From Candidatus Saccharicenans sp. (GTDB lineage: Bacteria; Acidobacteriota; Aminicenantia; Aminicenantales; Saccharicenantaceae), in NCBI GenBank assembly GCA_030017715.1, contig JASEIU010000003.1, positions 248,001 through 312,000 on the forward strand: a DNA stretch of 64,000 nt, given 5' to 3'. Under the pieces are notes generated by a model, which saw only the letters and a list, made by a program, of their open reading frames with translations, searched no databases and was not told the origin of the DNA. Positions 1 to 64,000 of this stretch are shown here, in pieces. Position 1 is the stretch's first letter; every line of letters begins with the position of its first letter. Made by a program: the position numbers and the translations under genes.

Positions 1-307
1 CCGGAGCAGACGGCGGGGCGTCGCGATCTTCGCGTCCGAAAAAAATCGGATATTTTGATGGGTTGAAAAAGGCGGTGTTTTCTCCGAAATATCCAGGACC
101 GAGGCCTGGCCGGCAAATCCCACTTGAGCAACAGGACTTTCTATTCTTATCATTATCAGGCTTATTGCCTGCAGGCCAATGTTTTATTGACGTCGGAACA
201 ATGAGCCTCTCCGGTGCAGCCGGGCCAGCAGAGAGAATAAGAATGGTTAAATTACCCTGGCCCAGCTCAATTTACGAAGAACTTCCGGGGAAACCAAACG
301 TATATAA

Positions 308-628
308 AAAGATAAGAACATTTTTGAAGCCTATTATGGCTGTAGAAGAAAGGGCCGGACGGACACGAGGGCCAGTGCAGACAACCGCCTCGGACTCAGG
401 CTCAACAGAAGCGGAAAGGTTATTGAGGTCGCTGGCCATTATTCATCAACTCCCGGAAAATTAAAAGATATCCGGGAGATAAGAGAGGTCTCCACTTTGC
501 TGGAAGAAATTAGCTCCGGTTGCGTCATATTTAATGATGAGTATTTTCCTGTTATTTTCAAATTTTCCACCTGGCCAGGCAATGAGTCTTTCCTTGAAAA
601 TACTATAAATAACTGGAGGTTTAAATGA
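308..628 (+). pseudogene. Open frame without ATG that ends in an ATGA overlap with the M28 gene; possible 3' part of a frameshifted gene
   Basis: Frame read by eye: ...NRLGLRLNRSGKVIEVAGHYSSTPGKLKDIREIREVSTLLEEISSGCVIFNDEYFPVIFKFSTWPGNESFLENTINNWRFK*; the TGA at 626-628 overlaps the ATG at 625. Confidence 0.35.
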
Positions 629-2484
629 AAAAGCGCCTGTTACCTGTTTTCTTGGTGGCAGCGGTTCTTATGGCTTTTTCCCTCTCCCTGGCTCAGATGC
701 CGCCCCAGCAGCAGATGAAGCCGGAAGAGGTCAAAAGAGCCCTGAACCTGGTTTCCAAGCCTGAACCTGTTCCCGAAAAGTACAAGGCCGGTTTTGAGTC
801 CATAACCGCCCGGGATACTCTGTCCATGCTCAACTATCTGGCCTCTGACTGGATGGAAGGCCGGGATACCGGCAGCCGGGGTTATGCTGTGGCCGCCGAT
901 TACGTGGTTTCCCTGTTTAAGATGTGGGGAGTTAAGCCGGGCGGGGATGTCCCAAGAGCGGATATCAACATCGCTCGGGCTATGGCCGGTCAGACATCAA
1001 GGCAGGCTATGTCCATGGAGCGGAGCTATTTCCAGGAATTCACCCTGAAAGAAATCACCGACAGCCAGACTTCTCTCCGGGTGGAAATTTCCCGCGGCGG
1101 CTTCAATAAATCCAGGACTTTTGAAAGCGGAGTCGACTTCATGAACACCCTGTCTTCCGACGAAGACGTCAGCGGGCCGGTGGTCTTTGCCGGTTATGGA
1201 ATCAAGGAACCGTCGATCGGCTGGGACGAACTTAAGGGACTGAGCCTGAAGGATAAGATCGTCCTGGTCCTGAGCGACGCCCCTGGTAAAGATGACCCGA
1301 ATTCTCCTTTCAATAAGAATAAAGAACTCAAAGAAAAGTTTTTTCCTCAGGGTCCCCAGGCCATGCAGGCTCTGATGAGGAGAATGGGCCGGGGTGGTTT
1401 CAATAAACTGGAAGAAATTTACAAGCAGCAACCGGCGGCGGTGTTAATGGTTCAGAATACCGGAAAGGATTCCGACATTTACAACATGCTGACTGCGGCT
1501 CAGAACCGTCAGCCTGACGATTCCCGGCCGATCATCAAGAGGCCCAGAACAAGAATGGTCATCCCGGGAGGGCGCGATTCGATGGAAGGAATGATGGGGC
1601 TGAGCCGGGTGCCCACCCTGACCATCACCAGGGAAATGGCCAATTTAATCTTAGAAAACAGCGGCCAAACGATCGACGAACTGAAGAAAGCTATCGAGAG
1701 CACCTACAAACCTGCTTCAAGAGAGATTCCGGGCGCTCGGGTCAGCATCAATTCCACCGTTAAGGCCAATCTGATCAGGACGATGAATGTCATCGGCTAT
1801 ATTGAAGGTTCCGACCCGAAGCTCAAGGACGAATATTTTGTGGTCGGTGCGCATTTTGACCATACCGGAAAATGGGAAGATTACATATTCAACGGCTCCG
1901 ACGATAACGCCTCGGGCTCAGTTGGAGTTATGGCTATTGCCAGAGCAATGGCTCTCAATCCGGTTAAGCCCAGAAGAAGCGTCGTCTTCTGCCTGTGGAC
2001 GGGCGAGGAAAAGGGACTTCTGGGCAGCAGATATTATGTCCAGAATCCCACTTTCCCGATGGATAAAACCGTTGGCTACCTGAACTACGACATGATCAGC
2101 CGGCCGTTTGATGAGCAGACCTTTGCCAGGTATGCAAATATGTTCAAGGTTAAGGGAGTGGAAGACCTGGTCCAGCAAATCAGGCCGGCTTATTTTGTTA
2201 CCGTCAATGCCACCAAGGATTCGGGCTTTTACGAGATTCAGCAGGAGATGAATAAATACGTCGGGCTGGACCTGTTTGTGCGCGAACCGGAACTGGGACA
2301 GGGCGGCGGCGGTTCGGACCATTCGTCTTTTGCGGCCGTCAAGAAGCCGTATGTTTATTATATGACGGCCATGCATCCGGACTATCATCAGACCAGCGAC
2401 AGCCCGGATAAGGCTTCGGGCGAGCTGCTCAGCCGGGTGATCAAGCTGGGCTACCTGAGCGTCTTTGCCTTCGCCGACAAATAA
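625..2484 (+). CDS. Secreted M28 family metallopeptidase (PA-domain aminopeptidase type)
   Basis: Signal peptide; GAHFDHTG...NGSDDNASG...WTGEEKGLLGS...SDHSSF motifs typical of M28. Confidence 0.93.
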   Translation: MKKRLLPVFLVAAVLMAFSLSLAQMPPQQQMKPEEVKRALNLVSKPEPVPEKYKAGFESITARDTLSMLNYLASDWMEGRDTGSRGYAVAADYVVSLFKMWGVKPGGDVPRADINIARAMAGQTSRQAMSMERSYFQEFTLKEITDSQTSLRVEISRGGFNKSRTFESGVDFMNTLSSDEDVSGPVVFAGYGIKEPSIGWDELKGLSLKDKIVLVLSDAPGKDDPNSPFNKNKELKEKFFPQGPQAMQALMRRMGRGGFNKLEEIYKQQPAAVLMVQNTGKDSDIYNMLTAAQNRQPDDSRPIIKRPRTRMVIPGGRDSMEGMMGLSRVPTLTITREMANLILENSGQTIDELKKAIESTYKPASREIPGARVSINSTVKANLIRTMNVIGYIEGSDPKLKDEYFVVGAHFDHTGKWEDYIFNGSDDNASGSVGVMAIARAMALNPVKPRRSVVFCLWTGEEKGLLGSRYYVQNPTFPMDKTVGYLNYDMISRPFDEQTFARYANMFKVKGVEDLVQQIRPAYFVTVNATKDSGFYEIQQEMNKYVGLDLFVREPELGQGGGGSDHSSFAAVKKPYVYYMTAMHPDYHQTSDSPDKASGELLSRVIKLGYLSVFAFADK

Positions 2485-2540
2485 AAGAGGGGACACCTGC
2501 TGGTGTCCCCTCTTTAGTGGGGACACTAAGAGATGTCCCC
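2484..2540. repeat. Tandem pair of REP-like palindromes, 30-bp pitch
   Basis: AAAGAGGGGACACC-TGCT-GGTGTCCCCTCTTT (14-bp perfect stem, 2484-2515), then GGGGACACTAAGAGATGTCCCC (2519-2540). Confidence 0.95.
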
Positions 2541-3176
2541 TTTTCGGGCTAAGATTCTTATCCCAAGTTCAGTTTCTATCCTTCTTAAGAAAAGCTCGCT
2601 GCCCAGAGGTTTGCCATTGCTGTTATTCTCCTGGAAGGTTCTTAAATCATGCTCGCACTCTGTTTCACTCAGGTAGCTCTGCCAGTCTTGAACTTTATAG
2701 GCCAGCGGTAGCGGGCTTAAAACCAAATCCTTATTTCCCATGATATGAGCCCTGGCACTTGACCACTTATAATCTTCCGCCCGCTTCACAAGACCGGCTC
2801 TAACTGGATTTCGTTCGATATACCGCATACAGCGATAAAGATATGTTTCGTCCATTGGATAGGAAATAAAACGTCCCTGCCAGAGATGGCCCTTCCAATT
2901 ATTCCTGATGTTGATAATAAGGCTATATTTTTTATGAGTCTCAGAAATGGCCCTTCTCAGGCTCGCACCATCTTCAGGAACGGCAATTATATGAACATGA
3001 TTATCCATAAGGCAATAACACCAGATTTTTACTCTTTCGAGACGGGATTTATGGTTCAATATTTCTAGATACAATTGTTTATCATCTTCAGTGAAAAAGA
3101 CCTTTTGATTCCGATTACCCCGCTGGATAATGTGATGAGGTGCGTTCGGAAATATTATCCTTCTGGTCCTTGGCAT
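2526..3176 (-). CDS. REP-associated tyrosine transposase (RAYT, Y1_Tnp / IS200-like)
   Basis: PHHIIQRGNRNQKVFF, DNHVHIIAVPE (HUH) and RYIERNPVRAGLV, typical of the TnpA_REP family; flanked by the same palindromes on both sides. Confidence 0.93.
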   Translation of the reverse strand: MPRTRRIIFPNAPHHIIQRGNRNQKVFFTEDDKQLYLEILNHKSRLERVKIWCYCLMDNHVHIIAVPEDGASLRRAISETHKKYSLIINIRNNWKGHLWQGRFISYPMDETYLYRCMRYIERNPVRAGLVKRAEDYKWSSARAHIMGNKDLVLSPLPLAYKVQDWQSYLSETECEHDLRTFQENNSNGKPLGSELFLRRIETELGIRILARKGDIS

Positions 3177-3234
3177 AGCACATAATAAGACGAAGGAAAT
3201 TTGTTCTCTTTATCACCGTTATGGAACTTTTTTC

Positions 3235-3256
3235 GGGGACACCTGCAGGTGTCCCC
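3235..3256. repeat. REP-like perfect palindrome upstream of the RAYT
   Basis: GGGGACACCTGCAGGTGTCCCC. Confidence 0.95.
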
Positions 3257-3261
3257 TCTTT

Positions 3262-5988
3262 TTAAAGGTTGAAGCGGTAGGAAAATTTCACCAGGAAGAT
3301 GTTGTCGCCGGGGGCCGTGAACAAGTTCCCCAGGTCACGCCACAGCGATAGCTGGCCCGGATAGCTGAAATCGGCCCGGTTCTGCGTCCAGACCAGATAC
3401 AACAGCGACCCCGGCCGGTACTCCCATCTCAGGACCACCGTTCCCCGCATCGATTTATAATTAAAATCCGGATTGGCCAGGTAAAAAGAAGCAGCCGGCC
3501 CTAAGCCGTCCGGGTCAACCAGATACTGGCCGTCCTCTTCCACTATGGTTGAGCCGCCTTCTCCGAACACCAGATAATCGTAAGCCCTCGGCCGGTTTAG
3601 CTGCTTGAACCGGTCATATTTCCCCACGGCGATAAAAGGCTGGAGATAAGCCTGCAGGCTCAGAGTCGGAGTAAAGATCCAGTTGACCCTGATCTCGCTG
3701 GCCACAATCCTCTGGTCGATCCGTCCGAAAATGTACCGCACCCCGTAAGTTTCGACCATCAGCGGATCCACCACCTTTTTTACCCACTGGGTTTCGTTCT
3801 TCGAAAAGCCGATCATCGGCCCGACCGACAGACTCAGGTTGGTTCTCGGTTTCCAGCGCACCGAAAAATTGGCCATCCATTCGCTGGAATCATGCTGAGT
3901 CCACTGATAGGAAAAATTTCCCTGCAGCACCACCGGTTTCCGGGAATCGCTATTTAAGAACAGCTGGTGGATCATACCAGACGGAGTCAGGGCCAGGGGG
4001 CCGCCCCGCGTCAGTCGATTGCTCAAAGCTTCGGGCACAAAGATTAAGGTATATTCAAAATTCCACCAGTTTTTCAGAAGACCCTGAAAGTCGGCCGCCG
4101 CGCAGGTAAACGTCCGATTGCCACCGAAATCGTATTGAACCGAACCCCCGGCTATGGCCGTCCACTGCCTGAATAATTTGCCCGGTTTAGTCCACTGATA
4201 GCCATAAAGCCCCATGACATCAAACAGGTCCGAGCCTGAACTCTGAAAGCCTATATCGTTGGGGTCAAATCCCGGAGACAGGGCCCCGGCCGAAACCAAA
4301 AACAGGTGGTGTCCCTGCTGCCTGGCCAGCTTCAACTGCCCGGCCCAGCCATTAAGGCTGGTGGCCTCGGGATTCAGGCTGACATGGGTTGCGTCCGGCC
4401 TCTGGAAATAATGCATTGACGATTGCTGCAAGCGGTAGATATCTTCCTGGCTCCCCTGGATGAAAGTCCCGCCCAGCCAGCCGCCGACCACCCAGGTTCT
4501 CTTTTTATCCAGGAATGACCAGCCGTCCATGGCCAGGCTGAATGCTCGTTTGTTGAGAAGGCCTGACAGTGTTTCGCTGTCGAGGTCCCTGACCACTCCC
4601 GTGGCCATAAAACCTATTCCCTGCTGACCGTCCTTGATTTCTTTCTGGGCTCGAAGAACTCCGTAATAAGATAGCGGCTCGACTTCGTCGCTGTATCTCT
4701 GTTCCAGGTCATCGACCGTGGCAAATTCCCGCCCGGTCACGGCGCTGATGAAACCGACATTCCAGCCCGAGCCCATCTTTCCCGTCAGTTTGAAAGCCCC
4801 GAGTATGGTCGTCCGGTCCGGAAAATTGACATATCCATCATGAACCGGATAACCCTGCGGCGCCCGCCCTATCCTGCGGCTGTAGAAGAAACGAGGGTTG
4901 GGCCAGTTGATGTTGGCGTTTATGTAAACGCCGCCGCGCCCGAAGTGATTAAACATCGAAGCACCCTCGATAAAGAACGGCCTCTTTTCCTGATAATAGG
5001 TTTCATAAGCGCTGAGGTTTATAACAGCCGGGTCAACTTCCACCTGTCCGAAATCCGGGTTGATGCTGACATCGAGGTTGAGGTTGCTCTTCAAACCGAT
5101 CTTCATATCAAACCCGGCATTGCCCAGGTATCTATGGCCGGTCTCAAAAGGATTTCCGGGTTCGGCCGGGCGAAACTGGGCCTGCCCCACGGAATAGGGA
5201 TAGAGCTCCACCCGCCGACCGGGGCTGATATTCTCTATGCCTTCCAGGCGAGCAAACCGGGAGACATAGGCCGCATCTTCTTTCGGCACCCAGGCAAAGG
5301 CCAGTTTTTCCTGTTTGCGTTTTATCGTCCGCTGGAAATTCACTCCCCAGATGTAACTGTCCTTTCGGGGAAAACGAAGCTGGTTAAACGGAATTTTCAT
5401 CTCCAGCGTCCAGCCGTCAGCCACCCGGGCCGCCCTGGCTTCCCAGATTCCGTCCCAGCTTTCATCCTCGCCGACATCGTTGAACAGGACTTCATCCACG
5501 ATGGACCCGGAAGGATTCACTCCGAACAGAAAACCGCTCCGCCGGTCAAAATAGGGATCGACGGCAAAGAAAAACCAATCCGACTCAACGAAGGAATCGC
5601 GGCGGCCCAGCAGGCCGATTATGCCTTTCGGGTCTGAGTCGTGACAGTAAGCAGCCACGTAAAGGTTAGCTTCGTCATAGGCCACCCAGACTTCCGTCTT
5701 CTCTGAAGCCGGGGCGCCATCTACCGGGTCGCGCTGGAGAAAATCGTTGGCCGGTTCGCCGGATTTCCAGATTTCTTCCTCCAGCAGGCCATCAAGCTTT
5801 ACGGGTTGACTTAACCTTATGGCCCTGACCACTTTCTGCTCCTGAGCTTTTTTCAGGGCTTCTTTATCGATTTCAGCCGGCCTGGCATTATCCTTTCCTG
5901 TAACCGCTGCCCCCAGACCAGCTGAACTCAAGAAAACAACCAGGGCCAGAATGATTATGATTGCGGTAATAATTGCTTTTTTAATCAT
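3262..5988 (-). CDS. CBM9-like / DUF5916 outer-membrane protein
   Basis: N-terminal KLDGLLEEEIWKSGEP...WVAYDEANLYVAAYCHDSD and C-terminal beta-barrel pattern; paralogue of 19625-22477. Start at 5988 chosen for its RBS; the ORF extends to 6000. Confidence 0.85.
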   Translation of the reverse strand: MIKKAIITAIIIILALVVFLSSAGLGAAVTGKDNARPAEIDKEALKKAQEQKVVRAIRLSQPVKLDGLLEEEIWKSGEPANDFLQRDPVDGAPASEKTEVWVAYDEANLYVAAYCHDSDPKGIIGLLGRRDSFVESDWFFFAVDPYFDRRSGFLFGVNPSGSIVDEVLFNDVGEDESWDGIWEARAARVADGWTLEMKIPFNQLRFPRKDSYIWGVNFQRTIKRKQEKLAFAWVPKEDAAYVSRFARLEGIENISPGRRVELYPYSVGQAQFRPAEPGNPFETGHRYLGNAGFDMKIGLKSNLNLDVSINPDFGQVEVDPAVINLSAYETYYQEKRPFFIEGASMFNHFGRGGVYINANINWPNPRFFYSRRIGRAPQGYPVHDGYVNFPDRTTILGAFKLTGKMGSGWNVGFISAVTGREFATVDDLEQRYSDEVEPLSYYGVLRAQKEIKDGQQGIGFMATGVVRDLDSETLSGLLNKRAFSLAMDGWSFLDKKRTWVVGGWLGGTFIQGSQEDIYRLQQSSMHYFQRPDATHVSLNPEATSLNGWAGQLKLARQQGHHLFLVSAGALSPGFDPNDIGFQSSGSDLFDVMGLYGYQWTKPGKLFRQWTAIAGGSVQYDFGGNRTFTCAAADFQGLLKNWWNFEYTLIFVPEALSNRLTRGGPLALTPSGMIHQLFLNSDSRKPVVLQGNFSYQWTQHDSSEWMANFSVRWKPRTNLSLSVGPMIGFSKNETQWVKKVVDPLMVETYGVRYIFGRIDQRIVASEIRVNWIFTPTLSLQAYLQPFIAVGKYDRFKQLNRPRAYDYLVFGEGGSTIVEEDGQYLVDPDGLGPAASFYLANPDFNYKSMRGTVVLRWEYRPGSLLYLVWTQNRADFSYPGQLSLWRDLGNLFTAPGDNIFLVKFSYRFNL

Positions 5989-6134
5989 ATCTAACTCCAT
6001 CCTTTATAAAATTCGGGACAACTTGTATATTTCCCTATCACTTTTATTGCGATCATATAGTTTTCCTTTTCGACCATCTCAGTCATCATCTCTATTAACG
6101 AAAATTGGCCCCACAAAGTTCACTCAAGACAACA

Positions 6135-6366
6135 GGGGACATCTTAAACTGTCCCCGATTATGAGGGGACAGTTTATAGTGTCCCCGACCTTCCTCCCTT
6201 CTTTTCCCCATATAGAATGGCATGAAAATTGTCGTCAAAGGGGACACCGTACGATGTCCCCTTTTGGTATGATAAAAGGCAGTTATTTCCTCCTGTGGCT
6301 TTACTGAGCGAGGCGGGGACACTCTTAGGTGTCCCCGAAAAATTGGGGACAGTGCAGGGTGTCCCC
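6135..6366. repeat. Five-hairpin composite REP element, copy 1
   Basis: Palindromes begin at 6135, 6165, 6240, 6315 and 6345 (offsets 0/30/105/180/210); CCCCATATA box in the first spacer. Confidence 0.93.
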
Positions 6367-6412
6367 TTGTTATGAGCCGATTACGGTGCGGTTTCGCCCT
6401 GATTCCTTGGCT

Positions 6413-7741
6413 TTATATATAAAGGGCAGCATCGGCCTGGTGAATCAGACCCGGCAGGTCGCTGACTTTATCAGATGGAAAGCTGGCCACGCCGGCGCTC
6501 AAGGTAATTTTCAGGTCGAACGACCCGTACTGCAGCCGCAGGGTTTCGGCTTTGTTCCGCAATTTTTCCATAATCTGATAGGCATCAACCGCCGAAGCTC
6601 CATTAAACACCAGAAGAAATTCTTCCCCGCCAAATCTTATCACCAGGTCGGAGACGCGAATATTCTGGGCAAAAAGTCCGGCCAGGGTCTTCAAGACGAA
6701 GTCTCCGGCTTGATGCCCGTAGGTGTCATTAATCTTCTTAAAATGGTCTAAATCCACCATGGCCACCGACAGCGGCATCCGGTAACGCTTCGACCTCTCA
6801 AATTCTTCAGTCATTCGCCTCAGTCCGAATCTCCGGTTCAACACTCCCGTCAGTTCGTCAATGGCCGCCATTACCTCCAGCCTTTTCATGATCATAGCAT
6901 TGTAAATAAACGGGGTGGCCTGCATTATAAAATTTCTGGCTTCCGGGGCGGCAAAACCTCGCTTAAAAGGTTCTCTGGACAGCAGACCGCAAACCCCGAC
7001 CTCTTCATTCCTGTATTTAAGAGGAATCAAAGCTATATGTCGCGGGTCAAGCAGGCCCACGCCAATGTGCAGATGTATAGCCTCCCCCTCGATCCCCGAC
7101 ACCACCACCGGCCATTCCTGCTTCATTAGCTCGAGCCAGTAGGCTTCTTGAATCTGTTCTCTGTTTATCTCCACCGACTGGCTTTTGACCAGCCTCATCT
7201 CACCTCTCTCCAGCACCAGCAGAAAACTGCCCTGTCCCCCAAAATACTCGCTGAATGCTTCCAGCACCACCCTGGCCACCTCTTCCAGTTTGAGGTCGCG
7301 TTTCAGCCTGTCGAGGAAGCTATTGGTTGTCCTTTCCACCTCGACAAAATTGGCCACCGAAGAAATCAGGTTATTAAAATCCCCCGAAATTTTACCTAAG
7401 ATGTCGGCCGAGGAAGCATCCACCAGACAATCCTCCATCCGGCAGCTGCCTTCAGCCGGGCTATTCCTGTGGCGCTCCAGCTTTTCGCTGAAAAGCTGCA
7501 TCCTCGCCGCCAGATTGGAAAGAAACCGATATACCACTCCGCGAAAAATAAAATAATTGCAGAGGCCAACGATTAATCCCGCCAGGACGCACATTGAAAA
7601 ATAGAGCGGCGTCAGTACCCTGGAAGCCGGCAATTTAAGAAGCCAGAGAGAAAAGAAGGGAAAGATCAACCCCATCAGCAATCCAAAACCCAGCATAAAA
7701 AACAACTGGTCCCTGACAACACTCCCGGTAAGGCTTTTCAT
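6413..7741 (-). CDS. Membrane GAF-like/GGDEF diguanylate cyclase with apparently frameshifted C-terminus
   Basis: DELTGVLNRRFG...DLDHFKKINDTYGHQAGD...RFGGEEFLLVF; RBS before 7741; ORF ends ADAALYI* at a TATATATA tract. Confidence 0.92.
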   Translation of the reverse strand: MKSLTGSVVRDQLFFMLGFGLLMGLIFPFFSLWLLKLPASRVLTPLYFSMCVLAGLIVGLCNYFIFRGVVYRFLSNLAARMQLFSEKLERHRNSPAEGSCRMEDCLVDASSADILGKISGDFNNLISSVANFVEVERTTNSFLDRLKRDLKLEEVARVVLEAFSEYFGGQGSFLLVLERGEMRLVKSQSVEINREQIQEAYWLELMKQEWPVVVSGIEGEAIHLHIGVGLLDPRHIALIPLKYRNEEVGVCGLLSREPFKRGFAAPEARNFIMQATPFIYNAMIMKRLEVMAAIDELTGVLNRRFGLRRMTEEFERSKRYRMPLSVAMVDLDHFKKINDTYGHQAGDFVLKTLAGLFAQNIRVSDLVIRFGGEEFLLVFNGASAVDAYQIMEKLRNKAETLRLQYGSFDLKITLSAGVASFPSDKVSDLPGLIHQADAALYI

Positions 7742-7795
7742 AATCCCCTCCCTCATTTTTAATTTATAGCATCAGGAAGATTATATTAAAAGCAA

Positions 7796-7816
7796 TGGAC
7801 ACCATAAAGTGTCCCC
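7796..7816. repeat. Degenerate REP-like palindrome
   Basis: TGGACACCATAAAGTGTCCCC. Confidence 0.7.
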
Positions 7817-7922
7817 TCTCACCGGACGTCAACAGACAAATTGCCTGACCAAAAAATAAGATCCCCAAAAAGCAGAAAAACGCCCCCCCAAACAAATTGA
7901 TGGGCCTGTTTATGTTCTCTGT

Positions 7923-9086
7923 CTAAGCGGCCAGATTCAGTTCCTGCCGTATCCGGCTGGCCAGCAGATTTTGCTTTCTCAGGTAAAGTCTGGCTGGCAG
8001 TCCAGTCCGGGAAACCATCCTGGCCATGATTTTAACTGCCTCTCGCCTGAAGGCCAGCGCTTCCTCCCTACCCCTGGAGAGAGTTTCGATTACGGCGTCT
8101 GCCAGGGCGTTGCCGGTTTCCATCTTCAAGCCTTCCTTGTTCATAACCCAATCCCCGCTGTTCAGAATCATTTCCAGGCGATTACGAATCTCGTTCTTAA
8201 TCCGGTTATAGGTCAGGTCTTCGGCGACCAGCCAGGCACTCCCCTTCTTTATCGACTCATAAAATTCTCGGAAATTATTGCCTCTGGCCACGGTAAATAT
8301 CCGACCTATATCGCCGGTGTGGGAATCTGTGCCGGCCGCCACCCCTTTGTTCTTCGAAGCCGCCAGCTCCAGCACCAGCCGGTTTAACTTTCCAATTCGT
8401 CCCAGGTTGTATTCGAGCACCGGGAACATCCCGGACAGTTCCGCTACTGCGGCCGGATTGAGCTTCTCCCCGGGTTCATGCCAGAAAGGGTGATTGAAGA
8501 TGAAGGGCAAATTCTCTTCCTTCAGGTACTCAACCAGCCTTTCAATATCCCCGGACGTCCCGGCAATTGTTTCTATTTCTGCAAATTGTTTCCTGTTCAG
8601 CATATAGACATTAAGATGGACCGTATGACCGACTTTCTTTCGGTCCAGGATTTTCACTTCAACCCCGGTCACCAGATCCTCTCTTGTCCAGCCGACCCGG
8701 TCGTAGGCATCCATAGTGTCATGGTCGGTAAAGCAAATGAAACTCATTCCTCGGGCTCTGGCCCTTTCATAGAGAACCAGCGGGTCAACTTCTCTGGTTG
8801 GGACCACGTCATAAGAATAGAAGGTGTGGACATGCAGGTCAGCCGCCTGCCAGCCCCCTTCTATCAGGCGAGTGGCTCTATCCCGGGTAATTATCCGGTT
8901 GCTTTGTAGACTATTATCGGTCATCTCATTTTCGGTCAGAAATTCAGTCGATCCGGCTCCGAGATCGCCGATTTTGCGCTCGCCCTGGCCCCGGAAATCC
9001 CGACTCCCGTTGCCTGGAAACCGTGTCGCCATTTGATTCTGAGCTTCCAGCCCTTTTATTTTTCCTGTTTCTGTTGCCAGTTTCAT
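7923..9086 (-). CDS. PHP-domain metal-dependent phosphoesterase-like protein
   Basis: DLHVHTFYSYD...ICFTDHDTMDAY...FNHPFWHEPG...AGTDSHTGDIG. Confidence 0.87.
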   Translation of the reverse strand: MKLATETGKIKGLEAQNQMATRFPGNGSRDFRGQGERKIGDLGAGSTEFLTENEMTDNSLQSNRIITRDRATRLIEGGWQAADLHVHTFYSYDVVPTREVDPLVLYERARARGMSFICFTDHDTMDAYDRVGWTREDLVTGVEVKILDRKKVGHTVHLNVYMLNRKQFAEIETIAGTSGDIERLVEYLKEENLPFIFNHPFWHEPGEKLNPAAVAELSGMFPVLEYNLGRIGKLNRLVLELAASKNKGVAAGTDSHTGDIGRIFTVARGNNFREFYESIKKGSAWLVAEDLTYNRIKNEIRNRLEMILNSGDWVMNKEGLKMETGNALADAVIETLSRGREEALAFRREAVKIMARMVSRTGLPARLYLRKQNLLASRIRQELNLAA

Positions 9087-9320
9087 TCTCGTTTTCTCTT
9101 TCCTTTTTCTTTTTTATCTATCGTCAGAGTAGCAAACCTGAATTAAAAAACCGGGTAAGATAGGTTAAAGTTCTGTTAAGAAAAAATGAGTGGGTTAACT
9201 TCAAGCCGGTAAATCAGGCGCCTCTCAAAGTGAGAATAATAGAGCCCTTGCCTTTTCAGTTAATTTTTATTAATCTGACCTGAGAATTATGATAGAAATT
9301 ATGGATCCGATATCGGAGTA

Positions 9321-10448
9321 GTGCCCATGTTATCAAAAAAAATCTATCCTGCTGTTTATCTGTTGTTAATCGCAATTTTTCTTAGTCTGCCCATTCTGGC
9401 CCTGGCCCGGGAGCAACAGGAAACCCGCCTGGCTGCGGCCCGGGAATCCGAGGGAGAGCTGGGGCAGCAGTCGACTGAGTCAAAGAATCAGGAAATCGGC
9501 CCGGGAGCCGGCAAAGGCCAGGGGCAAAGACAGGGGTTAAGACAGGGGCAGGGACAGCAGAGACCGGCTAATCAGCAGCCGCTACCAACTCAGAATTTCT
9601 TTCGTTTTTTGTTTTCGTCCAAACTTATCACCATGCTGGTGATCGGCCTGGTAGCCCTGGTTCTGCTTCTGACCGGAAAAATGGACAACAGAACCAGAAT
9701 TCCATTTCTGGTCGTAGCCACCTTTCTCTATGGCGTCTCGGCCAACCTCGGGCTGAAGCTCTTTTCCGGTTTTTCCATGCATCCTTCCCCCATCTGCGCC
9801 ATCACCAAGCCCCTGCTTTATGGACTCAGGACTCCGATGCTGGCCACACTGGCCGTAATCCTTTTCCTCACAATAATAGGACCGAAGCTCTTCTGCAGTT
9901 ATGTTTGTCCGGTCGGCGCCATCCAGGAATTAATCGCCATGCTGGCCGACAAACTTAAAATCAGAAGGCGAAAACCCTCCTTCAGACTCAGTCAGACTGT
10001 CCGGGTGCTGATTTTCTTAGCCTTCATTGCCTTCAGCTGGACGGCTATCATTCACACCATCTACCAGGGCCAGGTCCGGGCTCTCTCGCTCTATGATTAC
10101 ATTAATGCCTTTGAAGGATTCAAATGGAACCTGCAGCCGACGCTCCTGGACAATCTGTTTCATTTTCTCCCTCTCATCCTGACTCTGGCTTTTGCTTTCT
10201 TTACCTACCGACCCTATTGTTATTATGTCTGCCCCGTTGGGCTGTTCACCAATGTGCTTGAGCAGGTGGCAATCTTCCGGGTTGTTAAGAAAAAAGATGG
10301 CTGCAACGATTGTCAGGTATGCGTGGACAGATCACCCTGCCCGGCAGTCGCCGAGATACTTAAAGACGCAGTTCTTGTCCCGGATTGTTTCTCCTGCACC
10401 GTCTGCACCCGTGGCTGCCCCCGCAGCCAGCTGAAATTCGGCCGCTAA
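9321..10448 (+). CDS. Membrane 4Fe-4S polyferredoxin (NapH/NosR C-terminal-like)
   Basis: CSYVCPVGAIQE, CYYVCPVGLFTN, CNDCQVCVDRSPCP and CFSCTVCTRGCP cysteine motifs plus transmembrane segments; Q/G-rich N-terminus. Confidence 0.88.
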   Translation: MPMLSKKIYPAVYLLLIAIFLSLPILALAREQQETRLAAARESEGELGQQSTESKNQEIGPGAGKGQGQRQGLRQGQGQQRPANQQPLPTQNFFRFLFSSKLITMLVIGLVALVLLLTGKMDNRTRIPFLVVATFLYGVSANLGLKLFSGFSMHPSPICAITKPLLYGLRTPMLATLAVILFLTIIGPKLFCSYVCPVGAIQELIAMLADKLKIRRRKPSFRLSQTVRVLIFLAFIAFSWTAIIHTIYQGQVRALSLYDYINAFEGFKWNLQPTLLDNLFHFLPLILTLAFAFFTYRPYCYYVCPVGLFTNVLEQVAIFRVVKKKDGCNDCQVCVDRSPCPAVAEILKDAVLVPDCFSCTVCTRGCPRSQLKFGR

Positions 10449-10453
10449 TAACA

Positions 10454-10684
10454 GGGGACACCTTACGGTGTCCCCGGAAAAATGGGGACAGTGTACGGTG
10501 TCCCCTATTCTTCTCCGGTTTTTTCCCCATAGAGAAATTAATTATGAGGATCAAAAAAGGGACACTTTACGGTGTCCCCTTTCAGGTCAACTTTCTGGAA
10601 CGTTTTTCCCATGAAATCAGGCACAAGACAAAGGGGACACCTTACGGTGTCCCCGAAAAAATGGGGACAGTGTACGGTGTCCCC
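10454..10684. repeat. Five-hairpin composite REP element, copy 2, filling a convergent intergenic region
   Basis: Palindromes at 10454, 10484, 10559, 10633 and 10663; the first and last hairpin pairs form near-identical ~53-bp direct repeats. Confidence 0.95.
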
Positions 10685-10693
10685 TGTTTGGGG

Positions 10694-11887
10694 CTACCTG
10701 GCCTTCACTGCCGCGGCCATCTCCAGGGCCAGCTTTCTCAGCCGCTCAAAATCCTCGCCCTTGGCTGAGAACTGGACTTCGACCGGCTGGCCGACCAGCG
10801 TCCAGTTGTTCTTCCTCAGGTGCTCCAGAATCCCCTTGACTCCGCCCCCGCTCCAGCCGTATGAACCAAACACCCCGAAAACCCGGTTGGGCAATCCTTT
10901 ATGGGCCAGGTTGATGATCACATTTTCCAGCGGCGGGTAAATCCAGTTATTGTAAGTGCAGCTGCCGAAAACAACCCCCTTGAAGCGCCAGATTTCGTTG
11001 ATGATGAAAGACTCGTGAACGGTCGAAGTGTTCATCACCCGGAGATGTTTTATTCCCTCGTCGGCCAGCGCCCGGGCCACAAAATCGGCCATCTTTTCGG
11101 TGTTGCCGTACATGGTGCCGTAAGCAATCACCACGCCTTCGTCATATTCATACCGGCTCCACCTGTCGTAAGACGAAATGATTCGTTTGGGATCGGTCCG
11201 CCAGACCGGTCCATGGGTCGGGCAGACCACCCTGACCTCCAGCCCGGCCAGCCTCTGCAGCGCCTTCTGGACCATGGGCCCGAATTTTCCGACAATATTG
11301 GAATAATATCTCCTGATTTCATGCTCGTAATAGGCGACGTCGACTTCGTCATCAAAAACTCCGCCGTCCAGGCTGCCGAAACCGCCGAAGGCATCTCCTG
11401 AAAAAAGAATCCCCCCGGTTGTTTCATAAGTCATCATAGTCTCAGGCCAGTGAACCATCGGGGTCAGATAGAATCTTAACTTCCGTCGCCCCAGGTCTAT
11501 TTCATCCCCGTCCTTGACTTCATAGAAGTCCGCCTCGATCTGGTACATAGCCCTTACGAACTCGACGGTTTTTTTATTGCCGACTATTTTCAAGCCGGGG
11601 AAGGTCTGGATGACAGCAGCCAGGGCTCCAGAGTGGTCCGGTTCCATGTGATTGATAATCAGGTAATCAAGCTTCCGGCCCTCCAGCAGCTGGTGAATTC
11701 TTTCCAGGTATTCCGATATTTTGCAGAGCTTGACCGTGTCCACCAGGACCGTCTGCTCATCGACGATCAGGTAGGAATTGTAAGAAACCCCTTTCGGCAG
11801 CGGCCAGATATTTTCAAACAGGTGGGTATCACGGTCGTTAACCCCGACATAATAAACGCCGTCAGCAATCTTAATTGTCCGGTCCAT
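10694..11887 (-). CDS. A-type flavoprotein (flavodiiron protein, FprA-like)
   Basis: NHMEPDHSGAL, VHWPETMMTYE, FSGDAFGGFG and flavodoxin domain YGTMYGNTEKMADFVA. Confidence 0.95.
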   Translation of the reverse strand: MDRTIKIADGVYYVGVNDRDTHLFENIWPLPKGVSYNSYLIVDEQTVLVDTVKLCKISEYLERIHQLLEGRKLDYLIINHMEPDHSGALAAVIQTFPGLKIVGNKKTVEFVRAMYQIEADFYEVKDGDEIDLGRRKLRFYLTPMVHWPETMMTYETTGGILFSGDAFGGFGSLDGGVFDDEVDVAYYEHEIRRYYSNIVGKFGPMVQKALQRLAGLEVRVVCPTHGPVWRTDPKRIISSYDRWSRYEYDEGVVIAYGTMYGNTEKMADFVARALADEGIKHLRVMNTSTVHESFIINEIWRFKGVVFGSCTYNNWIYPPLENVIINLAHKGLPNRVFGVFGSYGWSGGGVKGILEHLRKNNWTLVGQPVEVQFSAKGEDFERLRKLALEMAAAVKAR

Positions 11888-12407
11888 TTTTAATCCCTTC
11901 TTAAATAGATATCATCAGGCAATTTTCCCGCCTGAAACTCCTGAAACTTTAGAGTCCGGCTCCAGTCATTATGTCATGTCATAGGCACAATTTAAATTAT
12001 ACCTGAATATAATTGACAAACAACGAACTTTCGCTGCTACCCCGGACACCGGGCCTGAGCAGTCCGGCAGGTTAAACTAGCCACCGACCCACGCCGGTCC
12101 GCCTCCGCCTCCTGGCCATCGCCCAAAAAAAATAATTTCTTATAACGACAGCCTGCCCGTTTTTCCGGCCCGGCCTGACCAGAATCGCAAAACTCAGGCC
12201 GCCCGCAGACAAGCGACAAACAGAAAATCCCGGAGCTTTAACCGGCTTTATGGTTCGAACCTTCAGGCCCGCCTCCCAATCCGGACCCGTGAATATTCCG
12301 CGCCTTCCAACCCTGACCGTCCGTCCGGACTTTTATTCCGACTTGCTTTTCCGACAGGAAATGATTTTTAATTGAATCTCAGTAATATTAAATTGAAAGG
12401 AGTCAAC

Positions 12408-12707
12408 ATGCCGTTTCTGGTAATGGCTTTTGATTTTCCCCCGCCCGCCGGGCCCGAACGACGAAAATCCGTCCGGGAAGAACACCTCAAGCAGGGCGAA
12501 CGGCTCTACCAGGAAGGCAAATGGCTGTGCGCCGCCGGTATTCTCAATGAAGCCGGAGAGCTGGTAGGCTCAATGATAATCTGTGATTACCCGACCGAAG
12601 AAGCCCTGCGCCGTGAATGGCTGGACGAGGAGCCTTACGTCCTCAACCGGGTCTGGGAAAAGGTCCAGATTTTCCCGATCCGGCCGGCGCCTTTCATGTC
12701 AGAATAA
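12408..12707 (+). CDS. YciI-like protein
   Basis: MPFLVMAFDFP...REEHLKQGERLYQEGKWLCAAGILNEAGELVGSMIICDYPTEEALRREWLDEEPYV; AAAGGAG RBS upstream. Confidence 0.85.
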   Translation: MPFLVMAFDFPPPAGPERRKSVREEHLKQGERLYQEGKWLCAAGILNEAGELVGSMIICDYPTEEALRREWLDEEPYVLNRVWEKVQIFPIRPAPFMSE

Positions 12708-12790
12708 ATAGACTTTCACCCCCCTTAATCTTCCCCGACTCTACCCGTCTGATTATGCTTCCAATCCCTTTTAACCAAGTTTTCCCCTTT

Positions 12791-12807
12791 TCCTACTATT
12801 CCTATAG
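12791..12807. promoter_or_regulatory. Candidate operator/promoter motif upstream of YtkA-like/ABC operon
   Basis: TCCTACTATTCCTATAG, identical to 34825-34841. Confidence 0.45.
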
Positions 12808-12870
12808 ATTTTATAGTATTATTGTTATAGAATGAAATTTAGATAGGGTTGAAAAGGCAGGAGGTTTAGC

Positions 12871-13347
12871 ATGCTGAACAGATATTTGATTATGTTACTG
12901 GTCCTGTTGCTCTCAGGTCTGACCCAGGCGGTGCCCTTCACACCGGCCCCGGTCGAACAGGGACAGCACCAGCAGCACCAGGCCTCTTCGGTTAAACCCG
13001 AGGAACTACCGGTCATAAAACCGGCTGGCAAAAAGAACGAGCTGCCCGACGGCTGCCATTTCATCTGGGAATTCAACCAGACTCCGAAAATGGGCACTGT
13101 TATCCTGAGGGTTCAAATTTTCGATCAGAATAACAAGCAGATCAGCACCCTTAAAATCGAAGGCCGTTCCGACATGCCCTCGATGCGAGGCCACCACGAC
13201 TCCGGAGATGTCGCTTTCAAACTCAACCACCAGGGCGTCTACCTGCTGCCGGTCAACATCGTCATGCCCGGAGAATGGGAAATTATCCTGACCTTCAAGG
13301 AAGGCGACCGGGTAATTTATCGCGGCCGAATTCTTTTCCGCGTTTAA
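12871..13347 (+). CDS. Secreted YtkA/FixH-like domain protein
   Basis: Signal peptide; DMPSMRGHHDSGDV...PVNIVMPGEWEIILTFKEGDRVIYRG resembles the YtkA-like fold. Confidence 0.7.
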   Translation: MLNRYLIMLLVLLLSGLTQAVPFTPAPVEQGQHQQHQASSVKPEELPVIKPAGKKNELPDGCHFIWEFNQTPKMGTVILRVQIFDQNNKQISTLKIEGRSDMPSMRGHHDSGDVAFKLNHQGVYLLPVNIVMPGEWEIILTFKEGDRVIYRGRILFRV

Positions 13348-13390
13348 TCGCAGCCCGAATCGCAAGCTGAGGCTGACGAATAATCGACTC

Positions 13391-14575
13391 GTGCCGCTCG
13401 ACCGAGATCCTCAGGGGAGAAAATTATCGGAGATGCCGAGCAAATCTTCAGGATCCATCCGGGAGAGCAAGGTCGGCCCGAAAAAGTGCCGCCCTGCGCC
13501 GCCTCAAAGCCAACCGCAGATGAATAAGGTAAAATTCGAAACAGCAGACGGCTCCCGGAAGCCGCAAATCCGCCGGCCGGCAGCCCCGGTCGTGTTTCTC
13601 TTATTTTTGCTGCTAATTTCATCCTTCAACGTCATTCCCCTTCGGGCTCAAACCAGAAATTCGCTTTACTTTCTTGAGCTCCAGGCAATTTCTGCCTGGA
13701 ACTTCAACCAGAAGTCACTCGAATTTTACTCTTACCTGCCTCACCACCCGATGCAGAAAAACAGTCTGGGCCTGGAATCGCTCATCAGGCTCTACCGCCA
13801 GAAATCAGACCTGGGTTATTTTTCATTTCAACTCAGAGTCGCTTACGACGCCGACCACGACCGCTCTCTTCAATTCCAGCTTTACAACGCATTTTTCCGG
13901 ATGAAAAACAGGCTGGCCGACCTCTGGCTCGGCCACAGCAAACCCGCCCTCGGCCTTAATTACAGTCTGGACAATCACGCCCTTCTCCTGCCGGACTCGA
14001 CCATGCTCGGCCACAACTTCGACCGGGACTGGGGAGCTGGCGCCCACCGCGACTTTCGGTGGGGAGAGCTGGCTCTTACGCTGACCACCGGTTCGGGTCA
14101 GAAAATCAAACTCGGCCGCAATTACTTTCTTTCGGCCCGGGTTTCTTACGGAGTCCTGTCAAGGGATAATTACAGCCTCGGAATTTCGGCCTTTACCGGT
14201 CGAGTGCTTGAGGAAATGGAGGAGCCAGAAATGAACGAAGACCCGACCTTCTGGTCGGGAGCCGCCTTTGACGCTACCTATCTCTGGCTCAACTCGGAAA
14301 GTCGACTGGAGTTGAACCTCGGCCGCCGGGCCGGCCAGCCCTGGCATCTTTTATTTTTCCGCCAGGGCTTAAACTTTCTTGAAGAAGGCAGACTCAAGCT
14401 TGAAGCCCAGGGCGGAGTGCTCAAACACAGTGAGAGATGGACCTGGCTGGCCGGAACCGGCCTGACTTACCGCCTGAGCGCAGACTTGACCGTCCGCGGC
14501 CTGTTTCTATACGACCGTCAGACCGATAATTTCAGGCTGGTCCTGCAGCTTTATTTTTACAAAAATATATTCTAA
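13391..14575 (+). CDS. Putative outer-membrane beta-barrel protein
   Basis: N-terminal hydrophobic segment, alternating aromatic/polar strands, C-terminal FYKNIF. Confidence 0.55.
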   Translation: MPLDRDPQGRKLSEMPSKSSGSIRESKVGPKKCRPAPPQSQPQMNKVKFETADGSRKPQIRRPAAPVVFLLFLLLISSFNVIPLRAQTRNSLYFLELQAISAWNFNQKSLEFYSYLPHHPMQKNSLGLESLIRLYRQKSDLGYFSFQLRVAYDADHDRSLQFQLYNAFFRMKNRLADLWLGHSKPALGLNYSLDNHALLLPDSTMLGHNFDRDWGAGAHRDFRWGELALTLTTGSGQKIKLGRNYFLSARVSYGVLSRDNYSLGISAFTGRVLEEMEEPEMNEDPTFWSGAAFDATYLWLNSESRLELNLGRRAGQPWHLLFFRQGLNFLEEGRLKLEAQGGVLKHSERWTWLAGTGLTYRLSADLTVRGLFLYDRQTDNFRLVLQLYFYKNIF

Positions 14576-14593
14576 GGAATAAGAGGAGATCTG

Positions 14594-15349
14594 ATGAGAG
14601 GCAAAAAACTCAGCGCCAAAACAAGAGCCTGGAAACACTCGGGAACAATTCTTGCTTTGCTTCTATCCGGACTCCTGGTTAATCTTCCGCTTTCGGGGGC
14701 GGTCGGCTGCGACCTGAACGACCCGGCCCGGGACATCAAGATGCTCTTTCCCCAATCAACCGGTTTCAGGACATTCTACGTTTCGGTAGCCGATTCGGGA
14801 GGCCAGAAGCTGCTGGGAAAAATAGAAAACAGACTCGGCGACAGATTTAGCGGACTGTTTGAGACGATAGACGTTCCTTACACGGTATACGAAATCTACA
14901 AAAACAACGAACTAATTGGCTTCGTTCACGGGGTCAACCAGAAAGGACGTTATGGCGGAATCCAGGTCTTTCTGGCGCTGACCCCCTCGGGAGAAATTCT
15001 GAGTTTTTATGTTCAGAAATTTACCGGCCGGGGGGCCAGAGAGTTTCGCTCTCCGCAATTTTCGGCTCAATTTGTCGGACTCAAGCTCCAGGATTTTGAT
15101 AATTATCAGGTTCAGAGCCGACAGGAAATTCCACCGGGTCCTATCAGCCGGATCAAGAATCCAGTCCCCGATTCTGAAGACGATTTCAGAGCTATCCTCC
15201 GGGCGGTAAAGAAAAATCTTGTGCTGATGAAATTCCTGGTGTTCAACCGACAGAAGCCGGGAGAAAAAAGTCCGATTCCGACCGCTGTTCTTTCCGGTCC
15301 CTTTCCGGGTCCAGGCAGTCCAGCCCTCATTGAAGGAGAATCAATATGA
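14594..15349 (+). CDS. Secreted FMN-binding-domain-like protein
   Basis: LFPQSTGFRTFYVSV...YEIYKNNELIGFVHGVNQKGRYGGIQVFLALTPSGEILSFYV. Confidence 0.65.
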   Translation: MRGKKLSAKTRAWKHSGTILALLLSGLLVNLPLSGAVGCDLNDPARDIKMLFPQSTGFRTFYVSVADSGGQKLLGKIENRLGDRFSGLFETIDVPYTVYEIYKNNELIGFVHGVNQKGRYGGIQVFLALTPSGEILSFYVQKFTGRGAREFRSPQFSAQFVGLKLQDFDNYQVQSRQEIPPGPISRIKNPVPDSEDDFRAILRAVKKNLVLMKFLVFNRQKPGEKSPIPTAVLSGPFPGPGSPALIEGESI

Positions 15350-16551
15350 ACGAACCTAAAAAAATAAGTCTCTTCCACATTGCCTGGAAGAATCTATCCC
15401 GCAAAAAGACCAGAAGTCTGCTGACCGTCGTGGGCATTGCCCTGGCCACCTGGGTGCTGATCAGTCTGTTCGGCTTCAACAGCGGCTATAAGAATTCGCT
15501 CGACCGCGACATCGACAATCTCGGCTTTCAGATGCTGGTGGTGGCCAAGGGCTGCCCCTACGAAGCCGCCACCCTGATGTTAAAGGGCGGAACAGGGCTC
15601 AAGTATATGAACGAGGAGGTGGTCAAATTGATCGTCCGCGAGCCGGAAGTGGAGAGCGTTACCCCGATGCTGATGCAGGTGGTTTTCGACCCCAACAAGG
15701 GTCAGAGCGGAGGGCTGACCGCTTTCCTGGGCATAGACCCAGCCACCTTCCCCTCCCTCAAACCGGGCCTGAGCTTCAAGCAGGGAGGCTGGTTCACCGA
15801 CCCGGAGGCTCTTGAGGTAGTCATGGGCTATGAGGCCGCCGAACTCGAACAGCGTGAGGTTGGAGACATGTATTTCATCCCGGAAAAAGAAATCGAATTG
15901 AAGGTAGTCGGCGTACTTAGCCGCTCCGGCACCCAGGACGACGGAACAATTTTCATTCCGCTCAAAACACTTCAGAAACTTTTCGACCAGCCGGATCAGC
16001 TGACCAGCGTCGGCGTCAAGGTAAACAAGGAAGCTGACCTGGCCAGGTTTGAAGAAAAGATGTTCCAGCTGCCCGACGTTCAGGTGGTGAGCCTGACCCA
16101 GGTGAAAACCACCATCATGACCCTGCTGTCGACCGCCCGGGTCCTGGTGTTTTCGATTGCCCTGATTGCCATCCTGATTTCGATCATGGGCGTGATCAAC
16201 ACCGTGCTGATGTCGGTAATGGAAAGGCAAAAAGAGATCGGCATTCTTAAGGCGATGGGAGCGCTGGCGGCCGACGTTTTCAAGCTGGTCTGGGTGGAAA
16301 CTTCCCTGCTGTGTCTGCTCGGCGGCCTGACCGGGGCCGGGCTGGCTGTTTTGACCTCCAGACTGACCGAATATCTGATCAGGCAGCTTCTTCCTTTCTC
16401 TCCAAGCGGCGGGCTGATTTCTATTGACGCCGGCCTGATCCTCGTCTCAATCGCCGCCGTCGTGCTGCTCGGGCTGGTGAGCGGAATTTATCCAGCCTTC
16501 CGGGCAGCCAGGATGAGACCCCTGGAAGCCATCAGAAGCGAGGAGGAATAA
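15346..16551 (+). CDS. FtsX/MacB-family ABC transporter permease
   Basis: NLSRKKTRSLLTVVGIALATWVLISLFGF...VMERQKEIGILKAMGA...GIYPAFRAARMRPLEAIR. Confidence 0.95.
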   Translation: MNEPKKISLFHIAWKNLSRKKTRSLLTVVGIALATWVLISLFGFNSGYKNSLDRDIDNLGFQMLVVAKGCPYEAATLMLKGGTGLKYMNEEVVKLIVREPEVESVTPMLMQVVFDPNKGQSGGLTAFLGIDPATFPSLKPGLSFKQGGWFTDPEALEVVMGYEAAELEQREVGDMYFIPEKEIELKVVGVLSRSGTQDDGTIFIPLKTLQKLFDQPDQLTSVGVKVNKEADLARFEEKMFQLPDVQVVSLTQVKTTIMTLLSTARVLVFSIALIAILISIMGVINTVLMSVMERQKEIGILKAMGALAADVFKLVWVETSLLCLLGGLTGAGLAVLTSRLTEYLIRQLLPFSPSGGLISIDAGLILVSIAAVVLLGLVSGIYPAFRAARMRPLEAIRSEEE

Positions 16552-16552
16552 G

Positions 16553-17239
16553 ATGCCCGAAAACCGGGTTATAATTGAGACAGAAAAAATCACTAAAATT
16601 TATCACCGGGGTGCCGAGCAGGTTAAAGCCATAGACGAACTTTCAATCGCCGTCCGGGAAGGCGATTTTCTGGCGATTGTCGGTCCATCGGGGTCCGGAA
16701 AGACGACTCTGCTCAACCTGCTGGGCTGTCTGGACAACCCCGGCGGCGGCCGGCTGGCGGTCGACGGCCGGAAAATTCACGAGAATGGACACGGTCTTTC
16801 AGAAAGCCAGTTAACCAGAATCCGGCGTCAGCTGTTCGGCTACATCTTTCAGAAATTTTATCTTATCCCGACTCTGACCGTGCTGGAAAATGTTCTGGTG
16901 CCGTTTACCTTTTTTAAGAAACCCCGGGCCGAGGAAGATGTCATTTCGCTTCTTAAAAAGCTTGGCCTCGAAAACCGAACCGGACACCTGCCCGGCGAAC
17001 TGTCGGGAGGAGAGATGCAGCGGGTGGCCATCGCCCGGGCGCTGGTCAACCGTCCGAAGGTCCTCCTGGCCGACGAGCCGACCGGAAATCTTGATTCCGA
17101 GAGAAGCCGGGAAATCGGCCGGGTGCTCAGGCGCCTTAACGAGGAAGAGGGTCTGACGATTCTTCTGGTAACCCATAATCTGGAGCTGGCCGGCCTGGCA
17201 AAGGCTACTATCACGCTTCGCGACGGGCGGATCGTCTGA
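16553..17239 (+). CDS. LolD-like ABC transporter ATP-binding protein
   Basis: Walker [25 protein letters not shown], Walker B LLADEPTGNLD. Confidence 0.96.
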   Translation: MPENRVIIETEKITKIYHRGAEQVKAIDELSIAVREGDFLAIVGPSGSGKTTLLNLLGCLDNPGGGRLAVDGRKIHENGHGLSESQLTRIRRQLFGYIFQKFYLIPTLTVLENVLVPFTFFKKPRAEEDVISLLKKLGLENRTGHLPGELSGGEMQRVAIARALVNRPKVLLADEPTGNLDSERSREIGRVLRRLNEEEGLTILLVTHNLELAGLAKATITLRDGRIV

Positions 17240-17798
17240 GAAACGCAAAGCAGATCAGGCGCTTTCCGGTATTGAGCGGTTGCTTAATCTCTTTGATCAA
17301 AGGCACAAAGGCGCTGATTCAAGTAAAACGCTTCTGTCCGTTTTTATTTTTGGATCTTATCCAAATTAGTTGACAAAATACTATATCTATTAAGGGTCCT
17401 GTCGCGGCGCGCCCCCTCCCGTCCTCGCTCCACCCATCCCCCCGCGGGGAACCCCTTCCGCTCCGGGCGGTTCGGAGACAGGCCGTGCCACCCTCTTAAA
17501 ACCCTGGCTCTACGGTTCTTTATTGGCCCGTATTAGTAAGAATGTCCTGCCGGGCCAGGCCGCGCTCCGCATATAGTATTCTTGCCTTTTTATTGCCGGC
17601 TGAAATTTTAGGCAGGGGACTGTCAGGTCGGGCCACCCTCCTGCCTTTATTGCCGCCGGTCAGGGAAACAGAGAGGCTTCCTCGTTCGGTCAGAGCCGGG
17701 GCTGATCAAAAGGCTGCAAAGACACTTCTTTTAATCTCTCTTTGAGGCTGTGCCTCTAAACCCCTCCCTTAGTCCAATGAAATCTAGGGAGATGAACC

Positions 17799-19169
17799 TT
17801 ATTTTTTAACCTTCACAGCCGCCAGAGCTGTCAGGAAATCTTCCTTCAAACTGCCGCCGGAGAAGAAAACCACTCCGTCAGCGCCGAGCTTCCGGGCTAT
17901 CCTTATTTCTTCCAGCATTATTTCCGGTGTCGCCTGGTTGTGAGAGGTAACGATTCCGACACCGGGGCAGACCAAAACTTTTCTGGCCGACGCGGTCGAA
18001 GGAATTCCGGTTTTAATAGCCTGCGTGTCGCTGGCCCCTGTTCTGGTTAAAGCCGGGAGCGGACTCTGCCCGGCGCTGATATTCTGACTTCCGGCCGCCG
18101 GGCTGACTTTGTGCGGCGCTATGGCGGCAATGGCTGTCGGCCCGGAGCTCGCCTCCTTCTCTTCGGCCACAGCCACCGCCCGCCTTGTCAATTCTTCAAA
18201 CAATGCCAGGTCGTTGGTGTAGAGCATCGGATTAAGCATGTCGACCAGCCCTTTCCTTGCCCAGGCCGCCCAGTCCTGTCCTATTAAAACCCGGGCATTG
18301 TCGGCGTCAGGAAAGACCGCCGCGCTTATTCTAACCCGCCGACCCGTTTTCTCCAGCTCGGCCCGGAGTTCTTGCACAAACTTAGTAACCTGTTTCCGGT
18401 TCCATTCAAGCCAGACGTTCCAGTAAGGATTGCCTGAGTCACGGGCTTTGAGAGCGTTAAAATCAAGGCCGGTCTCCTCTCTGAACAGCTGGCGGGTGCG
18501 GCCATCATAGCTGAAATAGGGCTCGGTCGGCTCGCAGGGAAAGCGAATGTAATCAAGATGAATCCAGTCAACTCGGTACTTTTGGGCCAGCTCTAACATC
18601 AGGCTGATTTCATAGGCCCGAACCTCCGGCAGAGCCGGATTTACGCTGCGCACCATTTCCCGGCCCGGGCCGACCACCAGCCATTCCGGATGCTCCCTGA
18701 CTCTGCCCGGAAGAGCCCCTTCGGTAAAAACGCAGAACCAGGGATGAACTTCCATCTTTCGCTTCCGGGCCTCCTCCAGGAACAGGCCGAAGAAATCCCA
18801 GTTATAGGCCGGATCCTTTACCCCGAGGTCGCTTTCAAAATAGACGTGGCCGGATGTGCTCTTGACCATCATGAAAAGAGAATTAATCCCGGCCGCAGCA
18901 TAGGCGTCGAGAGTCTGCCGGATTTTCTCGGCAGCCGCTTCCTTCTCCCGGCCGAACTGACCGGGATGCAGCCAGACTCCGCAGACCCAGGGCGAAGGCG
19001 CCGCCAGGTCGACCTTCGGTTCTTTGATCGGCTTGAGTTTCTGACCGGCCGGATCGGCTGAAAGCAACCCGGCCCGAAGCCAGCCGCCGGCGGCCATAAC
19101 CGCCAGCAGCATCAAGCAAAGAATGTTTCTCATTTTAATCATAAATATTGAGATTCCGGACACGAGCAC
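17799..19169 (-). CDS. GHL10 (DUF187-like) family glycosyl hydrolase
   Basis: GVWLHPG...IHLDYIRFP...ISAAVFPDADNARVLIGQDWAAWARKGLVDMLNPMLYT; internal low-complexity insert. Confidence 0.87.
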   Translation of the reverse strand: MLVSGISIFMIKMRNILCLMLLAVMAAGGWLRAGLLSADPAGQKLKPIKEPKVDLAAPSPWVCGVWLHPGQFGREKEAAAEKIRQTLDAYAAAGINSLFMMVKSTSGHVYFESDLGVKDPAYNWDFFGLFLEEARKRKMEVHPWFCVFTEGALPGRVREHPEWLVVGPGREMVRSVNPALPEVRAYEISLMLELAQKYRVDWIHLDYIRFPCEPTEPYFSYDGRTRQLFREETGLDFNALKARDSGNPYWNVWLEWNRKQVTKFVQELRAELEKTGRRVRISAAVFPDADNARVLIGQDWAAWARKGLVDMLNPMLYTNDLALFEELTRRAVAVAEEKEASSGPTAIAAIAPHKVSPAAGSQNISAGQSPLPALTRTGASDTQAIKTGIPSTASARKVLVCPGVGIVTSHNQATPEIMLEEIRIARKLGADGVVFFSGGSLKEDFLTALAAVKVKK

Positions 19170-19469
19170 CTCCCGGCAGCAATCAGGTCGCTTGCCTTTT
19201 ATATTATCCGATCTTTCCTCTTACTTAAAATAAAAATTGCCGCCCGCCTCCCGGAATCCGAAAACTCCCGGCACTCCTCCTTTTTTTAGTCCGCCGTAAG
19301 GTCAGGCCTCTTCCACCGTCTCCGCCCGACTTCCGGCCTGTTATTCAAATCTTCTTAAACGCCGCGAACGAGATTAAATGAGAATGTTAGCTATTTAGTT
19401 AACGAATGAAGGATTTATTGGAGGATCAATAAATTCAATGAACAGGTCGAATATAGAAATGGCCGCCGG

Positions 19470-19496
19470 AAATCAGGAAATATAGATTGCGTCCCC
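19470..19496 (-). repeat. Asymmetric GGGGACACAATCTATATTTCC-type repeat (family 2)
   Basis: + strand AAATCAGGAAATATAGATTGCGTCCCC. Confidence 0.75.
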
Positions 19497-19624
19497 ATTT
19501 ATTGGCAACCTTTTTCCCGCACAATGTGTATATACTTATGAATTTGGGCTGATGGCCTCGATCCCGGCCACAAATTTCACCCGGTTCTGGCTTCCAGACA
19601 CAAACCGGAAAAAACCCCAAGGAG

Positions 19625-22477
19625 TTGCTATATATGAAAATCGCAATCAGAATGCCTGAAGGCCTTCAAACCTCAGTTAACCTGCCCGGAACCGCAAATC
19701 GGGACCGCTTCTATCCTTCACAACAAGATAGCGAAAAAAAGCCGGGAATCCTTCCCCGGCCCGGGTCCGACAGACTTTTTCCTGTAACGGCCTTAATTTT
19801 AATGCTGCTTTTAGAGCTGCTATTTTCCATTCCTGTTAATTCCGCCGCTGCCGTTGGACAGGAGAAAACAGCGCCTCCCTCCGGCCAGGAGGCCGGCCCC
19901 CAGCAAAAAAGGGTGGCCCTGGCCAACCGCCTGAACACGCAGGCTCCTTCAATCGACGGAAAACTCAACGACCCGGCCTGGCAACCGGGCGAGTGGCACT
20001 CCGACTTTGTGCAGTTCCATCCCTACGAAGGTCAGATGCCGGCCGAACAAACCGCCTTCAAGATTCTTTACGATGACAGCCACCTCTATATTGCCATCCG
20101 CTGTTATGACTCAAAACCTGAGACCATCGAGCGCCGCCTGAGCCGCCGCGACACCACTTCCGGCGATTACGTGATGATTTTCCTCGACAGCCTCTACGAC
20201 CGCCGCACCAGCTTCTGTTTTGCGGTCAATGCCGCCGGAGTGAAAGCGGACCAGATTCTTCCCAATGACAACTTTGACGAGAATACGGTCGACCTCTCCT
20301 GGGACCCAATCTGGGAAGCGAAAACGGCGATCGACGATCAAGGCTGGACAGCGGAGATGAAAATTCCATTCTCCCAGCTGCGCTTCAGCACCAGAGGCGA
20401 GCAGGTCTGGGGGCTTGAAGTCTGGCGGGAACTTTTTCGAAACGCCGAGATTTCTCTGTGGCAGCCGATTCCGAAGAACGCCCCGGGCTGGACCAGTCAG
20501 TTCGGCAGGCTGCGCGGGATGACCGATCTTAAACCGCCACGACAGATTGAAATAATGCCCTATACCGTGGGGCGGCTGCGATCCTATCCGGCCGAGCCCG
20601 GAAATCCATTCCTCACAGGCCGCGAGAAGAACCTTCTGGGCGGTCTGGACGGCAAAATCGGGTTGACCCACGACCTGACGCTAATTTTCACCCTCAATCC
20701 CGATTTCGGCCAGGTTGAAGCCGACCCGTCGGAGATCAACCTGACCGCCTACGAAACCTATTTCGAAGAAAAGAGGCCTTTCTTTGTGGAAGGCCAGAAC
20801 ATAACCAACTATCGAATCACCGGCGGCGACGGCGACTTTTCTTATGACAACCTTTTCTACAGCCGGCGCATCGGCCGGGCCCCGCAAATATATCCCGATA
20901 GCGCCGGATTCTGGAGCCTTCCGGCCTCGACCACCATTCTCGGAGCCTTCAAGCTCTCCGGGAAAACAAAAAGCGGCTGGTCGATCGGGGCCATGGAAGC
21001 TCTGACTTCAAGAGAATCAGCCTCCACTTACGACCCGGACACCGGGGTCTTCGGGAGCCAAATCGCCGAGCCTTTGACGAATTACTCCGCCTTCCGGCTG
21101 TCGAAAGATTACCGGCAGGGAGCCACCGTGGTCGGGGCAATGTTCACGGCCGTCAACCGGAACCTGAAGGGGTCGGCCGAAAGCCTGCTGCACCGTTCGG
21201 CTTACAGCGGAGGCTTTGACCTTTACCACAGCTGGAAGGACCGCCAGTATTATTTTTCGATGAAGCTGGTGGGAAGCGGCGTTTTCGGCAGCCAGGAAGC
21301 TCTGCAGCGGACCCAGATGTCGTCTGCTCATTATTTTCAGCGCCCGGACGCCGATTACCTGACCTTTGATCCGACACGCCGCTCTCTCTACGGGCACGGC
21401 GGTTCGGTAGATTTCGGGCGGGTGGGCGGCTCGCGGCTGATGTTTTCAACCGGGGTCACCTGGAGGTCACCGGGTCTGGAGCTCAACGACATTGGTTATC
21501 TCAGGTATGGCGACGTGGCCATGCAGTACCTGTGGCTGGGGTACAGATTCTACAAGCCGTTCAGCATCTTCCGCAACCTGAATATCAATTTAAACCAGTG
21601 GATGGGCTGGAATTTCGGCGGAGAAAGAACCTTTGCCGGCGGCAACGTCAACGCCTGGATGCAGTTCAAGAATTACTGGAGCCTGAGCTTCGGGATAAAC
21701 CGGCAGTTTCCGGGCCTGTCGCAGGGTGCCCTGCGCGGCGGGCCGCTGTTAAGGGTCGCCCCGGCTTTCAACATCTGGAGTTTCATTCAGACAGACAACC
21801 GCAAAAAACTGCGCCTGGGCGTCCAGACACAATGGAGACGGGCAGATAACGACGATAATTTGATTTTAAACCTCGGCCCGCAGATTACCTACGTGCCGAT
21901 GCCGGCCTTCAATCTTTCCTTGAGGCCGTCTTATTCCTTCATGAGGAGCGAGCTGCAATACGTGGGCACGGTCGATTACGACGGAGAGCCAAGATATCTG
22001 GTGGGCAAAATTGAGCAGAAGACCGTGTCGATGGTCGTCCGCCTGAACCTCAGTCTGACACCGGATCTGAGCTTTCAGTTCTACGGCATGCCGTTCATCT
22101 CGGCCGGAAAATACGGCCGGTTCAAGATGATTACCAATCCCCGGGCGCGTGAGTGGTCCGACCGTTATCATCTGTTCGCTGAAAACCAAATCGCCTATGA
22201 GGCCGGGGCGGGGGTTTACCGGGTGGATGAAAACGGCGACGGCCTGATTGATTATTCTTTTGCCAATCCGGATTTTAATTTCCGGCAGTTCCGGTCGAAC
22301 CTGGTTCTGCGCTGGGAATACCGGCCGGGCTGCACGCTGTTTCTGGTCTGGTCGCAGGGTCGTACCGATTACGGCTACAGCGGGATGATGGATTTTGAAA
22401 ATGACCTGAGTTCGCTGTTCGGCGCCAAGCCCGATAACGTCTTTCTGATCAAGCTCTCTTACAACTTCGACCTGTAA
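19625..22477 (+). CDS. CBM9-like / DUF5916 outer-membrane protein (paralogue)
   Basis: PSIDGKLNDPAWQPGEW...ILYDDSHLYIAIRCYDSKPETIERRLSRRD; shares YSRRIGRAPQ and other blocks with 3262-5988. Confidence 0.87.
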   Translation: MLYMKIAIRMPEGLQTSVNLPGTANRDRFYPSQQDSEKKPGILPRPGSDRLFPVTALILMLLLELLFSIPVNSAAAVGQEKTAPPSGQEAGPQQKRVALANRLNTQAPSIDGKLNDPAWQPGEWHSDFVQFHPYEGQMPAEQTAFKILYDDSHLYIAIRCYDSKPETIERRLSRRDTTSGDYVMIFLDSLYDRRTSFCFAVNAAGVKADQILPNDNFDENTVDLSWDPIWEAKTAIDDQGWTAEMKIPFSQLRFSTRGEQVWGLEVWRELFRNAEISLWQPIPKNAPGWTSQFGRLRGMTDLKPPRQIEIMPYTVGRLRSYPAEPGNPFLTGREKNLLGGLDGKIGLTHDLTLIFTLNPDFGQVEADPSEINLTAYETYFEEKRPFFVEGQNITNYRITGGDGDFSYDNLFYSRRIGRAPQIYPDSAGFWSLPASTTILGAFKLSGKTKSGWSIGAMEALTSRESASTYDPDTGVFGSQIAEPLTNYSAFRLSKDYRQGATVVGAMFTAVNRNLKGSAESLLHRSAYSGGFDLYHSWKDRQYYFSMKLVGSGVFGSQEALQRTQMSSAHYFQRPDADYLTFDPTRRSLYGHGGSVDFGRVGGSRLMFSTGVTWRSPGLELNDIGYLRYGDVAMQYLWLGYRFYKPFSIFRNLNINLNQWMGWNFGGERTFAGGNVNAWMQFKNYWSLSFGINRQFPGLSQGALRGGPLLRVAPAFNIWSFIQTDNRKKLRLGVQTQWRRADNDDNLILNLGPQITYVPMPAFNLSLRPSYSFMRSELQYVGTVDYDGEPRYLVGKIEQKTVSMVVRLNLSLTPDLSFQFYGMPFISAGKYGRFKMITNPRAREWSDRYHLFAENQIAYEAGAGVYRVDENGDGLIDYSFANPDFNFRQFRSNLVLRWEYRPGCTLFLVWSQGRTDYGYSGMMDFENDLSSLFGAKPDNVFLIKLSYNFDL

Positions 22478-22480
22478 ACC

Positions 22481-22498
22481 GGGGACACAGTAAAGTGA
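22481..22498. repeat. Truncated REP-like palindrome
   Basis: GGGGACACAGTAAAGTGA without the distal TCCCC. Confidence 0.7.
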
Positions 22499-22691
22499 TT
22501 GCCGGCCAGCCACTCGAATTTGCGTATCGCCCTCACCAGGGGAGGGTATGGTTCTTCCCTGTCAATATTTGCCCGGTTGTTGAAACCGGGATGATGTTCT
22601 ATGACCGAAATGGTTGCCTTCCCGCCGCCGACCTGATTTCAGGTTGATGTCCGGAAAGGATAGTGATATGTTTACCCCGAAAGGAGCATTC

Positions 22692-23138
22692 ATGACCAAA
22701 AGGATTTTACTGGTGACACTGATGGCAGTAATGCTGGTTTTTTCTTCAACCGCGAAAGCTCAACCGACAGGAGATGAAGAAGCCATCAAGGCTCTGATCC
22801 AGAGCGCTTATGTGGATGGCCTGCAGAACCTGGGCGACCTGGAAAAAACCCGGGCCGGGTTCCACCCGGACTTCGTGCTGCTGGGCCTGAGAGACGGCCA
22901 GTTAACCCGGCTTCCGATCGCCGACTGGATCGCCTCGACTGAAAAGAGAAAAGCCCAGGGTCAGAAGCCGCCGGTAACCACCTGCAAATTTCTGCAGGTT
23001 GACATCACCGGCGAGGCGGCCATGGTAAAGCTCGAACTCCACCGGGAAGGACAGCGCATTTTTACCGATTATCTCACGCTGTATAAATTTCCTGACGGCT
23101 GGAAAATCGTCAGCAAGATTTATTACAGGCATTCCTGA
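22692..23138 (+). CDS. Secreted NTF2-like (putative lumazine-binding type) protein
   Basis: DEEAIKALIQSAYVDGLQNLGDLEKTRAGFHPDFVLLGLRDG...FTDYLTLYKFPDGWKIVSKIYYRH; AAAGGAG RBS before 22692. Confidence 0.82.
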   Translation: MTKRILLVTLMAVMLVFSSTAKAQPTGDEEAIKALIQSAYVDGLQNLGDLEKTRAGFHPDFVLLGLRDGQLTRLPIADWIASTEKRKAQGQKPPVTTCKFLQVDITGEAAMVKLELHREGQRIFTDYLTLYKFPDGWKIVSKIYYRHS

Positions 23139-23492
23139 TTTATTACAACCAAGAATGCTTAGATCAGCCGGGCCGGAAACCGGCGGCGCTCGAGTCTGTT
23201 ACCGACTTTGGGCCCCGGGTACAATTGCGATTTCTTAACCGAATCACAATAAAAAGCGAAAAGACCGGAAGCCCGGCCTGGCTTCGAATAAGTTCTGCTT
23301 ATTAAGCCAAAGGCTGAACCATTCAGATAAAATTTCTGGTGGCTGAAATTAGTTCTGCCGGTTGTCAGGCGCTAAGTGTGGGAAAGCATCCCCTTAAATT
23401 AAATTTACTATCAGCCCTGGAAAAACTGGAAATAATGAAGAGGTCCCGAATTTTGTGTCCCCGATTTCTCCGTTCATTGCTTTTTATGCCGG

Positions 23493-23519
23493 AAATCAGG
23501 AAACATATATTGTGTCCCC
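23493..23519 (-). repeat. Family-2 asymmetric repeat
   Basis: + strand AAATCAGGAAACATATATTGTGTCCCC; neighbouring TTTTGTGTCCCCG fragments. Confidence 0.7.
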
Positions 23520-23540
23520 GCTTTTTGTGTCCCCGGTTTT

Positions 23541-24914
23541 TTAGCGGATGAAGCCAGCACCCAGCACTGTCTCGCCGTCATAAAACACGGCCACCTGGCC
23601 GGGAGTCACTGCTTTGTACGGGGTGAGCAGAACGACGCGGGCCGTCAGGGGGATCAGCCTGGCGCTATAATCGCTGACCGCCAAATCTGCCCTAAACCTT
23701 TTGCCCGGAGTTCTGGTTTCTTGTGTTTTCTCTTCTGATACTTTGGCATCGTCAGGCGGCCCGGGTTTCTGACCTTCCCTGCCAGCAGACTTGCTCCTGT
23801 CATAGGGTGCGGCACCCAGGACTCTTTTTTCTCCCTGTTCCGGCTCCGCCTCATTGACTTTATCAGCCACTTTGCCCTCAACTGAAATATCTTCCCTGCC
23901 TGCAGTTGAGTCTTTACCAATCTCTATTTCTTGGATGGCTGCTCTTTCCGGGAATTCGGGATTGAGCCTGCAGGCCAGCTCCGGCGATTTATACCTGACT
24001 TTGACCGTGGCCTCTATTTCTTCGCCGGCGGCCGGAATCCGGGCCATCCAGTTGAGGCCGTCAACGAAAAAGACGCTCGTCATCAGGTCCTTCTCCGAGC
24101 CAATATAGACGGTGTTGGTCGCAGCCTCAATCTTTACCACATAAAGACGGCCGCCGCTGGCAATGCCCAGGCCGCGTCTCTGTCCGACGGTGTAGTTTTC
24201 TATGCCTTCATGCTCACCGAGCACCCGACCGCCCAGATCTTTGATCGGACCCGGCTTCCCTTTCGGCAGCAGCTCTCGATAATCCCCGGCGTAAAAATCC
24301 TGGCTTTCTTCCTTGTCGCTGACGGGAAGATGATGCTCGCGGGCAATCCGGCGCACTTCGGATTTTCGGAGCTCGCCCAGCGGAAAAAGGCTCCGGCTGA
24401 GCTGCTCCTGGGAAAGAAGCCCCAGAAAATAGGACTGGTCCTTGGCTGCGTCCCTGGCTTTCAGCAGCAGCCAGCGCCCGCTTTTCTCATCATAAGCTAC
24501 CCGGGCATAGTGACCGGTGGCAAAATAATCGTATTCCAGCCCGAGTTTCCGGCAGCCTTCGAGCAGCAGACCAAACTTTATCTCGGCGTTGCATTTGACG
24601 CAGGGATTGGGGGTACGGCCGCGGGTGTATTCATCACGGAAGTAGTTGAGGATGCGTTCCTCATACTCCCGCCGCAGGTCGACCGTCCGGAATTCCAGGC
24701 CCAGATGCCGGGCTACCTTTTCCACATCCTCAATCTCGGCCGCCTCGTCTTCGCCGTAGCAGGCGAGTTTGCGGACGGCAGGAGCCAGACCGTCGGGCGT
24801 AATTTGCATGGTAACGCCAACCACTTCATACCCGGCCTGTTTGAGCAGAAGGGCGGCCACCGAGGAGTCCACCCCGCCGCTCATCCCGACCAGCACTCTT
24901 TTCTTACCGTCCAT
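23541..24914 (-). CDS. mnmA: tRNA-specific 2-thiouridylase MnmA with ~90-aa C-terminal-domain insertion
   Basis: VLVGMSGGVDSSVAALLLKQAGYEVVGVTM, NPCVKCNAEIKF, ATGHYA, KDQSYFL, AVTPGQVAVFYDGETVLGAGFI. Confidence 0.95.
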   Translation of the reverse strand: MDGKKRVLVGMSGGVDSSVAALLLKQAGYEVVGVTMQITPDGLAPAVRKLACYGEDEAAEIEDVEKVARHLGLEFRTVDLRREYEERILNYFRDEYTRGRTPNPCVKCNAEIKFGLLLEGCRKLGLEYDYFATGHYARVAYDEKSGRWLLLKARDAAKDQSYFLGLLSQEQLSRSLFPLGELRKSEVRRIAREHHLPVSDKEESQDFYAGDYRELLPKGKPGPIKDLGGRVLGEHEGIENYTVGQRRGLGIASGGRLYVVKIEAATNTVYIGSEKDLMTSVFFVDGLNWMARIPAAGEEIEATVKVRYKSPELACRLNPEFPERAAIQEIEIGKDSTAGREDISVEGKVADKVNEAEPEQGEKRVLGAAPYDRSKSAGREGQKPGPPDDAKVSEEKTQETRTPGKRFRADLAVSDYSARLIPLTARVVLLTPYKAVTPGQVAVFYDGETVLGAGFIR

Positions 24915-24940
24915 CCCCTGTATTATAGCATTAGAAAAAT

Positions 24941-24970
24941 GGAGACACATTCTATATTCTTTGATTTTTA
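24941..24970 (+). repeat. Degenerate family-2 asymmetric repeat
   Basis: GGAGACACATTCTATATTCTTTGATTTTTA. Confidence 0.5.
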
Positions 24971-25110
24971 TTCTCCCTTTGTAGTCCTATAACGGGCGAG
25001 ACCGCAGGAGGCAATTCTATTTCATCATTTTTTTACCCGAAAAACCTAAATCCCGTCGATAACCCCGATAACACCTGATTCTTATATCGCTCGCTTTTCC
25101 TCGAGCCAAA

Positions 25111-25132
25111 GGGGACATCTTACACTGTCTCT
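25111..25132. repeat. Degenerate REP-like palindrome
   Basis: GGGGACATCTTACACTGTCTCT. Confidence 0.7.
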
Positions 25133-25386
25133 TTTTTACCTGGATTCCCCGACATCCCCGAACGAAAGCCCTTGATACTGCTGCCCGCTTCTGGTAGCCT
25201 ATAGGTGTTACGTTTCAATCATTCGTAACACTCTCTTTCTGTCCTAAAAAGTGGATAACAGGACATTGAGCCGCTATGGTGAGGTATCGCTATCAAGAAC
25301 CAGACCACGGTGTCTGGTTGATATTACACCTTGGCCTTAGGCCAAATTAATTTTCAAACCCGATCAGAGCTTTAAGGACAACAATT

Positions 25387-26856
25387 ATGAGCGCCGCAGA
25401 TTGCCGAAACCCAAACGAACAGCCTAATGCTCATCCCGGCCAGCTCACTCGAAAAACGGCGGCCGCTTACTGGGATGAACAGATGCTCGCCTGGCAGGAG
25501 GGTCAGGCAAGGACCGGCCGCCGGCAGCATCCAGACTGGGAGATGGAGGAGGCCGCCCGACGTTACTGGGAAATGGTCTGGCGTTACCAGCCAGAGCGCC
25601 TTGAGTATCTTCTATCCCGGCTGCACCCAGTCGCCGGCAAAAGAATTCTGGATATCGGCTCCGGGCCGGGAGTCCTGGCCATTCCCCTGGCCGAAGCCGG
25701 GGCGGCAGTCACGGCTGTCGAACCATCGCCTGCCATGTTGAAGGTCTTAAAAGAGATGGCTGCTCGAAGAAAATCCCCCGAAATCGAATGCCTCTGCCGG
25801 CGCTGGGAAGAACTGGATCCGGACAGAGACCTTAAACTAAACCAGCCTTTTGATATTGTGATAGCTTCGCTTTCGCTGCTGATGGTCGGAATCAGGCACT
25901 GCCTGCTGAAAATGAAAAGGGTCTGCTCCCCCGGCGGTCAAATTTTCCTGCTCTGGCCCAGCAGCCAGAACCACTGGACAAAAGAACTTAAAATACTTTT
26001 CCCCAAGCTTTATGGCCTTGACTATGTTCCGAAGCCGGATGCTGAGCTACTCCTGCGGGTGATCAAGGAAGTGCAGGCCGAACTGGTAGCGGGGATAGAA
26101 GAAAGGCGGATGGCGGCCCACACTGAGCCCTCGACTTATTTAAGCCGGCACTCCGGCGGGCCGGATGTAAAGGCTGGCTCAAAAATCAACCTCAATCCCT
26201 CAACAACCATCAAAAGGGATTGGTTCGGGGCTGAACTCGGCCGGCACCTGAAAATAAAAGACAAAGCTACCGGCCAGCATCGAATCAGAGAAAAATTTTT
26301 TAAATCGGAGGGATCAGAGATTGAGTCCCCGATAAATTCTGACCGAGAAGTTTCAGAAGAAGTCTCGGCTGAAGCGAGTAGCGGCCAGAATCATCCTGAA
26401 GAATATAAAATCTCCAGACAGCCAGGGGGAACTCAGGAATCAGTCCCGAGCGATGAGTGGCTTCAGCTTTCTCCCCCAAACCGGGCTTTGCAAAAGGTTC
26501 TCAGCGTATTTCCCGGCTCTGTCTTTCAAGAGTGCGAGCTTAACCGCGGATTCATTTCTTGTGGCCCGGGCTACCCGGCCTCACCGAGGCCGGGAGATCA
26601 GCTTCTGGCGATAGGACCTGCCGGCAGTCTATCTGATCTTCCGTCCATAGCGACCGAAAAGATGGAATTCATCTATCGGGAGTCATTCAGCTCCGAAGCA
26701 GAGGAGCTGGCTCATTTCCAGGCTTATTTCGGAGTCGACCCGGATGACCAAAGGCGGACGGCAATTCTGAGAGAATTTTTGAAGCGCAATCTCACCTACC
26801 ATGATCAGGACCTGATGCTTGAACATCCCTTGCCGACTCTTCTAATCCGCTGGTAA
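25387..26856 (+). CDS. SAM-dependent methyltransferase with long internal low-complexity insert
   Basis: RILDIGSGPGVLAIPLAEAGAAVTAVEPSPAML; VCSPGGQIFLLWPSS. Confidence 0.85.
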   Translation: MSAADCRNPNEQPNAHPGQLTRKTAAAYWDEQMLAWQEGQARTGRRQHPDWEMEEAARRYWEMVWRYQPERLEYLLSRLHPVAGKRILDIGSGPGVLAIPLAEAGAAVTAVEPSPAMLKVLKEMAARRKSPEIECLCRRWEELDPDRDLKLNQPFDIVIASLSLLMVGIRHCLLKMKRVCSPGGQIFLLWPSSQNHWTKELKILFPKLYGLDYVPKPDAELLLRVIKEVQAELVAGIEERRMAAHTEPSTYLSRHSGGPDVKAGSKINLNPSTTIKRDWFGAELGRHLKIKDKATGQHRIREKFFKSEGSEIESPINSDREVSEEVSAEASSGQNHPEEYKISRQPGGTQESVPSDEWLQLSPPNRALQKVLSVFPGSVFQECELNRGFISCGPGYPASPRPGDQLLAIGPAGSLSDLPSIATEKMEFIYRESFSSEAEELAHFQAYFGVDPDDQRRTAILREFLKRNLTYHDQDLMLEHPLPTLLIRW

Positions 26857-26946
26857 AACAAGGCGCCAATACCATCTCTTCTGCCTCTACTTCTTACCCC
26901 GGACATTATATTTGACACCAGGAGTGCATTTTCTTAAGCTCATGGT

Positions 26947-27354
26947 ATGGAAAGAACTATTCGTTTTAGCATTTCTCTGGAAATCGAGCTTTCCCGGAAA
27001 TTTGCCCGCTGGTTGAAAAAAAACGGCTACGACAACCGTTCGGAAGCTATCAGGGACCTAATCCGGAACAAACTGGTTGAGGAAGAATGGAAGGACGAAC
27101 AGACAGAAGTGGCGGCCATTCTCACCTTGGTCTATAACCACGAGAGCCGCGAATTGCCACAGGCTCTGACCAACATTCAGCATCGGCACAACGATCTGAT
27201 TTTAAGCTCAACTCACGTCCATCTTGACAAACACAACTGTCTCGAAGCCATCATAATGAAGGGCAGAGCCGGACTGATCAAGAATGCAGCTAATGAATTG
27301 CTAAGCCTCCGCCGGGTAAAACACGGCCGACTCATAATGACCACGACCGGCTAG
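26947..27354 (+). CDS. nikR: Nickel-responsive regulator NikR-like protein
   Basis: Ribbon-helix-helix N-terminus RFSISLEIELSRKFARWLKKNGYDNRSEAIRDLIR; ACT-like C-terminus with THVHLDKHNCLE metal site. Confidence 0.93.
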   Translation: MERTIRFSISLEIELSRKFARWLKKNGYDNRSEAIRDLIRNKLVEEEWKDEQTEVAAILTLVYNHESRELPQALTNIQHRHNDLILSSTHVHLDKHNCLEAIIMKGRAGLIKNAANELLSLRRVKHGRLIMTTTG

Positions 27355-27361
27355 TTAAACA

Positions 27362-27593
27362 GGGGACACCTTTTAGTGTCCCCAACATTTCGGGGACATC
27401 TTATAGTGTCCCGGCTTTTCCACGCCAAGCTATATGGGGAAAAAACCGGACGTCCGCTCGTCAAAAGGGGACATCGTAGAGTGTCCCCCTTTTTGGCTGT
27501 TTGTGGGCTCGTCTATATGGGGAAAAATGGAGGGGAAGATCGGGGACACCTTACAATGTCCCCCGAAAAAAAGGGACACTGTAAGGTGTCCCC
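27362..27593. repeat. Five-hairpin composite REP element, copy 3, filling a convergent intergenic region
   Basis: Palindromes at 27362, 27392, 27467, 27542 and 27573; TATATGGGGAAAA box in both spacers. Confidence 0.95.
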
Positions 27594-27595
27594 TA

Positions 27596-28393
27596 TCAAA
27601 AGTAGAAGTTAAGGCCGGCGCTGAAATAATTCCCGCGGAAAATATAAAACGCCGTCTCGCCGTAACGGAAATAATAGGCATGAAGCGCCAGCCACCAGTT
27701 CGGGCTGTAAACCAGCCCGACTGAATAAGAGACCGCCTCCACCCCTTCGGAGTTTTTCATCAGGTAAAGATTCGGATTGAAGGCCAGGTTTTTCACCGGC
27801 CAGAATTTCATTCCCAATCTCAGGGAATAGGTATTGATCCATCTGACCGTTTCCTCCGGATGCCAGAGCACCGATTTTTCCCGGATCGAATAGACCGACC
27901 ACAGGCCGGAAATTTGGTCGCTGAATTTATACTCCAGCCCGCTGTCCGCCAGAAAACCACGGTAATTATCAGAGCCTATCAAATAGGACAAATTAACGTA
28001 GCCGGAAAGCCGCTGCCGGTTGAAATAGACCGTGCCCGACACCCGGCTGACATCAGCTTTCATCGTCTTCAGGACGCTTCCTCCAAGACCGTCGCTCCCG
28101 TAATAGTCGTAGCGGAAATTGTGATAATGATAGCGGAATATCAACGAGACTTCGCTGCCCAGGCTGAAGCGGGCGCCTATCCACGGGCTCAGAATAAAAA
28201 GCTTGTTGGCACCCCCGTATCCCTCAAGGCCGAACTGGGGCTTGACCTCAGCCCCGGCCTCGCCCGCCAGAGTCATCACTCCAAGAATCACAGTCAGAGC
28301 AAGAGCGGTCCGCCCCGACCGGTGATCATTTTTTTCGTTTTTCTTGACTGCCATCCGACCCTCTCTTTTATTTTCCTCCGGGGAGGTTGACAA
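27596..28393 (-). CDS. Outer-membrane beta-barrel protein
   Basis: Signal peptide; Tyr-rich alternating strands; C-terminal NYFSAGLNFYF. Confidence 0.65.
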   Translation of the reverse strand: MSTSPEENKREGRMAVKKNEKNDHRSGRTALALTVILGVMTLAGEAGAEVKPQFGLEGYGGANKLFILSPWIGARFSLGSEVSLIFRYHYHNFRYDYYGSDGLGGSVLKTMKADVSRVSGTVYFNRQRLSGYVNLSYLIGSDNYRGFLADSGLEYKFSDQISGLWSVYSIREKSVLWHPEETVRWINTYSLRLGMKFWPVKNLAFNPNLYLMKNSEGVEAVSYSVGLVYSPNWWLALHAYYFRYGETAFYIFRGNYFSAGLNFYF

Positions 28394-28636
28394 GGCTCAG
28401 GATATCAGGCCCGCATTCTTTCAAGGCTCCTCCGGCCAACAACTATGCCGTTAGAGATTACCTTTCGTACCTTTTGAAGGCCGTCCACTGCGCCTTAAGG
28501 AAAGCCAGCTTTCCTCCCTGACCATATTCAGACTCATCTCTTTGCCTTGACCTTCATCCTGACCGCTTATTTCAAGATCCGGCCTGAAACGAGCTGTAAA
28601 CTCGGCCAGGCAAGTTTCTCCCCCAGCTTTTCCCTC

Positions 28637-31057
28637 TCATCGCTCCTTCCCGCCGCCTTTCGTCTCATTCCCCCCTTTCTCGCCCGTCTCCCCTTCCGTT
28701 GCCCTGTCCGGCCCGAGCTTTTCCTCGCCGCCGGCTCCAGCCGTTTCCCGGCCCGCTCCCCCGCCAGGCGGCAATTTTTCTCCCGCGCCAGCTCCCTCCG
28801 GCGGCAGAGCTCCCTCAGACCGGGGCTCCTCTTTGCCAGGTCCGGCCGCTTTTTCAGTTTCTTTTTCGGCCTTTTTTGCCTCGGTCTTAGCCTGATCCAG
28901 CCCCTCTTCTTTTCCCTTCCTCAACGCTTCTTCCAGCTTCTTCTGGGCCAGGCTCTCGCGCTCTTTTCTCTCCTTATCTTCCAGTTTTTTCTGCTCATCC
29001 AGGTAACGCTCGAGGAAATCCTGCTCGACAAATCCCTCGTCTACCAGTATTTCTCCCAGATTTTCTCCGGTCCGCTTCTGACGCCTCAGGGCTGTCGTCA
29101 GTTGTTCTCGGGTGATGATATTATCCCGAAGCAACAGCTCGCCCAGCCGCCGCCCCCTGACCACCTTTATAAAATCTTCCGAATAGGCTCTCTCGATCGC
29201 ATAATTGATGTCGTAGGCAGTGGTCAGACTGAATTTAATCTCCACCTTCATCAGTTCCGACAGGCTGGACTTCAACAAGCCGAGGTCTATCCTGTCGATG
29301 GCCAGGTGCAACACTCCGTTTTCATACTTCAGGGGAAAAATCCGGTATCGCTCGGCCAGCCACCTGGGAATAATCCTCAGCAGCGCCGGTTCTACGGCAT
29401 AGGGGTCAATCTCCACAAAGGCCAACTGCCGCTGGTAAGCCAGGGCGCTGGCCAGGTCTTCCTCGCTGACATAGCCCAGATCCATCAGAATCTGACCCAG
29501 TCTCTTTTTCGTTTTTTTCTGAATCTTAACCGCCTGTTCCAGTTGTTTGGCCGTAATTAAATGCCGGGTCAGCAGCAGGTCGCCTATCTTGCGCTGGAAG
29601 GCGGCCAGCTTTTCTGCCGGAAACTCATGCTCGGTCTTGATCCAGGTCTGTTCTCGCCTGGTAGATACGGCTCTTATCAGCCACAGCATGGCCAGTCCAG
29701 AGGAGAAGAAATTCAGCACGTTGCCGACTACAATCCTGACCGGAGACAGCAGCGCCTGACCCAGCCCGTATATCTTTTTGACGAAAATAATCCTCATCAG
29801 AATTCGCCAGCACAGGAAGAACAGCACCAGCAGGGCTAGTTTCCACCAGATTTCGTCATGGCGAACGAGGGCTGGTATGCCGAATTCAGGCCGGAAAAGC
29901 TGCACGGCCCAGACAGTCAGCACATAGGCGATGAGCAGGTAGCCAAACAGGTATAGGAAATTGGTAAAGAAGGACAGCCGGTCGCGCAGCAGGGTGTAGC
30001 TTATCTTCAGGTTACGGTCCCAGCCGATATTCTTCAGCCCCTGCCAGGCGATGCCGTAGACCCAGCGGGCCCGCTGCCTCATAGCCTTGCGAAACTCCTC
30101 CAGGAAAAAAGCCCTGGTGGCCACCAGTTCTCTGACTTTTTTCGGCCTGGCCCAGTCCTTCCTGGTTATCACCCGTTCCACCCATTGCACCAGGATGATC
30201 TGCTTTAAACCGAGCTTGCCCAGCCGGATGCCCACCTCGTAATCTTCGGTCAAACTCCTGGGATTAAATATCTGCCGGTTGTTCTCCTCATCCAGCTTTT
30301 TAAGGCTTTCGCGCCAGAAAGCGGTGCTGGTTCCGGCCGAGGGCAGGATGCGAGCGATTTTTTCGCGGACGATGAGTTCTTTGAGGTGGTTCTCGGCAAA
30401 CTCATCCATATAGACGCCGCCGATAAAACTGTGCCAGGGCATTTCCAGCGGGATGATCGGAATCTGAATCATCTCGAACCGGGGCATCAGGTAATTGAAG
30501 AGCTTGAAGGACAGCGGGTGATGAATGTCCTCCGAATCGCTGAGCACGACCAGGTCAAAGGTCAGGCCGGTTTCCTGCTCAAAATGACAGAGGCCCCGGT
30601 AGATTTCGTTGAGATTGTCGGCCTTGGTGGTCGGGCCGGGCTTGCTGTTAACCACCTTGATAACCTGGGGATAGACTTCGCTGACCTGGTCCACCTCGGC
30701 CTGGGTTTCGGGATCATTGGGATAGCAGCCTACAAAGACGAAGTAATTGCGGTAATCAATGGTGTTAAGAGTGTTGAGCAGCATTTTTTTGATGACCCCG
30801 GCCTCGTGCCAGGCGGGAATCAGGAGAGCTATGGGTTTTTCGTCAACGGCCAGCAGCTGGTCCAGGGTCAGTGGTCTGATCAACCTGCGTTTGAACAGCC
30901 AGCGATAGGCCTGACGAACCCAGTAATAGACGTCTACAAAAAAGTCGTTAAGGCCGCCAACGGAGAAAGCTACCACCAGAACGATAAATACATAGCGAAA
31001 GAATATCCAGAGGTTATAGAGAGTCGAAAGAAACCAGCCGTAATCTGTCTGGGCCAT
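28637..31057 (-). CDS. NfrB-like membrane glycosyltransferase with MshEN (GspE N-terminal) repeats and charged low-complexity tail
   Basis: ALLIPAWHEAGVIKKMLLNTL, DLVVLSDSEDIHHPLS, QRARWVYGIAWQG; KIGDLLLTRHLITAKQLEQAVKIQ and RLGELLLRDNIITREQLTTALRRQ. Confidence 0.9.
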   Translation of the reverse strand: MAQTDYGWFLSTLYNLWIFFRYVFIVLVVAFSVGGLNDFFVDVYYWVRQAYRWLFKRRLIRPLTLDQLLAVDEKPIALLIPAWHEAGVIKKMLLNTLNTIDYRNYFVFVGCYPNDPETQAEVDQVSEVYPQVIKVVNSKPGPTTKADNLNEIYRGLCHFEQETGLTFDLVVLSDSEDIHHPLSFKLFNYLMPRFEMIQIPIIPLEMPWHSFIGGVYMDEFAENHLKELIVREKIARILPSAGTSTAFWRESLKKLDEENNRQIFNPRSLTEDYEVGIRLGKLGLKQIILVQWVERVITRKDWARPKKVRELVATRAFFLEEFRKAMRQRARWVYGIAWQGLKNIGWDRNLKISYTLLRDRLSFFTNFLYLFGYLLIAYVLTVWAVQLFRPEFGIPALVRHDEIWWKLALLVLFFLCWRILMRIIFVKKIYGLGQALLSPVRIVVGNVLNFFSSGLAMLWLIRAVSTRREQTWIKTEHEFPAEKLAAFQRKIGDLLLTRHLITAKQLEQAVKIQKKTKKRLGQILMDLGYVSEEDLASALAYQRQLAFVEIDPYAVEPALLRIIPRWLAERYRIFPLKYENGVLHLAIDRIDLGLLKSSLSELMKVEIKFSLTTAYDINYAIERAYSEDFIKVVRGRRLGELLLRDNIITREQLTTALRRQKRTGENLGEILVDEGFVEQDFLERYLDEQKKLEDKERKERESLAQKKLEEALRKGKEEGLDQAKTEAKKAEKETEKAAGPGKEEPRSEGALPPEGAGAGEKLPPGGGAGRETAGAGGEEKLGPDRATEGETGEKGGNETKGGGKER

Positions 31058-31538
31058 TTAATCTGCGCTTCCTTTTACCTTTTTGTCGCCAATTTTAATA
31101 AATTTCCCAGACCGTGACAACAAAAAGAATCGACGGCATGGATTCTCCAGCCATTAAGCAAACTTTTCACTCCCGTTAGCTCCCCATCTGGCCGCTCGAT
31201 GGTCATTAAAAAAAGGCCAATCAAATCATTAAAATTCACACCAATTTTACATCGTTGTCCGGGAAAAATTCAACAGAAAAGTGGGCTAAACCGGCAGGTT
31301 CGGGGGCGGCGGGTTTTTGTCTGTGCATCTCAGAAGTAGGGCCGGAAAAAATCAGGACGGCTTGAGAGGCGCGGCAAAAATAGGGCAAAATAGGCCGACA
31401 GCTGATTCTTTTCGGGGATAATAGTGGATAATAGATGGAGACCGCTCTCCTCGGGCCGCTGCGGACCGCGAAAAATCTGGGTCGCCTGCCGGCGCCGGCT
31501 TTTTATGATAAAATTATTAAATTCAGGATGGAAGCGAC

Positions 31539-32933
31539 ATGGATAAGCGAAGCTCTGCAAGAAAAAAGAAAGTCCTGGTTATCATGGGCACCCGGCCCGA
31601 AGTCATTAAACTGGCTCCGGTGGTTGAAGCGCTGAATCGGCCGGAGAAAGCCTGGTCAAGGAAGACCGAGAGCGCCAGGAAGACGGGAGGCAGGTTCCGG
31701 ACGATAATCTGCCTCACCGGGCAGCACCGGGAAATGGTGGAACCGTTTTTGAAGATTTTCGGGTTGAAGCCGGATTATGACCTGCGGGTGATGGTGCCCA
31801 ACCAGCATCTCGGCGAGCTCACCGGGCGGGTGCTGGCCGGAATGAAAAAAGTCCTGGAGGCAGAAAAACCCGACTGGCTACTGGTCCAGGGAGATACCAC
31901 TTCGGCCATGGCCGCAGCCCTGGCTGCTTTCTACCAGAAGATAAAAATCGGGCATGTGGAAGCCGGCCTGAGAACCGACGACAAATATAATCCGTTCCCG
32001 GAAGAGATTAACCGGCGGCTGATCAGTCACCTGACCGACTTTCATTTTGCACCGACCGAGCTGGCCAGACAGAACCTGCTGGCGGAGGGCGTGAGGCCGG
32101 AGAACATCTTTGTTACCGGGAATACCGTGGTCGACGCCCTGAAAATGATACTGAAAAAATCGGGCCGGGAAGATAAGAAAATTAAGGAAAACAGAGCTGC
32201 AGGCAGAGAGAAAATAATTCGCATCACGGAAATCGGGGCAACCGAGCAGGAGAGAGGAGAGCCGGCAGGCCGGAGCGCGGACAGGAGCACAGGACAGAAG
32301 AACAGCGGATTTTCGGGCGGAAAGAGCGGCGCGAGTGAAAGGGGCGACTTCGTTTCCGGGTCAGGGCTAAACCGGGCTGAGGAAACACTAAGCTTTGACC
32401 GGGTGAAAAAGATTAAAAAACTGATTCTGGTCACAGCCCACCGGAGGGAGAGCTTCGGGCAGGGGCTGGAAGGAATCTGCCGGGCAATTCTGGAAATTGT
32501 TGGAAGGATTAAAGAGGCAGAAGTGATTTTCCCGGTGCATCTTAACCCGGCCGTGAGAAAGACCGTCTTAAGCCGCCTGAAGGGGCAGGAGAGGATTCAT
32601 CTGGTGGAACCGCTGGATTACGTGACGTTTGTTCATCTCATGAGGCGGGCGAGTTTGATTCTGACCGACTCGGGCGGTATTCAGGAGGAAGCCCCGTCGC
32701 TCGGAGTCCCCGTGGTGGTGATGAGAGAGACCACCGAGCGGCCTGAGGCCATACAGGCCGGGGTGGCCTGGCTGGCCGGAACTGACCCGGAGAAAATTAC
32801 CAGGCTGGCGGTGCGGCTGCTAAAGAAGGTAGAGGACAGAGAATTCAGACGGGGGCTGAGCCGCCGGAATCCGTTCGGCGACGGTAGAGCCGGCCTTCGC
32901 ATCTCCCGCCTCCTTAAACCAGGGGACACCTGA
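31539..32933 (+). CDS. wecB: UDP-N-acetylglucosamine 2-epimerase (non-hydrolysing) with internal insert
   Basis: MGTRPEVIKLAPV, LTGQHREM, VQGDTTSAMAAALAAFY, GHVEAGLRT, TDSGGIQEEAPSLGVPVVVMRETTERPEA. Confidence 0.95.
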   Translation: MDKRSSARKKKVLVIMGTRPEVIKLAPVVEALNRPEKAWSRKTESARKTGGRFRTIICLTGQHREMVEPFLKIFGLKPDYDLRVMVPNQHLGELTGRVLAGMKKVLEAEKPDWLLVQGDTTSAMAAALAAFYQKIKIGHVEAGLRTDDKYNPFPEEINRRLISHLTDFHFAPTELARQNLLAEGVRPENIFVTGNTVVDALKMILKKSGREDKKIKENRAAGREKIIRITEIGATEQERGEPAGRSADRSTGQKNSGFSGGKSGASERGDFVSGSGLNRAEETLSFDRVKKIKKLILVTAHRRESFGQGLEGICRAILEIVGRIKEAEVIFPVHLNPAVRKTVLSRLKGQERIHLVEPLDYVTFVHLMRRASLILTDSGGIQEEAPSLGVPVVVMRETTERPEAIQAGVAWLAGTDPEKITRLAVRLLKKVEDREFRRGLSRRNPFGDGRAGLRISRLLKPGDT

Positions 32934-33152
32934 TACTGTCCCCGATTTTTTGGGGACATCTTACAGTGTCCCAGCTTTTGGCGCCAAACCACCAGGGGGA
33001 AAATCCGGGCTTCCGCTCATCAAAAGGGGACATCATAAAGTGTCCCCTTCTTTGGCTGTTTGGCTGTTCGTCTATATGGGGAGAAACCAGGCTAAAAAAC
33101 AGGGACACCGTTAACTGTCCCCAGAATAAAGGGGACATCGTAAAGTGTCCCC
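32922..33152. repeat. Five-hairpin composite REP element, copy 4, filling a convergent intergenic region
   Basis: Palindromes at 32922, 32952, 33026, 33102 and 33131; shares CCGCTCRTCAAAAGGGGACATC and TTTGGCTGTTTG with copy 3. Confidence 0.95.
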
Positions 33153-33154
33153 TG

Positions 33155-33940
33155 TTAAAAGAAGAAAAAGCGGGCAGCCACAAAAATCAGGAAAATCCCG
33201 TATAGCAGCTTAACCTGGGCGGTGGGCATCCGGATGTTCATCCTGGCGCCGACAACCGTTCCCAGCAGAAGGCCCGCCGCCAGCAGAATCGCCACCCGGA
33301 TGTCAAGCGTTCCGGCCCGGTAATAATAAATCACACCTGGCAGTCCAACCGGGGGCAGCAGGGCAGCCAGCGAGGTAGCGATAGCACGCTTGGGGGGATA
33401 TTTAAGGAACAGCACCAGAAAGGGCACGATGATGTTACCCCCGCCAATGCCAAACATCCCGGCCATAATGCCCGCCGCCAGCCCGATCGCCACCAGGGCC
33501 ACAAAGTGAGGTTTGGGACCGTTGTTGGAATTGGGCTCGGCTTCCGGCAGGGGACTCTCTCCTCTAAATCTTTTTAACTGCTCAAGCGGCTTGATGAAGG
33601 TCCAGCTCACGTACAGGCAAAAGACCGCATACAGCCGGCGCATGACCACAGCCGGGAGAGCATGAGCCATCCAGGCCCCGACCACAACCGACATCACCAA
33701 CCCGGAGGCCAGAAAAGCCGCCGCTCTGAGATCCAGAATGCGGGCCCGATAATAGGCTATCACCCCTAAAATTCCCACCGGCAGCATGATAGCCGCCAGC
33801 GAGGTCCCCGTAGCCTTGATCAGCGGAAAGCCAGCCAGGAGCACCAGAGCCGGCACGATGACAATTCCCCCGCCTATCCCGAACAGGCCGGCAAAAATGC
33901 CTGCCAGAAAGCCAATTGCGATAATCAGCCCTGCACTCAT
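33155..33940 (-). CDS. TSUP family (TauE/SafE-like) permease
   Basis: Two repeats GIFAGLFGIGGGIVIVPALVLLAGFPLIKATGTSLAAI / GIMAGMFGIGGGNIIVPFLVLFLKYPPKRAIATSLAAL. Confidence 0.94.
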   Translation of the reverse strand: MSAGLIIAIGFLAGIFAGLFGIGGGIVIVPALVLLAGFPLIKATGTSLAAIMLPVGILGVIAYYRARILDLRAAAFLASGLVMSVVVGAWMAHALPAVVMRRLYAVFCLYVSWTFIKPLEQLKRFRGESPLPEAEPNSNNGPKPHFVALVAIGLAAGIMAGMFGIGGGNIIVPFLVLFLKYPPKRAIATSLAALLPPVGLPGVIYYYRAGTLDIRVAILLAAGLLLGTVVGARMNIRMPTAQVKLLYGIFLIFVAARFFFF

Positions 33941-33962
33941 CCGCTGAATTATACTCAAAATG

Positions 33963-33991
33963 GGGGACACAATCTATATTCCCGAATTTTC
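33963..33991 (+). repeat. Family-2 asymmetric repeat
   Basis: GGGGACACAATCTATATTCCCGAATTTTC. Confidence 0.75.
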
Positions 33992-34266
33992 AGGGATCTC
34001 GCATTAAGGGTTCCCAATACTCATTCGCCGATCTCTTGAGAGATGGGTGCGCCAGTAAAAACTAAACTATTTTTGCTAAGAGGACAGCACCCCACAAATT
34101 GTTAAATTAAATTGCCGAATTTGCAGGCAAAAATTTGGCGCTCCAGGAATTCTGGCAGCCTTAACCTATCTTTAGAATATCCGAGAATAATATTCGGCGA
34201 ATCAGGCGAACCTCACCGATTTTCTTGAAAAATCAGTTAAATTATGCCGTAGCCCGCACGTAAAAA

Positions 34267-34360
34267 GGGACACCGAAGAGTGTCCCCTGCTTTCCCTTCC
34301 TGGCCATATGGGGAAAAAGGCACAGAACATTAGACAAAAAGGGACACTGTAAGGTGTCCC
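34267..34360. repeat. Two REP-like palindromes at ~75-bp pitch with CATATGGGGAAAA box between
   Basis: GGGACACCGAAGAGTGTCCCC (34267) and GGGACACTGTAAGGTGTCCC (34341). Confidence 0.9.
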
Positions 34361-34473
34361 TGTTTTCTCTGTTTTCTCATCATGGAGCTTAGACCTCTGA
34401 CCGGGTCTGCCCTCTGGTTTTAGGGCCCTTGCCAGGGCTGCCGTTTGTTGACTTTCTCCGGCGCGGTTTTTCC

Positions 34474-34656
34474 TCAGCCGCCCCCCTGAACTGGCTTATC
34501 CCGGTATACCCGATATTCGCCAAAATATCTGGACATAACCATTCTTTCGGCCTGCAGCCAGTGATCCATATCATGCCCGTGGACCCGGCCACTCTTTTCA
34601 TACAATTCATAGGCCAGCTGCCTGATTTCTTCTTCCAGTTGTTTCAAGGTTTTCAT
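34474..34656 (-). CDS. DUF2934 small protein; tail possibly in a shifted frame
   Basis: MKTLKQLEEEIRQLAYELYEKSGRVHGHDMDHWLQAERMVMSRY. Confidence 0.75.
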   Translation of the reverse strand: MKTLKQLEEEIRQLAYELYEKSGRVHGHDMDHWLQAERMVMSRYFGEYRVYRDKPVQGGG

Positions 34657-34824
34657 CTTAATTCTCCCTGATTATTTTAATTATCACCACCCTTTTCATT
34701 ATAGACTTAATCGATTGTTACATAACTGGACGGCCCCCGGCCATTAAAACAGAGACACAGTCTAAATCCTCTGTCCTCTGGCCGAGAAATCAGTGAATGA
34801 GTATTGTGTCTCCCGTTTTATAAT

Positions 34825-34841
34825 TCCTACTATTCCTATAG
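34825..34841. promoter_or_regulatory. Candidate operator/promoter motif upstream of copB
   Basis: TCCTACTATTCCTATAG, identical to 12791-12807; overlaps the perfect palindrome ATTCCTATAGGAAT (34832-34845). Confidence 0.45.
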
Positions 34842-34958
34842 GAATTATTGATTTTAGAAGCAGCTTGCACTAATATAGAGACAGGACTCCGAATATAGTC
34901 CGGAATGGATTTTTGATTCATCTAATGCTTTATTTCTAAAATCAGATAAGAGGCCAAC

Positions 34959-37331
34959 ATGAATAAAGACAAGCCATATAATCCCGACCTAAAAAATGAC
35001 ACCTGCTGCACGTCGGCCGGAGACAGGGCCGGACATGGCGGCAGCGATGAGCGACCGCGGCGCGCTGCTGAGGATTCTCTGGAGCATAAACCCGACGACT
35101 CAGCCCCGGCAGCCGTCCGACGAAACCCTGTCCGAAGCAGTCACCCGGGCCGCGACCATCACCAACACCGGCCACAGACTCCGCCCGAACCTCCGGCTCA
35201 TGAGGCCCCTGGCCACTCCCCCGCCGAAGCTTCAGATGCCGGCAGTTGTTGCCACAGCGAGTTCGGTCAAACCTGCCCCCCGGAGGACATTGGCGACCAC
35301 GGGTATAGCCATCAGGGGCGCAACCACAACCATGACCAGGACGGCCATGACCACTCTCACCATCGCCGGGCTCAACACGGCCACGACCATCATGACCACA
35401 GCCATCATCTGGCCGATTTCCAGAAGCGCTTCTGGGTATCGCTCGTTCTCACGATTCCGGTCCTTCTCCTTTCTGAAATGATCCAGCAGTGGCTTGGATT
35501 TAGCCTTCGCCTGCCGCTTCATTCCTACATACTCTTCGCCCTCTCGGCCGCAATATTCCTTTACGGCGGCTGGCCTTTCCTCACCGGCGCCATGGAGGAG
35601 CTCCGCTCGCGCCAGCCCGGCATGATGACCCTCATCGGCACTGCCATCACCGTGGCCTTCGTCTACTCCAGCGCCACGGTCTTCTTCATCCGCGGCCACG
35701 ATTTCTTCTGGGAGCTGGCCACGCTGATTGTCATCATGCTTCTCGGCCACTGGGTCGAAGCCAAAAGCGTCCTGGGTGCTTCCCGCGCTCTGGAGGAGCT
35801 CATCCGGATCATGCCCACCACCGCTCACCTTATCCGCGACGGCCAGGTGATCGACCTGCCGGTGTCCGAACTCAAGCCTGGCGACCTGGTGCTCGTCCGT
35901 CCGGGCGAGAAAATTCCGGCCGACGGCCGCGTGGCGGAGGGTCGCAGTTCGGTTAACGAATCACTCCTCACCGGCGAATCCATTCCGGTGCTAAAAACCC
36001 CGGGCGCTGCGGTCATCGGCGGTTCAATCAACAGTGACGGCTCTCTCCAGGTAGCCATTGAAAAAACCGGCCAGGAAACCTACCTGGCTCAGGTCGTAAA
36101 CCTTGTCCGGCAGGCTCAGGCCTCCCGCTCCCGTACCCAGGATTTAGCCAACCGTTCGGCCGCCCTGCTCTTCTATGTGGCCCTGAGCGCCGGCATAATT
36201 TCTTTCATTGCCTGGAACATCCTGAAAAACGCCGATTTTGCCCTCGAACGCGCGGTAACCACGCTGGTGATTGCCTGCCCGCACGCTCTGGGACTGGCGA
36301 TACCGCTGGTGGTGGCCATCTCGACTGCCATCACCGCCCGTCATGGTATTCTCATCCGCGACCGCCGGGCCTTCGAAGCCGTAAGAAACGTCGAGGCGGT
36401 GGTGTTCGACAAAACCGGCACACTGACCGAAGGAAAATTCGGCGTGAGCGAGGTGGTGCCCCTGGTTCCGGAGGAAGAGCTGCTGAGCCTGGCCGCGGCG
36501 GTCGAAATGAACTCCGAGCATGTAATCGCCCGGGCAATAGTCGATTACGCACTGAGCAAAAAGCTGACGATTCCCCCGGTTCAGGATTTCAGGTCGCTGC
36601 CCGGAAAGGGCGCCAGCGGCCGCGTCGATGGCCGTCTGGTCGAAATTGGCGGCTCGAACCTGCTCTCCGATTTGAACCTCACCGTGAACGGAACGCCGCT
36701 TGAAGCCAGGCTTAAAAAGGGGCAGACTGCGGTGTTCGTGCTAATTGAAAGTCGCCCCGCCGGCGCTATTGTCCTTTCCGACCGGGTTCGTCTCGAGTCG
36801 CACCAGGCAGTAGCCGAACTCAAGCGAATGGGCATCCGGGTCTTCCTGCTCACCGGCGATTCGGAGGAAGCAGCCGCAGCCGTAGCTTCCGAGCTCGGAA
36901 TTGACGATTATTTCGCCCGGGTTCTCCCGCACGAAAAAGCCGCAAAAATCCGCCAACTCAGAGAGTCGGGTCTGCGGGTGGCTATGGTCGGCGACGGGGT
37001 CAACGACGCCCCGGCTCTGGCTTCAGCCGACACCGGCATTGCCATCGGCGCCGGAACCGATGTGGCCGTAGAAAGCGCCGACATCATCCTGGTGAAAAAC
37101 GCACCGTCCGACGTGCCGAGGCTGATAACCATAGCCCGCCGCACCTACTCCAAAATGGTCCAGAACCTGTGGTGGGCCGCCGGCTACAACATAATTGCGA
37201 TACCGCTGGCCGCCGGCTTGCTCTACCAGCAGGGAATCGTCATCAACCCGGCGCTGGGCGCGGTGCTGATGTCGCTGAGCACGGTTATCGTGGCCCTGAA
37301 CAGTCAGACCCTGAGAAAACAGGCCCCCTGA
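34959..37331 (+). CDS. copB: CopB-like P1B heavy-metal ATPase (CPH motif, His-rich N-terminus)
   Basis: [72 protein letters not shown]. Confidence 0.93.
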
Positions 37332-37507
37332 CATCCAGCTGGATTTTCAAAAACCAGGCTGGAGAAAAGACTGCCTTCAAAATTCCCGGAAATTCGCGAA
37401 AGAGCGGTAAATATCAGAATGAAGAACCCGGCGACGTTTTATCTGTTTTCCTGAATTCTCTGGCATAAAAACCCGGCAAAAAACGATTGCGTCTCTGAAC
37501 TCTACGA

Positions 37508-37522
37508 TAAAAATTCAGGACA
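37508..37522. repeat. Truncated REP-like half-palindrome next to an IS110 relic
   Basis: AGGACACTGTAAAGTG followed directly by unrelated ATATAATAATGCGCC. Confidence 0.65.
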
Positions 37523-37594
37523 CTGTAAAGTGATATAATAATGCGCCACCCCCAGGTTTGAATGTAATGTTTTTTTCTGAGTTAGAGGTCCGAC

Positions 37595-38100
37595 CGAGGC
37601 GGCCTTAGAGGCTGGTCGAAGTTGGTAACGGGTATATGATTGTTGAACCAGCTGGTGGCTGAGCTGAAGTTGGTAGCGACGCATCGGATGAAGGTGATAG
37701 CTGAGAGTACGGTCAAGACGGACAGGATAGACGCTCGGGTAATAGCTGTGTTATTAAGAGTTAATTATCTTCCGTCCTGTTATGTTCCTCCCCGGGAGGC
37801 ACGGGAGCTTGGGGAGATATTGCGACAGGGGTCGCTTGTGGTGCAGCTAATGACGAAAGTGAACAACCGGATACACAGTCTTCTGGACAAGCCAGGAGTA
37901 GAGCATCATTTTGATGATCTGTTTTGCGGGTGGGGTTTATCAGCGGGAGCCGGAAGAGTGCTCAAGACTTCTGGAGGCGTTCATCAAAATGGATAAAAAA
38001 GAGTAGCAAGGTTACACAGAAGCTGGCTCCTGAGTCAGAGGACTGTCGGTCGCTTATAACGATTCCAGGTATCAGTTTTCGTAACGCCTATCTGTTATGA
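37595..38100 (+). pseudogene. IS110-family transposase relic (frameshifted, internally deleted)
   Basis: LVEVGNGY...VAELKLVATHRMKVIAESTVKTDRIDARVIAVLLRVNYLPSCYVPPREARELGEILRQ...KVNNRIHSLLDK, then ...RSLITIPGISFRNAYLL*. Confidence 0.85.
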
Positions 38101-38135
38101 CTTATGAGGAAAATGATGCGGGAAAGCGCGCAAAA

Positions 38136-38157
38136 AGAGACGCCGTAAGGTGTCCCC
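38136..38157. repeat. Degenerate REP-like palindrome
   Basis: AGAGACGCCGTAAGGTGTCCCC. Confidence 0.75.
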
Positions 38158-38163
38158 TGTTCT

Positions 38164-38838
38164 TCAATAGGCGCGGATTAGAAGGTAAAGCTCCTGCGGG
38201 GTCATATTGTTCCGGCGGGCGACCTCTTCCAGGGAACTTTCCGGGCTGACACCTGCAAGACCCCGGGCCTCGAGCTCCCTCAGCACTCGATCCGGTGTCT
38301 TCCCCAGTTGCTCCATCACCCGCCTGAGCGATTGCTTCTCAAAATCAGCTGAGGGAGGCTGGGACCGCAGGGAGCGGGGATGATTTTTAAAGTGGGCTCG
38401 TCCCTCCATCAACCAGTTCACGGGGGGCAGGCGCCAGATCGCCATTAACAACAGCACAAAAACCAGCAGACCGGCCACCAGCATCTCAGCCAGGTTTTTT
38501 CGGTTGCGGTCTATCCCGCTGGTAAGGTATAGAATTATGGCCTTGAAATTAAGAATTAGATGAATGACTCCGACCAAAAAAAACAGAGCACAAAAAACGA
38601 TGTGCACCGTCTCCCAGCCGCTCTTATCCAGCCCTATCGCCTTCCAGCCAACCCAGCGAGCCAGGCCACCCTCGGGGCGAATGTACAGGATAAAACCGGA
38701 AAAAGCCAGCAGCAGAAAACTGAAGACCGTCAGAAAAGAAATCAACGGCTTGAACTTAAAAGCTCGGCCGTCGTTCTGAACCTGATTGCGGCTGAGATTT
38801 CTGTCTTGAGGCTGATTCTGATTCTCACTCATGTTCAT
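38164..38838 (-). CDS. DUF4405 membrane protein (cytochrome b-like fold)
   Basis: SFLTVFSFLLLAFSGFILYIRPEGG...GWETVHIVFCALFFLVGVIHLILNFKAIILYL. Confidence 0.8.
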   Translation of the reverse strand: MNMSENQNQPQDRNLSRNQVQNDGRAFKFKPLISFLTVFSFLLLAFSGFILYIRPEGGLARWVGWKAIGLDKSGWETVHIVFCALFFLVGVIHLILNFKAIILYLTSGIDRNRKNLAEMLVAGLLVFVLLLMAIWRLPPVNWLMEGRAHFKNHPRSLRSQPPSADFEKQSLRRVMEQLGKTPDRVLRELEARGLAGVSPESSLEEVARRNNMTPQELYLLIRAY

Positions 38839-38914
38839 CGCGACACCTTAACTTTATAAACCGACAGGAGCGCTCATTTTTTTAATAGAGCACTATTATA
38901 CAAATAATAAAATC

Positions 38915-38980
38915 GGGGACACAATCTATATTTCCGAATTTTCTTTCCTTTTTTAGAAGGGGACACCGTGCAGTGTCCCC
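38915..38980. repeat. Family-2 repeat followed by a REP-like palindrome
   Basis: GGGGACACAATCTATATTTCCGAATTTTC (38915) and GGGGACACCGTGCAGTGTCCCC (38959-38980). Confidence 0.88.
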
Positions 38981-39102
38981 AATTCCCAATTTTCCTTCTT
39001 TTCTACTTGCCGCGGCCGCCCGTCCAGTGATATTTTAGGCTCGGTAATTATCCTTATTTTTTATAGAATGACCCGGAAAATACACAAAAGGAGGGATGCG
39101 AT

Positions 39103-40476
39103 ATGAAAAAAATGACGGCTTTTCTGATGGCCTCAGCCATCTTTTTATCAGTCTTTTCATCAGTCCTGGCACAGCCCGCTCCTGCCTCGGCCCAGTTGCC
39201 CCGGGAAACCGAAGTCCAGAAGGCCAGGCGCCTCCAGTGGTGGACCGAAGCCAGATTCGGAATGTTCATTCACTGGGGCCTGTATGCCCTTCCCGCCCGG
39301 CACGAATGGGTAAAAAACCGGGAACGACTGACCAACGAACAGTATCAAAAGTATTTCGAGCATTTTAATCCCGACCTTTTTAATCCCCGGGAATGGGCCA
39401 GGATGGCCAAAGCCGCCGGCATGAAATACGCGGTGATCACCGCCAAACATCATGAAGGCTTCTGCCTCTGGGACTCGAAATACACGGATTACAAGGCAAC
39501 CAACACCCCTTTCGGCCGCGACCTCCTGAAAGAATTCGTCGAGGCCTTCCGGGCCGAAGGACTGAAGGTCGGCTTCTACTACTCTCTCCCCGACTGGCAC
39601 CATCCCGATTACACCATCGACAGGTACCATCCGCTGCGGGCGGAAAATGACGCAGATTATGAGAAACTCAACGCCGGCAGGGATATGAATCGCTACCGCG
39701 AATATATGAAAAACCAGGTGCGAGAACTTCTCACCAATTATGGCGAAATCAGCATCATGTGGTTTGATTTTTCGTTTCCCGGAAAACACGGCAAAGGCCG
39801 CGACGACTGGGATTCAATCGGCTTGCTCAAACTGGCCAGGTCGCTCCAGCCTAATATCATCGTCGATGACCGGCTTGACCTGCAGGAGGTTGAGGGCGGC
39901 TGGGATTTCACCACCCCGGAGCAGGTCAGGGTGACCAAATGGCCAGAATACAACGGAAAGCGAATTCCCTGGGAAACCTGCCAGACTTTTTCCGGTTCCT
40001 GGGGATATTACCGCGATGAATATACCTGGAAAAGCCCCGCTCAGCTCATCGAGCTCTTAATCGATTCTGTCAGCAAAGGCGGCAATCTGCTGCTGAACGT
40101 TGGTCCGACGGGACGCGGAACTTTTGACCGGAGGGCTCAGGACCGGCTGAAAGCCATCGGCGAGTGGATGGCCGTCAACGGACGGTCGATATACGGCTGC
40201 ACCCAGGCGCCCGAAGAATTCGTCGCTCCTCCGAACAGCCTGCTCACCTGGAATCCGTCGAGCCGAAGGCTTTATGTTCACCTGCTTTTCTATCCTATGG
40301 ACGGAATATGGCTGAAGAAGATGGCCGATAAGGTCAAGTACGTTCAATTCCTGCATGATGCCTCCGAAGTGCGATTCAGACCGGGCAGCGACGAGAATGC
40401 CGCCGACCTGTGGCTGTCGCTTCCGGTGCAGAAACCGCCGCTGGAGATTCCCGTCCTTGAAATCTTCCTCAGGTAA
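39103..40476 (+). CDS. Alpha-L-fucosidase, GH29
   Basis: ARFGMFIHWGLYALPARHEWV, AKHHEGFCLWDSK, IMWFDFSFPG, NLLLNVGPTGRG. Confidence 0.97.
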   Translation: MKKMTAFLMASAIFLSVFSSVLAQPAPASAQLPRETEVQKARRLQWWTEARFGMFIHWGLYALPARHEWVKNRERLTNEQYQKYFEHFNPDLFNPREWARMAKAAGMKYAVITAKHHEGFCLWDSKYTDYKATNTPFGRDLLKEFVEAFRAEGLKVGFYYSLPDWHHPDYTIDRYHPLRAENDADYEKLNAGRDMNRYREYMKNQVRELLTNYGEISIMWFDFSFPGKHGKGRDDWDSIGLLKLARSLQPNIIVDDRLDLQEVEGGWDFTTPEQVRVTKWPEYNGKRIPWETCQTFSGSWGYYRDEYTWKSPAQLIELLIDSVSKGGNLLLNVGPTGRGTFDRRAQDRLKAIGEWMAVNGRSIYGCTQAPEEFVAPPNSLLTWNPSSRRLYVHLLFYPMDGIWLKKMADKVKYVQFLHDASEVRFRPGSDENAADLWLSLPVQKPPLEIPVLEIFLR

Positions 40477-40482
40477 GCAAAA

Positions 40483-40578
40483 GGGGACACTTTACGGTGT
40501 CCCCTTTTTCGGGAAAAAACCCGCCCGCCAACAGGCTAAAATTTCTCACAAAAATCAGGGACACAATAAAGTGTCCCC
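40483..40578. repeat. Two REP-like palindromes at ~75-bp pitch
   Basis: GGGGACACTTTACGGTGTCCCC (40483) and GGGACACAATAAAGTGTCCCC (40558). Confidence 0.93.
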
Positions 40579-40732
40579 TTTTTAGAGCTGCCAGGTGATT
40601 TGTGCTAAAATAAAGCAGAAAAATCCAGGCCGGAAGGTCCATCTGATTTGACCTCGCTGACGCTGTTATTCAGAAAAAGCCAACTCCAGTTAAATTGCCA
40701 GCCTGGACAATGAAGCCGTCACCCGTGAACCC

Positions 40733-42445
40733 ATGATTAAATTTAAGAAACATCCATCCCGAGAGGCAACCCTGATGAGCCCATTCAGGCGCGGCACCTC
40801 ATTCAGGCCCGGCTTGATTTATCTATCGACAGTTCTATCGGCTTTAGTTTTGTTTGTTTTCCCGGCTCTTCCGCAGGAGTCAGACCGGTCAAATGGTTGC
40901 TGGAGCGATTCCGCCTGCGCTTCAAATGATTCCCCTGACCGACCTGACCGCAAGCTTCAGCTCGACCTGCGCGGCCTGGTTTCAGCCTGGGGAGCCTTCT
41001 CCCGCGCCGACAGCAGCCTGGCGCAGCTCGGCACCCGGTTCCTGCCCGAATTCACCCTGGAACTGAACCTGAAACGACGAACAGCGGCCCCCCCTGGTCA
41101 ACAGGCCAGCCAATATTCCAGCGCCATGCTCACCGCACCACATCTCCCCTTTTCAAACAACCGGCCTGCAGCCTCAATCTCCATATCCGAGAATGGCATT
41201 TTTTTAGCAACGGGCCTCATTTCGCCTCACTCCTTTCTCCCCGCTGTCTTTTTAACGGATCAGCCTTTATCCCCCGCATCTATGCTTTCTCATTTAATTT
41301 CCGACTCAGACCCATCTTGCCTCGATAATTCATCCGGCTCTTCCGGGGCAACATCAGTCACCCCGACCGCGCCATTCGCTTCTTCCAACGAAGCCCCGCT
41401 GACATATTATCCATTGGAATCTTCTCCCTCATCTGAGCCCTCTTCTTCCTCTTCCCCGGACGTTCTAACCGTCGAATTTTCCCTGAACCTCTGGGGCACC
41501 CTAACCATCCAGCCGGGCACCGAGAATCAGTTCAGCGGCCGCCTCAAACCATACCGGCTGAGCGTAAAATATGCCAGTCCGCGTTTTGAAGCTCGCCTCG
41601 GGCTGCAGAAAATAAGCTTCGGGTCGGCCTCGCTGCTGCGTCCGCTGATGTGGTTTGACCGCCTCGACCCGCGCGACACGCTTCAGCTTACGGACGGGGT
41701 TTACGGACTACTCGTCCGCACCTATATCTCCACCCGCACCAATCTCTGGGCCTGGGCGCTTTACGGCAATGACGACCCCAAAGGCTGGGAAGCGCTGCCC
41801 ACCCGGCGCCGTCGCCCGGAATTTGGCAGCCGCGCCCAGATCCCGGCAGGAAGGGGTGAACTCGCCCTGACCGTCCATCACCGCCGCGTTAACTTTGACC
41901 TGACCAATCCGGCAGCCGCTCTCATCCCGCTAAATGCAGGCGCACCTCCGGCCTTTAATTTTCCCGAAACCCGCCTGGCCGTCGACGGCAAGTGGGACAT
42001 AGGCCCCGGCATCTGGTTTGAAGCCACCCTCACCCGCCAGCGCTCGCCACACCTGGCTTTCCCCTGGCAGCGAGCCTTCACCATCGGTCTTGACTACACC
42101 TTCGCCCTCGGTCACGGACTTCATCTGCTGGGCGAATATTTTCAGAGCGACTTAGCTTCCGGAGCTTTAAGCGGGATGACCTGCGCCCCGTTTCGAGCCC
42201 GTTTCCTGACTGCTTCGGCTTCCTATCCGCTGAGCTTTATCGACCAGCTGGCGGCCATCTTCTTTTACGACACCCGGAACCGGGACCTTTACAGCTTTGT
42301 CCGCTGGCAGCGCAATTACGACCGCTGGTCAATCCATCTGATGGCCTTCTGGAACCCGGCTGAATTCCGGATATTTGCGGCGCCCGACCAGCCGAATCTC
42401 TTCGCCGGCAGAGGCCTCCAGCTCCTCCTCATCTACACCTTTTAA
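40733..42445 (+). CDS. Putative outer-membrane beta-barrel protein with large Ser/Pro-rich insert
   Basis: Hydrophobic N-terminus; beta-strand pattern from VEFSLNLWGTLTI to C-terminal LQLLLIYTF. Confidence 0.65.
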   Translation: MIKFKKHPSREATLMSPFRRGTSFRPGLIYLSTVLSALVLFVFPALPQESDRSNGCWSDSACASNDSPDRPDRKLQLDLRGLVSAWGAFSRADSSLAQLGTRFLPEFTLELNLKRRTAAPPGQQASQYSSAMLTAPHLPFSNNRPAASISISENGIFLATGLISPHSFLPAVFLTDQPLSPASMLSHLISDSDPSCLDNSSGSSGATSVTPTAPFASSNEAPLTYYPLESSPSSEPSSSSSPDVLTVEFSLNLWGTLTIQPGTENQFSGRLKPYRLSVKYASPRFEARLGLQKISFGSASLLRPLMWFDRLDPRDTLQLTDGVYGLLVRTYISTRTNLWAWALYGNDDPKGWEALPTRRRRPEFGSRAQIPAGRGELALTVHHRRVNFDLTNPAAALIPLNAGAPPAFNFPETRLAVDGKWDIGPGIWFEATLTRQRSPHLAFPWQRAFTIGLDYTFALGHGLHLLGEYFQSDLASGALSGMTCAPFRARFLTASASYPLSFIDQLAAIFFYDTRNRDLYSFVRWQRNYDRWSIHLMAFWNPAEFRIFAAPDQPNLFAGRGLQLLLIYTF

Positions 42446-42447
42446 AT

Positions 42448-42696
42448 GGGGACACCTTCTATATTTCCGGTTTTTTGAAAATCAAAAATTGAATTCAATA
42501 ACGCTAAACACGTTGCCTTAAGGAAGTTTCCCTTCGCCCCAAAAACAGGGAACATGAAAAGGCCAAAATAAGGATATATAGATTGTATCCGCAATTCGAC
42601 CGGGACACTTTAATGTGTCCCCGAATTTGGCAAAAATTTTTCCCCTGTTTGGAAAGAAATAAATTATAATAAAAGGGGACACTTGAAGGTGTCCCC
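42448..42696. repeat. Mixed array: inverted pair of family-2 repeats plus two REP-like palindromes at ~74-bp pitch
   Basis: GGGGACACCTTCTATATTTCC (42448), reverse copy GGATATATAGATTGTATCCGC (~42572-42592), GGGACACTTTAATGTGTCCCC (42602), GGGGACACTTGAAGGTGTCCCC (42675). Confidence 0.9.
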
Positions 42697-42713
42697 TGTT
42701 CAAGGAGTGGAAT

Positions 42714-43433
42714 ATGGCCCAGCCGGTAATTCAAACCATTGACCTGACAAAAATCTATCCGATGGGAGAGCATCACATCACCGCCCTGAACCGGGTCTCG
42801 CTCACCTTCGAGCGCGGCCAATTCGCCGGCCTGGTCGGACCGTCCGGCTCCGGCAAGACCACCTTCCTCAACCTCATCGGCACGCTCGACACCCCGACTT
42901 CCGGCCAGGCTATCATCATGGGCGCTGAAATTTCAGCCCTCACGCCGCTTCAGGCCGCCGAGCTCCGCCGCCGGCATATCGGTTTCATCTTCCAGACCTT
43001 TAATCTCTTCCCCGTCTACACCGTTTATGAAAACGTCGAGTTTCCTCTCCTGCTCCTCGGCCTGCCGCCCGCCGAACGCCGCCTCCGGGTGATGGAGGCC
43101 CTGGAATGGGTTCGCTTAGCCGAACGCGCCCGCTCCCGTCCGACCCAGCTTTCCGGCGGCCAGTCGCAGCGGGTGGCCATCGCCCGGGCGATCGTCAAAA
43201 AGCCGGCCATAATCATCGCTGACGAGCCGACCGCCAACCTCGACGCCGAAAATTCATTCAACATCCTCGATATCATGCTCGAACTCAACCGGGAGCTTTC
43301 GATCACCTTCCTGTTCGCCACTCATGACGAGAAGGTCATCCGCTACCTGCGCCGCAAGATAACTCTGTTTGACGGACGCGTGGCAAAAGACGAACTCCTG
43401 GAACCCGCATCCACCCCGCCGCCAGCGACCTGA
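42714..43433 (+). CDS. LolD-like ABC transporter ATP-binding protein
   Basis: [45 protein letters not shown]. Confidence 0.96.
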
Positions 43434-43472
43434 GAAAGCCATCAGACGGGCGGGAACAAAAAAGGCGCAGCC

Positions 43473-43859
43473 ATGAGCAGCTCAGCCGAAAAAATAAGTT
43501 CAGGAACAGCCGGAAATGGGCCGGAGCTTCAGGCGGCAACCGGAATCATTTTCTCGCCCAACCGCTCCGGAGTCGTCAGCCAAACTTATATCGCCCCGGA
43601 CAAACACAGAATCGGAATTGCCGCCCGGGACGGCGTCGGAACCTGGAAAAATTATCCCGATATCATCGCCAAAGAGCCTGGGGTAAAAACTGCCGTGAAA
43701 AAAATCAAAAAAAATAAATATAAACGGGAATCGGCCGTCAATCGCGGCCCCGGACATTTTGCGCCTGCTCAGCCCTGGCCGGCCCCGGACAAAATATCCG
43801 GGGCAACAAGGCCGCGTTCTTCCGGCCGGCCGCAATTTTATCCCGGAGTCATCCGATGA
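43473..43859 (+). CDS. Hypothetical low-complexity ORF with ATGA overlap to next gene
   Basis: Complete ORF between two ABC genes; no recognisable domain. Confidence 0.3.
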   Translation: MSSSAEKISSGTAGNGPELQAATGIIFSPNRSGVVSQTYIAPDKHRIGIAARDGVGTWKNYPDIIAKEPGVKTAVKKIKKNKYKRESAVNRGPGHFAPAQPWPAPDKISGATRPRSSGRPQFYPGVIR

Positions 43860-45469
43860 AAGTTCTCCTGAAGTTAGCCATCCGCAACCTGCTGGCCGCC
43901 GGCCTGCGCACCTGGCTCAACGTCATCGTGCTTTCGCTAACCTTCGTGGTCATCATCGCCGCCCAGGGGCTTTTCCGCGGGATGGGTGATCAGGCGGCCC
44001 GCGCCAGTATCGACTACGAATTCGGAGGCGGTCAGTTCTGGCATCCAGCCTATGACCCCTACGACCCGCTCACGATTCAGGACGCTCACGGCCCGATCCC
44101 GGAAGACCTGAAACCCCTGCTCGCCTCCGGCCAGGCTACACCCCTCCTGATCATCCAGGGCACGCTCTATCCGCAGGGGCGTTTCCTGCCCGTGCTGGTT
44201 AAGGGCATCGACCCGGACCAGAATATCCTGGCGATTCCATCGCCTTTTCTGGCGGCGAGCGCCACAGAATCAAAGACGCAGCAGGAAAAAATTAAACACT
44301 CAAATAATGATTCAAGCGACCAGGCCGAAACCTTTCAAGACAGCAATCATGGCCATGGCGAGCAAACAAAAGAAAATATAAAAATGAACATCCCGGATGA
44401 AATCCCGGCCATCATCGGCACCCGCATGGCCGCGGCTGCTCGCCTGGCGGTTGGCGATACCGCCATCCTGCGCTGGCGCGACTGGCGCGGGGCTTATGAC
44501 GCCCGCCCGGTTCGCATAGTCCACATCTTCCGCACGATCGTCCAGTCAGTCGACTCCGGGCAGGTCTGGATTCCGCTGTCGGTGCTTCAGGCGATGGCCG
44601 GCCTGCCCGGCGAAGCCACCATCATCACCCTGGCTCCCGGCGTCACCGCACCGGCCCCAACGCCCCGGCAACAAGCGCCGCTCAGAAAAAATCTTTCAGG
44701 CAAAATCTCGGTATTAATAAAGTCAGACGGCAATCATTCGTCGACGGCGGCCGGCGCCGCCGGCATCCGCATTCATAATAAACATCCCGAATTTTATTCC
44801 CGGTTTGCTGCCGCGATTAAAAGCCAGGAATTTAAGCGCCCGTCTGAAAAGCTTGAGGCGGCAGCCCGGCCGGCAGATCTGGTAGGAACAGTCCGTACCG
44901 GTCGATTTCTCATTTCGGCAGGCAGCTCCGCTCCGGTGCCTTCATCGGGTCGGGGCCAGCCGGCGGCCGGTGATTGGGCATACCGCGACCTCCGCTATCT
45001 CCTCCGCGACATCGACCAGCTGGTGGCCGCGAAAACCGCCGGGTCGACTACAGTCTACGTCATCCTGCTCTTCATGTCGCTTCTGGCCATCTTCGACACT
45101 CAGGTGCTGAACATCTTTCACCGCATCAGGGAAATCGGCACGCTGGTGGCGCTGGGGCTGACGCGCCGCCAGATTGTTCTGCTGTTTACGTTGGAGGGAA
45201 CGCTCCATGCGGTGCTGGCGGCCGTTCTGGCCGCCCTCTACGGCTACCCGCTTCTTTCGGCCTTTGCCCGCACCGGCTGGAAAATGCCCGAAGCTTTTGA
45301 CAGCTTCGGCATCGCTCTCGGCGAACGCCTGGTCCCCGTATTCACCGGCGGAATCATCGTCGGCACGGTGATTCTCATCCTGAGCCTTACGGCCATCATC
45401 AGCTTCTGGCCGGCCCGGCGACTGTCGCGGCTGCGCCCGACCGACGCCCTCAGGGGGAAACTCCAATGA
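43856..45469 (+). CDS. FtsX-family ABC permease with two low-complexity inserts
   Basis: LAIRNLLAAGLRTWLNVIVLSLTFVVIIAAQG...FHRIREIGTLVALGLTRRQIVLLFTLEG...SRLRPTDALRGK. Confidence 0.88.
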   Translation: MKVLLKLAIRNLLAAGLRTWLNVIVLSLTFVVIIAAQGLFRGMGDQAARASIDYEFGGGQFWHPAYDPYDPLTIQDAHGPIPEDLKPLLASGQATPLLIIQGTLYPQGRFLPVLVKGIDPDQNILAIPSPFLAASATESKTQQEKIKHSNNDSSDQAETFQDSNHGHGEQTKENIKMNIPDEIPAIIGTRMAAAARLAVGDTAILRWRDWRGAYDARPVRIVHIFRTIVQSVDSGQVWIPLSVLQAMAGLPGEATIITLAPGVTAPAPTPRQQAPLRKNLSGKISVLIKSDGNHSSTAAGAAGIRIHNKHPEFYSRFAAAIKSQEFKRPSEKLEAAARPADLVGTVRTGRFLISAGSSAPVPSSGRGQPAAGDWAYRDLRYLLRDIDQLVAAKTAGSTTVYVILLFMSLLAIFDTQVLNIFHRIREIGTLVALGLTRRQIVLLFTLEGTLHAVLAAVLAALYGYPLLSAFARTGWKMPEAFDSFGIALGERLVPVFTGGIIVGTVILILSLTAIISFWPARRLSRLRPTDALRGKLQ

Positions 45470-46785
45470 TCAGCTTCATCATAAAAGGAATTCTCCGCGA
45501 CCGGAGCCGCAGCCTTTTTCCGGCGCTGATTGTGGCCGCCGGCGCCATGCTCACAGTTTTCTTTTACAGCTACATGCAGGGCGGGAAGAACAATTTCATA
45601 GAGACCAGCGCCCGCTATCAGACAGGCCACCTGAAAGTGATGACCCGGGCTTACGCTGCCGAATCCGACCTTCTGCCCAACGACCTGGCCCTCACCGGAG
45701 CAACCGGACTGGTTTCAAACCTGCGAGCCGAATATCCGGAACTTATCTGGAAGCCGCGGATCCGGTTCGCCGGACTTCTTGACATCCCGGACGAAAACGG
45801 CCAAACCCGGGCGCAGGGTCCGATAAGCGGTCTGGCAGTGGAGCTGGTCGCGGACAACCGGAACGAAAACCAGAACCACAGGAATTTGCCGGAGGCGGAA
45901 ATCCTCAACCTCAAAAAGGGATTGATCGCCGGACGACTGCCGGAGAAGCCGCGGGAAATTCTCGTGGGCTCCGTACTGGCTTCATCCCTCAAAATCAATC
46001 CGGGCGACCGGGCGACCATCATCAGCTCGACCCTGACCGGGGCCATGGCCATCGCCGATTTCACCGTGGCCGGGGTCATTCGATTCGGCGTTACTCCGCT
46101 CGATAAAACCCTGGTAATCGCCGACCTGGAAGAGGCCCGGCAGCTTCTTGACATGGAAGACGCTGCCGGAGAGATTTTTGGGTTCTATCCGGATTTTCTT
46201 TACCGGCCGCAGCTGGCCGCCCGGATGGCCCGCGATTTTAACGCCAAGAGCGAAGAAAGAGCCCGGAGCTCCGGAGAGGACCCGGACTTTCTGCCGCTGA
46301 TACTCACTCTCGGAGAGCAGGGCGGGCTCGGCGATATGATTGCTATTTACGACGTTTACGCTTATGTGCTGGTAGCGGTGTTTGTGGCGGTGATGTCGCT
46401 CGTGCTCTGGAATGCCGGGCTGATGGGCTCGCTTCGCCGGTACGGAGAGATCGGGCTGCGTTTAGCAATGGGTGAAACTCACCGCCGACTTTATTTTTCG
46501 CTGCTGGGCGAATCGGTCATCATCGGGCTGATCGGCTCGGTCGCCGGAACCGCCCTCGGGCTGGCCATTTCCTATTATCTCCAGACATACGGCATCAACG
46601 CCGAAGCCTTTACCAGAACATCCGAAATGATGATGACCAACATCATCAAGGCTCAGGTAACCCGGGTAAGCTACATAATAGGCTTCATCCCGGGGCTGCT
46701 GGCGACGCTCCTCGGGACGGCCATGGCCGGCTTAGGGATTTTCAGGCGCCGGACGGCCACCCTGATGAAGGAGTTTGAAGCATGA
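45466..46785 (+). CDS. FtsX-family ABC permease
   Basis: GILRDRSRSLFPALIVAAGAMLTVFFYSYMQG; RRYGEIGLRLAMGETHRRLYFSLLGESVIIG. Confidence 0.9.
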   Translation: MISFIIKGILRDRSRSLFPALIVAAGAMLTVFFYSYMQGGKNNFIETSARYQTGHLKVMTRAYAAESDLLPNDLALTGATGLVSNLRAEYPELIWKPRIRFAGLLDIPDENGQTRAQGPISGLAVELVADNRNENQNHRNLPEAEILNLKKGLIAGRLPEKPREILVGSVLASSLKINPGDRATIISSTLTGAMAIADFTVAGVIRFGVTPLDKTLVIADLEEARQLLDMEDAAGEIFGFYPDFLYRPQLAARMARDFNAKSEERARSSGEDPDFLPLILTLGEQGGLGDMIAIYDVYAYVLVAVFVAVMSLVLWNAGLMGSLRRYGEIGLRLAMGETHRRLYFSLLGESVIIGLIGSVAGTALGLAISYYLQTYGINAEAFTRTSEMMMTNIIKAQVTRVSYIIGFIPGLLATLLGTAMAGLGIFRRRTATLMKEFEA

Positions 46786-47307
46786 GATGCTTCCGAGCGC
46801 GGTCTGCCACTCGAAAGAAATTTTTCAACTCCGGCCCTGGACGGGTCAGGGGCTCTTTCGGAATATCTTTTTGGTCTTCAAGCCCTGTCAGGCTCTCTGG
46901 CCGAGAGAAGCGAAGGGAAAATAACATATGAATATTTATTCATATATTGGCAACAAAACCGGAAGGAGAAGAAGTTCAGAAGACAAGAAATGGCCGGAAG
47001 CAGTAGACTTCCTGAGGTTTAAGAGGCGCGAAATAGCTCAAAGCCGGACTGGTGAATTTGAGCCTTGCCAGGCGAACCATTGCCCAACGGAGACCTCAAA
47101 TAATGACCCGGCAGCTGTCATTATCAGTTTTGAGTGTTATGAATTCAGGCCGGCCTGCAAAGGCCAGAATTGTTGCTTTTATTATCATGGCGCCGGTCAG
47201 GCCGGTCAGATTGGAAGATACGGGCTAAAAAGAAATATAAAAGCCGGTTCCAGTAAATTAGCCGGCTTCAGAAAGACCGGGCAAAGGTAAAGAAGGGGAG
47301 ATCGATA

Positions 47308-48219
47308 ATGAACACAAAAAACCGGTTAAGATTTTGGCAGGGTAAATTTTCGGCCGCAGATAAGATTCCGGCAGGAAAAAGATTTTTTTCGGACACAAAG
47401 TTGCCCTGCGGGCGAGCGGCAGCCTGTACCCTGGCGTCAACTTTGATGATGATAGTGTCTTTGAGCGCGGGCTTAAAAGTGTCAGGAGCGTCTGCGGAGC
47501 TGACCGTCCGGCAGGTCCGGACTCCGAGCGGCCTGGAGATTCTGAAACGGGTTGACGACAACATCACCGCCGGAAACAAAATCATGACGGCCAAGATGAT
47601 CATCCACCTGCGGCGAACGACGAGGACGGTGGAGTTTAAGTCCTACATCCAGGGCACGGAAAAGGCTTTTACCGAATATCTGGCGCCGGCGCGCGAGAAG
47701 GGCACCAGGATGCTCAAGCTGGGCGACCAGCTCTGGATGTATTCGCCCTGGACCGAGCGGACGATTCTGATTTCCGGGCACATGCTGCGGCAGTCGGTTA
47801 TGGGCTCAGACCTGAGCTATGAGGACATGATGGAAGACCCGCGGCTTTCAAATTCCTACACGGCTGAAGTCGTCGGCGAGGAGAAGGTCAGGCTGGAAGC
47901 GCAGGGCGGTGACGGAGTGCTGTGCTGGGTGCTGGAGCTTTCGGCCCGCCAGGAAGATGTGGCTTATCCGCGGCGCAAGCTGTGGGTGGATAAGGAGCGG
48001 TATGTGGTGCTGAGGGAAGAGCTTTATGCCCGCGGCGGAACACTGCTCAAGAAGGTTGAGGTGCTGAGCCTGAGAAAGTTTGACTCGCGCTGGGTGCCGG
48101 AGCGGGCAATTTTTATGGATGTGCTGAAGGCCGGAGAGGGCACCGAATTTGTGATTGAGTCGATAGAATTTGATGCTAACATTCCCGATTACATCTTCAG
48201 CCGCGCCTCCCTGAAATAA
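47308..48219 (+). CDS. Outer-membrane lipoprotein-sorting protein-like (LolA-like fold)
   Basis: ILKRVDDNITAGNKIMTAKMIIH...FTEYLAPAREKGTRMLKLGDQLWMYSPWTERTILISGHMLRQSVMGSDLSYEDMM. Confidence 0.88.
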   Translation: MNTKNRLRFWQGKFSAADKIPAGKRFFSDTKLPCGRAAACTLASTLMMIVSLSAGLKVSGASAELTVRQVRTPSGLEILKRVDDNITAGNKIMTAKMIIHLRRTTRTVEFKSYIQGTEKAFTEYLAPAREKGTRMLKLGDQLWMYSPWTERTILISGHMLRQSVMGSDLSYEDMMEDPRLSNSYTAEVVGEEKVRLEAQGGDGVLCWVLELSARQEDVAYPRRKLWVDKERYVVLREELYARGGTLLKKVEVLSLRKFDSRWVPERAIFMDVLKAGEGTEFVIESIEFDANIPDYIFSRASLK

Positions 48220-48222
48220 ACA

Positions 48223-48244
48223 GGGGACACTTTACAGTGTCCCC
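48223..48244. repeat. REP-like palindrome 3' of the LolA-like gene
   Basis: GGGGACACTTTACAGTGTCCCC. Confidence 0.95.
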
Positions 48245-48250
48245 TTTTTA

Positions 48251-50308
48251 TTAATAAAGGAGGGTAATTTCTACTGCCGACTCAGAGGTTATCGGAATAA
48301 ATAAGATCAGATCGCTGCCTTCAAGCGTTCTGTTGATTCCAACCCGGACCCCTTCCAGCTCCCGGCCATCTACCAGAACCCTGGCCGCAGCGCCGTTCCA
48401 GCCTTCAACCAGGATAGCCGGATTAATCACCGGAGACTGGCCGCTTGCCTCCAGCCTGATTTTTCTTCCGGTCGGCTTTTGATTAATATTCTTCAAAATA
48501 TAACAGCGCTGGCCTCTGTCGTATCCATAATTCTTAAAATCGTTATCTTCAACCACGATTTCTGCTGGATAGGCCCAGGTCCTCCCGAATTTAACAACTT
48601 CCTCTATCTTCATTTCGTTCATGCCGTACAGGCCGGCCCAGTATTCCCGGTCGCCTTGTTCATGCACCACAGGTTCAGAAATGGGAAATCCTATGATGTG
48701 CGAAGGTCTGTCGGCGACAATAGTTGTTCTGCCGTCACAGCGAGCCTGTCCCACCGGCCAGTGGTTGCAGCCTCTCACTCCACAGTAGTTTTTTAAGCTT
48801 TCATAACGGAGCCACATTTTATTGTCCGGCTCGAAACAGATAAACGGTTTGTTTTTGGCCTTAAAATTATATTGCTGAACTGTATAATCATGATACTTAT
48901 CCCAGCTGAAAGGACCGTAAGGAGGCTGGCTGACATCTTCCACAAAAGAAACCTTAGTCATCCTGCCATCATAATCGGCCACCGAAGCAAAATCTTTTTC
49001 CACCACCTCGCAGGCTCTCTGCTCGGGATGAACCAGAACCAGCGATTCCTGAAACTGACGGGGAAATTCCAGCGTCCCCTTCTTCCAGGATACATTTCTG
49101 ATGGCTGTCCGATCAGGATAGATATAATAGTATTCGTCCACCCAGCATTCCCAGCCGGTTTTCGGGTCTCTTCTCCAGGTGTTTTCATTAATGCTGACGG
49201 GCGCATACCTCCAGTGAACCACCACCCTGGCTTCATTATTTTCGATTATCCGGACGTGAGAAAAACGACAGTGCCTGTCCTGCATATGCTCAAAACAACC
49301 TTCTTCATCGTTCCAGGCTTCAACGCTCTGGTCGGCCATCCAGAGGTCGTTTTCTGACACCCAGGCCGGACTGTATCGAGTTCCCCGCCAGAAGATCATT
49401 TTGACCTCAGAATTATCGAAGGTCACGACCACATCCGCATGCTCTCTAACCGGCCAGAGATTATCCCAGCCGGGATAGTATTTGAGCGTTGTATAAAAAG
49501 CCCCGAATTTTCTCGGATTTTTCTCAATCGCCGGCAATCTTCTTGGCTGAATCTCCGGAGCAACGATTTTATGTTCCCGATGATTGGTCTTTATTCTATC
49601 TGCCGTCAGGGCCAGGTCATAAATCTTAATCTCGTCAAAAATTCCGTCAATTCCATAAAAATCTTCCAGGGTCCCGAAGGTCCGGTGAATATCGCTCGGC
49701 TTCCCGGGCGAGGCCACCATACCTGCCAGAAAATTCCCTCCGGATTTCTTCATCTCGCCTTTTATCATGGAAACCGCGCTTCTCACTCCGTTCACATAAA
49801 CTTCAATCGTTCCATTAGCTTTATAAAGTCCGGCAATATGGGTCCACTTCCTGAGCGGAACGACATTGCTTTCAGTTACGGCAGCGACCCATTTCTCGTC
49901 TATACACACCGTCATCGCCACCTGTCCATAGGGACCGATTTCCAGACGATAACCGCGGACATTCCCCTCTTCCGTGGTAAGGGCCGGGCACCAGTTCCAG
50001 GGATATTCTCCCAGGGCCAGCCACAATTCAACAGTCAGTTCCTTATTCAATTCAGGAAGCTTTGTCTCCCCGCTCCTCAAAAGCGCGGTAAAGCCGTCAA
50101 GCCTGAGCCCCTGGCCTTTAATCCCGGGAGCTAGGCCATAATTCCCCTCAAGCACATCCCACTTCCTGTTGATAACTTCAAGAACCTTTCCGTTTTTAAT
50201 GGTTTCAAAATCCCAGTAAACTCTCGGACTTTGAGCCAACGATGAAAGACAACCTATGATAAGAAGGCCGGCAAAAAACGCCACCATCGCTTTTTTTATA
50301 TTTTTCAT
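48251..50308 (-). CDS. Secreted LamG / concanavalin A-like domain protein
   Basis: YWDFETIKNGKVLEV...GQGLRLDGFTALLRSGETKLPELNKELTVELWLALG; RBS GGAGGG before 50308. Confidence 0.78.
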   Translation of the reverse strand: MKNIKKAMVAFFAGLLIIGCLSSLAQSPRVYWDFETIKNGKVLEVINRKWDVLEGNYGLAPGIKGQGLRLDGFTALLRSGETKLPELNKELTVELWLALGEYPWNWCPALTTEEGNVRGYRLEIGPYGQVAMTVCIDEKWVAAVTESNVVPLRKWTHIAGLYKANGTIEVYVNGVRSAVSMIKGEMKKSGGNFLAGMVASPGKPSDIHRTFGTLEDFYGIDGIFDEIKIYDLALTADRIKTNHREHKIVAPEIQPRRLPAIEKNPRKFGAFYTTLKYYPGWDNLWPVREHADVVVTFDNSEVKMIFWRGTRYSPAWVSENDLWMADQSVEAWNDEEGCFEHMQDRHCRFSHVRIIENNEARVVVHWRYAPVSINENTWRRDPKTGWECWVDEYYYIYPDRTAIRNVSWKKGTLEFPRQFQESLVLVHPEQRACEVVEKDFASVADYDGRMTKVSFVEDVSQPPYGPFSWDKYHDYTVQQYNFKAKNKPFICFEPDNKMWLRYESLKNYCGVRGCNHWPVGQARCDGRTTIVADRPSHIIGFPISEPVVHEQGDREYWAGLYGMNEMKIEEVVKFGRTWAYPAEIVVEDNDFKNYGYDRGQRCYILKNINQKPTGRKIRLEASGQSPVINPAILVEGWNGAAARVLVDGRELEGVRVGINRTLEGSDLILFIPITSESAVEITLLY

Positions 50309-50491
50309 AATTTCCCTCCCTGACTGAGTATTCATGGGCTGAATAAATTCATGTTGCTCATTACCGGGTCTTGAGAAAAACTTAAGGCCGATTTTTCCTT
50401 CGACCATAGCTTTTTCCATCATTCCTGGCTCCTGTTTTTCCAACAAAGTTCGATGGGGGTCATTCTATAGTTCTTAAACCTATGGGCTCAT

Positions 50492-50516
50492 AAATCAGGC
50501 AATATAATTTGTCTCC
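50492..50516 (-). repeat. Degenerate family-2 asymmetric repeat
   Basis: + strand AAATCAGGCAATATAATTTGTCTCC. Confidence 0.45.
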
Positions 50517-50529
50517 TCATATTTCGCTC

Positions 50530-52071
50530 TTATTGAAGACGCAGGGCTGAGGGGCAGAGGGCCAGGCCGCCGCGAGCCGTGCACCTCAGCTCGGGCGGAA
50601 GCATCTTCCCCACCTCATAGACCGCATCTATCGTTTCATCCAGGTCAATCGGATTCTCGTAGCCGCCGATGATGAGCCCGGCGCAGAGTAGGGCGTTGGC
50701 CGCACCCATGGCGTTTCGGGTGTGACAGGGAATTTCCACCTTGCCCTGAACCAGGTCGCAAATCGAGCCCATTATGTTCTGAAAGGCAATCGCTGCGGCG
50801 TCAGCCGCCTGCCTAACGCTGCCGCCGAATATATCAACCACGGCCGCAGCCGCCATCGCCCCGGCCGCACCTATTTCCACCTGGCATCCGGCCACCTCGG
50901 CGGCAAAGGTCGCCCGGCTGTCTACGATCAGGCCAATTGCCCCGGCCGCCAGCAGGCCGCGCAATATCTTTTCCAGCGGGACTCTCTCGTCCTCAAACAG
51001 CGTCACCAGCACTCCGGGGAGCGTCCCGGCCGAGCCGCCGGTCGGTGCGGCACAGACCACACCGCGCCGGCCGTTTACGTGCATCACGGCCATCGCCCTC
51101 GCCCCGGCTCTGAGATAAGTTCCGCCGAGCGGCAATCGGGCGAGCTTTTCATCCGCAAAAATTTTCCCGGCCGACGGCTTCAGGAGCTGAACCTTTTCGC
51201 CCCTGAATTCCAGACCTTCGTGAACCGCCCGCTGCATTATCCGGAATCGTCTTTCCGCCTCTTCCAGCACCTGAGCTTTTGACCATCCGAGGACCTCCGC
51301 CTCGTATTCAAGCGCCAGTTCGCCCGGCGAAATATTTCTCTCCCCGGCCAGTCTGACCATTTCAGCGGCGGAGCTGAAAGGCGGCTTATTCTTTATAACC
51401 GGGCAGACCGGCTGAATCATCCAGACCCGCCTGGCGCCTGGCGCGCTTTTTATTTCCGTCAGCAGCGCTTCCGGAAACGGTTCGCGGGCCCGGGCTGAAA
51501 CCAATGCCGCACCGTCTCTCACCTGGATGCCGGGCTCTTCCACCAGTCGGGGCAGCGGCGTGAGTTTCTGCCTGATGCTTTCCGCCGCTCCCGCTTCCGC
51601 TTCAACCGCCATTTCATGATAGAGCCCGGTAAAATTCACCGGCCAGCCTTCAATCTCCCTGACTTCAACCGAACCGCCCCCGACTGAGGCCGCCCTGATT
51701 CTGAGGTTTCTTCCGCTCGCCGACACAAGCTTTATGTCCATGGCGTTTGGATGGTCGGCGCGGTCGAGCCTTCTGAGGCTGAACTCAATCTTCACCCCGC
51801 GCTCGCGGGCGATATCGAGCGCCTGAAAAAAGCGCTCGTCGACGAGCTCAATCCCGAGCAATCCGCAGGCGAAAGAAAGGTCGGCCGCCTGTTCGCGGTA
51901 TGTCCGGGCATAGGAGCCGTCCGGGTCAAGGGCGACCTCAACCTCTCGCACCGGCTCTCCCAGCAGCGAAGCGGCAATTTTTCCGATGAAGAACCCGCCG
52001 GCCGTGTGAGAACTCGAAGGGCCTCGCATGACCGGCCCGATAACCTGATTAAAAATGCTTATGTCTTTCAT
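50530..52071 (-). CDS. sdaA: L-serine dehydratase (single-chain, iron-sulfur type)
   Basis: IGPVMRGPSSSHTAGG...GIELVDE; PTGGSAGTLPGVL; CDLVQGKVEIPCHTRNAMGAANALLCAGLIIGGYENPIDLDETI. Confidence 0.92.
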   Translation of the reverse strand: MKDISIFNQVIGPVMRGPSSSHTAGGFFIGKIAASLLGEPVREVEVALDPDGSYARTYREQAADLSFACGLLGIELVDERFFQALDIARERGVKIEFSLRRLDRADHPNAMDIKLVSASGRNLRIRAASVGGGSVEVREIEGWPVNFTGLYHEMAVEAEAGAAESIRQKLTPLPRLVEEPGIQVRDGAALVSARAREPFPEALLTEIKSAPGARRVWMIQPVCPVIKNKPPFSSAAEMVRLAGERNISPGELALEYEAEVLGWSKAQVLEEAERRFRIMQRAVHEGLEFRGEKVQLLKPSAGKIFADEKLARLPLGGTYLRAGARAMAVMHVNGRRGVVCAAPTGGSAGTLPGVLVTLFEDERVPLEKILRGLLAAGAIGLIVDSRATFAAEVAGCQVEIGAAGAMAAAAVVDIFGGSVRQAADAAAIAFQNIMGSICDLVQGKVEIPCHTRNAMGAANALLCAGLIIGGYENPIDLDETIDAVYEVGKMLPPELRCTARGGLALCPSALRLQ

Positions 52072-52303
52072 TTCGCACCCTGAAGATTCAATTCGCTCCG
52101 TTTCATCAAATTGCGTTGCTCGTTCGATATCTTTTTTTGGGCACACTTATCTCAATCCCCGAGATTAAGCTTATTTCCGGGGCTTTATAAAGATTCCTCA
52201 AATCCGTTGGCTTTGAAAGAAATTCAGTGAACAAAGATTGTTTCCTCAGTAAAACGTCCGGTTTTAATAACATTTTTTTGCCAGCGCCAATCTCACCGCC
52301 ACC

Positions 52304-53266
52304 TCACCGCCCGCTATCCAGCTTCTTCAAAACTCCAATTGCCACCACAGCATCCTGGACGGCCAGCCCGACCGACTTGAACACAGTAATTTCATCCGGG
52401 TTTTCCCGACCGTTCTTCTCGCCGGCGATAACTTCGCCGAGTTCGGCTTCAATTTTACTCCAGTCAACGACACCTTCCCGAACCGGAATGATCAGATCCC
52501 CGGCTTCTTCCCGGGCAGCCTCGCGGCTGTCGACATAAATCTTCGCCCGCCGGATGGTTTCGCTGTCGAGTTCCCGCACTTCCGGTTTGAAAGAGCCGAT
52601 GGCCGTGATGTGAGTGCCGGGGCGGAGCCAGCTTCCGTCAAAAACCGGCGTCCTGGAAGTGGTGGCGCAGATAATCACATCAGCCTGTTCGACCGCGCTT
52701 TTCCGGTCAGCAGTTATTACCACTTTAATCCCGAGCTTTTCGCCCATCTCGCCGGCGAAGCTTTCCTCCCGCGGATCCTGATAGCTGACGAGATAACATT
52801 TTTCGACCGGAAGCACCGAGCAGACTGCCTCCAGCTGCGTCCGCGCCTGCGGACCTGCCCCGAAAAGTGAGGCCACCTTCGAGTCTTTCCTGGCGAGATA
52901 CTTAGCGGCCACCCCGCCGGCTGCTCCCGTTCTCATGGCCGTAATGAAAGAGGCCTCGAGCGCCACCAGCGGGGTTCCATTCATCGCGTTGAACACCAGC
53001 ACCAGCCCCTGGAGAACCGGCAGCCCGAACAGCCGCGAATTTTCCGGATAAACCGTGATGATTTTCGTCACCAGATACGGCCGGTCGTCCTCGATCAAGA
53101 CCGGCATATACAGAAGCGAGCCTTCGTGATAGGGAGCGTTGAATACCGACCGCGGTGGCATCAGAACTTTTTTCTGATGAAGGAGCAAAAAGCCACGCTC
53201 CACAAGCTCAATGACTTCTGCCATCGTCAGGAGACGGCTGAGTTCATCCCGGTCTACAATTCTCAT
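52304..53266 (-). CDS. Ornithine cyclodeaminase / mu-crystallin family protein
   Basis: LYMPVLIEDDRPYLVTKIITVYPENS...AMRTGAAGGVAAKYLARKDSKVASLFGAGPQARTQLEAV. Confidence 0.94.
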   Translation of the reverse strand: MRIVDRDELSRLLTMAEVIELVERGFLLLHQKKVLMPPRSVFNAPYHEGSLLYMPVLIEDDRPYLVTKIITVYPENSRLFGLPVLQGLVLVFNAMNGTPLVALEASFITAMRTGAAGGVAAKYLARKDSKVASLFGAGPQARTQLEAVCSVLPVEKCYLVSYQDPREESFAGEMGEKLGIKVVITADRKSAVEQADVIICATTSRTPVFDGSWLRPGTHITAIGSFKPEVRELDSETIRRAKIYVDSREAAREEAGDLIIPVREGVVDWSKIEAELGEVIAGEKNGRENPDEITVFKSVGLAVQDAVVAIGVLKKLDSGR

Positions 53267-53286
53267 GCGCCATCCCTCCTAAAAAT

Positions 53287-53315
53287 GGGGACACCTTCTA
53301 TATTTCCAGATTTTC
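53287..53315 (+). repeat. Family-2 asymmetric repeat
   Basis: GGGGACACCTTCTATATTTCCAGATTTTC. Confidence 0.75.
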
Positions 53316-53385
53316 TGGACAGAGAAAATCGGGTAATGATTTTTTCTCTGACTTTTATTCTTCACGGCCATATTCCCTGCTTTTT

Positions 53386-53416
53386 AAGAGGGGACACTTT
53401 CAGGTGTCCCCTCTTT
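53386..53416. repeat. REP-like palindrome with extended stem
   Basis: AAGAGGGGACACTTTCAGGTGTCCCCTCTTT. Confidence 0.95.
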
Positions 53417-55986
53417 CACAGGATAAGTTTATAGCTTTTTCCGGGTTCGGTGGCAAAAGAAATGCGGTTTTCATCTTTCCTCGTCAGGCTGACCTCCGGG
53501 CTAACTTCCTTCACCGCGACCGGAAAGGGTGTCCTTATCGTGCAGGGTTTCCCCAGCCGGGAAATTATTTCTACAACCACGATATTTTTCTTGCTCTTAT
53601 TTTCGTTCCTGGCGCTCCCCGCGCCTTTCTCTTCCGCCATCTTTCTGGCTTCATCTCCCCAGATCAAATTCACCTCGAAACCGCCCCGGGCCCTGAGCCC
53701 GGAAACTTTTCCGCTTCCCCAGAACTCCGGCAGAGCCGGCAGCAGAAATATTTCATTTTCATGCGATTGAAGGAGCATCTCTGCCACAGCCGCGGTCATT
53801 CCGAATGAACCGTCCACCTGAAGCGCCTTCGAGCAGATCGAAAAGAGATTGTCAAAAGTGTAATGCCGGATGGCATAAAGAAAATTTTCGATGGCCTTCT
53901 CCGGCTCACGCAACCTGGCCCAGCAGGCCATTTTCCAGGCTGATGACCAGCCGTTTCCTTCAAGCCCGCGCTGCTCCAGGACCGCCCTGGCACCCCCGGC
54001 GATCTCCGGCGTCCGGTCGAGCGAAATTTGATTTCCCGGGAACAGGCCGTAGAGGTGCGAGATATGGCGATGGCTCTTTTCCTTCTGTCCCCAGTCTTCA
54101 AGCCATTCCTGAAGCTCTCCCCGGCTGTTAATCTGCATCGGAGCCAGCTTCGCTCTCGCCTCACGCACTCTTGCCCTGAAATCCTCATCCACCCCGAGAA
54201 TTTCCGAAGCTTCAGCCACATAGCCGAACAGATCGCTCAATATCTGCCTGTCGATCGTTGAGCCGGCGCAGATGGTCGTCCCGGGACTCATCCAGCCGGT
54301 CACCTCATCATAAAAAGTTTCGTTTCCAGGCCGGGCGGGGAAATTTTCCGGCGAGGTTGAAGGATTCGTCACCAGCCATCCAGACTGCGGGTGCTCTTTC
54401 AAAACATCGAGGAAAAATTCCACGTTTCCCTTCATCACCGGATAATATTGCCGCAGAAATTCTATATCTCCGGTGAACAAATAATGCTCCCACAGATGAG
54501 TGCAGAGCCAGGCCCCTCCGGTGGTGAAGGTGCCCCACTGAGGACCATCCATCGGCGCGGCCACCCTCCAGAGGTCGGTATTCTGGTGGAAAACCCAGCC
54601 CCGGGCCCCATAATGTTCCCGGGCAACCTCCGCTCCCTGGTCGGTAAGCTCCCTGATCATCCGGAAAAGCGGCTCGGCGCAATCGGCCAGGTTGGCCACC
54701 TCAGCCGGCCAGTAATTCATCTCGGTGTTGATGTTGGTCGTGTATTTGGAATCCCAGGATGGATTCTGGTATTGATTCCAGATTCCCTGAAGGTTCGCCG
54801 GCTGGGTGCCCGGACGCGATGAGGAAATCAGCAGATAACGCCCGAATTGAAAGGCCAGGGCGGCCAGCGCCGGGTCGTTCCGGCCGTCGAATTTCCTGAG
54901 CCTTTCATCGGTAGGCAGAAACGAGACGGCCGTTGACCCCAGGTCAATTTTCACACGGTCAAAATAGAAAGCGTGATTTTTTATATGCTCTTCTTTTATT
55001 TTTTCGTAGGGCTTATTTGAGATTTTCCCCAGCGCTTCCTCAACCCTGAGATGCGGGTCGGCGCTGACGTCCTTATAGTTGACAAAATTGGTGGCCGCGG
55101 CCAGATAAAGGGTGATCGAATCGGCCTCTTTAACCGTAAGGTCGGTATCCTCAACAGAAAGCGACCCTCCCTCCACCCGCGCCTTCAACCGAGCCTCATA
55201 GTGAAGCCGGCCGGGGACACCAAGATAATCGGCCGACTTCCCGCGGAGAATCAACCCGTCGTCGCCGTAGCCATCCATCCTGAAATAATCGGTGGCGTAG
55301 TTGGAATGGGCCTGGTTACGGCAGCCCCGCAGGTTAGCCACGAGCGAGATGCTTCCCGGCTGGCTGGCGGTGAGCCTCACAACTATTACCTGATCGACGG
55401 CGCTGGTAAAAACTTCGCGCGTGTATTTTACTCCGCCGCACTCATAGGAAACGGTAACGATTCCCCGGTCGAGGTCGAGCCGGAGCTGATAGTCTTTGAC
55501 CTCGGGTCCGTGCCCGAGCTTTAAGATTAAATCGCCCATTGATTGATACTTCTGCTGCTCGACCGGATAGCCCATGAGATAACGGCCGAAAAGCTTATGA
55601 GCTCTGAGATATTCCCCGCGAAACACCAGGTCCTGAATCTCAGGAAGATATTTGTATCCGCCTTTGACCGTCTGGGAATAAGGTCCGCCGGTCCAGTAAG
55701 TTTCTTCGTTGAACTGGATTCTTTCTTCGTCGGTTCGACCAAAAACCATCGCGCCGAGCCGGCCGTTCCCGACCGGAAGGGCATTTTCCCATTTGTCGGC
55801 CGGATGGCGGTACCAGAGAGTGGCGGTCGGGTCTATCGGAGCTGATTCCTGACTGACTGGATTGACAGGCCCGGACGGGCGACAGCCGGTAAAGATAAAA
55901 ATGAAAATAAGAGTCAACGTCGCTGAAAAGATTATCTTCTCCGGGAAAAACAGGCTTGAGCTAAGGGATTTTCTGGGCATAGCCAT
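53416..55986 (-). CDS. GH95 alpha-L-fucosidase-like protein
   Basis: [18 protein letters not shown]...[48 protein letters not shown]. Confidence 0.96.
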
Positions 55987-55995
55987 CCTCCTATC

Positions 55996-56047
55996 GGGGA
56001 CACTTTAAGGTGTCCCCGGTAAAAAGGGGACACTTTCAGGTGTCCCC
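55996..56047. repeat. Tandem pair of REP-like palindromes, 30-bp pitch
   Basis: GGGGACACTTTAAGGTGTCCCC (55996) and GGGGACACTTTCAGGTGTCCCC (56026). Confidence 0.95.
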
Positions 56048-56051
56048 GGCT

Positions 56052-58310
56052 TTAAAGGTTCTTGAGCCAGAAGGCGAGCATCGTCCGGTAAAGATGGAGC
56101 GTCGTGTTCTCCCCCTCCGAGATGCCGTGGGAGCGGTTCGGATAGGCCATCATAGAAAACAGTTTGTTCCGGGCGATCAGCTCGTTCACCAGCCTCTCAA
56201 AGCTCTGGTAGTGGACGTTGTCGTCGCCGGTGCCGTGAATGATCAGCAGATTCCCCTTGAGATTTCCGGCAAAATGGATCGGCGAGCCTTCCCGGTATCC
56301 TTCGGGATTGTCCTCCGGAAGGCCCATATAGCGCTCCTGGTAGATAGTGTCGTAAAGAAGCTGGTCGCTGACAAAAGCCACGGCAATCCCGGTGCGGTAG
56401 AGGTCGGGAAATTTAAACATCGCATTGAGGGTCATCTGACCGCCGCCGCTCCAGCCCCACACCCCGACTCTTTTTTCATCCAGCCAGGGCCTTTTCTCCA
56501 GGAGCGACTTTACAGCCTTTGCCTGGTCAACCGGGGCAATAATTCCGACCTTCCGGTAGACACACTTCCGCCATTCCCGGCCGCGCGGCGCCGGTGTCCC
56601 CCGATTGTCGATACTTATGACCACATACCCTTTCTGGGCCAGCAGGAGATGCCAGAGGTAATTATTTCCACCCCAGCGGTCAACCACCGTCTGCGCCGCA
56701 GGCTCGCCATAAACATATACAATTACCGGGTAGCGTTTGCTTTCCTGAAAGTCCGGTGGCTTAAGGCACCAGCCGTCAAGAACGGCCTCGCCGATATCAA
56801 CCTTGAAAAACTCCACCGTCCGCCGGTTAAGCCGCTCGACCTTCGCTTTAAGTGCCTCATTCTTCGCCAGCGGACGAACCACCCGGTGTTCGGGCAGGCT
56901 CACCAGGCTGATCGCCGGCGGCACATCCAGCCTCGAATGCGTGTGGAAAGCATAACCACATCCGGGCGCCAGGTCATAGGTGTTCGTCCCGACCAATCCT
57001 CCTGGCGTCACCCGCTGCGGCTGCGCTCTCCCCGCTAAAGCCGTGCGGAAATTAATCCGATAAAGATACCTCCTCGTGGCGTCATCGGGCGAGGCGATGT
57101 AATAGAGCCAGCCCCCTTTTTCATCCACCCCGGCGATATCGACGACGTCAAACTGGCCGCGGGTTATCTGCCGGGCTGGCTTTCCGTCGCGGTCAACAAG
57201 ATAAACATGCCGCCAGCCGTCGCGCTCAGAAAGCCACAGCAGGCTGCGGCCGCGGTCAATCCAGACGAAATCGTCCATCACCTCGACCCAGGCCGCATCC
57301 TCATCGGTAAAAATGGTTTTGAGCTTCGCGCCGGCCAGATCATAAATCATCACCTGGTTTTTATTCTGCAGCCGGTTTAAGTGCTGGAAGATGATTTCAG
57401 AATTTCCCGCCCAATCCATCCGCGGCAGATAATAGTCTTTCCGCGGGTCGCCGGGCAGCTTTATAAACTCCACCCGCCCGCTCTCCACCTCAACCAGGCC
57501 GATTTTGCAGTCCGCATTGAGCGTTCCGACCTTCGGATACTTGATCGGAATCAGACGCGGATAAAGAGAATCTGTGTTGTTGATCAGGTAGAAATCCTTA
57601 ATCGAGCTGGTGTCAAATCTCCAGAAAGCGATGCGCCGTCCGTCGGGACTCCACCTGAACCCGTCTCGCAGGCTGAATTCTTCCTCATAAACCCAGTCGG
57701 AAGTGCCGTTGATTATATTATCCGAGCCGTCTCGCGTCAGCTGTTCGACCGTCGAGCCGTCGATATCCTCGACATAGATGTTATTCCGGAAAACGTAGGC
57801 AACCTTTCTCGCAACCGGCGAAATTTTGGCGAACATCAGGCTGGAAGGCTCAAAGTTCACACCGAGCTTCTTCAGCCGCCCGCTCGTCCGGTCGAACACC
57901 CAGTAATCCCCCCTGGTATTCAGGCGCCAGACCCGGCGGCTGTTGGTATAGACCAGAAGGAGGTTTCCGTCGGCCGACCAGCTGTAGTCATCTATTCTCA
58001 GCGGCCCGGATTTTCCAGGGTCGAGAAGAGAAGAGGCTGATACCAGGACCCGCCGCTCGCCCGTCTTAGCGTCAACCCTGACGATGTCCATCCCGCCCTC
58101 AACCTCTTTCGACTTTTCAACCACGGTGTAAGAGCGGCCGTCGGGAAGCCATCTGGCCGGACCGAACCTTTCGGAAACAAATTCCCGCGAGGAGAAAATT
58201 CTTTCCGGTGTAAGAAGCCCCTCATCAGACTTTCCCTGATTCAACAAAAGGCCAGCTGTCAGAGTTAGGGCCAAGACCGCAAGAAAAAAATTAATTATTC
58301 TTCTTTTCAT
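56052..58310 (-). CDS. S9 family (DPP IV-like) prolyl oligopeptidase
   Basis: SWSADGNLLLVYTNS...WVYEEEFSLRDGFRWSPDG; GVWGWSGGGQMTLNAMFKFPD; HGTGDDNVHYQ; SHGIS. Confidence 0.96.
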   Translation of the reverse strand: MKRRIINFFLAVLALTLTAGLLLNQGKSDEGLLTPERIFSSREFVSERFGPARWLPDGRSYTVVEKSKEVEGGMDIVRVDAKTGERRVLVSASSLLDPGKSGPLRIDDYSWSADGNLLLVYTNSRRVWRLNTRGDYWVFDRTSGRLKKLGVNFEPSSLMFAKISPVARKVAYVFRNNIYVEDIDGSTVEQLTRDGSDNIINGTSDWVYEEEFSLRDGFRWSPDGRRIAFWRFDTSSIKDFYLINNTDSLYPRLIPIKYPKVGTLNADCKIGLVEVESGRVEFIKLPGDPRKDYYLPRMDWAGNSEIIFQHLNRLQNKNQVMIYDLAGAKLKTIFTDEDAAWVEVMDDFVWIDRGRSLLWLSERDGWRHVYLVDRDGKPARQITRGQFDVVDIAGVDEKGGWLYYIASPDDATRRYLYRINFRTALAGRAQPQRVTPGGLVGTNTYDLAPGCGYAFHTHSRLDVPPAISLVSLPEHRVVRPLAKNEALKAKVERLNRRTVEFFKVDIGEAVLDGWCLKPPDFQESKRYPVIVYVYGEPAAQTVVDRWGGNNYLWHLLLAQKGYVVISIDNRGTPAPRGREWRKCVYRKVGIIAPVDQAKAVKSLLEKRPWLDEKRVGVWGWSGGGQMTLNAMFKFPDLYRTGIAVAFVSDQLLYDTIYQERYMGLPEDNPEGYREGSPIHFAGNLKGNLLIIHGTGDDNVHYQSFERLVNELIARNKLFSMMAYPNRSHGISEGENTTLHLYRTMLAFWLKNL

Positions 58311-58333
58311 TTTATCTTTACCTCACCAGATCA

Positions 58334-59353
58334 TCACAAAGTTATGAAAACCTTCATAACTTTATCCCCCGACTTTTCTATGAATTTATAGGCCCGGGGA
58401 TACTCTTGGAAAGAAAAAGTTTTTGACATTAAAGGTTTCAATTTAATTTTGCCAGCCGATATCAGTTTTATTGCCAGGTCATAGTCTTCGGCTTTATACA
58501 TCAAGCTCCCCTTCAATCTTAATTCTTTATCCTGGACCAGGCCGATGTCCACAGGCGGTTTCAGGCCAAAAACTCCAACCACAATTATTTCAGTTCCTTT
58601 TCTGGCCAGGCTGATGGCCTGGTTGATGGTGCTTCCTTCCCCGGCGCACTCAAAAATAATATCGGCTTTATCCTGGCCAAAATATTTCTCAAGCTGTTCC
58701 TCCAACTTTCTCTTTTTTACATTGACCACATAATCAACTCCACATTCCATGGCAATTCTCAGCCGGAAATCACTGAGGTCGGTAATCATCACTGACCGGG
58801 CTCCCATAATCCTGGCAACCTGAGCCGTTAGATTCCCGATGGTCCCGGCCCCGAGCACCAGAACCTTTTTCCTCCTGACTGATTCGGCCTTCAAGACAGC
58901 ATGAACAGCCACGGCCACAGGTTCGACCATAGCTCCTTCTTCAAAACTCATCTTTTTCGGAAGCCTGACAACTAAATCCTGATTGACCCTCAAAAACTCC
59001 TGAGCCGCACCTTCTGACTGACAGCCGATCACTTTTAGATGTTCGCAGATATTATAATCGCCTTTCCGGCAAAGATAGCACCGACCGCATACTAACTGCG
59101 GTCTGACAGTCACTTTATCCCTCAGGGCCACATTTCTTACGGCTTTACCCTTAGCTTCCACCACTCCCGAGAATTCATGTCCCTGAATTACCGGGCATTT
59201 AATATAGGGATGTTTCCCGTGATAAGCCTTTATATCTGAGCCGCAGATTCCTATTTTTTTTATTTTGACAAGAACTTCATTATCAGAAACCGCAGGTTTC
59301 TCTGCTTCTCTGAAAATAATCTGCCCCGGTTTGGTTAGAATTGCCTGCTTCAT
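58334..59353 (-). CDS. Zinc-dependent medium-chain alcohol/polyol dehydrogenase
   Basis: GICGSDIKAYHGKHPYIKCPVIQGHEFSGVV; CGRCYLCRKGDYNICEH; VLGAGTIGN. Confidence 0.95.
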   Translation of the reverse strand: MKQAILTKPGQIIFREAEKPAVSDNEVLVKIKKIGICGSDIKAYHGKHPYIKCPVIQGHEFSGVVEAKGKAVRNVALRDKVTVRPQLVCGRCYLCRKGDYNICEHLKVIGCQSEGAAQEFLRVNQDLVVRLPKKMSFEEGAMVEPVAVAVHAVLKAESVRRKKVLVLGAGTIGNLTAQVARIMGARSVMITDLSDFRLRIAMECGVDYVVNVKKRKLEEQLEKYFGQDKADIIFECAGEGSTINQAISLARKGTEIIVVGVFGLKPPVDIGLVQDKELRLKGSLMYKAEDYDLAIKLISAGKIKLKPLMSKTFSFQEYPRAYKFIEKSGDKVMKVFITL

Positions 59354-59412
59354 AATCTCCTCCTTTCTTATTTATGAGTTTTCTGAGCTATTCTTATTAT
59401 ACCGGCATTAAA

Positions 59413-60573
59413 TCAATAGCATTCTGAAAGAAGCCTCTCCACCTCTTCAGCCTTCACCACATATGGATGATTTTTATAGTCGGGCAGTTCAAGAGAAACT
59501 CTGGCCAGCAAAGGCAATTCTGTCTTTACCACGCCGATTTCTCCAAGAGACCTCTTAATACCAAGTTTTCTAATAAAGTTATCTATTTCAACGCTGAATC
59601 CGGCCGCAGCTTCTCTGTCTGAAATAGACGCCAGGTCAGGATTCAGCAGGCGAGCGACTTTGGCAAATTTGTCTATTGCATACTCATGGGTAAATTTCAT
59701 AACCGCCGGATAAATCGAGGCCAGCGCCTGGCCGTGAGCAATCTGAGGATACAATCCGCTCATAGCCATGGCTATGCCGTGAGGCAGGGTAACCGCCGAA
59801 TTGGCAATGCACAGGCCGGCCAGCGTATCAGCCCAGGCCATTTTTTCTCTGGCTTCCAAATTATTTGATTCCTGGACTGCTGCCGGCAAATGCTTAATTA
59901 TTAACCTCAAACCTTCCAGGGCCAGAATCTCGGTATAGGGGGAACATTGTCTGGCGATAAAGCTTTCAAAAGCATGAGAAAAAGCATCAAATCCCGTAAC
60001 GGCAGTCATATAAGGAGGCAAAGTTAACATTAACTCCGGATCTGCTATTGCCACCTTAGGGTAAAGCCGGGGATGATAAAGAGCCGATTTTTTTCTTTCT
60101 GAGGGGTTGGTGACAACTGCCACCTGGGTGACATGCGACCCCGTTCCGGAAGTTGTGGGAATGGCAATAACCGATAAGGTCTTTTCAGTCGGTTGATTTT
60201 CTCTAAAAAAAAGATAATCCCAGCAGCTTCCATTGTGGGTGGCCTCGACGGCGATAGCTTTCGCCGTATCGATGCTTGATCCCCCACCCAGGCCAATCAC
60301 AAATTCCGCCTTGAACCTCGCGGCCAGCTCAGCACCAGAGGCAACCACATCTACCGTCGGGTTTGGAATGACTTGGTCAAAATGTTCTATTTCGATCTTC
60401 TCCTGGCTCAGGACTGATTTTATCTTTTTAACAACCGGCTCGATCTCCGGAAAGACGGGAACTGTAACTAATAAAGCGCGCCCGCCAAATCTCTTAGCTA
60501 CAGCGCCTATCTCATTGACTCGACTCTGTCCAAACAATATTTCTGTTGGTTGATAATAATCAAAGTAAGACAT
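59413..60573 (-). CDS. Iron-containing (group III) alcohol dehydrogenase
   Basis: FVIGLGGGSSIDTAKAIA, IPTTSGTGSHVTQVAVV, FDAFSHAFESFIA, LPHGIAMA; GGAGG RBS before 60573. Confidence 0.95.
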   Translation of the reverse strand: MSYFDYYQPTEILFGQSRVNEIGAVAKRFGGRALLVTVPVFPEIEPVVKKIKSVLSQEKIEIEHFDQVIPNPTVDVVASGAELAARFKAEFVIGLGGGSSIDTAKAIAVEATHNGSCWDYLFFRENQPTEKTLSVIAIPTTSGTGSHVTQVAVVTNPSERKKSALYHPRLYPKVAIADPELMLTLPPYMTAVTGFDAFSHAFESFIARQCSPYTEILALEGLRLIIKHLPAAVQESNNLEAREKMAWADTLAGLCIANSAVTLPHGIAMAMSGLYPQIAHGQALASIYPAVMKFTHEYAIDKFAKVARLLNPDLASISDREAAAGFSVEIDNFIRKLGIKRSLGEIGVVKTELPLLARVSLELPDYKNHPYVVKAEEVERLLSECY

Positions 60574-60619
60574 AAGTTCCTCCCGAAAGATTTTCCAGTA
60601 AGATTCTCTTTCATTCTTC

Positions 60620-61531
60620 TCAAAAAACACTCGATTTAATCCAGCCGTCTATATTCACCCAGGCTCCTTTTTGGGTGCAGACAAAGCTGGCCAGCTGGTT
60701 GGCAAATTTGTTAATTTCACCCAGGTCAAGACCTGACAGCAAACCATGAACTAAAGCCGCTGTAAAAGCATCCCCGGCTCCGACCGTATCAATTGCAGGA
60801 ACAAAATATCCGGAGTGGTGATATGCTTGCTCGGGCGATATTATCCAGCTGCCATTCTCGCCCTCAGTTACAGTCAGAAGGCGGAGAGAAAATCGGTCAA
60901 TCAAAGTATTAAAAACTTCAGTTTCGGTACCCCGCAGCGAAAAGAGTTCAGAGATTACCGTTAATTCCTTAAGATTCAGCTTAACAACATCTGCAATTTT
61001 TAACGACGACTCAATAAGCTGTCGGTCAAAATATGGTGGCCTTAAGTTAAGGTCCAGAACCTTGAGGCAGTCAGTTCCTGCCCTGTCCAGCAATCGCTGA
61101 ATTGTCCTCCTGCTCCTGGCCTGCCTCTGGGCCAGGGTGCCGAAATAAATAACTTTTGCTCTCTGGACAATGGGAAAAAGGGCTTTATCCTCTTCTATAA
61201 AATCCCAGGCTGCGTTCGTTTCTATTTCAAATACTGGTAATCCCTCATTATCGAGATCAACTCTTACCTTTCCGGTAGGATAAATTTCATCTTTTTGAAT
61301 GAACTCCGTTGTCAGCCCGGCCTCACGACAACAACTCAGAGCTTCATATCCCAACCTATCCTGGCCGACCCTGCTGATTAAGGCAACCTTCTCTCCCAAT
61401 CTGGACAGATAATATGCAAAATTAGCCGGGGCGCCGCCAATTTTTTTACCGTCGGGAAAGATATCCCATAATATTTCCCCTATCGCCGCTATCACAGCTT
61501 CCTCTCTCCCAACCAATTTCTCTTTCCTCAA
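60620..61531 (-). CDS. PfkB family carbohydrate kinase
   Basis: GEILWDIFPDGKKIGGAPANFAYYLSRLGEKVALISRVG; DTVGAGDAFTAALVHGLL. Confidence 0.95.
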   Translation of the reverse strand: MRKEKLVGREEAVIAAIGEILWDIFPDGKKIGGAPANFAYYLSRLGEKVALISRVGQDRLGYEALSCCREAGLTTEFIQKDEIYPTGKVRVDLDNEGLPVFEIETNAAWDFIEEDKALFPIVQRAKVIYFGTLAQRQARSRRTIQRLLDRAGTDCLKVLDLNLRPPYFDRQLIESSLKIADVVKLNLKELTVISELFSLRGTETEVFNTLIDRFSLRLLTVTEGENGSWIISPEQAYHHSGYFVPAIDTVGAGDAFTAALVHGLLSGLDLGEINKFANQLASFVCTQKGAWVNIDGWIKSSVF

Positions 61532-61535
61532 TCGC

Positions 61536-63161
61536 CTATCTAAAAATAAAATAAAGGATTGCCATTAAAACAAATAAAAGCCCGGCCAGAATTTTCGGGT
61601 CGGAGAATCCGGCCAGAGGTTTTCCCATCAAAATTTCACGAGGATTTTTCCAGGTAATCCCTTCAATCTTAGCGGCTTCCGGTTTGGGGGTAAGCAGGCT
61701 TACCGTCATAAAAATCAAGCTACAGATGACGAACATCCACCAGGCCTGCATCATGAATGGTATCCCCAATCTGTTAGTGATTATCTTTTCCGTTCCAAAT
61801 ACCGGAAGGTCAATAATGAAAGCTGTAACTCCCATCATGAATCCAGCAATTAGGGTTACCAGGGCTGCTTGTTTCGTCCCGCGTTTCCAGAGAACGCCCC
61901 AGAGAAAGACTGTGGTTATGGGCGGCGCCAGGTCGGCGGCAATGGCGTTGATGGCCTCAAAAATGCTTGAATATCTTCCCCCCTGAGTTGACCAGGCTAT
62001 GGCCAGGAGCATGATCAGGACGGCACTGACTCGTCCAATATTCACCTGGGTCCTGTCCGATAGGCCCGGCTTGATATTTCCTGCTATATCGATTGCCACC
62101 AGAGTGGCCGCGCTGTTCAAGGCAGCCGATATGGTGCTCATCAGAGCAGCCAGAAGAGCAGCCGCGATAACCCCTCTAATCCCCGTTGGGATGAGATTTA
62201 TGATCAAGACCGGCAGAGTCTCGTTGGCATTATTTCCGATGACATCCTTGAAGAGAACATAACCCAGGACTCCAGGCAAAACCATAATGAAAACAGGAGT
62301 AATCTTTAGCAGGCCGGCAAAGAGAGGCCCCCGCTGAGCATCCTGTTCCGTCCTGGAACCCAGCACTCTCTGGACAATGGTCTGGTCGGTACACCAGTAC
62401 CAGATTCCCAGAACAGGATAGCCAAGAAATACCGCATACCAGTTCAATCCGACCTGGCTGTTGGTATGAAGCATGCTCAACTGATCCGGTCTTATAGCCT
62501 CTCTCAACTGGGCCAGGTTGGTAATCCCGTGAGCCGGAAGAGCAAGAATACAAAAAACCGTTGTGACAATCGCTCCAATCACCAGAATAACAGTTTGAAT
62601 TGACTCTGTAACCACTACGGCTTTTAGCCCCCCAAGGATGGTATAAATTGCTGTTATGACAGTAATTAGCAAGATTGAGATTATGACCTCAATCCCAAAA
62701 AATGTTTTGAAAACTATGGCCCCTGCATAGATGCTCATCCCAATGTGAATAAAAAGGGCCGCCGCTATGGCCATAACCGCGACCATTAATCTGGCTCCCC
62801 GGCTGTATCGCCTTTCTAAAAACTCAGGCAGGGTAGAAATTTTTGTTTTGAAATAAAATGGAGCAAAAATGATTGCCAGTATTATCAAACAGAAGGTGGC
62901 CATCCACTCAAAATTTCCCCAGACCAGTCCTTCGTTATAACCGGAAGCAGCCAGACCGACAAGATGGATCGTGGAGATGTTAGCAGAAAACAGGGCAGCT
63001 CCCACCATAAACCAGGGGAGTGATTTCCCTGCCAGAAAGTACTGCTGACTTGACAGCTTCATCTTTCTGACGGAAAGCAGACCCAGGGCTAAAACCACGA
63101 TTATATAAATCACAATGATAATAAGATCTAAGACAGGCATCATAATTCCGTTTTCATTCAT
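61536..63161 (-). CDS. Sodium:solute symporter family (SSS) transporter
   Basis: FLAGKSLPWFMVGAALFSANISTIHLVGLAASGYNEGL; ILGGLKAVVVTESIQ; CTDQTIVQRVLGSR. Confidence 0.95.
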   Translation of the reverse strand: MNENGIMMPVLDLIIIVIYIIVVLALGLLSVRKMKLSSQQYFLAGKSLPWFMVGAALFSANISTIHLVGLAASGYNEGLVWGNFEWMATFCLIILAIIFAPFYFKTKISTLPEFLERRYSRGARLMVAVMAIAAALFIHIGMSIYAGAIVFKTFFGIEVIISILLITVITAIYTILGGLKAVVVTESIQTVILVIGAIVTTVFCILALPAHGITNLAQLREAIRPDQLSMLHTNSQVGLNWYAVFLGYPVLGIWYWCTDQTIVQRVLGSRTEQDAQRGPLFAGLLKITPVFIMVLPGVLGYVLFKDVIGNNANETLPVLIINLIPTGIRGVIAAALLAALMSTISAALNSAATLVAIDIAGNIKPGLSDRTQVNIGRVSAVLIMLLAIAWSTQGGRYSSIFEAINAIAADLAPPITTVFLWGVLWKRGTKQAALVTLIAGFMMGVTAFIIDLPVFGTEKIITNRLGIPFMMQAWWMFVICSLIFMTVSLLTPKPEAAKIEGITWKNPREILMGKPLAGFSDPKILAGLLFVLMAILYFIFR

Positions 63162-63462
63162 ACTGTCCTACCTTTTTATGATTAATGTTTTCACCCGATA
63201 TCCACATTTCTTTTATTTTTTGACCCGAAACCTAGAAATTCTGATATTGAAAAAAATTTAAGGATGGGCAAGTCATTCAGTTGATTTTTCTCTGGCGCCT
63301 TAGCTACTTTCTCGATAAAATCAATCATTCTATTATTACTTTCTTATGTTAAGTAATCTATTTGCAAAGGCACTCTTTGTCAAGTATTTTTTAATTTCAG
63401 AAAATTTTGTATAAATCAGGCGGACAGGCAGATAGAAATAACTTAAATTCTTTATACTTAAT

Positions 63463-64000
63463 CTATTTGTGGCGGGACAGATGATGTTCCAGCTCTAAAT
63501 TAAGCAGTTTGTTCATGACCAGGGATACAGCCCCAATGGCCGCTGCTTTAAGCCCAAAAGTAGCCGGGCGTAAAGATACATCCCGCGAGCTTCTGTTAAG
63601 AGCTCTCGAATTCACGGTTTTTCTAATATTATCAAACAAAAATTCCCCGGCCAGGGTGACCCCACCGCCAAGAAAAATGGCTTCAGGATTAAACAGATTT
63701 ATGAGCGCCGAAATACCAAGACCGATATATTCTGCGGCCTGACTGAAAACATTCCAGGCCAGGATATCGCCCTTCTTAGCCGCATTCGCCACCATCTCCG
63801 CACTGATTTTTTTAAGATCCCCGCCGCACATCTCGACCAGAATGCTCTTCGCACCTCTTTCTAATTCATTCCGGGCGGCTCTGGCTATTCCCCGCCCCGA
63901 AGCCATGGCTTCAAGGCAGCCAAAATTGCCACAGTCACATTGGGTTTTGCTATTTAGATCAACCGTAATGTGGCCGAACTCTCCAGCCATTCCTGCAGCT
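63463..64000 (-). CDS. ROK family protein (N-terminus beyond window)
   Basis: MAGEFGHITVD...CDCGNFGCLEAMASGRGIA; NLFNPEAIFLGGGVTLAGE; frame open to the window edge. Confidence 0.92.
   Translation of the reverse strand, partial: AAGMAGEFGHITVDLNSKTQCDCGNFGCLEAMASGRGIARAARNELERGAKSILVEMCGGDLKKISAEMVANAAKKGDILAWNVFSQAAEYIGLGISALINLFNPEAIFLGGGVTLAGEFLFDNIRKTVNSRALNRSSRDVSLRPATFGLKAAAIGAVSLVMNKLLNLELEHHLSRHK

Follow-up and report, generated by a model that had tools for sequence, protein, structure and literature searches.

The closest described relatives of the system considered here are the TIRtrons of Di Nocera et al. (2013; PMC3733652), in which RAYT-like genes are accompanied by flanking TIRs, several of which share the motif GGGGWSAS, some of which are self-complementary and some of which occur in dimers or clusters. 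The transposases concerned, the TIRYTs, form a large branch of domesticated Y1 transposases, and the survey of Quentin et al. assigned most of the TIRYT genes of Di Nocera et al. to TnpA-Y1 subclass 2.1, for which no REPs were found (PMC6006769). Among the REPtrons, the iREP is not a substrate of the enzymes from E. coli and S. maltophilia (PMC8266576). Within the literature searched, which excluded most subscription journals, the term TIRYT was found only in PMC3733652 and PMC6006769, experimental work on any TIRYT was not found, and queries pairing GGGGACA with transposase returned primers and unrelated text; nor was any description of the Saccharicenans repeats found, which, given the journals outside the search, is weak evidence.

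The RAYT under study lies in the window, i.e., the whole 64-kb stretch of DNA that was analysed, and was compared across 19 Candidatus Saccharicenans genomes (Aminicenantes/Acidobacteriota), those with a best RAYT of 70% or higher identity to that of the window being termed clade A genomes. Its ORF (2526-3176, reverse strand) is intact and encodes a 216-aa HUH/Y1 transposase (RAYT/TIRYT) with the motifs NHVH (H60, H62), WQ (residues 99-100) and YIERNP (Y119), all of them invariant across relatives. The protein matches Pfam Y1_Tnp at 1.6e-12 and the NCBI model NF047646 (REP_Tyr_transpos) over residues 4-139 with 67.9 bits, below the cut-off of 80, while the best PDB match of its AF2 model (mean pLDDT 74) is TnpA-REP 4er8 (E 2.1e-8). 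With a dN/dS of 0.03-0.13, the gene is under strong purifying selection, and this low ratio, the invariant catalytic residues and the predicted fold nearest to 4er8 together point to a retained function. No Pfam HTH match was obtained for the C-terminal region in 10 RAYT members at E values up to 5; the model places helices there at 175-185 and 194-204, both with low confidence. RAYT-A is present in one copy per genome, the other matches in clade A genomes belonging to separate clades. The second RAYT in the window's genome (L017, at G000:C10:430206-430838) belongs to clade D and is flanked by its own asymmetric TIRs, of whose class that genome carries some 39 copies.

Three exact palindromes stand at the RAYT gene. 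On its 3' side, 2489-2510 and 2519-2540 form a palindrome-8-palindrome block (2489-2540) that starts 4 nt beyond the M28 peptidase stop codon, and on its 5' side 3235-3256 ends 5 nt short of the DUF5916 stop codon (gene at 3262-6000, reverse strand). The initial annotation had located the RAYT stop codon inside a 3' palindrome, as is indeed the case (2526-2528, within 2519-2540), and was right that palindromes lie on this side; the 32-bp unit that it delimited at 2484-2515 resolves into 22-bp palindromes with short AAA...TTT extensions. The class A consensus is the 22-nt GGGGACACCTTAAGGTGTCCCC, with hairpin arms GGGGACAC...GTGTCCCC. Allowing up to two mismatches, the pattern GGGGACAN8TGTCCCC occurs 36 times in the window against 0.30 expected and a maximum of 2 in 100 shuffles, which upholds the abundance first reported and corrects the figure, from about 35 hairpins away from the RAYT to 33, with 3 at the gene itself. 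A genome-wide scan and a count of RAYT genes yielded 49 exact copies (2.89 Mb, 18 contigs), 25 of which fall within the window, and, next to the single-copy RAYT-A, the one clade D paralogue at 60% identity; this distribution is based on pattern searches and fetched stretches. The neighbouring 20 kb to the left and 19 kb to the right of the window hold no palindrome, even at two mismatches. Clustering is strong, at 2489-56047 in the window and at G014:C1:12284-54531 in Ca. S. subterraneus, with the RAYT at the cluster edge in both genomes, and local spread or regional tolerance could be its cause. The MAGs are incomplete and break at repeats; as several contigs end at or near palindromes (G014:C7, G009:C6, G009:C19, G000:C10:33), the copy numbers given are probably minimum values, and assemblies may be broken by the repeats themselves. 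A search for structured RNA families gave no Rfam match within 2300-11000.

The modular spacing that had been noticed at the outset is real. Arrays of five palindromes, 232 bp in length and with offsets of 0/30/~105/~180/~210, are found at 6135-6366 (0/30/105/180/210), at 10454-10684 between two convergent stop codons with gaps of 5 and 9 nt, at 27362-27593 between convergent ORF ends, and at 32922-33152, where the array overlaps one stop codon and lies 2 nt from the opposing one. Two-palindrome units with a spacing of 74 bp occur at 34266-34361 (REPIN-like), 40483-40578 (starting 6 nt past a stop codon) and 42601-42696, and a further palindrome-8-palindrome block at 55996-56047. The remaining copies are lone palindromes at 7795-7816 (degenerate, two mismatches), 25111-25132 (two mismatches), 38959-38980, 48223-48244 and 53390-53411 (4 nt from a stop codon). 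In paired palindromes, the spacers (e.g., 27414-27466 and 34288-34339) differ in sequence with a length of about 52 nt kept, often with CATATGGGGAAAA or its complement. A lattice of 15-bp half-sites (30, 75, 105, 180, 210) was rejected, as it fits the window only, the other genomes having spacings of 73-75, 53, 78, 83, 87 and 103. The outer palindrome-8-palindrome blocks of one array (10454-10505 and 10633-10684) are near-identical direct repeats, which suggests that this array expanded through duplication of a block or through recombination; in Ca. S. subterraneus (G014), the site is occupied by one two-palindrome unit.

The originally proposed link between the RAYT and the dispersed palindromes is borne out across the genus, since copy number follows the RAYT clade and the palindrome is the TIR of the RAYT. 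All 8 clade A genomes carry exact palindromes, between 25 and 104 each, against 0, 0, 0, 0, 1, 1, 1, 3, 10 (G007), 12 (G006) and 44 (G015) in the 11 other genomes. The outlier G015 has lost RAYT-A from the locus and kept a REPIN there, whose spacer matches the spacer beside the RAYT of G009; it also carries RAYT-E, the TIR of which is palindromic as well. Palindromes are absent from G016, the only genus member in which no RAYT match was obtained, so equal density in the absence of a RAYT was not encountered, and clade A is tied to this palindrome only, the neighbouring RAYT clades having TIRs of their own. The copies of these other TIRs likewise number more in genomes with the matching RAYT than in those without it (13-50 vs. 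0-14 for class B, 7-39 vs. 0-12 for D and 9-25 vs. 0-10 for E); class D or E repeats in the absence of a detected matching RAYT are found in G009 and G014 and, for E, in G011. In a tree of 47 proteins, clades A and B are sisters, clade A having a support of 100/100, and no TIR type extends beyond a single clade. The RAYT-A genomes probably form one species clade, so that the copy-number contrast amounts to about one evolutionary event per class and p-values overstate independence. Across many phyla, an exact inverted TIR of at least 14 bp was present at 43 of 73 named RAYT loci, compared with 3.7% of mismatched pairs.

Clade A and clade B RAYTs share one locus, between the convergent M28 peptidase and DUF5916 genes. 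In 8/8 genomes RAYT-A occupies this orthologous position, with synonymous divergence near-saturated between many of them, and is flanked on both sides by palindromes or palindrome pairs; the clade B RAYTs (G008, G017, G018) are flanked there by the asymmetric TIR GGGGACACAATCTATATTTCC. The same place holds a host terminator hairpin and no RAYT in G001, G003, G012 and G013, a single palindrome in G006 and, in G015, the REPIN without a RAYT gene. The window is collinear over about 50 kb with contig QUAH01000007 of Ca. S. subterraneus BY38 (G014). Degraded copies of the class B TIR (GGGGACACAATCTATATTTCC type) persist in it, namely GGGGACACAATCTATATTCCC at 33963-33983 (+), a relic of the TIR type that belongs to the sister clade of RAYTs, and similar copies at 19476-19496 (-), 23499-23519 (-), 38915-38935 (+), 42448-42468 (+) and 53287-53307 (+). 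The simplest reading would be that one RAYT was inherited vertically and that its imperfect palindrome changed into a perfect one of equal 22-nt length, apparently at one locus, where the switch from B to A seems to be recorded. We infer the direction of change, from asymmetric to symmetric, because asymmetric TIRs predominate in the wider family.

As expected of REPINs, the hairpins form inverted pairs at a fixed distance, 73-75 bp in 60 of 120 neighbour pairs from seven genomes, and copies share their spacers up to about the unit edge. Such copies, 90-95% identical and 1-3 kb apart, sit in unrelated flanks, and their homology ends at the unit edge or within about 10 nt of it, which rules out segmental duplication as the origin of similar REPINs. 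The array at 32922-33152 corresponds to a clean empty site in G014, and among 16 class A gaps compared between the window and this Ca. S. subterraneus genome, 8 were occupied in both, 6 in G014 only and 2 in the window only. The repeats thereby appear to move as dimers of about 95 bp. Counting against a mobile-unit model is the great variation in sequence among the spacers of paired palindromes at constant length, which is unusual under simple whole-unit copying.

For the analysis of position, the palindromes were merged into 82 elements, of which 65 follow a gene; 46 of these lie no more than 12 nt from the stop codon of that gene, and an outward T-run is present in 60% of outer flanks as opposed to 15% at random intergenic sites. 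Counted one by one, with ORFs called by a simple greedy procedure, 43 of 109 palindromes are found at most 10 nt from a stop codon, compared with 6% of random intergenic positions, and there are 50 in convergent gaps and 16 in divergent ones, where 25 and 35, respectively, would be expected from gap length. The palindrome RNA folds at about -20 kcal/mol, similar to the host terminator at the RAYT locus of G003, the corresponding value for the class B TIR being -2.5; the lone palindrome at 48223-48244, between convergent genes with gaps of 3 and 6 nt, has a predicted fold of -20.5 kcal/mol and is followed by TTTTT. Judged by position and predicted fold, the palindromes have the form of intrinsic terminators, a GC-rich hairpin and then a T-run after the gene, and may terminate transcription in vivo. 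Purifying selection alone could be the source of the preference for intergenic ends and, given that REPs in general are already known to be enriched at gene ends (PMC3733652), position by itself is not new.

This terminator form invites the reading that the palindromes are ordinary bidirectional terminators of the host, formed in place at the ends of genes, with the RAYT among them by chance, which would account for their siting at stop codons, their convergent enrichment and their A-hairpin-T form; similar host terminators do occur at the RAYT locus elsewhere, such as AAAAAGGGGCACC...GGTGCCCCTTTTTT in G003. Such an origin is nevertheless very improbable, as the palindrome is the RAYT's own TIR in 8/8 clade A genomes, its copy number tracks the RAYT clade, copies with homologous 52-nt spacers are lodged in unrelated flanks, and the related asymmetric TIRs, of which the tested class B type forms no terminator hairpin, flank other RAYTs. 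Scarcely any credence is given to the palindromes being operators of a dimeric DNA-binding regulator or a nucleoid protein, with their spacing read as helical phasing. Although the perfect dyad symmetry, the fixed 8-nt core and the dominant 74-bp spacing, near seven helical turns, would suit such a role, 10.5-bp periodicity vanishes outside the 73-75 class (resultant 0.34; 0.17 on distinct values), the sites lie at gene ends and are depleted between divergent genes, and the association with the RAYT clade and the identity with its TIR are left unexplained. It is also very unlikely that a conventional insertion sequence of the IS200/IS605 type is involved, with a transposase that is still mobile and the palindromes as its MITEs. 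Several near-identical transposase copies would then be expected, whereas RAYT-A is single-copy at one orthologous locus in 8/8 genomes despite near-saturated synonymous divergence between many of them and its only match in its own genome is the 60% clade D paralogue; its NHVH/YIxxNP motifs, too, are those of TnpA-REP and not DH[VI]H/YxxxQ, even though the Y1 HUH fold, the inverted ends on both sides of the gene and the non-autonomous copies are what such an element would display.

The explanation favoured here, and regarded as highly probable, is a TIRtron-type RAYT system that mobilises REPIN-like palindrome units, which would then persist in terminator form. A single-copy, vertically inherited TIRYT-type HUH (Y1) transposase would recognise a 22-nt end starting with GGGGACA, and with this end a perfect palindrome in clade A, either strand would fold into an identical hairpin. 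Most probably, the enzyme acts in trans, cutting out single-stranded copies and inserting them anew without moving its own gene, cleavage and strand transfer by the RAYT and the single-strand route being presumed. The mobile unit would be REPIN-like and about 95 nt long, consisting of a palindrome, some 52 nt and a second palindrome; units would build up locally, with occasional mergers into arrays of three to six. The copies that persist would be those directly at stop codons; with its A-flanks and T-run, the GC hairpin could act there as a bidirectional intrinsic terminator.

Palindromic TIRs appear to have been gained repeatedly in the wider family, the first tree requiring a minimum of four changes and a larger tree five. 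Across the 74 loci scored, a basic AT-hook-like tail (KPGRPRK or KPGPKPK; GRPRK-like), a motif that was defined after the data had been seen, is kept in 54 of 56 RAYTs with asymmetric ends, whereas 17 of the 18 with palindromic ends lack it. G024a and L191 are exceptions to the rule, and L138 (QGRPRN), one of the two asymmetric tail-less cases, is probably a miss of the motif rule. Four of the five palindromic origins coincide with tail loss (independent-pairs sign test, p = 0.125). In a held-out set, the tail was kept in 9/9 asymmetric cases and also in both scored palindromic ones (L191 clearly, L199 doubtfully), which rules out tail loss as a strict rule. The inner halves of asymmetric TIRs are AT-rich (70% vs. 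42%). It is tentatively put forward, as an idea we hold to be possible and rather doubtful, that TIR symmetrisation changes how the transposase reads its ends, so that the tail becomes dispensable and is often lost, that a terminator shape is gained and that the locus records the switch between B and A. Ancestrally, the HUH core would read GGGGACA and the AT-hook-like tail the AT-rich other half; at a palindromic end, both halves would be GGGGACA, either strand would serve as substrate and the tail could be dispensed with. The symmetric repeats would thereby acquire the shape of a terminator, and the host might tolerate copies at gene ends.

The initial annotation had named the system a REPtron. 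The pairing of RAYT and repeat implied by that label holds; REP does not apply, in that the hairpin has no GTAG/GTGG guide (the tetranucleotide was found at the hairpin foot in only 2 of 418 flanks) and the repeat fits the GGGGWSAS TIRs of the TIRYTs and TIRtrons, GGGGACAC matching this motif exactly, both in the window and throughout most of the RAYT family. With a Y1 HUH motif and tyrosine, inverted repeats on both sides of the gene, GGGGWSAS and dispersed TIR copies, the system is best filed as a TIRtron whose TIR became a REPIN-like perfect palindrome, and not as a new GTAG REP class. A more conservative filing, as a further TIRtron member, could be chosen because self-complementary TIRs in dimers are already on record. 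The kind of system is therefore known, and what is new is the Saccharicenans repeat family and its switch to perfect symmetry: a perfectly symmetric TIR that was apparently derived, at one locus, from an imperfect one, symmetric TIRs that seem to have arisen more than once, in most cases together with loss of the GRPRK-like tail, and the placement of symmetric TIR copies flush with stop codons in what is, by its predicted fold, terminator form. In an uncultured phylum, mobile repeats have here come to resemble host terminators in both position and shape. The 19 related genomes make it possible to trace a TIRYT with its TIR through vertical inheritance at a single locus, a TIR change that separates sister clades, copying in dimeric form and siting at gene ends, a record that makes two questions directly testable, namely whether the enzymes mobilise their TIRs in trans and whether a symmetric hairpin is used on either of its strands.

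Like the TIRtrons (PMC3733652), which include a self-complementary TIR at S. maltophilia ORF 1152, the Saccharicenans system combines a Y1 transposase and GGGGWSAS inverted repeats with TIR families that reach moderate copy numbers and form dimers and clusters. It differs from them in that a perfect 22-bp palindrome has been amplified as dimers spaced by about 74 bp and as five-palindrome arrays, and in that TIR turnover is visible at one orthologous locus; Aminicenantes do not figure among the TIRtron cases consulted. By motifs only, the RAYT resembles TnpA-Y1 subclass 2.1, or Bertels group 1 (PMC6006769), in its NHVH, W[EQ] and YIxxNP, a length of ~220-240 aa and a C-terminal extension, and it shares the GGGG[AT][CG]A[CG] TIRs of that subclass; unlike the subclass, for which PMC6006769 lists no REP, its TIR has become a REPIN population. 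With the REPtrons of E. coli, Pseudomonas and Stenotrophomonas (PMC2817692, PMC3116915, PMC8266576), it has in common a single-copy conserved Y1 transposase, short hairpin repeats, here presumably mobilised in trans, and their occurrence as inverted pairs (REPINs) after stop codons and between convergent genes. It departs from them in lacking the GTAG/GTGG guide beside the hairpin and in the two-fold symmetry of the hairpin itself, by which REP and iREP become one and the same.
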